A DNA stretch of 41,852 nt from Clostridia bacterium (GTDB lineage: Bacteria; Bacillota; Clostridia; Oscillospirales; QAMX01), in NCBI GenBank assembly GCA_017414715.1, contig JAFQKV010000074.1, positions 1 to 41,852 on the forward strand. Direction: 5' to 3'. Every line of letters starts with the position of its first letter. Position 1 is the stretch's first letter. This document shows positions 1 to 41,852 of the stretch, one piece after another. The translations under genes and the position numbers were made by a program. The notes under the pieces were generated by a model. That model saw only the letters and a program-made list of their open reading frames with translations. It made no database searches and had not been told where the DNA came from.

Positions 1-10
1 CGGTTATCAC

Positions 11-39
11 TTTTCGCCGCGGAGAATCTGTGATATAAT
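11..39 (+). promoter_or_regulatory. Promoter of the RluA-type gene (extended -10)
   Basis: A perfect TATAAT -10 lies at 34-39, preceded by TG at 31-32, which makes an extended -10. The -35 is poor (TTTTCG, 11-16) at a 17-bp distance; extended -10 promoters tolerate this. A start site near 46 leaves a short leader with an AAAGGAGG ribosome-binding site at 57-64. Confidence 0.6.
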
Positions 40-68
40 AAACCAAAGAAAATGCAAAAGGAGGCCGG

Positions 69-1037
69 ATGCCCATGCGGGAGCTGCATATCGGAAAAAA
101 CGATGCCGGACGGCGGCTGGACCGCGTGGTCCACGCGGCCTTCCCCAACCTTCCCACCACCGTGGCCATCAAGGCCATCCGCACCAAAAATATTAAGCGC
201 AACGGAAAGCGCTGTGAGCCCGGCGACCGGCTGGAGGAGGGCGACGTACTCTCCCTCTATCTGCCGGACGATCTGTTGGAGCGTCCCGTTATCGCGGCGG
301 CACCGACCGATCTGCCTGCGCCGGACATTCTCTACGAGGATGCAAATATTCTCCTCGTGGAAAAGCCCCAGGGGCTCGTTGTCCATGAAGATGACCGCGG
401 CACGCAGGATACCCTCATTGCCCGCATCCAAAGCCATCTCATCCGCACGGGGGAATATGACCCCGCGGCGGAAAACACCTTTGCCCCCGCCCTTGCCAAC
501 CGCATCGATCGCAACACCTGCGGCATCGTCATCGCCGCGAAGAATGCAGAGGCGCTCCGCATCCTGTCCGACAATATCCGCGACCGGGAGATCGATAAAT
601 ATTATCTCTGCGCCGTGCTCGGCCGGCCAGAGCCCGACTGCGGCACCCTGAAATGCTATCTTCGCAAGGATGAACGGGACAAAACCGTCAGGGTCTTCCA
701 AAATCCCCAGCCCGGTGCCCGTACCGCTTTGACGGAATATGAGGTGCTGCAGTCCCGGGGGGAGCTTTCCCTCGTCCGCTGCCGCCTGCTCACCGGGCGC
801 ACCCACCAGATCCGCGTCTCCCTTGCCGCCATCGGCTGTCCCCTGCTTGGCGACGGAAAATACGGCGACTACGCCGCAAACCGCCGCTACCGCCTGCGGG
901 AGCAGGCCCTCTGCTCCTACAAGCTGCGCTTCTCCTTCACCACCCCCGCCGGGATCCTCGAATATCTCAACGGACGGGAATTTACCGTCCGCTCCGTGCC
1001 GTTTTTGGAGCCCCTTGGGTTTGATAAAGTGAAATAA
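69..1037 (+). CDS. RluA-family RNA pseudouridine synthase
   Basis: Predicted to isomerise specific uridines to pseudouridine in 23S rRNA or tRNA. An S4-like RNA-binding domain spans about residues 12-75 and the RluA catalytic domain about 85-250. The signature NRIDRNTCGI (about 143-152) carries the catalytic Asp in the RIDR core, equivalent to HRLDRxTSG in most members. GRTHQIRVSLAAIGCPLLGD (about 242-261) is a further family motif. At 322 residues it has normal length for an S4-containing RluA/RluC/RluD protein. The AAAGGAGG at 57-64 is 4 nt from this ATG and 10 nt from a second ATG at 75, so the true start may be two codons later. It is monocistronic, with its own promoter and a terminator that begins inside the stop codon. 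The target uridine cannot be read from sequence, so no symbol is assigned. The family call is secure. Confidence 0.93.
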   Translation: MPMRELHIGKNDAGRRLDRVVHAAFPNLPTTVAIKAIRTKNIKRNGKRCEPGDRLEEGDVLSLYLPDDLLERPVIAAAPTDLPAPDILYEDANILLVEKPQGLVVHEDDRGTQDTLIARIQSHLIRTGEYDPAAENTFAPALANRIDRNTCGIVIAAKNAEALRILSDNIRDREIDKYYLCAVLGRPEPDCGTLKCYLRKDERDKTVRVFQNPQPGARTALTEYEVLQSRGELSLVRCRLLTGRTHQIRVSLAAIGCPLLGDGKYGDYAANRRYRLREQALCSYKLRFSFTTPAGILEYLNGREFTVRSVPFLEPLGFDKVK

Positions 1038-1081
1038 AATATCCCCGCCGCAGTCCACAGACTTTGCGGCGGGGATATTTT
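1036..1081. terminator. Bidirectional intrinsic terminator
   Basis: A perfect 17-bp inverted repeat pairs 1036-1052 with 1065-1081 around a 12-nt loop. The arms run from A-rich through a CCCCGCCGC core, so the stem is followed by a U-run on both strands. It starts in the stop codon of the RluA-type gene and lies 19 bp from the stop of the convergent beta-helix gene, so it probably serves both. Confidence 0.9.
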
Positions 1082-1100
1082 CACTTTAAATTACATTATT

Positions 1101-2288
1101 TCAGAAGCTCTCGGGAAGACCCATGGCTTTTCTCTCCTCAGGCGTGAGGGAGAAATAGGTCTTGACCTCCTCAACGGGCTTATCGGCCAGCATGGCGGTC
1201 CAGCGCTCTTCGCTTTCCATCACGCCGCCGATGTTGTCCTTGATGTAGACCTCTTCCTCATGGCCACCGAGGTCAACGACGTTCTGCCTGACGCTTGCGC
1301 CCTGCATGACGTTGTCCTTGATGAGGGAGGCGCGCAGATGTCGCAGGACAAGGCCGTAATCCGGGCCGAAATGGCGCTTACCGGACTCGTCCTTACCGTC
1401 GCGGCCGGCATGAAGCGTGTTGCCGGTGAAGACGAGATTCACGCACTCCTCGGCAAAGAAGTGGCAGTTCTCATAACCGGGCGCCTGCAATTCCTGACGG
1501 AAGATGCCGGAGCCGGAGCGGTTGAAGGTATTGCCGGTGACGGTGATATTTCGGTTATAGCGGTCGGCATCCTTGGTATAGATCTTCAGCTGCGGTCCGC
1601 CGGAACGGTCGAACTGGTTGCAGGTGATGGAGGTGAACTTGGAGTTGCGCATATGCAGGCCGCCGCCCATATTCCACTCGATACGGTTGCCGTAGAAGAC
1701 GGTGGAGGAAAACATATCGCCGCCCTCGACACCGCAGTTTTTATTGCCGGAGAACCAGTTGCCGCTGATAAAGGCATCCCAGCCGTCCTGATAGAGACCG
1801 TTGTAGGAATGGCAAAGCATATTATTACGAACGGTGGAGCACCAGACGTGGTTAAAATAGATCGCCGAACCGGTAAAGCAGCCGATACGGCAGTTCTCGA
1901 TGGTGGGGGTATCCTCCTCACCGGCGGCATCGTAAATGGGATGGTCGATCATGACACCGTGAACATTTTCGCCGAGTCTTTCACCCTCGATACCGAGGTC
2001 GCGCACCACAGCGCCAACGGCACCGGTAAGGTTGAGCACGCAGCGGGCATCTCCGTCCAGCAGCGTCAGACGGGAGGCATTGGGCCGACGGAAACCCCAG
2101 GCATCAAAGCCGCGGATGGTGGTCTCACGGCTCATTTTCAGATCCTTGCAGCGGTAGTTTCCGGGAGGAACGATGACCGCGCCGCGAACCTTTCCGGCCT
2201 CATCCAGCGCAGCCTGAATGGCTGCGGTACAATCGGTAACGCCGTCGCCGACAGCGCCGAATTCGGTAATATCAAAGACGTTGATCAT
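1101..2288 (-). CDS. Right-handed beta-helix (pectate lyase-like) protein
   Basis: The N-terminus has the pectate-lyase-3 / GH28-like opening FGAVGDGVTDCTAAIQAAL (about residues 10-28), followed by PPGNYR. The rest is a succession of N-rich rungs (such as FISGNWFSGN, NRIEWN, VTGNTFNRSG, VFTGNTL, LIKDNVM) typical of a parallel beta-helix solenoid. This fold is used by polysaccharide lyases, glycoside hydrolases, epimerases and phage tailspikes. No signal peptide or membrane segment is visible at the 395-residue protein's start, so a cytoplasmic location is inferred. The start has AAAGGG upstream. It has its own promoter and shares terminators with unrelated neighbours, so the context gives no pathway. 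No catalytic residues could be assigned; substrate and activity are unknown. Confidence 0.85.
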   Translation of the reverse strand: MINVFDITEFGAVGDGVTDCTAAIQAALDEAGKVRGAVIVPPGNYRCKDLKMSRETTIRGFDAWGFRRPNASRLTLLDGDARCVLNLTGAVGAVVRDLGIEGERLGENVHGVMIDHPIYDAAGEEDTPTIENCRIGCFTGSAIYFNHVWCSTVRNNMLCHSYNGLYQDGWDAFISGNWFSGNKNCGVEGGDMFSSTVFYGNRIEWNMGGGLHMRNSKFTSITCNQFDRSGGPQLKIYTKDADRYNRNITVTGNTFNRSGSGIFRQELQAPGYENCHFFAEECVNLVFTGNTLHAGRDGKDESGKRHFGPDYGLVLRHLRASLIKDNVMQGASVRQNVVDLGGHEEEVYIKDNIGGVMESEERWTAMLADKPVEEVKTYFSLTPEERKAMGLPESF

Positions 2289-2314
2289 TTTGATTTCCCT
2301 TTCATTTTTTCTTC

Positions 2315-2343
2315 ATTATAGCACAGGCCATCCGATAAAAAAA
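2315..2343 (-). promoter_or_regulatory. Promoter of the beta-helix gene (extended -10)
   Basis: On the minus strand a perfect TATAAT (2315-2320) is preceded by TG-C, giving TGCTATAAT. The -35 position, 17 bp upstream, falls in the T-run of the foldase terminator and is only T-rich. The promoter is therefore an extended -10 type placed directly after that terminator. Confidence 0.6.
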
Positions 2344-2374
2344 GATGTCCGCAAAAAGTTTGCGGACATCTTTT
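2337..2374 (-). terminator. Intrinsic terminator of the foldase gene
   Basis: A perfect 16-bp inverted repeat pairs 2340-2355 with 2359-2374 (core GATGTCCGCAAA) around a 3-nt loop. On the minus strand it is followed by a run of T to 2337. It lies 11 bp after the stop of the foldase gene and separates it from the beta-helix gene. Confidence 0.9.
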
Positions 2375-2384
2375 CATGCAAAAA

Positions 2385-3902
2385 TCAGAAGGGCAGCTTG
2401 GAAAGCTTTCTGTCATCAAACTCGACGGTGAAGATCTCCTCAAAGCCCTCGTAGGCCTCGGTGTAATCGTCGGTCTTCATGGCGGAAACGGCGGCAACCT
2501 TCCATGCGGGATCGCTCACCGCATCAAAGTAAATGATATGGTAGCCGTAATCGGTCTTGACGATCTCGCAGTCGCCGGTCTGGCGGCCCTCGGCGAAGAT
2601 CCAGTCGTTGAACTCCTCGACCATGTAACCCTTGGTGATGTTCTCGTAAGCACCGCCGGTAAGCAGGGAGCCGGTATCCTCGGAATACTCACTGACGAGC
2701 TTCTCAAAGTTTGCAACGGTGGCATCCTTCTTGAAGGCGGCGAGGATCTCCTCTGCCTTGGCCTTGGCCTTATCGTCGGATCCGTAGACATCCTTGGTAA
2801 AGAGGATGTGGCGGACGTTGACGGTGTTGTACTCATAGCGGGCGGGCAGCTTGGTGACCATGTAAACGGTACAGGTGTAGCCGTCCTCATCCACGATGAG
2901 GGTGGCATCGTTGACCTTGCGGCCGTCCTCGTAGATCCACTTGGAATAATCGTAATTCTCGTTGTATAGCAGATCCTCGGAGACGAGATCCTCCAGAGCG
3001 GTCTTGATATCGGTATCGGACTTTTCCTGATCCTTCAGATACTTCTCGACCCATGCCTTGTACTCCTCGGGAGTCTTGCAGGCAAGCAGGCCCTCTGCGG
3101 TCTTCTTGGCGGTCTCGAGAGCGGCCTCCTTCTCCTTGGTGGTTGCATCGGTCTCATACTCGGCAGAGAAGGTATAGGAGAGCAGATCAAAGTACTGGAA
3201 GTCCTTTGCATTTTCAGCAAAGTAGGCATCGATCTCGGCATCGGTGTAGGTATAGCTCTCGTTGAGGTGCTCGTAGAAGGCCTGTGCGGTATAGTAGAGC
3301 TTCAGCGCCTCGCGGAGATCGCCCTCACGGACACCGGTGCCGTAGCAGAGGGTGATGTACTTCTTCAGGGAATAGCCGTTCTTGTCGGCATAGCTCTGCA
3401 TGTTCTCAATGGCAGCATCAATGTACTCATTGACCTTGTCCTCGGCGTTAAAGCCGGCCTTCTCAGCGGCCATTGCAGTGATGACGAGTTCCTCGACCTG
3501 GGTCTTGGTCTGGTCGGCAAAATACTCAAACCAGGTCTTGCCGTCGCCGCCGTAGTACTCCTGGGACTTCAGGCTGTCGGAGGTATCCAGGCCAAGATAG
3601 GAGAGGTAGGAGCTGTAGGTGTTGACATACTGGCTGTAGTTGGTCATGTAGTAATAGCACATGACGGCATTGTCGATCTCCATACGGTCGTCATCACCGG
3701 AGCCGACAACGGAGACGGTATTGCGAAGGGTTACACCGGTCACCTGCAGGGCGAGGATGACAATGACCACGGCGGCTACGGCACCGATGACACCGGCGAT
3801 CAGGCCGTAGACCCAACCGGGGGTCTGGGACTTCTTCTTTTTCTGCTGAAGCCGCGCGATCTCTTCGGCATGGGCACGGCGGATTCTGTCTGCTTTGCTC
3901 AT
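2385..3902 (-). CDS. Membrane-anchored parvulin (PpiC-type) peptidyl-prolyl isomerase / foldase
   Basis: Likely an extracytoplasmic folding factor of the PrsA/SurA type. From the chosen start the protein has 505 residues. It opens with a basic, coiled cytoplasmic segment, then a single membrane span at about residues 32-55 (VYGLIAGVIGAVAAVVIVIL), a long helical SurA-N-like region, and a PpiC domain at about 350-470. The PpiC domain opens with VRHILFTKDV and closes with DYGYHIIYF. There is no lipobox Cys, so it is anchored by the uncleaved helix rather than as a PrsA-type lipoprotein. I start at the MSKADRIRR methionine because AAAGGA lies upstream. An in-frame ATG at 3938 is only about 9 nt from the predicted transcription start and lacks a ribosome-binding site. 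It is monocistronic with its own sigma-A-type promoter and terminator. Confidence 0.88.
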   Translation of the reverse strand: MSKADRIRRAHAEEIARLQQKKKKSQTPGWVYGLIAGVIGAVAAVVIVILALQVTGVTLRNTVSVVGSGDDDRMEIDNAVMCYYYMTNYSQYVNTYSSYLSYLGLDTSDSLKSQEYYGGDGKTWFEYFADQTKTQVEELVITAMAAEKAGFNAEDKVNEYIDAAIENMQSYADKNGYSLKKYITLCYGTGVREGDLREALKLYYTAQAFYEHLNESYTYTDAEIDAYFAENAKDFQYFDLLSYTFSAEYETDATTKEKEAALETAKKTAEGLLACKTPEEYKAWVEKYLKDQEKSDTDIKTALEDLVSEDLLYNENYDYSKWIYEDGRKVNDATLIVDEDGYTCTVYMVTKLPARYEYNTVNVRHILFTKDVYGSDDKAKAKAEEILAAFKKDATVANFEKLVSEYSEDTGSLLTGGAYENITKGYMVEEFNDWIFAEGRQTGDCEIVKTDYGYHIIYFDAVSDPAWKVAAVSAMKTDDYTEAYEGFEEIFTVEFDDRKLSKLPF

Positions 3903-3953
3903 AGTTTTCAGTCCTTTATCTTTGCCGCGGCACACCACGGCATATTTTTACTT

Positions 3954-3982
3954 ATTATATCCTATTTGGATATGGATTGCAA
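3954..3982 (-). promoter_or_regulatory. Promoter of the foldase gene
   Basis: On the minus strand TTGCAA (3977-3982) and a perfect TATAAT (3954-3959) are separated by exactly 17 bp. This is a strong housekeeping-type promoter. A 6-bp inverted repeat (ATATCC / GGATAT, 3957-3973, 5-nt gap) overlaps the -10 and spacer and could be an operator. Transcription would start near 3947. Confidence 0.75.
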
Positions 3983-4014
3983 TAAAGCCTTATGAATAAT
4001 TTATGAATTCTGTA

Positions 4015-7000
4015 TCAAAAGAGGGTGGATTGGCTGGATTCCGGCAAATCACCGAAGGCTCCCATGGCGCGCAGCTTATCCATCAGCGTCTTGGAGACCT
4101 TTCCGCAGCGTGCAGCAACCTCCTCCACGGACAGAAATCCGCCGATGCGTGCCTCCGCATAGAGACTCTCCGCCGCCGTCTCGCCGAGGCCTGCCACGGC
4201 GGTGAAGGGCATACGCAGATACTTCTCATCCTCCATGGAAAAATCCTTTGCTTTGGAGCGGTAGAGATCCACCGGCCGGAAGGAGAAGCCGCGCAGGCAG
4301 AATTCGTAGCACACCTCGAGGTTCTTCTGAAGCTCCTCGTCGTTTCCGGTGGTGTCCTCCTTTTCCCGCAGCTCCAGAATCTTTGCGCGGATAGCATCTG
4401 CGCCCTGCAGCATGACCTCCGCATCCAGCGCATCGGCACGCACGGAGAGAAATGCGCAGTAGAAGGCCAGGGGGCGGTGCAGCTTATACCAGGCCACGCG
4501 GAAGCCGTTGACCACGTAGGCAGCGGCGTGGGCCTTGGGGAACATGTATTTGATCTTCTTGCAGGATTCGATGTACCATTCCGGCACGGCGTGCTCCCGC
4601 ATGGCCTCCTCCCATTCCGGCTTCAGTCCCTTGCCCTTACGGACGAATTCCATGATCTGGAAGGACATTTTGGGCGGCATGCCCCAGGCGATGAGGTTGA
4701 GCATGATATCGTCACGGCAGCAGATACAGCCCGACAGAGGCGCATATCCTGCAGCGATGATATCCTTTGCGTTGTTGAGCCACACATCCGTTCCGTGGGT
4801 CATTCCGCAGACACGCACCAGCTCGTCAATGGTGGAGGGACGGGTGTCCACCAGCACCTGCTTGACAAATTTTGTGCCGAATTCCGGTACGGCGCAGGTG
4901 CCGATCTCACCGAGGATATCGTTATCCTCGATGCCGAGGGCTTCGTTGGAGGAATAGAGGCTTAAGGTGGCCCGGTCGTTGAGGTCGATCTCCTCCATTT
5001 TGATGCCGGTCAGCTCCTCCAGATGCTTGATCATGGTGGGGTCCTTATGACCGAGGATATCGAATTTCAGCAGGTTTGCATCAATGGAGTGGTAATCGAC
5101 ATGGGTGATGACGATGTCCGTCTCCTGATCGTCCGCCGGGTGCTGCACGGCACAGAAATCGTAGATCTCCTTGGTGCGCGGCACCACGACCATGCCGCCG
5201 GGGTGCTGACCGGTGGTTCGCTTGACCTCGGTGCAGCCGAGGGCAAGGCGGGTCATCTCCGCCTTGGGCATGGTGATCTCCCGCTCCTCGCAGTACTTCT
5301 TGACGTAGCCGAAGGCGGTCTTGTCCTTGATACCGCCGATGGTACCCGCACGGAAGACGTTTTCCGCGCCGAACATCTCAATCGTGTGGCGGTGCGCCTT
5401 GCCCTGATACTCGTTGGAGAAGTTCAGGTCAATATCCGGAGCCTTGTCGCCGTCAAAACCGAGGAAGGTCTCAAAGGGAATGTCAAAGCCGTCCTTATAG
5501 AGCTTTGTGCCGCAATTCGGGCAGTTTTTATCCTCCATATCGAAACCGGAGCCGAAGCCCTCACCGCCGTGGAACTCCGTGAAGCGGCACGTTTCGCAGC
5601 GGTAATGGGGCGGCAGGGCGTTGACCTCGGTGATACCGAGGAAGAAGGCCACAAGAGAGGAGCCGACGGAGCCGCGGGAACCCACCATATAGCCGTTGTC
5701 GTTGGAGCGGCGGATGAGCTTCTGGGCGAACATGTACATAACGTCGAAGCCGTGCTTGATGATGGAGTTGAGCTCCTTTTCCATGACGGTGCTGACCTCA
5801 GGCGGCAGAGGATCGCCGTAGAGCCGGGCCGCCGTCTCGCGGGTGATGCGCTCCAGCTCCTCGGCAGAGCCGGGAATCTCCGGAGGATACATCTCCTTGG
5901 GGAAGGGGCAGACATCGCCGCACATATCGGCGATCATATTTGTGTTGGTGATGACCACCTCGCGGGCCTTTTCCTCGCCGAGATAGGCAAATTCCGCAAG
6001 CATCTCCTCCGTTGTGCGGAAATAGAGGGGGGCCTGCTGGTCGCAGTCCTCAAAGCCCTTGGCCGCCATGAGGATGCGGCGGAAGGCCTCGTCCTCCGGA
6101 TTGAGGAAATGCACGTCTCCGGTGGCACACACGGGCTTGCCAAGGCGCTCACCGAGGGCAACGATACGGCGGTTGAAGTCGCGCAGGTCCTCTTCGTTTT
6201 GAGCCGTTCCCTCCCGGATCATGAAGGCGTTGTTGCCGATGGGCTGGATCTCCAGAAAATCGTAGAATCCCGCGATCTCACACAGTCTTTCTTCATTTGC
6301 GCCGTCCAGCATGGCTCGGAAAAGCTCACCCGCCTCACAGGCCGAACCAACGATGAGATGATCCCGCCATTGCGCAAGCACACGGCGGGGAATGATGGGC
6401 TGCTTGCGGGCATTCATATATTTCAGATGTCCGTAGGAGACCATGCGGTTGAGGGCACGCACGCCCTCCTCGTCCTTTGCCAGCAACAGAATATGGTAGA
6501 CCGGCAGAGACTGGGTATCCGACCCGGCCTCTGCGTTTTTATCCGCTCGGTCAGCAAGGATGCCGTTGACCTCGGAGAGAGTCTTTACGCCATCCTCTGT
6601 CTGCAGGCGGCGGAAGAGCTCTGCCAATGCAAGAGCCAGCGTGCGTGCATCGTCGCCGCCGGAGTGATGCTTGAATTTCGGCAGATTAAGCTCCTTTGCC
6701 AGATTATTGAGACGGTGACGTGCCATATGGGGCAGCATCACCCGGGCCATGGCAAGGCTGTCCACGTAGGTGTACTCACAGGGAAGCCCCGCCTTCGCCG
6801 CAGCCTCCCGCAGAAAGCCCATATCAAAGGCAGCGTTGTGGGCGGCAAGCACCCGTCCGCGGCAGAAGTCAAAAAAACTCTTCAGCGCAGCACCGATCTC
6901 CGGTGCATCCGCCACCATACCGGCATTGATACCCGTCAGCTCGGTGATACGGGGCGGGATTGCACGTCGGGGGTTAACATAGGTCTGGAAGGTATCGATG

Positions 7001-8361
7001 ATGCGGCCGTCACGCAGAAGGGATGCGGCGATCTCGATGATGGCATCCTCTCCGGGGCGCAGACCGGTGGTCTCCAGGTCAAAGCAGACGAAATCGCCCG
7101 AAAGGGGCTCCTCTGCCCTACCGAACACCGCGGGCATGGCATCGGCATTGTTGACGTAATACCCCTCGCAGCCGTAGAGGATCTTGATATCCTTGCCGTG
7201 AGCGGCGTGGAGCATATCGGGGAAGGCATGCAGCACGCCGTGGTCGGTGACCGCAACGGCCTTATGCTCCCAGGCGGAGGCTGTTTTGACCACATCGGAG
7301 GCAGATACCACGCCGTCCATGGCGGACATTTTGGTGTGCAGATGCAGCTCCACCCGCTTCTCCTCAGAGGTATCCATACGGACGGACTTTTTCTTTTTGA
7401 TAATATCCGCGGGTTTGAGCACTGAATCCTTTTCAAAGTTGTCGTACTGGATCTCGCCGCGCACAGCCACATACATGCCGTTTTTGACGGAATCAATGAG
7501 GGGCTGCGCCTTTTCCGTATCGAGGATCCGCTTACACGTCAGGGAGCTCGTCCCATCATAAATACAGAAGGAGATCACCGTCATCCGTCCGCCTGCGACC
7601 TCACGGGTCTCGCAGCCAAAAACGTCGCCCTCAACGGCATACCAGCCGCCGTTGAAGTCGATGTCCCGGATATTGGTCAGTTCGTCTCCAAAGGGCTTGC
7701 CGAGGATAATATCCGCCTCGTCTACCTTGGGGGCCGGCGGTCTTTTTTTGCGCACAAATTCCCGTTTCTGTTCCGCGGGCTGGGTTTTTGAGGGTGCGGA
7801 TGCATGCGTTACCGTCGCCTCGGACAGGCGGCGGATCTCCTCATCCCTGCGGCGGAGGAATTCCGAAACACGGGTCTTGTCCTCCTCCGTTTCCGGCCGG
7901 AGCACCACGCGGATCTCACGGCCGTAGCATTCGGCTATCTTCTTTTCCATAAAACGCAGGCAGCCGGAGGCGGCAATGATATCCGCGCCGCCGGATGCAC
8001 CGGCGATCTCCATGGTGTTTTCCTTCAGGGTGATGCCGCAGCCGCCGAGGAACCCAAAAATACCGGGATATTCACCTGCTGCAAGATGCAGGATCTCCTG
8101 CGCTTCCGCCTCACCGAATTCACACTTCGGGCAATGTACGGAGATATCCGCACGGTTGAGGCGATATGCCTCCGCAAGTTTCTCCGACAGGCGGGAAATG
8201 AGCTCCGGCGGACAGCAGTCGGAAAAGGCAAGTGTCAGTTTCATGACCCTTGCCGTGCTGTTGATATCAATATGTTCCACGCATGCCCCGCGAAGGGCGG
8301 CGTTCTCCTCTTCGGATAACCCAAGCTCACCGAAGACCTGAAAGAAGGAAACCTTCTCCAT
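4015..8361 (-). CDS. polC: DNA polymerase III PolC-type alpha subunit
   Basis: The replicative polymerase of low-GC Gram-positives, combining DNA synthesis with 3'-5' proofreading. Its 1,448 residues match the family length (about 1,440). The order seen is an N-terminal tau-binding-like region (1-200) and an OB-fold (about 215-320). A PHP domain starting HLHTKMSAMDG (about 338) follows, containing an inserted DnaQ-type exonuclease with FDLETTGLRPGEDAIIEIA (about 427) and HHSGGDDARTLALALAEL. The polymerase core has zinc-binding CETC and CPNCG pairs (about 921-950) and the catalytic motif PDIDLNFSNEYQ (about 977). It is the last gene of the ddl operon, 36 bp after ispG, a position similar to the rseP-proS-polC end of the B. 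subtilis cluster. The ribosome-binding site is AGAAGAG. No obvious GC-rich terminator follows before the foldase promoter. Confidence 0.98.
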   Translation of the reverse strand: MEKVSFFQVFGELGLSEEENAALRGACVEHIDINSTARVMKLTLAFSDCCPPELISRLSEKLAEAYRLNRADISVHCPKCEFGEAEAQEILHLAAGEYPGIFGFLGGCGITLKENTMEIAGASGGADIIAASGCLRFMEKKIAECYGREIRVVLRPETEEDKTRVSEFLRRRDEEIRRLSEATVTHASAPSKTQPAEQKREFVRKKRPPAPKVDEADIILGKPFGDELTNIRDIDFNGGWYAVEGDVFGCETREVAGGRMTVISFCIYDGTSSLTCKRILDTEKAQPLIDSVKNGMYVAVRGEIQYDNFEKDSVLKPADIIKKKKSVRMDTSEEKRVELHLHTKMSAMDGVVSASDVVKTASAWEHKAVAVTDHGVLHAFPDMLHAAHGKDIKILYGCEGYYVNNADAMPAVFGRAEEPLSGDFVCFDLETTGLRPGEDAIIEIAASLLRDGRIIDTFQTYVNPRRAIPPRITELTGINAGMVADAPEIGAALKSFFDFCRGRVLAAHNAAFDMGFLREAAAKAGLPCEYTYVDSLAMARVMLPHMARHRLNNLAKELNLPKFKHHSGGDDARTLALALAELFRRLQTEDGVKTLSEVNGILADRADKNAEAGSDTQSLPVYHILLLAKDEEGVRALNRMVSYGHLKYMNARKQPIIPRRVLAQWRDHLIVGSACEAGELFRAMLDGANEERLCEIAGFYDFLEIQPIGNNAFMIREGTAQNEEDLRDFNRRIVALGERLGKPVCATGDVHFLNPEDEAFRRILMAAKGFEDCDQQAPLYFRTTEEMLAEFAYLGEEKAREVVITNTNMIADMCGDVCPFPKEMYPPEIPGSAEELERITRETAARLYGDPLPPEVSTVMEKELNSIIKHGFDVMYMFAQKLIRRSNDNGYMVGSRGSVGSSLVAFFLGITEVNALPPHYRCETCRFTEFHGGEGFGSGFDMEDKNCPNCGTKLYKDGFDIPFETFLGFDGDKAPDIDLNFSNEYQGKAHRHTIEMFGAENVFRAGTIGGIKDKTAFGYVKKYCEEREITMPKAEMTRLALGCTEVKRTTGQHPGGMVVVPRTKEIYDFCAVQHPADDQETDIVITHVDYHSIDANLLKFDILGHKDPTMIKHLEELTGIKMEEIDLNDRATLSLYSSNEALGIEDNDILGEIGTCAVPEFGTKFVKQVLVDTRPSTIDELVRVCGMTHGTDVWLNNAKDIIAAGYAPLSGCICCRDDIMLNLIAWGMPPKMSFQIMEFVRKGKGLKPEWEEAMREHAVPEWYIESCKKIKYMFPKAHAAAYVVNGFRVAWYKLHRPLAFYCAFLSVRADALDAEVMLQGADAIRAKILELREKEDTTGNDEELQKNLEVCYEFCLRGFSFRPVDLYRSKAKDFSMEDEKYLRMPFTAVAGLGETAAESLYAEARIGGFLSVEEVAARCGKVSKTLMDKLRAMGAFGDLPESSQSTLF

Positions 8362-8397
8362 TGTATTCTCTTCTGAAATTCCTTTCGGAGTTTAGTT

Positions 8398-9456
8398 TTA
8401 CCGATCCATTTCCCGGATCTCGGCCATGAGCTCCGGAATGATATCCGCTTCCCGGATGCGGCGGAGGACCTTCCCCGCCTTGAAGATGACCGCCTCGCCG
8501 TTTCCGGCACCTGCCACGCCGATATCCGCCTCTTTGGCCTCTCCGGGGCCGTTGACCTCGCAGCCCATGACCGCAACGGTCATGCGGCGGTGGACACCCT
8601 CCAGCATGGGCTCAAGCTTTTTCACCGTTTCGATAAGAGGAAACCGCGTCCGGGCGCAGGTGGGACAGGAGACCAGATTGACACCTGTCTCCAGCCGGTC
8701 TGCCGCACGGAGAATATCCCTTGCCGCCGCGATCTCCGCCACGGGATCGTCCGTCAGGGAGATGCGCACGGTATCGCCGACACCCAGGGCCAGCAGGCTG
8801 CCGGCACCGGCAGCGGATTTCAGCATACCGACGCGGGGAGAGCCCGTCTCCGTCACGCCGATATGCAGGGGATAATCGTATTTTGCGGCAAAGGCAAGGT
8901 TCGCCGCCACCGTCATGCCCACATCGGAGGATTTCATGGACACACAGATGTTGTCAAAGCCCCAGTCGTTGAGAAGCCGGATATGTCCCTCCGCGCTCTC
9001 GCACATGGCCTCCGGGGTAACGCCGCCGTACTTTGCCAGCAGCTCCTTTTCCAGCGAACCGCCGTTGACACCGATACGGATGGGAATGTTCCGCTCCGTA
9101 CAGGCCTCCGCCACGGCGCGCACGCGCTCCGCTCCGCCGATATTGCCGGGGTTTAAGCGGATCTTGTCCACTCCCGCCTCCACGGCGGCAAGGGCCAGCC
9201 GCCAGTCAAAGTGAATATCGGCAACCAAAGGGATGGATATCCCCTTTTTGATGGCCGAAAGTGCGCGGGCGCTCTCCATATCCGGAACGGCAACGCGCAC
9301 GATATCGCAGCCCGCCGCCGTAAGGCGATCGATCTGCTCCACCGTGGCAACTGCGTCCGCCGTTTTGGTATTGGTCATGGACTGGATGGCGATGGGGTTG
9401 TCCGCACCGATGCGGACATTCCCGATCTTCACCTCTCTGGTCTTTTTCCGTTCCAT
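8398..9456 (-). CDS. ispG: 4-hydroxy-3-methylbut-2-en-1-yl diphosphate synthase (IspG/GcpE)
   Basis: Converts MEcPP to HMBPP, the penultimate step of the MEP isoprenoid pathway, using a [4Fe-4S] cluster. The N-terminal TIM barrel opens with GADNPIAIQSMTNTKTAD. The cluster ligands are visible in SCPTCARTRF (about residues 264-273) and MGCEVNGPGEA (about 298-308), which also contains the conserved Glu. At 352 residues it is the usual bacterial form without the extra domain seen in plants and Chlamydia. A GGAGG lies 9 nt before the ATG. It sits 22 bp after rseP and 36 bp before polC. With dxr in the same operon, two MEP steps are co-transcribed with uppS, which consumes the resulting isoprenoid. 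Confidence 0.97.
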   Translation of the reverse strand: MERKKTREVKIGNVRIGADNPIAIQSMTNTKTADAVATVEQIDRLTAAGCDIVRVAVPDMESARALSAIKKGISIPLVADIHFDWRLALAAVEAGVDKIRLNPGNIGGAERVRAVAEACTERNIPIRIGVNGGSLEKELLAKYGGVTPEAMCESAEGHIRLLNDWGFDNICVSMKSSDVGMTVAANLAFAAKYDYPLHIGVTETGSPRVGMLKSAAGAGSLLALGVGDTVRISLTDDPVAEIAAARDILRAADRLETGVNLVSCPTCARTRFPLIETVKKLEPMLEGVHRRMTVAVMGCEVNGPGEAKEADIGVAGAGNGEAVIFKAGKVLRRIREADIIPELMAEIREMDR

Positions 9457-9478
9457 TTTTTGCGTCCTCCGGGCACAC

Positions 9479-10552
9479 TCATTTAAAAAGCCGCATCACG
9501 TCGCTTACGCTCACCACAGCGATGAGGCCGAGCAGCAGGATAAGCACAGCCGCATTGATATATGCCTCATATTTGCGCTTTGGCTTGATACCAAAGAGGC
9601 TGAGCACCTTCTCGATGGCAAGAAAGAGCACCCGTCCGCCATCCAGCGCGGGGATGGGCAGCAGATTCATAACGCCGAGGTTGATGGTGATATAGGCAAC
9701 AAGCGAAAGCAAATTGAGAAATCCCGAGGTTTTGACCACCTCGGACATGGTGGCGGTAATACCGACGGGACCGCTCATATCCTGCAGCGCCACCCGCCCG
9801 CGGAAAATATCCACGATGGAGAAGCGTACCGTGCGGACATAATAGGCAGCCGTTTTGACCGCACCCACAAGGGATGCACCCACGGAGTTATCCTCCCGGG
9901 AGAGCAGCAGGCCGTAGCCCTTGTATTTTTCCCCGCCGTAGGTATATTCCGTCACCTTGAGCTCCGCATCGGAGAGAAGCACCTTCTCACCCTCCCGGCG
10001 CACGAGAATATCATGCGTCTCGCCGCCGTAGCGGGAAAGCAGGATAGAGATATCGTTGGTGATATAGACCCGGGCACCGTCGATCTTCAGAATCTCATCC
10101 CCCACCTGCAGACCGGCAACGCCGGTCTCGGCAAATTCTTCACCAAAGGCCGCAACGACAGGCTCCACCCGGGTCTCTGCCGGCAGCGCAAGGAAGAAGA
10201 GCAGCGCAACGCCGGTGATGAGATTGAATACCGCCCCCGCCACGAGGATAACCAGCCGCTTCCAGGGCTTTTGGGCGGTAAAGGTGCGCTCCGGCGGACA
10301 GGGCTCCCAATCCTCCGGCAGATCCTCGGGATCGGACTCGCCGTCCTCCCCCTCCATCATGCAGGCACCGCCAAAGGGAATGGCACGGACGGCAAAGACC
10401 GTCTCCCCTGCCCGGAAGCCAAAAAGTTTGGGACCGAGACCTACGGAAAACTCGTTGACACGGACACCGAAGATCTTGGCAAAGATAAAATGTCCGAACT
10501 CGTGGATAATGACCAGCACACTCAGGGCAAGAATGGCAATAACGATATGCAA
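9479..10552 (-). CDS. rseP: RseP/RasP-type site-2 zinc metalloprotease
   Basis: A polytopic intramembrane protease that cleaves membrane-embedded substrates such as anti-sigma factors and signal-peptide remnants. The zinc motif HEFGH is at residues 17-21 in the first membrane helix. The third ligand is in NLLPIPALDGGRVLF (about 293-307), and one PDZ domain lies between (about 110-200). At 357 residues it is a single-PDZ Firmicutes form. A hydrophilic acidic loop (about 75-100) is present. The start codon is TTG: the AAGGAAGG 7 nt upstream fits it and no in-frame ATG is near. It lies between dxr and ispG. No anti-sigma substrate is encoded nearby. Confidence 0.95.
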   Translation of the reverse strand: MHIVIAILALSVLVIIHEFGHFIFAKIFGVRVNEFSVGLGPKLFGFRAGETVFAVRAIPFGGACMMEGEDGESDPEDLPEDWEPCPPERTFTAQKPWKRLVILVAGAVFNLITGVALLFFLALPAETRVEPVVAAFGEEFAETGVAGLQVGDEILKIDGARVYITNDISILLSRYGGETHDILVRREGEKVLLSDAELKVTEYTYGGEKYKGYGLLLSREDNSVGASLVGAVKTAAYYVRTVRFSIVDIFRGRVALQDMSGPVGITATMSEVVKTSGFLNLLSLVAYITINLGVMNLLPIPALDGGRVLFLAIEKVLSLFGIKPKRKYEAYINAAVLILLLGLIAVVSVSDVMRLFK

Positions 10553-10576
10553 AGGACTACCTTCCTTTCGGGATAT

Positions 10577-11734
10577 TTACAAAAGCCGGGAGGCGGCGTA
10601 TTCCCGCGCCGCAGCGTCATACTCCAGCACCTCGCCGATATTCGCGCAGGACACGGCGGGGGTATCCTCCACCGCACGGGTACAGATCTCCGCGATTTTT
10701 CCAAAGGAGATCCTTCCGGCAAGAAATGCAGCCACGGCCACCTCGTTTGCGCCGTTCATGGTGACGGCAGCAGAGGAGGGCATAGCGGCCACCCGACGCG
10801 CCAGAGGAAGCGCCGGGAAATTGACATCGTCCGGGGCATGGAAATGCATGGTGCCGACGGCGGCAAGATCCACCGGCGGCGTAAGGCTCTCCCTGCGCTC
10901 CGGCCAGGTCAGGGCATACTGGATGGGCAGACGCATATCCGGCACACCAAGCTGCGCCACGGTGGAGCCGTCGCAGAATTCCACGAGGGAATGGATAATG
11001 CTCTCCCGGTGCACCACCACAGAGATATCCTCCGGGCGCACACGGAAAAGATGCATGGCCTCAATAAGCTCCAGCCCCTTGTTCATCATTGTAGCCGAGT
11101 CGATGGTTATTTTCTGTCCCATGCTCCAGTTGGGATGCCGCAGTGCATCCGCCGCGGTCACACCCGCCAGCTCCGCCGCGGTCTTTCCGACGAAGGGACC
11201 GCCCGAGGCCGTCAGGATAATGCGGCGCACCGCACCGTTTCCCACCCCCCGCGCCATGAGGCACTGGTGGATGGCGGCGTGCTCGGAATCCACGGGAAGA
11301 ATGTCCACGCCGGCCGCCTCCGCCGCAGCATAGACAAGCGCACCGGCACAGACCAGCGTTTCTTTATTGGCAAGGGCGATCTTTTTGCCGGAGCGGATGG
11401 CTGCCACAGTGGGACGCAGGCCGGAAATGCCCTCCATAGCGGTGACGGCGGTGTCCGCCGCCGATTCCGCCACGGCGGTCTCTACGCCCTCCGGCCCGGA
11501 AAGTATCCGCGTATCCGTGTCCGCCACCCGCAGACGCAGCTCACGGGCCGCCTGCGGATCGGCCATGGCCGCCGTTTTGGGAGAAAAGGCACGGATCTGC
11601 TCCTCCATGAGCCCGACGTTTTTCCGGGCACAGAGGGTATCCGCACGTAAGTCCAGATGCCGGCACACCTCCAGCGTCTGCCGGCCGATGGAGCCGGTGG
11701 AGCCAAGGATGACAAGGGATCGGGTCATACTCAA
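10577..11734 (-). CDS. dxr: 1-deoxy-D-xylulose 5-phosphate reductoisomerase
   Basis: First committed step of the MEP pathway: NADPH-dependent conversion of DXP to MEP. The Rossmann opening GSTGSIGRQTLEV (about residues 11-23), the metal and substrate motif DSEHAAIHQCL, the TASGGPF loop and NWSMGQKITIDSATMMNKGLE are all intact. At 385 residues the length is normal. The chosen start is a TTG with GAGG 8 nt upstream. An ATG two codons in would be 14 nt from that site and is less likely. It lies 15 bp after cdsA and 24 bp before rseP. Confidence 0.97.
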   Translation of the reverse strand: MSMTRSLVILGSTGSIGRQTLEVCRHLDLRADTLCARKNVGLMEEQIRAFSPKTAAMADPQAARELRLRVADTDTRILSGPEGVETAVAESAADTAVTAMEGISGLRPTVAAIRSGKKIALANKETLVCAGALVYAAAEAAGVDILPVDSEHAAIHQCLMARGVGNGAVRRIILTASGGPFVGKTAAELAGVTAADALRHPNWSMGQKITIDSATMMNKGLELIEAMHLFRVRPEDISVVVHRESIIHSLVEFCDGSTVAQLGVPDMRLPIQYALTWPERRESLTPPVDLAAVGTMHFHAPDDVNFPALPLARRVAAMPSSAAVTMNGANEVAVAAFLAGRISFGKIAEICTRAVEDTPAVSCANIGEVLEYDAAAREYAASRLL

Positions 11735-11749
11735 AGTTTATACCTCAAT

Positions 11750-12562
11750 TTACAGGATCATTCCAAAGATACGGTCAAGGGCACAGAAAAGCGGCAGAAT
11801 AAAGATAACGCTGTCGAAGCGGTCCAGCACACCGCCGTGTCCCGGCATCAGCTTGCCGTAATCCTTGATGCCCACCTCGCGCTTGACCAGCGACAGGGCA
11901 AGGTCACCGATCTGTCCCACTGCCGCACCGGCAAGGCCAAAAAGGATGACCGCCGGGATATTGAGACGGATCTCAAAAAAGTGCATGAGGATCCATGCAT
12001 ACAACAGCTGGAACAGACATGCCCCGACGATGCCGATGGCGGAGCCCTCCACCGTCTTTTTGGGGCTGATCTCCGGGGCAAGCTTATGCTTTCCGAAAAA
12101 CGTGCCGCCAAAATAGGCGCAGGTATCGCTCATCCACGCGGCGATAAAGGGCATCAGTACAAGGTATTTTCCCTTTTCTCCCATGAGCACCGAGAGCATC
12201 AGACTGAGAAAGAAGGGCAGCGCCGCTCCACCGAAAAGGGCGGCAAAGATCTCCGGCGCACGGATCCTGTCATGCCGGAGAATGGCCATGGTAAAGAGTA
12301 CCGTCACGAGAAGGAAGATCCCGAGCAGCAGCCATGCGGCATCCAGCTTAAAATACATCCACCAGGGGATACAGCCCGCCGCAGCCATGGCGATGCCCGC
12401 CGCGGCGCGGCTCCTCACAAGGCCGGTGGGGCGGGTAAACTCATGGGCGGCAAGAATACAAAGCAGGCAAAGCGCCGCTGCGGCAGTCCACAGGGGCGCA
12501 AAGTAGATGATAACGATAAATACCGGCAGCAGCACCGCTGCGGCAAGGGTTCTGACGAGCAT
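11750..12562 (-). CDS. cdsA: Phosphatidate cytidylyltransferase (CDP-diglyceride synthase)
   Basis: Makes CDP-diacylglycerol from phosphatidic acid and CTP at the membrane, the branch point to phosphatidylglycerol and cardiolipin. The 270-residue protein is almost entirely hydrophobic, with about eight membrane segments. It ends in the CdsA signature region, where SPKKTVEG and KDYGKLMPGHGGVLDRFDS carry the conserved acidic metal ligands. AAGGA lies 13 nt upstream of the ATG. It is placed between uppS and dxr, the canonical order in Gram-positives. Confidence 0.96.
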   Translation of the reverse strand: MLVRTLAAAVLLPVFIVIIYFAPLWTAAAALCLLCILAAHEFTRPTGLVRSRAAAGIAMAAAGCIPWWMYFKLDAAWLLLGIFLLVTVLFTMAILRHDRIRAPEIFAALFGGAALPFFLSLMLSVLMGEKGKYLVLMPFIAAWMSDTCAYFGGTFFGKHKLAPEISPKKTVEGSAIGIVGACLFQLLYAWILMHFFEIRLNIPAVILFGLAGAAVGQIGDLALSLVKREVGIKDYGKLMPGHGGVLDRFDSVIFILPLFCALDRIFGMIL

Positions 12563-12583
12563 GGCGCTTACAGCTTCCTTTCT

Positions 12584-13366
12584 TTATTTCCGGCCGGAAC
12601 GGGACTTTCCGTAGCCGCCGAAGCGGCGGTCGCGTCCCGCAAAGGAGAGAATGGCATGGCAAAGCTCCTCCTTTGTGAAGGAGGGCCAAAGGGTATCGGT
12701 GACATAGAATTCCGAATAGGCGATCTGCCAGAGCAGGAAATTGGACACCCGCATATCGCCGCCGGTACGGATGAGCAGATCCGGATCGGGCACTCCCGCG
12801 GAATAGAGCCGGGATTCCAGCATCGCAGCATCCACGGCATCCGGCGAGAGCCGGCCCTCCGCCGCATCCCGGGCAAGACTTCTCGCGGCATGGACCAGCT
12901 CGTCCCTGCCGCCGTAATTGATGCACACGTTGACCTGCATGCCGGTGGTCTGCTCCGAGAGCTCCGCCGCCCGGTCAATGAGGGCTATGATATCCTCCGG
13001 GAAGGGAGAAGTATCTCCGAAAATGCGGAGCTTGACATTGCGCTCCACCATCTCATCGCAGGATTTTTTCAGATATTTGCGGAAAAGATCAAAAATTCCG
13101 TCCACTTCCGCCTTATCCCGCTTCCAGTTCTCCGTGGAAAAGGCATAGACCGTCAGATAACGGATGCCCATATCCGAGCAGACGGTGGCGATGCGGTCAA
13201 AATTTTCGCTGCCGCGGGCATGTCCCGCATTCCGGGGCAGACCGCGCTTTTCCGCCCAGCGTCCGTTGCCGTCCATAATGATGGCAATGTGCGCCGGGAG
13301 CTTCCCCGCACGGCGGATATCCTCAATATCCGCCGCGGGGTCATGTTTTCTTGCAAAAAGCTTCAC
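12584..13366 (-). CDS. uppS: Isoprenyl transferase / undecaprenyl diphosphate synthase
   Basis: A cis-prenyltransferase that extends farnesyl diphosphate with isopentenyl diphosphate to C55-PP, the lipid carrier for peptidoglycan and wall polymers. The motifs IIMDGNGRWA (catalytic Asp), FSTENWKR and RTGGDMRVSNFLLWQ are all present. I start at a GTG giving MKLFARKHD (260 residues), 8 bp after the frr stop. A longer reading frame to 13411 would overlap frr by 37 bp and lengthen the N-terminus beyond the family. The exact start is uncertain, because the only GAGG, inside the end of frr, is about 13 nt away. Confidence 0.95.
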   Translation of the reverse strand: MKLFARKHDPAADIEDIRRAGKLPAHIAIIMDGNGRWAEKRGLPRNAGHARGSENFDRIATVCSDMGIRYLTVYAFSTENWKRDKAEVDGIFDLFRKYLKKSCDEMVERNVKLRIFGDTSPFPEDIIALIDRAAELSEQTTGMQVNVCINYGGRDELVHAARSLARDAAEGRLSPDAVDAAMLESRLYSAGVPDPDLLIRTGGDMRVSNFLLWQIAYSEFYVTDTLWPSFTKEELCHAILSFAGRDRRFGGYGKSRSGRK

Positions 13367-13374
13367 GGTGGGGA

Positions 13375-13932
13375 TCAGACCTCGAGCAGTTCCTTCTCCT
13401 TGCGGGCACAAACCTCGTCCACCTTCTTGCAGAACTTGTCGGTCATATCCTGCAGGTCTTTCTCCACGGCGCGCATATCGTCCTCGGTGATCTCGGACTT
13501 CTTCTTGCGGGCCTTAAAGAACTCAAGACCGTCGCGGCGGATATTGCGGACGGCAACCTTGGATTCCTCGGCATACTTGCGCACCTGCTTGACGAGATCC
13601 TTGCGGCGCTCCTCGGTGAGGGTGGGGAAAGAAAGACGGATGGACTTGCCGTCGTTGGTGGGGGTAATGCCGATATCGGAGGCAAGGATGGCCTTCTCGA
13701 CGGCCTTCAGCTGGGAAGGATCCCAGGGGGCGATAACAAGCATGCGGGGCTCCGGAACGGAGATGGCGGCGATCTGGTTGATGGGCGTGGGTGCACCGTA
13801 GTACTCAACGGTCAGCTTATCCAGCACGGCGGGATTTGCACGGCCGGCGCGGATAGCGGCATACTCGGACTCGAGGGATACCACGGTCTTGTTCATTTTC
13901 TCCTCATAGGGGGCGTATTCGGTCTTGTTCAT
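13375..13932 (-). CDS. frr: Ribosome recycling factor
   Basis: Splits post-termination ribosomes together with EF-G. The 185-residue length is exact for the family. Typical segments are RAGRANPAVLDKLTVEYYG, PINQIAAISVPEPRMLVI, IRLSFPTLTEERRKDLVKQV and the C-terminal helix QDMTDKFCKKVDEV. The GGAGG is 8 nt from the ATG. It follows pyrH by 42 bp, the near-universal pyrH-frr pair. The usual upstream partners rpsB and tsf are absent here; argS takes that position. Confidence 0.98.
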   Translation of the reverse strand: MNKTEYAPYEEKMNKTVVSLESEYAAIRAGRANPAVLDKLTVEYYGAPTPINQIAAISVPEPRMLVIAPWDPSQLKAVEKAILASDIGITPTNDGKSIRLSFPTLTEERRKDLVKQVRKYAEESKVAVRNIRRDGLEFFKARKKKSEITEDDMRAVEKDLQDMTDKFCKKVDEVCARKEKELLEV

Positions 13933-13974
13933 GCGTTTTACCTCCAGAAATATTATCTTTATTATGTGTTTATA

Positions 13975-14691
13975 TTACTCAGCGGTGACGAGGGTTCCCA
14001 CCTGCTCACCCATGCAGGCCCGGTAGATATTCTCCGGATCGGACAGGGCAAAGAGCAGCAACGGGGTCTTATTGTCCATGGAAAGGCTCGCCGCCGTGGA
14101 ATCGATGACGGTGAGGCCCCGGTCCAGGATCTCCTTGTAGGTCATGCGGTCAAACTTTTTGGCATCGGGGTTCTTGCGGGGATCGGAATCGTAGATGCCG
14201 TCGATGTTTTTGGCAAGCATGATAACGTCCGCGGCGATCTCCGTGCCGCGGAGCACAGCACCGGTGTCCGTGGAGAAGAAGGGGTTGCCCGTTCCGCAGC
14301 CCAGCAGCACCACGCGGCCTGCCTTCAGCTCACGGTCGGCCTCCCGGCGGGTGTAGAGATCGGCGATCTCCCGCATCTCCACCGCCGTCTGCACCCGGGT
14401 CTCAATGCCGCAGCGCTCGAGGCTCTCGGAGAGGGCCAGACAGTTCATAACGGTGGCAAGCATGCCGATATTGTCGGCACGGGTGCGCTCCATGGGTCCG
14501 CCGTCCTTCAGGCCGCGCCAGTAGTTTCCGCCGCCGGTCACGACGGCGACCTCCACTCCGGCCCGGACACAGCGGGCGATCTGCGCCGCAACGGCATCCA
14601 CGGTGGGGATATCCAGTCCAAAGTGCTTGTCCCCGGCCAGAGCTTCGCCGCTGACCTTGATGAGCACCCGCCTGTATTTTGCAGTTTCCAT
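13975..14691 (-). CDS. pyrH: UMP kinase
   Basis: Bacterial hexameric UMP kinase of the amino-acid-kinase fold, making UDP for RNA, DNA and UDP-sugar precursors. Visible motifs are KVSGEALAG near the N-terminus (phosphate binding), VTGGGNYWRG, and GTGNPFFSTDTGAVLRG. The segment NIDGIYDSDPRKNPDAKKF is also canonical. At 238 residues it is normal length. A GGAGG lies 9 nt before the ATG. It is 25 bp after argS and 42 bp before frr. Confidence 0.98.
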   Translation of the reverse strand: METAKYRRVLIKVSGEALAGDKHFGLDIPTVDAVAAQIARCVRAGVEVAVVTGGGNYWRGLKDGGPMERTRADNIGMLATVMNCLALSESLERCGIETRVQTAVEMREIADLYTRREADRELKAGRVVLLGCGTGNPFFSTDTGAVLRGTEIAADVIMLAKNIDGIYDSDPRKNPDAKKFDRMTYKEILDRGLTVIDSTAASLSMDNKTPLLLFALSDPENIYRACMGEQVGTLVTAE

Positions 14692-14716
14692 GACAGATAA
14701 ACCTCCAAGCTGTATA

Positions 14717-16417
14717 TTACATATGATCGGGGGCGTTGACCTTCATCATGCCGAGAACGTTTGCGATGGTCTCACGGGTGGCATCGGCCAGCTTGAGGCG
14801 GGCAAGCATAACGTCCTTCTCCTCACCGCGGATGCGGCAGGCATTGTAGAAGGTATGGAAGGCGGCTGCCAGATCCACCGCATACCGGGCAAGGCGGGTG
14901 GGATCGAGATCGCGGGCGGCAAAGCGGATCTCCTCGGGCAGCATGGCGAGGCGGCGGATGAGCACCTTCTCCTCTGCCGTTTCAAACTTCGCGGCGTTGA
15001 TCTCTCCGGCGGCAGGCACGGAAATGCCCTCGCCTGCGAGCATGCGCACCAGCGAGCAGATGCGTGCATGGGCATACTGAATATAGAAGACGGGATTCTC
15101 ATTTTCTTGCTTGACGGCGAGATCAAGATCGAAGTCGAGATGGGTATCGGGCTGGCGGTAGTTAAAGAAGAAGCGGGCGGCATCCACGCTGATCTCATCC
15201 AGCAGATTGGAGAGGGTGATGGCCTTGCCGGTGCGCTTGGACATGCGGACGGCCTCGCCGTTGCGCATGAGGTTGACAAGCTGGAAGAGCATGAAGCGCA
15301 GGGAGCCGGGCTTGACGCCGATGGCCTTCATGCTGGCCTGGAAGCGGATGGTATGACCGTGGTGGTCGGCACCGAGGGCATCCACCACCTCGTCAAAGCC
15401 GCGGACGAGGAACTTGTTGCGGTGATAGGCGATATCCACGGCGTAGTAGGTATAGAAGCCGTTCTGCTTGACCATGACCTCGTCCTTGTCGCAGCCGTAA
15501 TCGGTGGCACGGAACCAGACGGCACCTTCCTTCTCATAAAGGGCACCGGCCTGACGGAGGATCTCGATGGTCTCCGCAACGGCACCGCTCTCATGCAGAG
15601 TGGACTCACGGAACCACATATCGTACTTGACGTTGTAGCGGGCGAGATCGGCCTGCATACGGGCGATGTTGCGCTCCAGACCGAAGGCAACAAGAGCAGC
15701 CTTGAGCTCATCCTCAGGGGTATCGAGAACGTCCTTGCCCTTTTCCTCCGCGAAGGCGGCGGCGAGAGCACGGATATCGTCACCGTGATAGCCGTCCTCG
15801 GGGAACTGCACGGCATCCTCGCCGAGGATATGCTGCTTTAAGCGGCAAAGCAGGGAATCGCCGAAGAGAGCCACCTGATTGCCCGCATCGTTGACGTAGA
15901 ACTCACGCCAGACATCGTAGCCGGCGCGCTCGAAAACAGAGGCAAGGGTATCGCCCAGCACACCGCCGCGGGCGTTGCCCAGATGCATGGGGCCGGTGGG
16001 GTTTGCGGAAACAAATTCCACCATGACGCGCTTGCCGCGGCCGATATCCAGACGGCCGAACTGCATGCCCGCCTCCTCGATCTCGCCGAGGACGGAGGCA
16101 TACCAGCCGGGGCCGAAGGTGACGTTGATAAAGCCGGGGCCGGCGATCCACACCTTATCGAAAACGGTGCCGGAGAGATCCATACGGGCAACGACCGTCT
16201 CTGCGATCTTGCGGGGAGGCATCCGCATGGCCTTGGACATGGCCAGCGCAAAGGTGGAGGAAAGATCGCCGTTCTGGGCATCCTTGGGGGTCTCGGCTGC
16301 CGGGGCATCAAAGGGCACGTCGGGCAGTTCACCCGCCGCAATGGCGGCGCGGCAGGCCTCGGCCACCAGACCGGACAGCAGCTGTTTGGTTTCGTCAATG
16401 GGATTCATCATGGTCAT
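14717..16417 (-). CDS. argS: Arginyl-tRNA synthetase
   Basis: Class I aminoacyl-tRNA synthetase charging tRNA-Arg. The N-terminal additional domain (about 1-115) is followed by the catalytic core with FVSANPTGPMHLGNARGG, containing the HIGH-equivalent HLGN. RMSKRTGKA is the KMSKS-like loop. The C-terminal DALR anticodon-binding domain begins near IQYAHARICSLVRML. The 566 residues match the family. The first ATG overlaps the stop of the upstream YwiB-like gene in an ATGA, with GGAG 5 nt upstream, indicating translational coupling. The ywiB-argS pairing is known from B. subtilis. Confidence 0.98.
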   Translation of the reverse strand: MTMMNPIDETKQLLSGLVAEACRAAIAAGELPDVPFDAPAAETPKDAQNGDLSSTFALAMSKAMRMPPRKIAETVVARMDLSGTVFDKVWIAGPGFINVTFGPGWYASVLGEIEEAGMQFGRLDIGRGKRVMVEFVSANPTGPMHLGNARGGVLGDTLASVFERAGYDVWREFYVNDAGNQVALFGDSLLCRLKQHILGEDAVQFPEDGYHGDDIRALAAAFAEEKGKDVLDTPEDELKAALVAFGLERNIARMQADLARYNVKYDMWFRESTLHESGAVAETIEILRQAGALYEKEGAVWFRATDYGCDKDEVMVKQNGFYTYYAVDIAYHRNKFLVRGFDEVVDALGADHHGHTIRFQASMKAIGVKPGSLRFMLFQLVNLMRNGEAVRMSKRTGKAITLSNLLDEISVDAARFFFNYRQPDTHLDFDLDLAVKQENENPVFYIQYAHARICSLVRMLAGEGISVPAAGEINAAKFETAEEKVLIRRLAMLPEEIRFAARDLDPTRLARYAVDLAAAFHTFYNACRIRGEEKDVMLARLKLADATRETIANVLGMMKVNAPDHM

Positions 16418-16896
16418 TCACACTCCGGAATTTCGTATTCTGTGCCTCCTGTTTTTTCACGCACGCAGACCTCGAGGCTGTGGGTCGCGGCGACCTCGGA
16501 ATCATATTCCACCGTGTATCCGAGCCGGATACTTCCACCCTCGGGGCGGAGATCGGAATTGAGGGCAAAGGTATGCACCCCGATGGTGAGGCTTCCCTCG
16601 GCCATTCGCACCGCCGAGAGATTCCGCACGTCCTTGCGGAAGACTATCTCCGAGGAGACGGTTCCCTTGCGGGTCAGGGTAAGGGCAGGGGTCTCGTCCA
16701 GCTTCAGGACTGTGGTGGTCCCTTCCATGCCGGTCAGTTCGCTTTCCTTATAGGAAATGTAGAAGCATCCGTTGCGGGAGAACATGCTCCCGTCGGTCAT
16801 AAACTCCACCACGTCCGGCTCACCGCCGGCATCCTGGATGCTCTTGATGGAGATCATTACATCTTTTCTCATGGGGTCAGGTCTTTTTTTCCTCAT
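16414..16896 (-). CDS. DUF1934 (YwiB-like) beta-barrel protein
   Basis: A 160-residue protein of the DUF1934 family, a small lipocalin-like beta-barrel with no established biochemical role. The characteristic pattern is visible: MISIKSIQ, FMTDGSMFSRNGCFYISYKESELTGMEG written as two adjoining blocks, a run of beta strands with VLKL and ALTLTRKG, and a final EVAATHSLEVCV strand. The ATG follows the murI stop directly; a second ATG at 16872 would remove eight residues, and neither has a strong ribosome-binding site. It is coupled to argS by an ATGA overlap, as in ywiB-argS of B. subtilis. A link with arginyl-tRNA supply or envelope is only guilt by association. Confidence 0.88.
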   Translation of the reverse strand: MRKKRPDPMRKDVMISIKSIQDAGGEPDVVEFMTDGSMFSRNGCFYISYKESELTGMEGTTTVLKLDETPALTLTRKGTVSSEIVFRKDVRNLSAVRMAEGSLTIGVHTFALNSDLRPEGGSIRLGYTVEYDSEVAATHSLEVCVREKTGGTEYEIPECE

Positions 16897-17715
16897 TTAT
16901 TTCTCTGCGGAAATATCGCATAGGGATACGTCCGCCTCGATATCGCGGCCAAGGAACATACTGCCGAAATGCGAGAAGCTTTCCGCATCGTCACTGACAA
17001 AGCATCGCAGGCTGCCCTTCCTGTCCGGATCCGCTGCGAGACCGTTTGCCGAAAGTTCCTGCGCCAGCACCTCCGCCGTTTCACGGCCAGGGTCGATAAG
17101 CGCCACATCCGGTCCGCATACCTGCGCCACCGCCGTCCGCAGCAGCGGGTAGTGCGTACAGCCAAGGATAAGGGTATCCGCGCCAAACTCCGTGATCGGC
17201 GCAAGATATTCCTCAAGGATGAGCCGCACCACGGGATCTGCGGGATCAAACCGGCCGTTTTCCACCAGCGGAACCAGCAGCGGGCAGGGAATGCTGACGA
17301 CCTCGGCATCGGCACACTGCTCCTTCAGCAGCCGCTCATAGGTGCCGCTGCGGATACTGGCATTGGTGCCGATGACACCGATACGCCCGCTCCGGCTTTC
17401 CCGGAGGGCAGCATCCACCGCAGCCTCCGTGACACCGTAGATGGGTAAATCGAAATTTTTGCGCAGCTCCGGCAGCGCCGTGGTGCTCACTGTGCCGCAG
17501 GCAACCACCGCGGTCTTGATATCAAAACGTTTGAGAAAACGCATGTCCTCCATCGCATAACGGATGATGGTAGGGGTCGAGCGGGTACCGTAAGGCACCC
17601 GGCCGGTATCACCGAAAAAGACGATATGCTCTCCCGGCATGCGCCGCACCGCCTCCTTGACCGCCGTCAGACCGCCAAGTCCGGAATCAAAGATCCCGAT
17701 GGGACGGCTATCCAT
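16897..17715 (-). CDS. murI: Glutamate racemase
   Basis: Cofactor-independent racemase supplying D-glutamate for peptidoglycan. The N-terminus GIFDSGLGGLTAVKE holds the substrate Asp-Ser pair, FFGDTGRVPYGTRS follows, and the second catalytic Cys is in LGCTHYPLL. The first catalytic Cys is present, but its motif reads ACGTVS where most MurI proteins have ACNTAS, so the neighbouring substrate-binding Asn is Gly. Its 272 residues are normal. The start overlaps the ddl stop by 8 bp with AGAGGAA upstream, so D-Glu and D-Ala-D-Ala supply are translationally linked. Function is very likely retained because all other motifs are intact. Confidence 0.94.
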   Translation of the reverse strand: MDSRPIGIFDSGLGGLTAVKEAVRRMPGEHIVFFGDTGRVPYGTRSTPTIIRYAMEDMRFLKRFDIKTAVVACGTVSTTALPELRKNFDLPIYGVTEAAVDAALRESRSGRIGVIGTNASIRSGTYERLLKEQCADAEVVSIPCPLLVPLVENGRFDPADPVVRLILEEYLAPITEFGADTLILGCTHYPLLRTAVAQVCGPDVALIDPGRETAEVLAQELSANGLAADPDRKGSLRCFVSDDAESFSHFGSMFLGRDIEADVSLCDISAEK

Positions 17716-18778
17716 GAAGTTCCTCCTCTTTCCCGCAGGCCAGGGCGATCAGCCGGTCGACCAGCTCTCCGAAGGGAATGCCGGAGGCTTCCATCAGCTT
17801 GGGGTACATGCTGATGGAGGTAAAGCCGGGAATGGTGTTGATCTCGTTGAAGATAATTTTACCTTCGGCGGTCACGAAGAAATCCGCCCGGGAAAAGCCT
17901 TCGCAGCCCAGCGCCCGGTAGGCCTTCACGGCCTCGGCGCGCACGCGCTCCGCCGTGTCCGCATCCAGCCGTGCGGGAATATAAAGCCCGGAGGTATTGT
18001 CAAGATATTTTCCGCTGTAGGAGTAAAAGCCATCCTGTGCGGCAACCTCGCCGACGATGCTGGCAAAGGGCTTGCGGTTGCCGAGCACGGCGACCTCCAC
18101 CTCCTGGCCGATGACGGTCTCCTCGATGACCACCTTCGGGTCGACTTCAGCGGCGACAGCAAGCGCGGTATACAGCTCCTCACGGCTGCGCACCTTGCTG
18201 ATGCCCACCGAGGAGCCTGCATTCGCAGGTTTGACAAAAACAGGGTATTCGAAGCTCTCCTCCACGCGGGCAACCGTCTCCGACGGGTCCGCACCGGGCT
18301 CCGCCACCAGCCAGCGGGCCTGAGAAAGCCCGGCCTGCGCCGCGGCAGCCTTGGTCATGGCCTTATCCATGCAGACGGCAGAGGACGCAACCCCGCAGCC
18401 GACGCAGGGGATGCCTGCAAGCCGGCAGAGTCCCTGAACGGTGCCGTCCTCGCCGCCGATGCCGTGCAGTACCGGGAAGACGCGGTCGATATGCCGAAGC
18501 TCTGCTCCGCCCTCCCGCAGGATGCACAGGGAAGAAAGCCCCGCATCGGGAAGCAGACAGGCGGCAGGAAGGCCCTCCGCCTTTTCCCAGCTGCGGTCGC
18601 GAATGCCGTCGCATCCGCCCTCCCAGAGAAGCCAGCGGCCGTCGCAGGTGATGCCCACGCGGATGACCTCGTAGCGCGCAGGGTCGATATGTTCCGCAAC
18701 GGACGCGGCGGAAATGCAGGAAACCTCATGTTCGGTGGAAATGCCGCCAAAAAGCAGCAGTACAGTCATCTTATCCAA
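17708..18778 (-). CDS. ddl: D-alanine--D-alanine ligase
   Basis: ATP-grasp enzyme forming D-Ala-D-Ala for UDP-MurNAc-pentapeptide in the cytosol. LFGGISTEHEVS opens the protein, HGIGGEDGTVQGL is the family loop, EVEVAVLGN lies in the ATP-grasp core, and the C-terminal NEINTIPGFTSIS binds metal. FYSYSGKYLD resembles the Tyr-containing specificity loop of true D-Ala-D-Ala enzymes rather than VanA-type D-lactate ligases. At 356 residues it is a normal length. The start is a TTG with GGAGG 11 nt upstream; the ATG three codons in is 20 nt away. It is first in the 12-gene operon, behind a recognisable promoter and an 85-nt leader containing a GC-rich hairpin. Confidence 0.96.
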   Translation of the reverse strand: MDKMTVLLLFGGISTEHEVSCISAASVAEHIDPARYEVIRVGITCDGRWLLWEGGCDGIRDRSWEKAEGLPAACLLPDAGLSSLCILREGGAELRHIDRVFPVLHGIGGEDGTVQGLCRLAGIPCVGCGVASSAVCMDKAMTKAAAAQAGLSQARWLVAEPGADPSETVARVEESFEYPVFVKPANAGSSVGISKVRSREELYTALAVAAEVDPKVVIEETVIGQEVEVAVLGNRKPFASIVGEVAAQDGFYSYSGKYLDNTSGLYIPARLDADTAERVRAEAVKAYRALGCEGFSRADFFVTAEGKIIFNEINTIPGFTSISMYPKLMEASGIPFGELVDRLIALACGKEEELHG

Positions 18779-18809
18779 AGCCGGTAAATCCTCCGTATCG
18801 AAAAGTCCT

Positions 18810-18834
18810 GGGCAGCGCAGGGCGCGCCCCTACA
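18810..18834. repeat. GC-rich hairpin element, possible dispersed-repeat remnant
   Basis: GGGC (18810-18813) pairs with GCCC (18826-18829), and the inner GCGC (18815-18818) with GCGC (18822-18825), around a 3-nt loop with one bulged A. It ends in CCCCTACA. It lies in the leader of the ddl transcript in otherwise AT-rich DNA. The GTAGGGGCG edge (minus strand) resembles intergenic repeats common in related genomes, but only one copy is visible here. Confidence 0.3.
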
Positions 18835-18869
18835 ATATATATACAGTATCAGATATCCATATTTCCAAT

Positions 18870-18898
18870 ATTATATCATGCCACGCCGCGAAACACAA
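18870..18898 (-). promoter_or_regulatory. Promoter of the ddl-to-polC operon (extended -10)
   Basis: On the minus strand TTGTGT (18893-18898) and a perfect TATAAT (18870-18875) are 17 bp apart, with TG-A immediately before the -10. It is the only strong promoter visible before the 14.8-kb gene run, and it gives an 85-nt leader to the ddl start. Confidence 0.7.
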
Positions 18899-18957
18899 CC
18901 GCAAATTGCAAAGAGAAGCGGCCATTCCCTTCGACAGGCTCTTTTTTTGCGAGGGTG

Positions 18958-18986
18958 TTCCCTTTTTTACGGAAATGTGCTATACT
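18958..18986 (+). promoter_or_regulatory. Promoter of the flavodoxin-like gene (extended -10)
   Basis: TATACT at 18981-18986 is preceded by TGC (18978-18980), an extended -10. The -35 (TTCCCT, 18958-18963) is weak at 17 bp. It is divergent from the ddl promoter with about 60 bp between the two. Confidence 0.55.
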
Positions 18987-19027
18987 AAATGCAGGAAATC
19001 ATAAACTAACCGAAAGGCGGTCCCATT

Positions 19028-19426
19028 ATGAAAGCTAAAGTTCTCACCTCCACGGCCTCCGGCGCTGTCGGCAAGGCTGCCGAAGCCATCGCCCGCGCAC
19101 TGCAGTGCAAATGCGACTCCGTCCCCCCCGCATATCCCTGCGACAAGGAAGCCGTCGTCTTCATCGGCGTCGGTGCCACCGGCCTCCCCGCAAAGACCAT
19201 GAAGTATCTCTCCACCCTCAACCGCACCTCCACCCGTAACGTGGCCTTCTTCTGCGCCGCCGGCGGCAAGAGTTCTGCCGAGAAGCTTGGCGAGACCCTC
19301 GCCGCAAACGGCATCACCATCTACGCCGAAACCTTTATCTGCAAGGGCGGTCTTTTCACCGCAAAGAAGGAAGCTGCCCGTGCCGTGGAATGGATGAACT
19401 CCGTCTGCGAGCACCTCGCCCAGTAA
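19028..19426 (+). CDS. Small flavodoxin-like protein
   Basis: A 132-residue protein with an alternating alpha/beta pattern. KVLTSTASGAVGKAAEAIA is the strand-loop-helix opening, followed by VVFIGVGATGLPAKTMKYL, NVAFFCAAGG, ITIYAETFICKG, and a final helix. This resembles a short flavodoxin domain, but the phosphate-binding loop (S/T-x-T-G-x-T in flavodoxins) reads STASGAVGK, so FMN binding is uncertain. Six or more cysteines are scattered through it. A ribosome-binding AAAGG precedes the ATG. The gene is monocistronic with its own promoter and strong terminator, and its codons end mostly in C as in the ribosomal protein genes, which suggests high expression. A redox role is a guess from fold only. 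Confidence 0.75.
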   Translation: MKAKVLTSTASGAVGKAAEAIARALQCKCDSVPPAYPCDKEAVVFIGVGATGLPAKTMKYLSTLNRTSTRNVAFFCAAGGKSSAEKLGETLAANGITIYAETFICKGGLFTAKKEAARAVEWMNSVCEHLAQ

Positions 19427-19450
19427 TTTTTTCCAAAAAAAGCATCATTC

Positions 19451-19496
19451 GCACACAGCCTGCCTCCTCCGGGAGGCGGCTGTGTGCATATTTTTT
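19451..19496 (+). terminator. Intrinsic terminator of the flavodoxin-like gene
   Basis: GCACACAGCC (19451-19460) pairs with GGCTGTGTGC (19478-19487). The inner GCCTCC/GGAGGC extends the stem around a 4-nt loop with one bulged T, and TATTTTTT follows. It is a textbook rho-independent terminator 25 bp after the stop codon. Confidence 0.93.
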
Positions 19497-19525
19497 GACC
19501 TGTTTTTATAAAATGAGAAGTGAGC

Positions 19526-19545
19526 ATTTGCGAGAATTTGCGAGA
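19526..19545 (+). repeat. Perfect tandem 10-bp repeat upstream of rplM
   Basis: ATTTGCGAGA occurs twice head to tail at 19526-19535 and 19536-19545. The 10-bp period places both copies on one face of the helix, about 58 bp before the rplM -35. It may be a protein-binding site or simple chance. Confidence 0.6.
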
Positions 19546-19602
19546 TAATCAAAGAAATCGAAAGAAGTGTATGTGAGTTTTTATTTTTGTTGAAATTTTG
19601 TG

Positions 19603-19631
19603 TTGACAATACTTTTGGGCTGTGGTATCAT
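19603..19631 (+). promoter_or_regulatory. Promoter of rplM-rpsI
   Basis: A consensus TTGACA (19603-19608), a 17-bp spacer and TATCAT (19626-19631) with TGG before the -10. The upstream 40 bp are AT-rich like an UP element. The leader is only about 40 nt, too short for an L13-type autoregulatory RNA. This is the strongest promoter in the window. Confidence 0.88.
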
Positions 19632-19675
19632 ATGCGGGCTCAAAAAAATCATTTTTATATAACGGAGGAAAACCC

Positions 19676-20107
19676 ATGAACACCTACATGGCGAAATGCG
19701 AATCCGTCGATCGCAAGTGGTATGTTATCGACGCTGCCGGCATTCCCATGGGCCGTGTGGCTGCCAAGGCTGCCGTTCTTCTTCGCGGCAAGCACAAGCC
19801 CACCTTCACCCCCCATGTCGACTGCGGCGATTATGTCATCGTCATCAACACCGACAAGATGCTCCTCACCGGCTCCAAGGGCGAGCAGAAGTTCTACCGC
19901 ACCCATTCCGGTTACGCCGGCGGTCTTAAGGAGACCCCCTACCGCATCCTGATGGCCACCCGTTCCGACTTTGCTATGAAGCTTGCTGTCAAGGGCATGA
20001 TCCCGGCCACCGCCATCGGCCGCACCGCTCTTGCCCGCCTCAAGACCTTCAAGGGCGCCGAGCACACCCACGCCGCTCAGAAGCCTGAGATCGCCACCAT
20101 TGACTAA
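19676..20107 (+). CDS. rplM: 50S ribosomal protein L13 (uL13)
   Basis: A structural protein of the large ribosomal subunit that is needed early in assembly. The 143-residue sequence has the family landmarks WYVIDAAGIPMGRVA, HVDCGDYVIVIN, KFYRTHSGYAGG and the conserved AVKGMIP helix. I start at MNTYMAK because GGAGG lies 9 nt upstream; an in-frame ATG at 19622 falls between the promoter elements and cannot be used. It is paired with rpsI 15 bp downstream, the universal rplM-rpsI operon. Confidence 0.98.
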   Translation: MNTYMAKCESVDRKWYVIDAAGIPMGRVAAKAAVLLRGKHKPTFTPHVDCGDYVIVINTDKMLLTGSKGEQKFYRTHSGYAGGLKETPYRILMATRSDFAMKLAVKGMIPATAIGRTALARLKTFKGAEHTHAAQKPEIATID

Positions 20108-20122
20108 GGGAGGTAGCCGAAC

Positions 20123-20530
20123 ATGTTCTATAAGCCCAAGAAAGCGTTCTTCTACGGCACCGGCCGCAAGAAGTCTTCCGTCGCCCGTGTTCGCATCTTC
20201 CCCGAAGGCACCGGCGCCGTCACCATCAACAACCGCGAGATGGACAACTACTTCGGTCTCGACACCCTGAAGCTGCTCGTCCGTCAGCCCTTCATGGTCA
20301 CCGATACCCTCGGCAAGTTTGACGTTGTCGTCACCGTTGCCGGCGGCGGCGTTACCGGCCAGGCCGGCGCTATCCGTCACGGTATCTCCCGTGCTCTGCT
20401 CCAGGTCGATGAGAGCTACCGTCCCCTTCTGAAGAAGGCCGGTCTCCTCACCCGTGACCCGCGCATGAAGGAGAGAAAGAAGTACGGTCTGAAGGCTGCA
20501 CGCCGTGCACCTCAGTTCTCCAAGAGATAA
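20123..20530 (+). CDS. rpsI: 30S ribosomal protein S9 (uS9)
   Basis: A small-subunit protein whose C-terminal tail reaches the P-site tRNA. At 135 residues it has [20 protein letters not shown] near the N-terminus, [19 protein letters not shown] in the middle, and the diagnostic basic tail ending APQFSKR. The GGGAGG is 9 nt before the ATG. It is the last gene of the rplM operon. The nearest good intrinsic terminator is the hairpin at 20710-20757, about 180 bp downstream. Confidence 0.98.
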
Positions 20531-20574
20531 CGTTCCGGACACCTTTTCCCCTCATCTTCCGTCATCGGACGGAA

Positions 20575-20605
20575 TTGCCGCATTTCCTTCCCTCGGCTGT
20601 ATAAT
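20575..20605 (+). promoter_or_regulatory. Possible promoter of the yabE-like transcript
   Basis: A perfect TATAAT (20600-20605) has TTGCCG (20575-20580) upstream, but with a 19-bp spacer and no TGN. If used, the leader would be about 310 nt and would include the terminator hairpin, which implies attenuation. No better promoter is visible between the terminator and the gene. Confidence 0.35.
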
Positions 20606-20709
20606 TCCGGGCATACGTGCATATACTGTTATCGGTATTTCCATGCTGCCCATACAGTCACCCCCGCAAGTCTTTTGCGGGTCAAGCAAGATCTGTTTTT
20701 CCACGCATT

Positions 20710-20757
20710 ACGGTGTCGGGGCTTTTGTGAAACATCAGAAGACCCGACACCGTTTTT
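20710..20757 (+). terminator. Long-stem intrinsic terminator or attenuator
   Basis: ACGGTGTCGGG (20710-20720) pairs perfectly with 20743-20753. After one G/A mismatch the stem continues with CTTTTG (20722-20727) and CAGAAG (20736-20741) around an 8-nt loop, and TTTTT follows to 20757. It could end the rplM-rpsI transcript or act as an attenuator for the yabE-like gene. Confidence 0.85.
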
Positions 20758-20760
20758 ACC

Positions 20761-20916
20761 GGAGAAAGACAGTCGTTTGCCGGACAGGGACAGGCTTATG
20801 CGAGTGCCGTGAGACCTTCGGCGTGTTCCCACCGTCATCGGGAAGCCGATCGTTACCTTGAAACGCTTTCTTCCATTTTGCAAACTTCAAGGCAATCCGG
20901 CACGGATCAATGGAGG
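20761..20916 (+). promoter_or_regulatory. Putative cis-regulatory RNA sequestering the yabE-like ribosome-binding site
   Basis: A closing stem pairs CGTTT (20774-20778) with AAACG (20861-20865). It extends with GAAAG (20764-20768) to CTTTC (20866-20870) and GGA (20761-20763) to TCC (20872-20874). Inside are small hairpins such as TTCCC/GGGAA (20826-20830 / 20840-20844). The 3' strand of the closing stem overlaps CTTCCATT (20870-20877), which can instead pair along all 8 positions, with one G-U, with AATGGAGG (20909-20916), the ribosome-binding site. The two folds exclude each other, as in a translational riboswitch. The segment CCGATCGTTACCTTGAAACG partly resembles the 3' conserved strand of c-di-AMP (ydaO) riboswitches, but the GGGGUGAAUCC core is not clearly present. 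Confidence 0.45.
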
Positions 20917-20921
20917 CTTTT

Positions 20922-21926
20922 ATGCTGAATCGCATTATCTCCCGCGTTACCGAATTCCCCTCTACGCTTGCCGGCCGCATCACGCTGACCGCCGCCCTTG
21001 CCGCCGCAAGCCTTTCTCTCATTCTCGTCAACTCCCACCTTGCGGGCGTTGAAAAGACCTACACCGCAGAAAGCGATGTGCTTTCCGCCGGTATTACCGT
21101 CGAAAACTTTGCCGCTGATTTCAGCGATGATCATTACGTTCTCCGCGACACCGGAGAAGCTGCCGCAAACGACGGCGTAAGTGCCGTCTATTTTCCCGTT
21201 ACCGTGGTGGATCTCGGTGACAGCATCACCTATCTCTGCGCCGATGAGACCGTTGCCGAGCTGCTTGCCCGCACCGGCTACACGCTGGAGGAGGGTGATA
21301 CCGTCGCTCCCGCCCTCGACACGCCCCTCTCCCGGGGCGATATTGTCCGCATCCACCGGGTCCGAACCGTTACGGTGACCGTCAATGAGGTCATTCCCTT
21401 TGACGTCAATTACATCAACGACAAAAACCTTGCCTCCGGCGATACCTCCGTCATTACGGCAGGCATCAACGGGCAGAAAAAGTGCACCTATTCCATCGTT
21501 TACGAAAACGGCAAGGAAGTGGGGCGCACCCTCCTCTCCTCCACGGTGACCCGCAAGGCCACCGCCGCGGTCATCCGCCGCGGAAGCACCGAGGAAGGCG
21601 GTTATATCACTCTTGCGGACGGTACCGTCCGCCGTTACACCAAGGTCATGCGCCTGCAGGCCACGGCCTATAATTCCGCCAACACCTCCAACATCACCGC
21701 CTCCGGTACCGAGCCAAAGTGGGGCACCGTGGCGGTGGACCGCAGAGTCATTCCCCTGGGTACCGAGATCTTTGTTACCAGCCTGAACGGTGCCTGGTCC
21801 TACGGGGTGGGCCTCTGTGAGGATACCGGTGTCATCGGACAGCGGGTCGATCTGTATATGAACTCCCTGGAGGAGTGCTACCAGTTCGGCCGCCGGGACG
21901 TTTACGTCTACATCCTTGCAGACTGA
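20922..21926 (+). CDS. YabE-like cell-wall protein with G5 and 3D domains
   Basis: Probably an exported or membrane-tethered peptidoglycan-active protein of the YabE/RpfB-related group. An N-terminal hydrophobic segment (about residues 16-36) is an anchor or uncleaved signal. A DUF348-like region follows (about 75-125), then a G5 domain (about 127-200) and a C-terminal 3D domain (about 235-334). The three Asp of the 3D domain are visible in VAVDRRVIPLGT, LCEDTGVIG and RVDLYMNS. It lacks the Rpf lysozyme-like domain. The start is MLNRII with GGAGG 5 nt upstream; an ATG at 20910 would overlap that site. It lies next to rsmA, as yabE does in B. subtilis. Its structured leader suggests RNA-level control. 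Confidence 0.9.
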   Translation: MLNRIISRVTEFPSTLAGRITLTAALAAASLSLILVNSHLAGVEKTYTAESDVLSAGITVENFAADFSDDHYVLRDTGEAAANDGVSAVYFPVTVVDLGDSITYLCADETVAELLARTGYTLEEGDTVAPALDTPLSRGDIVRIHRVRTVTVTVNEVIPFDVNYINDKNLASGDTSVITAGINGQKKCTYSIVYENGKEVGRTLLSSTVTRKATAAVIRRGSTEEGGYITLADGTVRRYTKVMRLQATAYNSANTSNITASGTEPKWGTVAVDRRVIPLGTEIFVTSLNGAWSYGVGLCEDTGVIGQRVDLYMNSLEECYQFGRRDVYVYILAD

Positions 21927-21954
21927 CGCAGCCCCGCAGAAATCTCCATCCATT

Positions 21955-22014
21955 ACGGCCGCTGCCGCGCCGGACAACCTCGCGTTCCGTCCAGCCTTCA
22001 GCGGCCGTTCTTTT
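21955..22014 (+). terminator. Probable intrinsic terminator after the yabE-like gene
   Basis: ACGGCCGCTG (21955-21964) pairs perfectly with CAGCGGCCGT (21999-22008), and TCTTTT follows. The 34-nt loop is long but contains further short complementary segments. It lies between the yabE-like gene and rsmA, so rsmA may depend on read-through or an unseen promoter. Confidence 0.55.
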
Positions 22015-22044
22015 CTTATCCATCCTACGAGGGAGGCATCATCC

Positions 22045-22905
22045 ATGTCCGGCGCTCTCAATTACAAAGAAATACTCACCCGCCACGGGTTTTCCTTCTC
22101 CAAGGGCCTTGGTCAGAACTTTCTGACCAATCCTGCCATTCCCGCACGCATTGCCGAGGGCTGCGGCGCGGATGCGGACACCTTTGTGCTGGAGGTCGGC
22201 CCCGGCGCGGGCATCCTCACCCGGGAGCTCGGCCTGCGTGCCGCCCGCGTCACGGCACTGGAGATCGACGAGCGGCTGCTGCCCGTGCTCTCCGAGACCC
22301 TTGCCGACCTGCCCAACTGCGAGGTGGTGCTGGAGGACGTGCTCAAGGCGGATATTCCTGCCCTCGTTGCCGCAAAGGCGAAGGGCCGCCGGGCGGTGGC
22401 TGCAGCAAATCTGCCCTATTACATCACCTCCCCCGCCCTTGCACGGCTCATCGATTCCGGCTGCTTTGACGCCGTCACCGTCATGGTGCAGAAGGAGGTC
22501 GCCCACCGGCTTGCAGCAAAGCCCGGCAGCGCCGATTACGGCGCATTTTCCGTATACGTGCAGTATCACGGTGTGCCGCGAATCCTCTTTGACGTGCCCG
22601 CCGGCTGCTTCACCCCCCGTCCCAAGGTGGACTCCGCCGTTCTGCGCATCGATCTCGACGCTCCCCGGGTTCATACCCGCTCGGAGACCCGCTTTTTCGA
22701 GGTGGTCAAGGCCGGCTTTGCCATGCGGCGCAAGACCCTGCGCAACTGCATCACCTCCGCCTTCGGAAGCCGACTTCCGTCCGAGGATATCCTTTCCGCC
22801 TTTGCAGAGGCGGAGATTGATCCCGCCCGCCGGGCGGAGACCCTCAGTCTTGAGGATTTCGCCCGTCTCTCCGATGCGCTGGATATGCGTCTGAGAAAGG
22901 AGTAA
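22045..22905 (+). CDS. rsmA: 16S rRNA (adenine(1518)-N6/adenine(1519)-N6)-dimethyltransferase
   Basis: KsgA dimethylates two adjacent adenosines in helix 45 of 16S rRNA late in 30S assembly, using SAM. GLGQNFL is the conserved N-terminal signature, EVGPGAGILTREL is motif I (SAM), and NLPYYITSP is the catalytic N-L-P-Y motif IV. The C-terminal helical domain carries FTPRPKVDSAVLRI. I start at MSGALNY (286 residues) because GGGAGG lies 8 nt upstream; the longer reading frame to 21916 overlaps the yabE-like gene and the terminator. The yabE-rsmA neighbourhood is conserved with B. subtilis. tldD follows after 9 bp. Confidence 0.97.
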   Translation: MSGALNYKEILTRHGFSFSKGLGQNFLTNPAIPARIAEGCGADADTFVLEVGPGAGILTRELGLRAARVTALEIDERLLPVLSETLADLPNCEVVLEDVLKADIPALVAAKAKGRRAVAAANLPYYITSPALARLIDSGCFDAVTVMVQKEVAHRLAAKPGSADYGAFSVYVQYHGVPRILFDVPAGCFTPRPKVDSAVLRIDLDAPRVHTRSETRFFEVVKAGFAMRRKTLRNCITSAFGSRLPSEDILSAFAEAEIDPARRAETLSLEDFARLSDALDMRLRKE

Positions 22906-22914
22906 AGTCAAAAA

Positions 22915-24294
22915 ATGCGTACGATTTCCGATCTTTCCTTTGCAAAATCTTTATTTTCCGGCGATACCGTTCTGCGCATGCAAACCAACTCCACCCGTCG
23001 TGTCGTGGTTCGCAACGGTGTTGTGACCGCCAACGCCTCCGCCTCCTCCGGCGGTGTCAGCGCCCGGGTCTATCAGGGCGGTGTTTACGGTTTCTCCTCT
23101 GCTGCCGGCTTTTCGGACGAGGATGTCCGCAGCGTTATTGCCGCCGCCGGAGAAAACGCCCGTTTTCTCGACTCCCGTCTTGCTTACGGCCGTCCTCCAC
23201 TGCCTGCCGTGGGTCGTTTTGACGGACTTGACCGCCCGGCGGAGGATCCCACCGGGCAGAAGCAGCTGCTGGATTACGCCCTGGGGCTGGATGCCTATAT
23301 CGCCCGCACCTATCCCGATCTTCTGAGCCGTACCGTTGTTGTGACGGGTCTCAATATGGAGAAATGCGTGCTGGCAAACGAGGGCTGCGATTTTCATTCC
23401 TTCGTTCCCCGCGTCTATGTTTACGTCTTTCTGACCGTTGAGAAGGACGGCGAGCCCTTTGAGCTTTTTGATTGCTTTGGCGGCGGCGGAACCTTCGACG
23501 AGCTTTACAGCCATCCCGAGGAGCATGCCGAGGCCATCGACCGACTCTACCGCCATGTAAAAGCCAAAAGTGAGGGCATCTTTGCCGATGCCGGCATCAA
23601 AACGGTCATCCTCGCGCCGGAGCTTTCCGGAATGCTGGCCCACGAGGCCGTGGGCCACACCTCCGAGGGCGATTTTGTGCTCTCCGGCTCCGTTTCCGCC
23701 CACAACCGCGGAAAAGAGGTGGCAAGTCCCCTGGTCACCATGATCGACTATGCCAACAACATTGACGGCAAGCGCTGCCCCATGCCCGTCTACGTGGATG
23801 ACGAGGGCACGCCCGCCGAGGATGCCGTTCTCATTGATCATGGCATCCTGAAGGACTACATGCACTCCCGGGAGACGGCGCTTCGCCTTGGCTGCCGTCC
23901 CACGGGCAACGCCCGCGGCTTTGCCTATTCCGACGAGCCACTGGTGCGCATGCGCAACACCGTCATTCTTCCCGGCAAGGACAGGCTTGAAGACATGATC
24001 GCCTCCGTGGAGGACGGCTATTATCTCTTAAGCACCTCCAACGGCCAGGCCGATTCCACCGGTGAGTTCACCTTCGGCATCTCCATGGGCTACGAGATCA
24101 AAAAAGGCAAGCTTGGCCGCGCCATCAAGAACACGTCTATCTCCGGCGTTGCCTTTGAGATGCTCAAGACGGTGGATATGGTCTCCGACGATCTGTATCT
24201 GGAATCCAACGGTATGTGCGGCAAAAAGCAGCAGATCCCCGTGGGACTTGGCGGTCCCGCCCTGCGCTGCCGTGTCGCCGTTGGCGGACGTTAA
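22915..24294 (+). CDS. tldD: TldD metalloprotease subunit
   Basis: TldD is the catalytic half of the TldD/TldE heterodimeric zinc protease. In other bacteria it trims RiPP leader peptides such as microcin B17 and degrades unfolded peptides. The HExxxH motif is visible as LAHEAVGHTSEGDF (about residues 240-253). The C-terminal CGKKQQIPVGLGGP block and the final VAVGG are diagnostic. Its 459 residues are typical. A GGAG ribosome-binding site precedes the ATG. The gene follows rsmA by 9 bp and precedes its partner tldE by 18 bp. No RiPP precursor gene is evident in the window, so the native substrate is unknown. Confidence 0.95.
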   Translation: MRTISDLSFAKSLFSGDTVLRMQTNSTRRVVVRNGVVTANASASSGGVSARVYQGGVYGFSSAAGFSDEDVRSVIAAAGENARFLDSRLAYGRPPLPAVGRFDGLDRPAEDPTGQKQLLDYALGLDAYIARTYPDLLSRTVVVTGLNMEKCVLANEGCDFHSFVPRVYVYVFLTVEKDGEPFELFDCFGGGGTFDELYSHPEEHAEAIDRLYRHVKAKSEGIFADAGIKTVILAPELSGMLAHEAVGHTSEGDFVLSGSVSAHNRGKEVASPLVTMIDYANNIDGKRCPMPVYVDDEGTPAEDAVLIDHGILKDYMHSRETALRLGCRPTGNARGFAYSDEPLVRMRNTVILPGKDRLEDMIASVEDGYYLLSTSNGQADSTGEFTFGISMGYEIKKGKLGRAIKNTSISGVAFEMLKTVDMVSDDLYLESNGMCGKKQQIPVGLGGPALRCRVAVGGR

Positions 24295-24312
24295 GGAAAG
24301 GAGCGTTTCACA

Positions 24313-25608
24313 ATGGATATGCACAACCATGCCGAAGATATCCTCGCCCGGGCAAAATCCATCGGTGCCGAGGCAGCGGAATGCTCCGTTTCCTCCACCA
24401 GCCGCACCGAGCTCAACGCCGACGTGGGCGGCTTTACCCTCATGCGCACCACCTTCGGCCACTCTGTTTCCGTCAAGGTTCTGAAGGGCGGCCGCAAGGG
24501 CACCGCCTCCACCAACAGCCTCGAGGCCGAGGATATTGACCGCATGATCCGCGAGGCCGCCGCCTCTGCGGAAGCCTCTCAGCCCGATCCCGCGGAGGAC
24601 GTGGCCGAGCTGTGCGAAAATGGCAGCTTTACCGACGGAGTCCTCGAACCCGACCGGGATATTCTCTACACACGGTCTGCGGAATTCCTTGCCGATCTTG
24701 CCGCCCGCTGGCCCAAGGTCTCTCTGGACTCCTTCACGGCGGTCCACATCCGCTCCGACCGGCAGTATCTCAACACCCACGGGGTCGATCTTGTCTCCCA
24801 TGCCGGTGTTTACGCCTTTTCCGCCATGTTCTATGCCAAGGACGGCGAGCTGACATCTTCCTTTGCCAGCACCGGCTTTGTTACAGCGACCGCCGACCGA
24901 CCGCTGGTTGAATGCGGCGATTTTGCCGAGCTTCTCGACGGCTGCGTTGCCCAGCTCTCCCCGGTTCCCTTCGAGGGCAAGGCTGTCTGTCCCGTTATCG
25001 CCACCCCCGCCTGCGTGGAGGGGCTCATCGGCGATGCCCTCAGCAATTTTGTATCCGACGTTCCCCTCATCGACGGAACCTCCATCTGGAAGGATAAGCT
25101 CGGGAAGGTTGTGGCCTCTCCTCTGCTTTCGGTGCGCTCCGATCCCTCGGATGCACGCCTTGCCTGCCCCACCCGGGTGACGGGCGACGGCTATCCCACC
25201 GCCCCCATGTCCATACTCTCGGAGGGACGGCTGGAGAACTTCCTGCTCTCCCGCTACGGTGCCGCCCGCACCGGGCTTTCCCGGGCAAAAAGCTACGGCG
25301 ACGATCTCGTCGTAGCCCCCGGCAAAACGCCCCTTGCGGAGATGATCGCCGGGGTGGAGGACGGTCTTCTGCTCTGCCGCATCTCCGGCGGTGATCCCGC
25401 GCCCAACGGCGATTTTTCCGCCATTGCAAAGAACACCTTCCGCATCCGCAACGGCCGCGTCGCCGAAGCGGTGAGCGAGACCATGGTCAGCGGAAACCTT
25501 GCGGAGATGCTGCAGAATATCGCCGCTGTTTCCTGCGAAACGCTGGAAAACGGAGATTCCGTCATGCCCTACATCCGTTTTGACGGCCTGACCGTTTCCG
25601 GTAAATGA
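24313..25608 (+). CDS. pmbA: TldE/PmbA partner subunit
   Basis: The non-catalytic partner of TldD. The 431-residue protein shows the shared TldD/PmbA fold: the N-terminal helix, the SVSVKVLKGGRKGTASTN strand, and the C-terminal region with RLENFLLSRYGA, DLVVAPGKTPLAEMI and FSAIAKNTFRIRNG. It lacks an HExxxH motif, as expected for TldE. AAAGGAG lies 9 nt before the ATG. It ends the rsmA-tldD-tldE run and is followed by a strong terminator. Confidence 0.93.
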   Translation: MDMHNHAEDILARAKSIGAEAAECSVSSTSRTELNADVGGFTLMRTTFGHSVSVKVLKGGRKGTASTNSLEAEDIDRMIREAAASAEASQPDPAEDVAELCENGSFTDGVLEPDRDILYTRSAEFLADLAARWPKVSLDSFTAVHIRSDRQYLNTHGVDLVSHAGVYAFSAMFYAKDGELTSSFASTGFVTATADRPLVECGDFAELLDGCVAQLSPVPFEGKAVCPVIATPACVEGLIGDALSNFVSDVPLIDGTSIWKDKLGKVVASPLLSVRSDPSDARLACPTRVTGDGYPTAPMSILSEGRLENFLLSRYGAARTGLSRAKSYGDDLVVAPGKTPLAEMIAGVEDGLLLCRISGGDPAPNGDFSAIAKNTFRIRNGRVAEAVSETMVSGNLAEMLQNIAAVSCETLENGDSVMPYIRFDGLTVSGK

Positions 25609-25619
25609 CCTGTTTTTCC

Positions 25620-25655
25620 AAAAGCCCCGACGGGAATGTCCCGTCGGGGCTTTTT
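25620..25655 (+). terminator. Intrinsic terminator after pmbA
   Basis: A perfect stem with core GCCCCGACGGG pairs 25621-25634 with 25640-25653 around a 5-nt loop. It is A-flanked on the left and followed by TTTTT. It closes the rsmA-tldD-tldE transcript, 12 bp after the pmbA stop. Confidence 0.95.
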
Positions 25656-25678
25656 CACCCATTTTCCGACCGTTTCTA

Positions 25679-25707
25679 TTTACATACATTCATAAATAGG
25701 GTATAAT
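25679..25707 (+). promoter_or_regulatory. Promoter of the ridA-to-pit operon
   Basis: TTTACA (25679-25684), a 17-bp spacer and a perfect TATAAT (25702-25707). It sits directly after the pmbA terminator. It is followed by a short leader with GGAGG 9 nt before the ridA-like start. Confidence 0.85.
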
Positions 25708-25743
25708 ATTAAGATAGAAAAATTTATTCCGGAGGAATGTACT

Positions 25744-26139
25744 ATGATCCCCTTCCGTACCGATCTTGCCCCTCTTACCGAGGGCGGTTATTCTCAGGCC
25801 GTGGAGGCCGGCGGCATGATTTTTGTCTCCGGCCAGATGGGCCGCCGGGATGCAAACGATAAGCCGGACAGCGGTTTTGTCCCCTGGTCCGCACCGGATC
25901 AGGCCGAGCAGGCACTGAAAAATATTGAGATCATCCTGACGGAAATGGGATCCTCCCTCTCCGAGATCGTAAAGCTCACCGTCTGGTTTACCGATATGCA
26001 GTACCTTAAAGAGATCCACCTGCGTCTCACGGCGATGCTCGGTGAGCACCGTCCCGCCATGTCCTGCGCCGAGGTCCGCGCCCTTCCCCGGGGCTGTAAA
26101 GTCATGATCGACGCCGTGTGCGTCCGCAATAAGGACTGA
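25744..26139 (+). CDS. RidA-family (YjgF/YER057c/UK114) protein lacking the catalytic Arg
   Basis: The family includes RidA, which hydrolyses reactive 2-aminoacrylate and related enamines or imines made by PLP enzymes. At 131 residues it has the normal length. GGYSQAVEAGGMIFVSGQ gives the conserved Tyr and Ser positions. In E. coli-type RidA the motif PARSCVEV carries Arg105, essential for deaminase activity; here the aligned motif is PAMSCAEV, with Met106 in its place. The Glu of the following IEIEA segment is also Met (VMIDAV). It is therefore probably not a classical imine deaminase, although the fold is intact. It is first in an operon containing a PLP-dependent cysteine desulfurase, a plausible source of reactive intermediates. 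Confidence 0.9.
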   Translation: MIPFRTDLAPLTEGGYSQAVEAGGMIFVSGQMGRRDANDKPDSGFVPWSAPDQAEQALKNIEIILTEMGSSLSEIVKLTVWFTDMQYLKEIHLRLTAMLGEHRPAMSCAEVRALPRGCKVMIDAVCVRNKD

Positions 26140-26145
26140 AACCCT

Positions 26146-26985
26146 ATGCCGACCGAATTTGAGATCGTTTCCCGGGCACGGGACATCGTGCGGGCACGGA
26201 CGGATCTGTGTCCCCTTGTCGCGGTGACCCTCGGCTCCGGCCTCGGTGCCCTGGCCGATGAGATGACCGACACCGTCTCCGTCTCCCTCTCCGAGCTGCC
26301 GGATTTCCCCGTATCCACCGCCGAGGGCCACGACGGCCGACTGATCTTCGGCTATCTTGACGGAATTCCTCTGGTAGTGCTCAAAGGCCGTGTTCACGGC
26401 TACGAGGGCTATACCCCGCAGGAGGTGGTGCGCCCCGTGCGGCTGCTGGCCACTTTGGGTGTGCGCGCCCTCATCCTCACCAACGCCGCCGGCGGTATCG
26501 GTGAGGGTATGCAGGCCGGTGATCTGATGCTTCTCTCCGACCATATTTCCTCCTTCGTTCACTCCCCGCTGCAGGGGCCCAACGAAGGCAATTTTGGCAC
26601 ACGCTTCCCCGATATGAGCGCCGTTTACGACCCCGTTCTGCGCGGACATGCGCTGAAAATTGCTAAAGAAGAAAACCTTCCCCTGCGGGAAGGCGTATAT
26701 CTGCAGACCTCCGGCCCCAATTACGAAACTCCCACCGAGATCCGCATGTACCGCGCCCTCGGTGCCGATGCCGTGGGCATGTCCACCGCCGTGGAGGCCA
26801 TCGCCGCGCGCCACGCAGGGCTGCGCATCTGCGGCATCAGCTGTATTTCCAACCTCGCCGCAGGCATCAGCCCCACGCCCCTCTCCCATGAGGAGGTACA
26901 GGAAACGGCCAACCGCGTGGCACCGCAGTTCCGCCTGCTCATCCGCCGCCTTGCTGCGGCGGCAGATGCGGAGGTGCGGGCATGA
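26146..26985 (+). CDS. punA: Purine nucleoside phosphorylase (trimeric type)
   Basis: Phosphorolysis of purine nucleosides to base and (deoxy)ribose 1-phosphate. GSGLGALAD is the phosphate loop, GRVHGYEGYTPQEV and TNAAGGIGEGMQ are family blocks, and GPNYETPTEIRMYRALGADAVGMST contributes the purine pocket. SCISNLAAGI provides the Asn that favours 6-oxopurines (inosine, guanosine) in trimeric enzymes. At 279 residues it matches that class. It begins 6 bp after the ridA-like stop, with AAGGAC inside the end of that gene. It overlaps mtnN by an ATGA. In the same operon the PiT carrier would supply the phosphate co-substrate. Confidence 0.96.
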   Translation: MPTEFEIVSRARDIVRARTDLCPLVAVTLGSGLGALADEMTDTVSVSLSELPDFPVSTAEGHDGRLIFGYLDGIPLVVLKGRVHGYEGYTPQEVVRPVRLLATLGVRALILTNAAGGIGEGMQAGDLMLLSDHISSFVHSPLQGPNEGNFGTRFPDMSAVYDPVLRGHALKIAKEENLPLREGVYLQTSGPNYETPTEIRMYRALGADAVGMSTAVEAIAARHAGLRICGISCISNLAAGISPTPLSHEEVQETANRVAPQFRLLIRRLAAAADAEVRA

Positions 26986-27695
26986 TCGGCATTATTGCCG
27001 CCATGGAGCCGGAGCTCTCCGAGATCCGGGAGGCCATGACGGATGTCTCCGTCCGTCCCGTTTCCGGCATGGATGTCTGCTGCGGCCGCATCGGCGATAC
27101 CGAAGTCGCCGCCGCAGTCTGCGGTATCGGCAAGGTTGCCGCCGCCCTCTGTGCGGAGGCCATGATCCTCACCTTCGGTGTCTCGCATATCATCAACACC
27201 GGTGTTGCCGGTGCCCTCTCCCCCGAGCTTCACGTGCTGGATATCGTGGTGGCCGACGGCGTCGTGCAGCACGATTTTGATCTTTCTCCCCTCGGCCTCG
27301 CCCCGGGACACATTCCCGCTGCGGGCGGGATCCGTATCCCCTGCAATACCGGGCTTTCCGGGCATATCGCGAAATGCGCCGCAGAGCGTCTCTCCGTGGG
27401 CATCCATAGCGGATGCGTTGCCTCCGGCGATCAGTTCATCTGCTCCGCCGAAGAAAAGGAGCGCATCCGGAACCGTTTTTCCGCCCTCTGCTGCGAAATG
27501 GAGGGCGGTGCCATCGGCGAGGTTTGCGCCATGAACGGGATCCCCTTCACCGTGCTGCGCGCCATTTCCGACGGTGCGGATGACGGTGCCCCCATGAGCT
27601 TTGAGGCTTTTACCGTGGCAGCTGCCCACAATTCCGCAGCGGTGCTCATTGCCGCCCTGCGGGAGCTTCCCCAAAAGGAGTTCATCAAGAAATGA
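26982..27695 (+). CDS. mtnN: 5'-methylthioadenosine/S-adenosylhomocysteine nucleosidase
   Basis: Cleaves adenine from MTA, SAH and 5'-deoxyadenosine, by-products of SAM use. The catalytic acid Glu is in GIIAAMEPEL, INTGVAGAL forms the base pocket, CCEMEGGAIG binds ribose and RAISDGADDG carries the catalytic Asp. The 237-residue length is typical. The start overlaps the punA stop and the stop overlaps the nifS-like start, both as ATGA, so the three genes are translationally coupled. The pairing with punA puts two nucleoside-cleaving steps together. Confidence 0.96.
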   Translation: MIGIIAAMEPELSEIREAMTDVSVRPVSGMDVCCGRIGDTEVAAAVCGIGKVAAALCAEAMILTFGVSHIINTGVAGALSPELHVLDIVVADGVVQHDFDLSPLGLAPGHIPAAGGIRIPCNTGLSGHIAKCAAERLSVGIHSGCVASGDQFICSAEEKERIRNRFSALCCEMEGGAIGEVCAMNGIPFTVLRAISDGADDGAPMSFEAFTVAAAHNSAAVLIAALRELPQKEFIKK

Positions 27696-28819
27696 TCTAT
27701 TTTGACCATGCCGCCACCACTGTGCCCTGCCGCGCCGCCATTGATGCCGCCGTGCGCGTGATGGAGGAGATCCCCGGCAACCCCTCCAGCGTTCACGCGG
27801 CGGGAATCGCTGCGGCACACGCCGTGCAGGAGGCCCGTGTCTCCGTGGCCCGGGCCCTCGGTGTCCGCCCCGATGAGATCGTCTTTACCGCCGGGGGAAC
27901 GGAGGCCGATAATCTTGCCCTGCGGGGTGCGGCGCTTGCCCTGCGCCGTCGGGGTGACCATATCGTGACCACCGCGGTGGAGCACCCGGCGGTGCTGGAG
28001 ACCCTTGCAGCTCTGGAAAAGGAAGGTTTTTCCGTCACACATGTTCCCACAGGTGAGGACGGCTGCGTTTCCGCCGATGCGGTGCTTTCCGCCGTCACCG
28101 ACCGGACCGTGCTGGTCTCCGTGATGGCCGTCTGCAACGAAACGGGCGCGCGCATGCCCGTGGAGGAGATCGGCCGCCGGCTCAAAGCCCGGCATTCCGG
28201 CGTACTTTTCCACAGCGACATGGTACAGTCTTTCCTGAAAGAACGCATCCCCCTGACACATATTGATCTTGCTTCTTTCAGTGCCCATAAGATCCACGGT
28301 CTCAAGGGCTGCGGTGCGCTGTACGTAAAAAAGGGCACCCGCCTTGTTCCGCACGTCACCGGCGGCGGACAGGAGGGCGGCCTTCGCTCCGGCACGGAAA
28401 ACGTGCATTCCCTTGCCGCCTTCGGTGCGGCGGCGGAGGAAGGCGCACGCGATCTCGCTGCCCGCCGTGCCCGCATTATCGCTCTGCGAAAGTATGCGGA
28501 GGAGCGCCTTTCCGCCGTTCCCGGTCTGGAGCCCTTGCGCGTACAGGGCGTTCCGGACGTTTTTACCGTTTTTCTGCCCGGCTACAAAAGCGAGGTGCTG
28601 CTGCGCTTTTTATCCGCAAGGGATATCTGTCTTTCTGCGGGAAGCGCCTGCGCCAAGGGCAAAAAAAGTCCCGTGCTCACCGCCATGGGCATCCCCGCAG
28701 ACCGCATTGACTCCGCCCTGCGTATCTCCCTGGGTGCCGAGAACACCGAGGCCGAGATCGATCTTCTGTGCGAGGCCCTTTGCGCCGCAGTCGGATCCCT
28801 CGTACATACATCCCGATGA
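27692..28819 (+). CDS. Cysteine desulfurase (NifS/IscS family)
   Basis: A PLP enzyme that transfers cysteine sulfur as a persulfide. FDHAATTV opens the protein, AGGTEADNLAL is the PLP-phosphate region, SFSAHKIHGLKG carries the PLP Lys, and the active Cys is in SAGSACAKGKKSPVL. Its 375 residues match the class. The gene lies 15 bp before thiI, the same arrangement as B. subtilis nifZ-thiI, where the desulfurase donates sulfur for 4-thiouridine in tRNA. I infer the same dedicated role here rather than general Fe-S assembly, as no IscU/SufU gene is nearby. It is coupled to mtnN by an ATGA overlap. Confidence 0.95.
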   Translation: MIYFDHAATTVPCRAAIDAAVRVMEEIPGNPSSVHAAGIAAAHAVQEARVSVARALGVRPDEIVFTAGGTEADNLALRGAALALRRRGDHIVTTAVEHPAVLETLAALEKEGFSVTHVPTGEDGCVSADAVLSAVTDRTVLVSVMAVCNETGARMPVEEIGRRLKARHSGVLFHSDMVQSFLKERIPLTHIDLASFSAHKIHGLKGCGALYVKKGTRLVPHVTGGGQEGGLRSGTENVHSLAAFGAAAEEGARDLAARRARIIALRKYAEERLSAVPGLEPLRVQGVPDVFTVFLPGYKSEVLLRFLSARDICLSAGSACAKGKKSPVLTAMGIPADRIDSALRISLGAENTEAEIDLLCEALCAAVGSLVHTSR

Positions 28820-28834
28820 TTTTCCGGAGGCTAT

Positions 28835-30016
28835 ATGAAGGAACTCTTTCTGCTCAAATACGGTGAGGTCGCCCTCAAGGGCCTCAACCGCTCCACCTTT
28901 GAATCCCGGCTGATGTCCGCCCTGCGTCACCGTCTGCGCACGGTGGGCGATTTCCGCATCTCCTCGGCTCAGTCCACCGTTTACGTGGAGCCCGTGGACG
29001 AATATCAGGATAACGAGCGCGCTTTTGAGATCTGCTCCCGCCTTTTTGGCATCGCAAGCCTTTCCCGCGCCGTCATGTGCGAAAAGGATCCCGAGGCCAT
29101 CGCAAATCTTGCGGTGGAATATGCTCTGCCCATCCTGCAGAGCTATCCCTCCTTCAAGGTGGAAGCAAAGCGCTCGGACAAGCGCTTTCCCATGACCAGC
29201 CCCGAGCTGTGCGCCTATGTCGGCGGCAGACTTCTCTCCGCCGATCCGCATCTGCGGGTCAACGTCCGGGAGCCGGGCATTACACTCTATGTGGAGGTGC
29301 GCGATTTCGGTGCCTATATCCACGCCGGTCGCTTTGAAGGTGCCGGCGGTCTGCCGCCCGGATGCGGCGGCCGCGCCGCGCTGCTGCTCTCCGGCGGCAT
29401 CGACAGCCCCGTCGCCGGCTACATGATGGCCAAGCGCGGTCTTTCTCTCACCTGCGTACACTTTGCGAGCCCTCCCTATACCTCCGAGCAGGCCGAGGAA
29501 AAGGTGTGCGAGCTTGCCGCCATTCTTGCCGACTATGCCGATATTGATATGCTGGTGGTCCCCTTCACCGAGCAGCAGCTCGCCATCCGGGATCTCTGTC
29601 CGGAGGATATGGCCACCCTCATCTTTCGCCGCATGATGATGCGCACCGCCGAGCGGCTGGTACAGAGCCGCGGCTGCAAGGCCCTTATCACCGGTGAGAG
29701 TCTCGGTCAGGTGGCAAGCCAGACCCTCGACGGCCTGTGCGTTTCCGATTCCGTCTGCCGCATGCCCGTTTTCCGTCCCCTCATTGGCATGGATAAGACG
29801 GAGATCACCGCCATCGCCCGCAAAATCGGCACCTTTGAGACCTCCATTCTGCCCTACGAGGACTGCTGCACCGTCTTTACCCCGAAACATCCCCGCACAC
29901 GTCCCGATGAAGAGTATGCCCGCGAAAGCGAGGCAAACCTCCCGGTGGAGGAGCTGGTGGAAAAGGCCGTCCGCGAGGCCTATCACGTCCGTCTTTCCCG
30001 CAAATATCTGGTTTGA
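28835..30016 (+). CDS. thiI: tRNA 4-thiouridine synthase ThiI
   Basis: Adenylates and thiolates U8 of tRNA. A ferredoxin-like N-terminus and THUMP domain occupy about residues 1-165. The PP-loop ATPase motif LLLSGGIDSPVAGYMM is at about 185-200, and ITGESLGQVASQTL follows. YEDCCTVFTPKHP is near the C-terminus. At 393 residues it lacks the C-terminal rhodanese domain of E. coli ThiI, as in B. subtilis, where the adjacent desulfurase supplies sulfur directly. The GGAGG is 5 nt from the ATG. The neighbour supports this pairing. Confidence 0.97.
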   Translation: MKELFLLKYGEVALKGLNRSTFESRLMSALRHRLRTVGDFRISSAQSTVYVEPVDEYQDNERAFEICSRLFGIASLSRAVMCEKDPEAIANLAVEYALPILQSYPSFKVEAKRSDKRFPMTSPELCAYVGGRLLSADPHLRVNVREPGITLYVEVRDFGAYIHAGRFEGAGGLPPGCGGRAALLLSGGIDSPVAGYMMAKRGLSLTCVHFASPPYTSEQAEEKVCELAAILADYADIDMLVVPFTEQQLAIRDLCPEDMATLIFRRMMMRTAERLVQSRGCKALITGESLGQVASQTLDGLCVSDSVCRMPVFRPLIGMDKTEITAIARKIGTFETSILPYEDCCTVFTPKHPRTRPDEEYARESEANLPVEELVEKAVREAYHVRLSRKYLV

Positions 30017-30046
30017 ATTTGAATTTACACATAAAGGAGCCTGTCC

Positions 30047-30700
30047 ATGTTTACAAGAAACCGCAACGACCGCCCCGACATCCGTATTGCCGAGCAGCTG
30101 AAGGACGTAGATGCCTGTCTCGTCCGCTTTGACAGTTTCCTGCGGGCGGCCTCCGTTGCCGATACCTCTTTCGAGGCGCTGCGGGTACTGTCCGATTCCG
30201 TCTACGAGGCAGAAAGCACCGCTGATGCCTCTCTGCGCCGCCTGGTCGACTCCCTCGGCGGAAATCTTTTGCCCGCGACCCGACAGGATCTCATTGAGAT
30301 CGCCACAAGCTGCGACCGCATCGCAAACAAGTGTGAGACCTATACCACGCAGAGCATCGTCCAGCGCTTCCGTATGCCCGAGTCCTTCTGCGAGGACATC
30401 CTGCAGATCCTTTCCATCACCCGGGGACAGTTCGTTCTGCTGGAGAAGAGCATCCGCATGCTCTTCTCCGAGATCGGCAAATTCGTCAGGGATCACAGTA
30501 TCCTTGACGATATCCGCGCCGAGGAGTCCCGCGTGGACGACATTGAAAAGGACATCTACGAGCGGCTTTATGCCACCGACTGCGGCCTCGCCGAGAAGAT
30601 GCAGGCCGCACGTTTCGTGGAGCTCGTCTGCGACATCTCCGACGTGATCGAGAACATTGCCGACAAGATCCAGATCATGCTCATCACCAGAAAGGCATAA
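30047..30700 (+). CDS. DUF47 PhoU-like phosphate-transport accessory protein
   Basis: A 217-residue all-helical protein of the DUF47 (PhoU-like, YkaA/TIGR00153) family. The helices carry the family pattern of acidic metal-binding motifs, for example YEAESTADASLRRL and ESRVDDIEKDIYERL. A C-terminal segment DVIENIADKIQIML is also present. These proteins are nearly always encoded directly before a PiT transporter and are thought to modulate it. Here the pit start is 13 bp downstream. AAAGGAG lies 7 nt before the ATG. No membrane segment is present, so it should act at the cytoplasmic face. Confidence 0.92.
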   Translation: MFTRNRNDRPDIRIAEQLKDVDACLVRFDSFLRAASVADTSFEALRVLSDSVYEAESTADASLRRLVDSLGGNLLPATRQDLIEIATSCDRIANKCETYTTQSIVQRFRMPESFCEDILQILSITRGQFVLLEKSIRMLFSEIGKFVRDHSILDDIRAEESRVDDIEKDIYERLYATDCGLAEKMQAARFVELVCDISDVIENIADKIQIMLITRKA

Positions 30701-30713
30701 GTGCGGACAAACG

Positions 30714-31787
30714 ATGATCTATCTGCTTCTTATACCCGGCCTGTTTATGGGCTGGTCTCTCGGCACGAACGATGCCGCCAATGCCTTCGGCACCGCGGTG
30801 GCCACCCGCGTGGTCAAATACCGCACGGCGATCGTCATCATTGCCGTCTTCTGCATCATCGGCGCCATCCTCGGCGGCGCGGGCAATATCGGCAAGGTGG
30901 CGGAGCTTGCGGAAAGCAACCGCGTCACCGCCTCCCTTTCCGAGACCGAAGCCGCCATTGCAGAGGGGACCGTTGCTGCACTGCGGCTGCAAAGCGCTCT
31001 GAAGGCGGCCATCATCTTCCTCTGTGCCGGACTTACCGTCTTTGTGATGAGCTATCTGAAGTTTCCCGTTTCCGCAAATCAGTCCATTACCGGTGCCATC
31101 ATCGGCTGGGGTCTTTATCACGCGAACTACTCCGATCCGGAGGTGCTCGCCGTCAATCTGCCCCAGATCGGCAAATTCGCCGCCACATGGATCCTCAATC
31201 CTTTGGGTGCAGGTGTCATTTCATTTGTGATCGTCTGGCTGTTCAACCGCTTTCTCTACGACCGTATTTCCTCCCTCGGTGCCTATGACAAGCTGGTTCG
31301 CATCGGCTACATCGTTGCGGGGATCTTCGCCTCCTACAGTATCGGTATCAACAGCTCCGCAAACGTCACCGCTCTCTATTACGACACCCACTTTGCGCAG
31401 ACCGGCGTTTCCGCAAACCTGCTGGGCGATGCGCGGCTGACCGCTGCCCTCGGCGGCATCGCCATTGCCTTCGGCGTGCTCACCTTCTCCCGCCGGGTGA
31501 TGATGACCGTTGGCTCCTCCATCGCCGACATCAGCCAGACTGACGGCTTCCTCGTTATCCTCGCCATGTCCCTCACCATCGTCATTATGGGAAAATGGAT
31601 GGGCATCCCCGTTTCCACCTCCCAGGCGGTCGTCGGTGCCGTCATCGGTGCGGGACTCACGCGCGGTGTCCGGCAGGTGCATTTCGGCGTTTTCCGCCGC
31701 ATCGCCATCGCCTGGATCTCCTCTCCCACCGTCGCCGGCCTTGCCACCTACGGCATTGCCGCCTTGACCGCAGGCTACTTTGCATAA
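30714..31787 (+). CDS. pit: PiT-family inorganic phosphate transporter
   Basis: A low-affinity phosphate permease (proton- or sodium-coupled). The N-terminal signature GTNDAANAFGTAVATRVV and a second, diverged copy SIGINSSANVTALYYD mark the inverted repeat of the family. VSANQSITGAIIGWG and the C-terminal PVSTSQAVVGAVIGAG are the paired conserved loops. About ten membrane segments are visible in 357 residues, the short bacterial form. I start at MIYLLLIPG because the longer reading frame overlaps the DUF47 gene. It is last in the ridA operon, before a strong convergent terminator. The coupling ion cannot be read from sequence. Confidence 0.95.
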   Translation: MIYLLLIPGLFMGWSLGTNDAANAFGTAVATRVVKYRTAIVIIAVFCIIGAILGGAGNIGKVAELAESNRVTASLSETEAAIAEGTVAALRLQSALKAAIIFLCAGLTVFVMSYLKFPVSANQSITGAIIGWGLYHANYSDPEVLAVNLPQIGKFAATWILNPLGAGVISFVIVWLFNRFLYDRISSLGAYDKLVRIGYIVAGIFASYSIGINSSANVTALYYDTHFAQTGVSANLLGDARLTAALGGIAIAFGVLTFSRRVMMTVGSSIADISQTDGFLVILAMSLTIVIMGKWMGIPVSTSQAVVGAVIGAGLTRGVRQVHFGVFRRIAIAWISSPTVAGLATYGIAALTAGYFA

Positions 31788-31794
31788 CATAGAG

Positions 31795-31840
31795 ACAACC
31801 CCTTTTTCACGCTTTTGCATGAAAAAGGGGTTGTTTTGTT
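31795..31840. terminator. Bidirectional terminator between pit and nth
   Basis: A perfect 15-bp inverted repeat pairs 31795-31809 with 31820-31834 (core AACCCCTTTTTCA) around a 10-nt loop, followed by TTTGTT on the plus strand. It lies 8 bp after the pit stop and touches the convergent nth stop, so it can serve both. Confidence 0.9.
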
Positions 31841-32483
31841 ATTTGTTTGCCGAGAGGCAGAATTCTGCCAGCACGCATTTCCCGCAGGCGGGGGCGCGGG
31901 CAGTACATACCTCTCTGCCGTGCATGACAAAGCGGTGGCAGAGATCATTCTGCTTTTCGGGGTCGATCACAGCGGCAAGATCCCGCTCCACCCGGGTGGG
32001 ATCCTTATGCTCCGTCAGCCCGAGGCGGCCGGAAAGGCGGATGCAGTGGGTATCCGCCACCACGGCAGGCAGGCCGTACACGTCGCCGCGGATGAGGTTT
32101 GCCGTTTTCCGTCCGATACCGGGGATACGCAGCAGATCCTCCATCTCCCGGGGCACCTCGCCCCCGAATTCCGTGAGCAGCACCCGGGCACCGGCGATGA
32201 GCTGCTCGGCCTTGGTGCGGTACAGGCCGCAGGAGCGGATGATCTCACAGACATCCGCAAGCTCCGCCTCGGCAAGATCCTTGACCGTCGGATAGCGGGA
32301 ATAGAGCTCCGGTGTGACCATATTGACCCGGGCATCCGTACACTGGGCGGCAAGGCGCGTTGCAAAAAGAAGCTGCCACGGTTTGCTGAAATTCAGGCTG
32401 CAGACGGCCTCCGGATAGGCCTCCTCCAGCGCTTTGACGATCCTGCGACCCAAAAGGGTCTTTTCTTCTATGGAATTGGTCAT
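31839..32483 (-). CDS. nth: Endonuclease III (DNA glycosylase/AP lyase)
   Basis: Base-excision repair glycosylase that removes oxidised pyrimidines and nicks abasic sites. The helix-hairpin-helix LLRIPGIGRKTANLIRGD carries the catalytic Lys, and VADTHCIRLSGR has the catalytic Asp. The C-terminal [4Fe-4S] ligands are Cys193, Cys200, Cys203 and Cys209, spaced 6-2-5. At 214 residues it has the usual length. AAAGG lies before the ATG. It is the only minus-strand gene in the right half, divergent from glyA. No clear -10/-35 pair could be assigned to it in the shared intergenic region. Confidence 0.97.
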   Translation of the reverse strand: MTNSIEEKTLLGRRIVKALEEAYPEAVCSLNFSKPWQLLFATRLAAQCTDARVNMVTPELYSRYPTVKDLAEAELADVCEIIRSCGLYRTKAEQLIAGARVLLTEFGGEVPREMEDLLRIPGIGRKTANLIRGDVYGLPAVVADTHCIRLSGRLGLTEHKDPTRVERDLAAVIDPEKQNDLCHRFVMHGREVCTARAPACGKCVLAEFCLSANK

Positions 32484-32501
32484 TTTGTTAACACCTTTCC
32501 C

Positions 32502-32530
32502 TTGCTATTCGGGCATAAATCCGTTATAAT
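32502..32530 (+). promoter_or_regulatory. Promoter of the glyA-to-ftsH operon
   Basis: TTGCTA (32502-32507), a 17-bp spacer and a perfect TATAAT (32525-32530). The predicted leader is about 75 nt, AT-rich, with a weak GTTA..TAAC self-complementary segment and no recognised riboswitch. Confidence 0.8.
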
Positions 32531-32611
32531 ATTCTAACATGGGTTATTATTTATATTTTATATAGTAACGCAAAAACACCGAAATGTAAAGTACCAGAAA
32601 GGAATACGAAA

Positions 32612-33859
32612 ATGATCAAGGAAAACATGGAATTCCTCCGCGCTGCGGACCCCGAGCTCGGCGATGCCGTCGTGAGCGAGTGGCAGCGTCAGCAGCGTAA
32701 TATTGAGCTTATTGCCTCTGAGAACTTCGTCTCCCCCGCGGTTCTCGCCGCCATGGGCACCGTTCTGACTAACAAGTATGCCGAGGGTTATCCCGGCAAG
32801 CGCTACTACGGCGGCTGCGAGGAGGTCGACAAGGCCGAGGAGCTTGCCCGCTCCCGCGCCTGTGCCCTCTTCGGTGCCGAGCATGCCAACGTTCAGCCCC
32901 ACTGCGGTGCCAATGCAAACCTCGCCGCCTTCCTCGCCTTTGCCAATCCCGGCGACACCGTTCTCGGCATGAGCCTTGCCAACGGCGGTCACCTCTCCCA
33001 CGGCAGCCCCGTGAACATTTCCGGCCGTCACTTCAATATCATCTCCTACGGCGTGGACAACGACACCCACCGCATCAACTATGATGAGGTCCATGACATC
33101 GCCATGAAGGAGAGACCCAAGATCATCATCGCCGGTGCCTCCGCCTATCCCCGTGTCATCGACTTCGCCCGCTTCGCCGAGATCGCAAAGGATTGCGGCG
33201 CCGCCCTCATGGTGGATATCGCTCACATCGCCGGTCTTATTGCCGCAGGTCTCCATCCCTCTCCCGTTCCCTACGCCGATGTCGTGACCACCACCACCCA
33301 CAAGACCCTCCGCGGTCCCCGCGGCGGTCTTATCCTCTGCCCCGAGAAGCACGCCAAGGTCATCGACAAGAGCATCTTCCCCGGCTCTCAGGGCGGTCCT
33401 CTCATGCACATCATCGCCGCAAAGGCCGTCTGCTTCCGCGAGGCCATGCAGCCCGAGTTCAAGGCCTATCAGCAGAAGGTCATCGACAACTGCGCGACCC
33501 TGGCCGATGCGCTCCTTGCCGAGGGCTTTGATCTGGTCTCCGGCGGTACCGACAACCATCTGTGCCTTGTTGATCTGCGCAACTTCAACGTCACCGGTAA
33601 GGAGATGCAGCACCGTCTCGACGAGGTTCGCATCACCGCCAACAAGAACGCCATCCCCAACGATCCGGAGAGCCCCTTCGTCACCTCCGGTCTCCGTCTC
33701 GGCACCGCCGCTGCCACCACCCGCGGCCTCGACGGCGAGGATATGAAGCACATTGCCCGCCTCATCCGCCTCACCGCCACCGATTTCGACAATAAGAAGG
33801 AGCAGATCGCTGCCGAGGTCGGTGAGATCTGCGCCAAGTATCCCATGTACGAGGGCTAA
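32612..33859 (+). CDS. glyA: Serine hydroxymethyltransferase
   Basis: PLP enzyme converting serine and tetrahydrofolate to glycine and 5,10-methylene-THF, the main one-carbon source for purines and thymidylate. [39 protein letters not shown], the PLP-Lys motif [14 protein letters not shown] and [11 protein letters not shown] are all canonical. The 415 residues are full length. AAAGGAA lies 7 nt upstream of the ATG. Codons are strongly C-ending, like the ribosomal protein genes, suggesting high expression. It is first in its operon. Confidence 0.98.
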
Positions 33860-33900
33860 AGAAGCACCGTAACTGATATCAGCGGAAAGGAGGGTGTCCG

Positions 33901-35181
33901 ATGTACAGACCTCTGGCGGATCTCATCCGTCCGGAAAGCTTTGAGGACGTTGCCGGTCAGCGGCACCTGCTGGGGCCCGGCGGGATCCTGCGCGGCGTGA
34001 TCGAGAGCGGAAATATCCCCAACATGATCTTCTACGGCCCCTCCGGCATCGGCAAGACCACCGTGGCGAATATTATCGCCCGACGTACCGACCGGCGGCT
34101 GCACCGGCTCAACGCCACCACCGCCGGCACCGGGGATATCAAGGACATCATTGCGGAGACCGATTCTCTTCTCGGTGCCTCCGGTACACTGCTGTATCTG
34201 GACGAGATCCAGTATTTTAACAAAAAGCAGCAGCAGTCCCTGCTGGAGTTTATCGAGAACGGCCGCATCACCCTCATCGCCTCCACCACGGAAAACCCCT
34301 ATTTTTACATCTACAACGCCATCCTTTCTCGCTGCACCGTTTTTGAGTTCAGGCCCCCCGCCCCGGAGGAGATCCTTCCGGTGGCGGCAAGGGCGGTTGA
34401 GCTTGCCCGCGCCGAGTACGGCTGTGATGTGATCCTCTCCGAGGAGGTCCTGCGCCACATTGCCGCCGCTGCGGGCGGCGACGTACGCAAGGCCATCAAC
34501 GCCGTGGAGATGCTCATGCTTGCCGGCAAGGCGGAACCCACGCTTGAGGATGCCAGGGCGGTCACCCAGCGCTCCGCCATGCGCTACGATAAGGACGGGG
34601 ATGCCCATTACGACATCCTCTCCGCCTTCCACAAATCTCTGCGCGGCTCCGACCCTGACGCAGCGCTGCACTATCTTGCCCGGCTTCTCCATGCCGGAGA
34701 TATGATCTCCGCCTGCCGTCGGCTTCTGTGCGTGGCCTCAGAGGACGTGGGGCTTGCCTATCCCCAGGCGGTGAGCATCACCAAATCCTGCGTGGACAGC
34801 GCCATGCAGCTGGGGCTTCCCGAGGCAAAGCTCCCCCTGGCGGAGGCCTGCATCCTGCTTGCCACAGCCCCGAAATCCAACTCCGTCGTCATGGCCATCG
34901 ATGCCGCCATGAGCGACGTTGCCGAAGGAAAGGGCGGCCCGATCCCCGATGACCTGCGGGACGGGCACTACGCCGGTGCCCAGAAGCTTGGGCATGCCAA
35001 GGGCTATGTTTACCCACATAGCTGCCCGGAGCACTGGGTGGAGCAGCAATACCTGCCCGATGCTCTCAAGGGACGCACCTACTACCGATTCGGAGACAAC
35101 CGTATGGAAAAGGCCTCCGAAGCCTACTGGAAAGAGCTGAAAGAAAGACGAAAGGGGACCAAAAATGGAAAAAATGGATAA
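33901..35181 (+). CDS. rarA: Replication-associated recombination protein A (RarA/MgsA AAA+ ATPase)
   Basis: A clamp-loader-like AAA+ ATPase acting at stalled replication forks. MYRPLADLIRPESFEDVAGQ is the typical start, GPSGIGKTTVANII is Walker A, LLYLDEIQYFN is Walker B, and ILSRCTVFEF is the sensor region. The C-terminal tetramerisation domain contains GSDPDAALHYLARLLHAG and YKLPNDYE-like replacement YPHSCPEHWVEQQYLPD. At 426 residues it is full length. The AAAGGAGG is 7 nt before the ATG. It overlaps gdpP by 17 bp, indicating coupled translation. Confidence 0.96.
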   Translation: MYRPLADLIRPESFEDVAGQRHLLGPGGILRGVIESGNIPNMIFYGPSGIGKTTVANIIARRTDRRLHRLNATTAGTGDIKDIIAETDSLLGASGTLLYLDEIQYFNKKQQQSLLEFIENGRITLIASTTENPYFYIYNAILSRCTVFEFRPPAPEEILPVAARAVELARAEYGCDVILSEEVLRHIAAAAGGDVRKAINAVEMLMLAGKAEPTLEDARAVTQRSAMRYDKDGDAHYDILSAFHKSLRGSDPDAALHYLARLLHAGDMISACRRLLCVASEDVGLAYPQAVSITKSCVDSAMQLGLPEAKLPLAEACILLATAPKSNSVVMAIDAAMSDVAEGKGGPIPDDLRDGHYAGAQKLGHAKGYVYPHSCPEHWVEQQYLPDALKGRTYYRFGDNRMEKASEAYWKELKERRKGTKNGKNG

Positions 35182-37177
35182 AAAAACCTCCCAGATCTTC
35201 CGGGACTCCGGCTTTAATCTCTGCTTTTTTCTGCTGATCCTCTTTATTGTCCCCTCCTTTTTTCTGGAAAACAAGATCTTCTTTATCGCCGAGGTCGTCT
35301 GCGCCGCCATTCTTCTCATCTACCACCGCACCGCGGTCAATAAACGGCGCAAGGCGCTGGACAAGTACATCAAGGAAAGCGTCATCAACCAGGAAAACCT
35401 CTCTGGCTCTCTGATGCTCTCTTTTCCCCTGCCCATGGCGGTCATCCTCATGGAAAACAAGAGCATCGTCTGGGCAAACGAGCGTTTCACCGCCATGGTG
35501 CAGAACGTCCACGTTTTTGATCGACCCTTCACCGAGATCTGCCCCACCCTGCCTCTGAACTGGGTGACCGAGGGCGGCTCTGTGTTTCCAAACGACATCA
35601 CCTTCGGTGACCGCTCCTATTCGGTGAGCGGAAATCTTTTCACCATGGAAGCTACCGGCATGCGCGGCCTGATGTCGGTGCTGTATTTCACCGACCTGAC
35701 CGATCTGCGTGCCGTTTCCCGGGAGTATGCCGACAACCGCACCGTGATCGCCGACATCGTCTGGGATAACTACGAAGAAGTGGCAAAAAACACCCCCGAC
35801 TCCAGCCGAAGCCTTCTGACCGCGCACCTCGATGAGGCGGTCAACGCATGGGTCTCCGCCGAGGGCGGCATCATGCGCAAAAGTGAGCGTGACCGCTTCC
35901 TGCTTCTCTTCCCCGAAAAGGCTTACGCTGCCTTTGCCGAGCGGAATTTTGATCTGCTCACCCGTGTGATGGAGATCCCCTCCGAAAGCAGCATGCCCAT
36001 CACCATCAGCATTGGTGTCGGCCGCGGGAGTGCAACCCTTGCCGAAAATATGCAGGCCGCCCGTATGGCCTCCGAAATGGCACTTTCCCGCGGCGGCAAT
36101 CAGGCCGTTGTCCGCACGGGCACCAATTACGAATTCTTCGGCGGCCGTGCCGTGGAAACCGAGCGCCGCAGTCAGGTGCGCTCCCGCATCATGGCCACCG
36201 TTCTGAAGGATCTCATCAACGACTCCTCCAACGTCATCATCATGAGCCATCGCGTGGCCGATCCCGACAGCATCGGCGCTGCCGCCGGTGTCGCCCGCAT
36301 TGCCATGGAGTGCGACAAGGAATTCTACATCGTTCTGGACCGCAACCGCTGCGGCTGCCCCCGCATCGTCGATTCCCTTGCGGCGCAGGCAGGCTATGAA
36401 AACGCCTTTATTGATGCCCAGTCTGCACTGGTCATCGGAAGCTCACGGTCTCTGCTCGTGGTTGTTGACACCAGCCGCCGGGATTATACCGAGGCGCCGG
36501 AGCTTATCGACTCCTTTGCCCGTATCGCCGTTATCGACCATCACCGCCGTTCCGCCGGCTATATCGAGAATACCGCCGTCAACATCCAGGAAACGGTGGC
36601 CTCCTCCACCTGTGAGATGATCTGCGAGATGCTGCAGTACGTTGTTCCCGTCGACCATATCACCCCCGTTGAAGCCACGGCCATGCTTGCCGGTATCATC
36701 CTTGATACCCGCGGCTTCACCGTCAAGACCGGCTCCCGTGCCTTTGAGGCCGCCGCCTTCCTGCGCCGTGTCGGCGCCGACACCGTCGGCGCAAAGCAGG
36801 CCTTCCAGGGCAGCGCCCGGGATTATCTCGAGAAGACCCGCCTTGCCGGTAATGCGGAGACCTATCGCGAGAAATTCATCATTGCCACCACCCGCAGCGA
36901 TACCGACCGTGCCGTGGCGGCGCAGGCGGCGGATAATTTGCTGGATATTTACGGAATCCTCGCCTCCTTCACCGTCTTTGTCTGTGACGGTGAGGTATGC
37001 GTCTCCGGCCGAAGCCTTGGGCAGGTCAACGTACAGCTTATTCTTGAATGGATGGGCGGCGGCGGACAGACCACCTCCGCCGGTGCGCAGCTTCGCGGCA
37101 AGACCATCACAGAGGTAGAGGAAGAACTCCGCCGCTGCATCGACCGATATATTGAATCCAGCACCACGCAGGTATAA
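35165..37177 (+). CDS. gdpP: GdpP-type c-di-AMP phosphodiesterase (DHH/DHHA1)
   Basis: Membrane-bound hydrolase of c-di-AMP, the messenger controlling potassium, osmotic balance and wall integrity. Two membrane helices (about residues 18-58) are followed by a degenerate PAS domain (about 75-170), a degenerate GGDEF domain (about 185-305), and DHH plus DHHA1 domains (about 355-665). The metal motifs MSHRVADPDSIG (about 358), VVVDTSR and VIDHHRRS (about 455) are intact. In DHHA1 the usual GGGGH is GGGGQ (Gln635). At 670 residues it is normal length. AGGGG lies 7 nt upstream of the ATG, inside rarA. The gdpP-rplI-dnaB order matches B. subtilis yybT-rplI-dnaC. Confidence 0.95.
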   Translation: MEKMDKKTSQIFRDSGFNLCFFLLILFIVPSFFLENKIFFIAEVVCAAILLIYHRTAVNKRRKALDKYIKESVINQENLSGSLMLSFPLPMAVILMENKSIVWANERFTAMVQNVHVFDRPFTEICPTLPLNWVTEGGSVFPNDITFGDRSYSVSGNLFTMEATGMRGLMSVLYFTDLTDLRAVSREYADNRTVIADIVWDNYEEVAKNTPDSSRSLLTAHLDEAVNAWVSAEGGIMRKSERDRFLLLFPEKAYAAFAERNFDLLTRVMEIPSESSMPITISIGVGRGSATLAENMQAARMASEMALSRGGNQAVVRTGTNYEFFGGRAVETERRSQVRSRIMATVLKDLINDSSNVIIMSHRVADPDSIGAAAGVARIAMECDKEFYIVLDRNRCGCPRIVDSLAAQAGYENAFIDAQSALVIGSSRSLLVVVDTSRRDYTEAPELIDSFARIAVIDHHRRSAGYIENTAVNIQETVASSTCEMICEMLQYVVPVDHITPVEATAMLAGIILDTRGFTVKTGSRAFEAAAFLRRVGADTVGAKQAFQGSARDYLEKTRLAGNAETYREKFIIATTRSDTDRAVAAQAADNLLDIYGILASFTVFVCDGEVCVSGRSLGQVNVQLILEWMGGGGQTTSAGAQLRGKTITEVEEELRRCIDRYIESSTTQV

Positions 37178-37219
37178 TTTCTGCCGTTTCAACTCTCTTT
37201 TGAAAGGAAAGTAAAGCAT

Positions 37220-37666
37220 ATGAAGGTTATTCTTACACAGGATGTCCGCGGACAGGGCAAGAAGGGCGAGCTCATTGAGGCCTCCGACGGCTACTGCCGC
37301 AATTTTCTTCTCCCCCGCAAGCTCGCGGTGGAGGCAAATGCCGAAAATCTCAACGTGATGAAGACCCAGCAGGCCGCCCGTGACCACAAGGCCGCTCTGG
37401 AGAAGGCCGCCGCTGAGGCGGATGCCAAGAAGCTCTCCGCCACCGCCGTGACCCTTAAGGCCAAGGGCGGCTCCAGCGGAAAGCTTTTCGGTGCCGTTAC
37501 CGCCGGTGACGTAGCCGATGCCATCAACCGCGCTGCCGGCACCGATATCGCCAAGCAGAAGGTCGTCCTTTCCGAGCCCATCAAGATCGCCGGCACCCAC
37601 ACCGTCAAGGTCAAGCTCTATCCGGAGATCTCCGCCGATGTGAAGATTGAGGTCATTGCAGAGTAA
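37220..37666 (+). CDS. rplI: 50S ribosomal protein L9 (bL9)
   Basis: Large-subunit protein with an N-terminal rRNA-binding domain, a long helix and a C-terminal domain. The signature start MKVILTQDVRGQGKKGELIE and NFLLPRKLAV are clear. The connecting helix (about 42-75) and the C-terminal FGAVTAGDVADAI complete the 148-residue protein. The ribosome-binding site is AAAGGAAAG. It lies 42 bp after gdpP and 39 bp before dnaB. Confidence 0.98.
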   Translation: MKVILTQDVRGQGKKGELIEASDGYCRNFLLPRKLAVEANAENLNVMKTQQAARDHKAALEKAAAEADAKKLSATAVTLKAKGGSSGKLFGAVTAGDVADAINRAAGTDIAKQKVVLSEPIKIAGTHTVKVKLYPEISADVKIEVIAE

Positions 37667-37705
37667 GCTCTGCCCTATTACATAAAACTACAGGAGGCAG
37701 CTATC

Positions 37706-39049
37706 ATGGATGAACTTCTGGGCAGGCAGCTGCCCTACAGTGCCGACGCGGAGCAGTCCGTCCTCGGTGCCATGCTCATCGATCCCGACTGCATCCCCGA
37801 AGTGGTGGAGGCGCTCTCCGCCCAGGATTTTTATATTCCCGAAAACCGCAGGATTTTTGAGATCATCTATTCCATGTTCACCATGTCGCGGCCTGTGGAT
37901 CCCGTCACGGTGCTGGAGGAGCTCAAGACCGCCGGTGTATACGATGAGGCAGGTGGACGCGCCTATCTTTTCCAGATGATGGACGTAACTCCCACCTCGG
38001 CAAACGTGGCAAAATACGCGGAGATCGTCCGCGACAAGGCCACACTCCGCACCCTTGCAGAGATCACCGCCGAGGCCTACAACAATGCCGTTTCCGGCAG
38101 CGGTGAGTCCTCCGATATTCTGGAAAACACCGAACAGCGCATTTTTTCTCTGCGGCATAATTCCACAACCAACGGACTGATGCCCATCCGCAGCGTCATC
38201 GTCAATGCCTACAATACCCTTTCGGAGCTTGCCCGCACCAAGGGTAAGTATCCCGGCGTGGAATCCGGCTTTTCCGGACTTGATGCCTGTCTGGGCGGCC
38301 TGAAGAACTCCGACCTCATCATCCTTGCCGCTCGCCCCGGTGTGGGTAAAACCAGCTTTGCACTGAATATTGCCCAGAACGTAGCCGAAAAGGCCCGCAA
38401 GGGCGTTGCCGTCTTTAACCTTGAAATGTCCAGAGAGCAGCTGGTCATGCGTATGCTCTCCTCCGAGGCGCTGGTGGATTCCAAAAAGCTCATGACGGCC
38501 AATCTTTCCGATGATGAGTGGGAAAAGATCGCCCATGCCTCCTCTGCCCTCGGCGGCTCCCCCATTTATATCGACGATTCCGCCAATATTACCGTCGGTG
38601 AGATCAAGGCAAAATGCCGCCGCCTCGGCGACGAGCTGGGTCTCGTTATCATCGACTATCTGCAGCTCATGCAGTCCGGCCGGCGCAGTGACAGCCGCGT
38701 GCAGGAGGTCTCCGAGATCTCCCGCTCCTTAAAGATCATGGCCAAGGAGCTCAACGTGCCTGTCATCTGTCTTTCTCAGCTTTCCCGTGCCTCCGAAGGC
38801 CGTACCGACAAACGCCCCATTCTGCCTGACCTGCGCGATTCCGGTGCCATTGAGCAGGATGCCGATGTGGTCATGTTCCTCTACCGCGAGGACTACCACA
38901 ACCGTGACGGCGAGCCCACCAACGAATGCGAGTGCATCATCGCAAAGAACCGTCACGGTGAGACCACCACCGTCAAATTGAAATGGCTCGGTCAATTCAC
39001 CAAGTTCTCCACCCTTGAGACCCATTACGATGAACCGCCGCGTCGCTGA
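37706..39049 (+). CDS. dnaB: Replicative DNA helicase (DnaB; DnaC in Bacillus)
   Basis: Hexameric 5'-3' helicase at the replication fork. The N-terminal domain begins LPYSADAEQSVLGAMLID, and the RecA-like C-terminal domain carries Walker A AARPGVGKTSFALNIA (about residues 210-225). VIIDYLQLMQSG is Walker B, and LSQLSR with the EQDADVVMFLYR region is also present. Its 447 residues are standard, with no intein. The GGAGG is 8 nt from the ATG. Its end overlaps the tilS start by 20 bp. Confidence 0.98.
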   Translation: MDELLGRQLPYSADAEQSVLGAMLIDPDCIPEVVEALSAQDFYIPENRRIFEIIYSMFTMSRPVDPVTVLEELKTAGVYDEAGGRAYLFQMMDVTPTSANVAKYAEIVRDKATLRTLAEITAEAYNNAVSGSGESSDILENTEQRIFSLRHNSTTNGLMPIRSVIVNAYNTLSELARTKGKYPGVESGFSGLDACLGGLKNSDLIILAARPGVGKTSFALNIAQNVAEKARKGVAVFNLEMSREQLVMRMLSSEALVDSKKLMTANLSDDEWEKIAHASSALGGSPIYIDDSANITVGEIKAKCRRLGDELGLVIIDYLQLMQSGRRSDSRVQEVSEISRSLKIMAKELNVPVICLSQLSRASEGRTDKRPILPDLRDSGAIEQDADVVMFLYREDYHNRDGEPTNECECIIAKNRHGETTTVKLKWLGQFTKFSTLETHYDEPPRR

Positions 39050-40358
39050 TTTTCTTTCATCTGCAAATGTCGGTCCGGAGGAACGCATCCTCGTTGCCCT
39101 TTCCGGCGGCGCAGACTCCACGGCACTGCTGCTGTCCCTTTGTGAGCTTCGCCGCCAGATATGTGCGCTGCATGTGCACCACGGCATCCGCGGTGCCGAG
39201 GCCGATCGGGATGCGGAATTCTGCAGGGAACTCTGCTGGAAACTCGGCGTTCCCTTCCGACTCATACGGGTGGATATTCCCGCCCTTGCCGCACAGCGCA
39301 GCAAGGGCCTTGAGGAGACCGCCCGGGAGGAGCGCTACCGTCTTTTGGCGGAATGTGCAGCAGAGCTTTCCTGCTCCCGCATCGCCACCGCCCACAATCT
39401 CGAGGACAATGCCGAAACGGTGCTGCTCCATCTGGTGCGCGGCACGGGTCTTTCCGGACTCTGCGGCATTCCCGCAGTGCGAGGGCGGCTCATCCGCCCG
39501 CTGCTCTCCGTTTCCCGCAGGGATATCGAGAAATATCTCTCCGCTCACGGCCAAAGCTTTGTCACCGATTCGACCAATGCCGACACCGATCTTTCACGCA
39601 ACCGCATCCGCAGCTGCGTGATGCCGGAGCTTATGCATCTCAATCCCGCATTTCCGGAGGCCGTGCTCCGCATGGCGGAGACCCTGTCCGAGGATGCCTC
39701 GCTTTTAGACGAGCTTTCAAAAGGCCCTCTCTCCGCGGCAGAGCTTGCAGAACTTCCCCGACCGCTTGCCGTCCGGCGGCTGCGCCGCGCCTATAACGAT
39801 CACACCGGTCTCATCCTCTCCCGGGAGGGAACGGAGCTCTGCCTGCGCCTTTGCGAAAGCGAGAATCCTTCCGCCTCCGCAGATCTTCCGGGCTGTCGCC
39901 TTCGTCGGGAATATGATCAGCTGATTTTTGACGTAAACGGAGCTTTTACCTCTCTGCCCCCGCGGCAGCTTACAGCGGAAGGTTTTACGGATATTCCCGA
40001 AGCCGGGATACGCATCGGCCTGTTTTCTGAAACAGCGCCGGAAAATATTCACAATTCGTTGACTTCTTTTTATGTTTCCTGTGATAGAATAGACGGGCAT
40101 CTTACGGTACGTTCCCGCATCACCGGAGACACCTTTCAAAGAAATCCCCGCGCCTGCCGCCGATCGCTGAAAAAGATCTTCATTGACGACAGGATCCCTG
40201 CCGCACAGCGTGACTGCATTCCCGTCATTGCCGACGGAAGCTCGGTCGCTGCCGTTCACGGCTACGGGGCGGATGCCGCATGGCAGCCCGCGCCGGGTGC
40301 CGCCTGCTTCCGTATCGAGATTCGCCCCATTGCGGACGGATCGGCGGATGAATTTTGA
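39030..40358 (+). CDS. tilS: tRNA(Ile)-lysidine synthase
   Basis: Modifies C34 of the CAU-anticodon tRNA-Ile to lysidine so that it reads AUA and is charged with Ile. The PP-loop LVALSGGADSTALLLSL (about residues 21-37) binds ATP, and HVHHGIRGAEADRD and TAHNLEDNAETVLLHLVRG are the family blocks. The C-terminal TilS domain (about 355-430) has the expected basic segment. I start at the ATG giving MNRRVADFL (442 residues); an in-frame TTG at 39015 would add five residues. It overlaps dnaB by 20 bp. tilS-hpt-ftsH is the same order as in B. subtilis. Confidence 0.95.
   Translation: MNRRVADFLSSANVGPEERILVALSGGADSTALLLSLCELRRQICALHVHHGIRGAEADRDAEFCRELCWKLGVPFRLIRVDIPALAAQRSKGLEETAREERYRLLAECAAELSCSRIATAHNLEDNAETVLLHLVRGTGLSGLCGIPAVRGRLIRPLLSVSRRDIEKYLSAHGQSFVTDSTNADTDLSRNRIRSCVMPELMHLNPAFPEAVLRMAETLSEDASLLDELSKGPLSAAELAELPRPLAVRRLRRAYNDHTGLILSREGTELCLRLCESENPSASADLPGCRLRREYDQLIFDVNGAFTSLPPRQLTAEGFTDIPEAGIRIGLFSETAPENIHNSLTSFYVSCDRIDGHLTVRSRITGDTFQRNPRACRRSLKKIFIDDRIPAAQRDCIPVIADGSSVAAVHGYGADAAWQPAPGAACFRIEIRPIADGSADEF
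40059..40090 (+). promoter_or_regulatory. Possible internal promoter in tilS for hpt-ftsH
   Basis: Within a locally AT-rich part of tilS, TTGACT (40059-40064) lies upstream of TGA-TAGAAT (-10 at 40085-40090, extended -10). The 20-bp spacing is too long for a classical promoter, so any activity would rest on the extended -10. Confidence 0.3.
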
Positions 40359-40387
40359 AAATCAATCTGAAAGGGAACATATACCTT

Positions 40388-40924
40388 ATGCTGCAGGATC
40401 TTTTGAAAATCACCCATACCGAGGAGCAGCTCAAGGCCCGCACCTGCGAGCTCGCTGCCGATATTTCCCGGGATTATGCCGATAAAAATCCCCTTTTCAT
40501 CGGTGTTCTCAAGGGCGCATACATCTTTATGGCCGAACTGTGCAAAAATGTAACCATCCCCTGTGAGATGGCCTTTATTTCCGCCTCCTCCTATCGCGGC
40601 ACCCAGACCACCGGCTGCGTCAGCGCGCAGACCGACGGCCTGCCGGATCTCACCGGCCGTCACGTCATACTTGTGGAGGATATCCTCGACACCGGCCTGA
40701 CCCTCAGCCACATCTGCAAAGTTCTTTCCTCCCGCGGCACCGCATCTTTGGAGATCTGCTCCATGATGGATAAGCCCTCCCGCCGCAAAACGGAGCTGAA
40801 GGGTAAATACGTCGGTTTTGAGATCCCTGATGAGTTTGTCGTCGGCTACGGACTTGATTTTAACGAAAAATACCGGAATCTTCCCTTCGTCGGCGTCCTC
40901 AAGCCCGAGGTCTACGAGAGCTGA
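40388..40924 (+). CDS. hpt: Hypoxanthine phosphoribosyltransferase
   Basis: Salvages hypoxanthine and guanine to IMP and GMP using PRPP. FIGVLKGAYIFMAELCK is the N-terminal block, the PRPP-binding loop is VEDILDTGLTL (about residues 97-107), and DEFVVGYGLDFNEKYRNLP is the C-terminal purine-binding region. Starting at MLQDLLKI gives 178 residues, the usual size, with AAAGGG about 12 nt upstream. A TTG 11 codons earlier would overlap the tilS stop and is less likely. It would receive the bases released by the punA product encoded about 14 kb away. Confidence 0.95.
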   Translation: MLQDLLKITHTEEQLKARTCELAADISRDYADKNPLFIGVLKGAYIFMAELCKNVTIPCEMAFISASSYRGTQTTGCVSAQTDGLPDLTGRHVILVEDILDTGLTLSHICKVLSSRGTASLEICSMMDKPSRRKTELKGKYVGFEIPDEFVVGYGLDFNEKYRNLPFVGVLKPEVYES

Positions 40925-40978
40925 CGATCCCGGTTTTGCATATCCTGCATATACCTTTTGAAAGTGAGGTGAGACTGT

Positions 40979-41852
40979 TTGAAGAAAAACAGTTTCCGCG
41001 GCGTATTTTTTTATGTTCTGATCTTTGCCTTCTTTATCGGAGCGCTGGCGCTGACCTATATGCGGCAGCAGCCGGCAGAGGAAAAGCTCATCTACTCCGA
41101 TATACTTGCCTATTTTGCCGAGGGCAAGGTGGAGAGCTTTGTGCTGGACGGTACCGATCTGGAGCTTAAGCTGACCGACGGCAAGACCGTCGAATACGAG
41201 GTGGCCTACACCTCCGTGTTCTATGAGGATTTCCGTGAGATCCTTGCCGAGTACGAGGAAAAGGGCATCGATGCCTTCAAGGGCTACGATCTCATCGCGC
41301 CCGCCGGCACCCCCTGGTGGGTCAGCTTTATACCCTATCTCATCCTCATGATCGCCTTTGGCTTCATGTGGTTCTTCCTGATGAACCAGGCAAACGGCGG
41401 CGGCAAGGCCATGAATTTCTCCAAGGCCAAGACCCGCACCATCGCCCCCGACAAGAAGAAGATCACCTTTGCCGATGTGGCCGGTGCCGAAGAAGAAAAG
41501 GAAGAGCTTTGGGAGATCGTCGAGTTCCTCAAGAACCCGAAAAAGTTTGCCGATATCGGTGCCCGCATTCCCAAGGGCGTGCTCATGGTGGGCCCTCCGG
41601 GTACCGGTAAGACCTATCTTGCCAAGGCTGTCGCCGGTGAGGCCGGTGTTCCCTTCCTCTCTATCTCCGGTTCCGACTTCGTTGAGATGTTTGTCGGTGT
41701 CGGTGCCAGCCGCGTCCGCGATCTTTTTGACCAGGCCAAGCGTTCCTGCCCCGCCATCATCTTCATTGATGAGATCGATGCCGTCGGCCGTCAGCGCGGC
41801 GCCGGTCTCGGCGGCGGACACGACGAGCGTGAGCAGACCCTCAACCAGCTCC
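40979..41852 (+). CDS. ftsH: ATP-dependent zinc metalloprotease FtsH (3' end beyond window)
   Basis: Membrane-anchored AAA+ protease for quality control of membrane and regulatory proteins. The first 291 codons are present. The protein starts [16 protein letters not shown] with a first membrane helix (about 8-28), an extracytoplasmic domain (about 30-105) and a second helix (about 108-130, [17 protein letters not shown]). The AAA domain begins [16 protein letters not shown], with Walker A GPPGTGKT (about 205) and Walker [16 protein letters not shown] (about 260). The HEAGH protease domain is off the window. The start is a TTG with GAGGTGA 6-9 nt upstream; the next in-frame ATG is 27 codons later, after the first membrane helix. 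It is the last gene of the operon visible here. Confidence 0.96.

Follow-up and report, generated by a model that had tools for sequence, protein, structure and literature searches.

Relation to described regulatory RNAs

Several described leaders sequester the Shine-Dalgarno sequence (SD) in an H-type pseudoknot, namely the rpsO/S15 operator and the SAM-II and preQ1 translational riboswitches. In Gram-positive bacteria, the c-di-AMP riboswitch (ydaO/yuaA, RF00379) is known ahead of genes for the cell wall and for osmolytes. In Bacillus subtilis, yabE is controlled by the antisense RNA S25 (sigma X/M) (PMC8464778). The locus reported here, a candidate leader between rpsI and a yabE-like gene, shares with the yabE/S25 system the type of gene (a G5 protein at the cell wall) and control at the RNA level, which is proposed here; S25 is antisense, whereas the G-U pattern of the helices described below points to the sense strand. 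It is comparable to the rpsO/S15, SAM-II and preQ1 leaders in that the loop of an upstream hairpin could pair with or near the SD, but its sequence is unrelated to any Rfam family and is found in one genus only. As after other ribosomal-protein operons, a stem with a U-tract is present between rpsI and the next gene; unlike a plain ribosomal-operon terminator, it is located about 180 nt after rpsI and is preceded by two conserved hairpins, one of them bulged. By eye, some relatives also carry a terminator-like hairpin after rpsI.

Rfam 15 returned nothing at or above gathering, either in the window or in the related leaders of genomes G001 and G002; the first-pass annotation had recognised no ligand class clearly. 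Matches to mir-4776 and to a snoRNA were weak, below gathering, and were attributed to chance. The RF00379 covariance model was unmatched in the window and in the three genomes of the genus (65-92% complete); of 21 family genomes, 4 matched it, on contigs other than those of their listed yabE-like genes. L052-L055 are the c-di-AMP riboswitches of four other family genomes, and the ORF downstream in L052 looks lipoprotein-like by eye.

Genomic context

The window, i.e. the whole stretch of 41,852 nucleotides that was analysed, is contig 45 of a 1.8-Mb Clostridia assembly. The rpsI-yabE spacer (20531-20921, 391 bp) extends from the rpsI stop codon (20528-20530) to the yabE ATG (20922), and carries the SD AATGGAGG at 20909-20916. 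The next gene after the yabE-like gene is ksgA. The following features border the spacer or lie at its start:

20123-20530, + strand: rpsI (ribosomal protein S9), the upstream neighbour (ORF; Pfam PF00380)
20557-20574, + strand: short hairpin after rpsI, UUCCGUC/GACGGAA, without a U-tract, 6-7 bp in all three genomes
20922-21926, + strand: yabE-like gene with DUF348, G5 and 3D domains (Pfam)

According to these Pfam domains, the predicted product of the yabE-like gene is a YabE-like cell-wall protein. The genome likely encodes a sigma-E-type sporulation factor, for which the best match is strong and just below the curated cut-off. The spacer had been annotated as structured; its coordinates were confirmed, and the whole spacer folds better than its shuffles (z -6.8). 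The genome has a single copy of the spacer and only two further single sites with the terminator arm; a mobile or repeat hairpin was rejected on these grounds.

Distribution and conservation

DNA, protein and two covariance-model searches found the leader only in two more genomes, both of the same genus: G001 (89% identical) and G002 (72% identical). All leader comparisons are between the window, G001 and G002, three sequences being too few for formal covariation significance. Neither module of the leader was matched in 295 genomes of the order outside the genus, module 2 was also unmatched in 391 genomes of the class outside the genus, and an exact-motif scan of viral contigs gave no match. 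In other family members that place rpsI ahead of a YabE-like gene, the spacers are unrelated. Two isolated matches were discarded: a weak R1 match in L010, antisense within ksgA and attributed to chance, and an R2 match in G117 (L079), which covers hairpin 2 but lacks the terminator stem and has neither rpsI nor yabE close by.

Third codon positions of yabE, ksgA, tldD and pmbA, taken as a neutral yardstick, are 63-64% identical between the window and G002, and the linkers of the spacer are 51-66% identical. Against this background, conserved blocks stand out: P1 to hairpin 2 (86%), the terminator (91%), 20788-20814 (85%) and 20852-20921 (86%). All three genomes are identical over the runs TTGCCGCAT, GGCTGTATAATTCCGGGCAT, CTGCCCATAC, the two arms of the terminator, TGCGAGTGCCG, GCTTTCTTCCATT and CCGGCACGGATCAATGGAGGCTT. 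In particular, 20799-20809, 20865-20877 and 20897-20919 are invariant amid sequence diverging at the neutral rate, and the last of these runs reaches upstream past the SD.

Conserved helices were compared with a control in which the strands run parallel, a physically impossible pairing. Overall, 13 antiparallel helices were counted versus 11 parallel ones; at scores of at least 17, the counts were 8 versus 2. The helices named below are enriched about fourfold over this control, and one or two of them may be due to chance; weaker conserved pairings, several with terminator arms among them, should not be believed. On the + strand, the helices include G-U pairs and hardly any A-C pairs, a pattern that points to RNA of this strand.

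Module 1: hairpins and terminator

The first module (20595-20757) combines two hairpins, the first of them bulged, with an intrinsic terminator of 17 pairs, and each of the three genomes, folded alone, gives the same architecture:

20595-20659, + strand: bulged hairpin, with P1 GGCUGUAU/AUACAGYC, a 6-nt bulge AAUUCC, P2 GGGCA/UGCCC and an inner stem; same minimum free energy structure in three genomes
20663-20681, + strand: hairpin 2, CCCGC..GCGGG, kept in three genomes
20710-20758, + strand: intrinsic terminator with 11-bp arms, a 1x1 mismatch, a 6-bp inner stem and a U-tract; arms invariant in three genomes

P1 is 100% paired across the three genomes, and its two substitutions both preserve pairing (a G-U kept or a G-C restored); in G001, one double change in hairpin 2 replaces A-U by G-C. 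On column-shuffled alignments, the folding energy corresponds to z -7.8 for the bulged hairpin and hairpin 2, to -10.7 with the terminator added and to -8.4 for the terminator alone. Covariation counts for the module do not exceed those of its own shuffles, as expected with three sequences. The 17-bp terminator-like stem of the first-pass annotation (20710-20753) is retained, in the form listed above, in all three genomes: it is followed by UUUUU, and the U-run is interrupted in G002 (UUCUUU). A GC-rich stem-loop followed immediately by a U-run identifies this element as an intrinsic (Rho-independent) terminator.

Two other pairings of the first-pass annotation fared less well. The antiterminator CGGGTC/GACCCG can form in the window, but its first strand reads CGGGAT in G001, and the CGGG belongs to the 3' arm of the conserved hairpin 2. 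Likewise, the stem 20761-20778/20861-20874 is found in the window (8 bp, GGAGAAAG/CTTTCTTC) but acquires mismatches in G001 and disappears in G002; its 3' strand makes up the invariant P3 loop instead. Because these two pairings are not kept in the relatives, the two-state regulatory RNA built on them is not supported, either as a terminator/antiterminator switch or as a terminator/ribosome-binding-site switch. No conserved alternative partner of the terminator is clearly above the parallel-strand control, the others being ambiguous or at control level. In all three genomes, GACACC (20538-20543), just behind rpsI, has its complement in the 5' arm of the terminator (20712-20717); it is a possible antiterminator, with a score no higher than the parallel-strand control.

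Three other candidates in the spacer were rejected: (i) a leader peptide, whose start codon (ATG, 20644) falls in a deletion in G002, (ii) a sporulation sigma-E -10-like CATACAGT at 20651, seen by eye without a -35 at the right distance and with a 3-nt deletion just upstream in G002, and (iii) an ECF-like TGAAAC at about 20859, seen by eye and altered in G001 and G002.

Module 2: yabE 5' UTR and proposed SD pseudoknot

The second module (20799-20919) comprises the following elements:

20804-20903, + strand: closing helix GUGCCG (20804-20809)/CGGCAC (20898-20903), invariant in three genomes and hence without covariation
20818-20849, + strand: variable hairpin within the junction; every genome has a GC-rich local stem here
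20856-20892, + strand: P3 hairpin CCUUGAA/UUCAAGG (arms 20856-20862/20886-20892) with the invariant loop GCUUUCUUCCAUU
20870-20916, + strand: proposed pseudoknot helix CUUCCAUU (20870-20877)/AAUGGAGG (SD, 20909-20916), 8 bp, invariant in three genomes

Since folding energy gives no signal here, the case for this module rests on conservation and compensatory change. Indeed, 20755-20921 by itself shows no better folding than its shuffles (z +0.36), and the MAFFT alignment of module 2 in the three genomes gives an energy z of 0.07. Alignment of the relatives yielded conserved blocks and compensatory changes in P3; module 2 showed no excess of covariation (n=3).

GUGCCG/CGGCAC can close the predicted junction; its CGGCAC strand could alternatively pair with the terminator 5' arm. 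The variable hairpin diverges at the neutral level (51% identity to G002). The P3 arms are CCUUGAA/UUCAAGG in the window and in G001, and CUUUGGU/ACCAAAG in G002, where seven Watson-Crick pairs are maintained via three double changes, given a one-base register correction of the alignment. A stem of this quality arose by chance in 0.3-1.2% of simulated cases with Watson-Crick pairs only, and in 0.5-6% with G-U pairs allowed.

The P3 loop contains the 13-base invariant run GCUUUCUUCCAUU, which includes CUUCCAUU. The complementarity of CTTCCATT (20870-20877) to the ribosome-binding site, already pointed out from the window alone, is present in all three genomes; both strands are invariant, so that no covariation is seen in the pairing. 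The predicted duplex (-9.0 kcal/mol) is close in energy to that of the SD with the anti-SD of 16S rRNA (-9.3 kcal/mol). Among shuffled leaders, 4.7% contain an 8-bp partner for the SD. A hairpin loop complementary to the SD and kept in relatives marks this leader as a candidate for an SD-occluding pseudoknot.

Proposed mechanism and alternative explanations

The best explanation, to which we give an even chance, would be a two-module leader: a terminator with conserved hairpins after rplM-rpsI, then a yabE leader that could occlude its own SD by a pseudoknot. Most transcription arriving from rplM-rpsI, or from a nearby upstream promoter, would stop at module 1, and a fraction of transcripts would read through into yabE and supply its mRNA. 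In the yabE 5' UTR, GUGCCG/CGGCAC would enclose the variable hairpin and P3, whose loop would pair with the SD as an H-type pseudoknot, presumably holding down translation of the G5/3D cell-wall protein as long as no signal opens it. Conserved blocks, hairpins, a terminator, a compensated P3 stem and conserved SD complementarity can all be read from the sequences. Conservation within the genus supports a structured leader in which a terminator is present and the yabE ribosome-binding site is occluded, as first annotated. The spacer is most likely a genus-specific translational leader rather than a demonstrated riboswitch; it falls outside every described family tested and, by analogy, most likely works like the rpsO or SAM-II translational leaders. 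A yabE-type cell-wall gene, antisense-RNA-controlled in B. subtilis, is suggested to be under unrelated control in a genus of gut Clostridia, by a leader outside Rfam. The discovery of a ligand or protein would tie cell-wall remodelling to an RNA sensor; as it stands, the locus is a modest, testable cis-regulatory candidate.

Less probable, but the most serious competitor, is an ordinary spacer, in which module 1 is just where rplM-rpsI ends, with its terminator, and the remainder is an unregulated yabE 5' UTR with fortuitous SD complementarity. Intrinsic terminators are common after ribosomal operons, the post-terminator region folds like its shuffles both alone and aligned, shuffled leaders do acquire SD complements at the frequency given above, and many of the weaker conserved helices equal the parallel-strand control. 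Against it, the three invariant runs of module 2 are embedded in a neutral-rate background and the P3 stem is compensated in G002.

It is unlikely that yabE is transcribed from a promoter of its own within the spacer and that the terminator at 20710 is a conditional attenuator. The candidate promoter is the following:

20575-20605, + strand: promoter-like TTGCCG-N19-TATAAT; in the three-way alignment, boxes invariant, spacing fixed and intervening sequence variable

This pattern of conservation is in favour of a promoter, as is the observation by eye that some family relatives seem to carry a yabE promoter between rpsI and yabE. However, the -35 is poor, the 19-nt spacer is long, the element was missed by the promoter scan and overlaps the P1 helix, and, as stated above, no conserved antiterminator clearly exceeds the control. 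Furthermore, a start near 20612 would remove P1 and most of the P2 5' arm, the best supported helices. Because P1 would be lost from such an RNA, transcription of module 1 from rpsI or further upstream is judged more likely; this is a judgement, not a result.

Equally improbable would be a lineage-restricted and undescribed ligand- or protein-responsive leader, whose SD pseudoknot would control translation of the G5/3D protein and be coupled to the terminator after the rpsI operon. Least probable is a riboswitch or protein-responsive leader of a kind not yet described, with a ligand whose binding would stabilise or open the SD pseudoknot: a three-way junction, a variable peripheral hairpin, an SD pseudoknot and invariant unpaired segments (UGCGA before GUGCCG and GGAUC before the SD) are usual in translational riboswitches, but the element is restricted to one genus and one locus with no second copy in the genome, was not found in the order and class genomes searched outside the genus and has no Rfam match.

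Other yabE-like leaders

In G003, of another genus, the rpsI-yabE spacer (L032, 1043-1513) has another hairpin, of unlike sequence (GTCGGCTCA/TGAGCCGAC), immediately ahead of the SD; by eye, this hairpin also contains a sigma-E-like TCATGTT-N14-CATACAGT. In G015, also of another genus, the yabE-like leader (L023, 862 onward) displays by eye TTTCCC-GGGA-GGGAAA around the SD, and from this leader SD occlusion may recur in yabE-like leaders with unrelated sequence.
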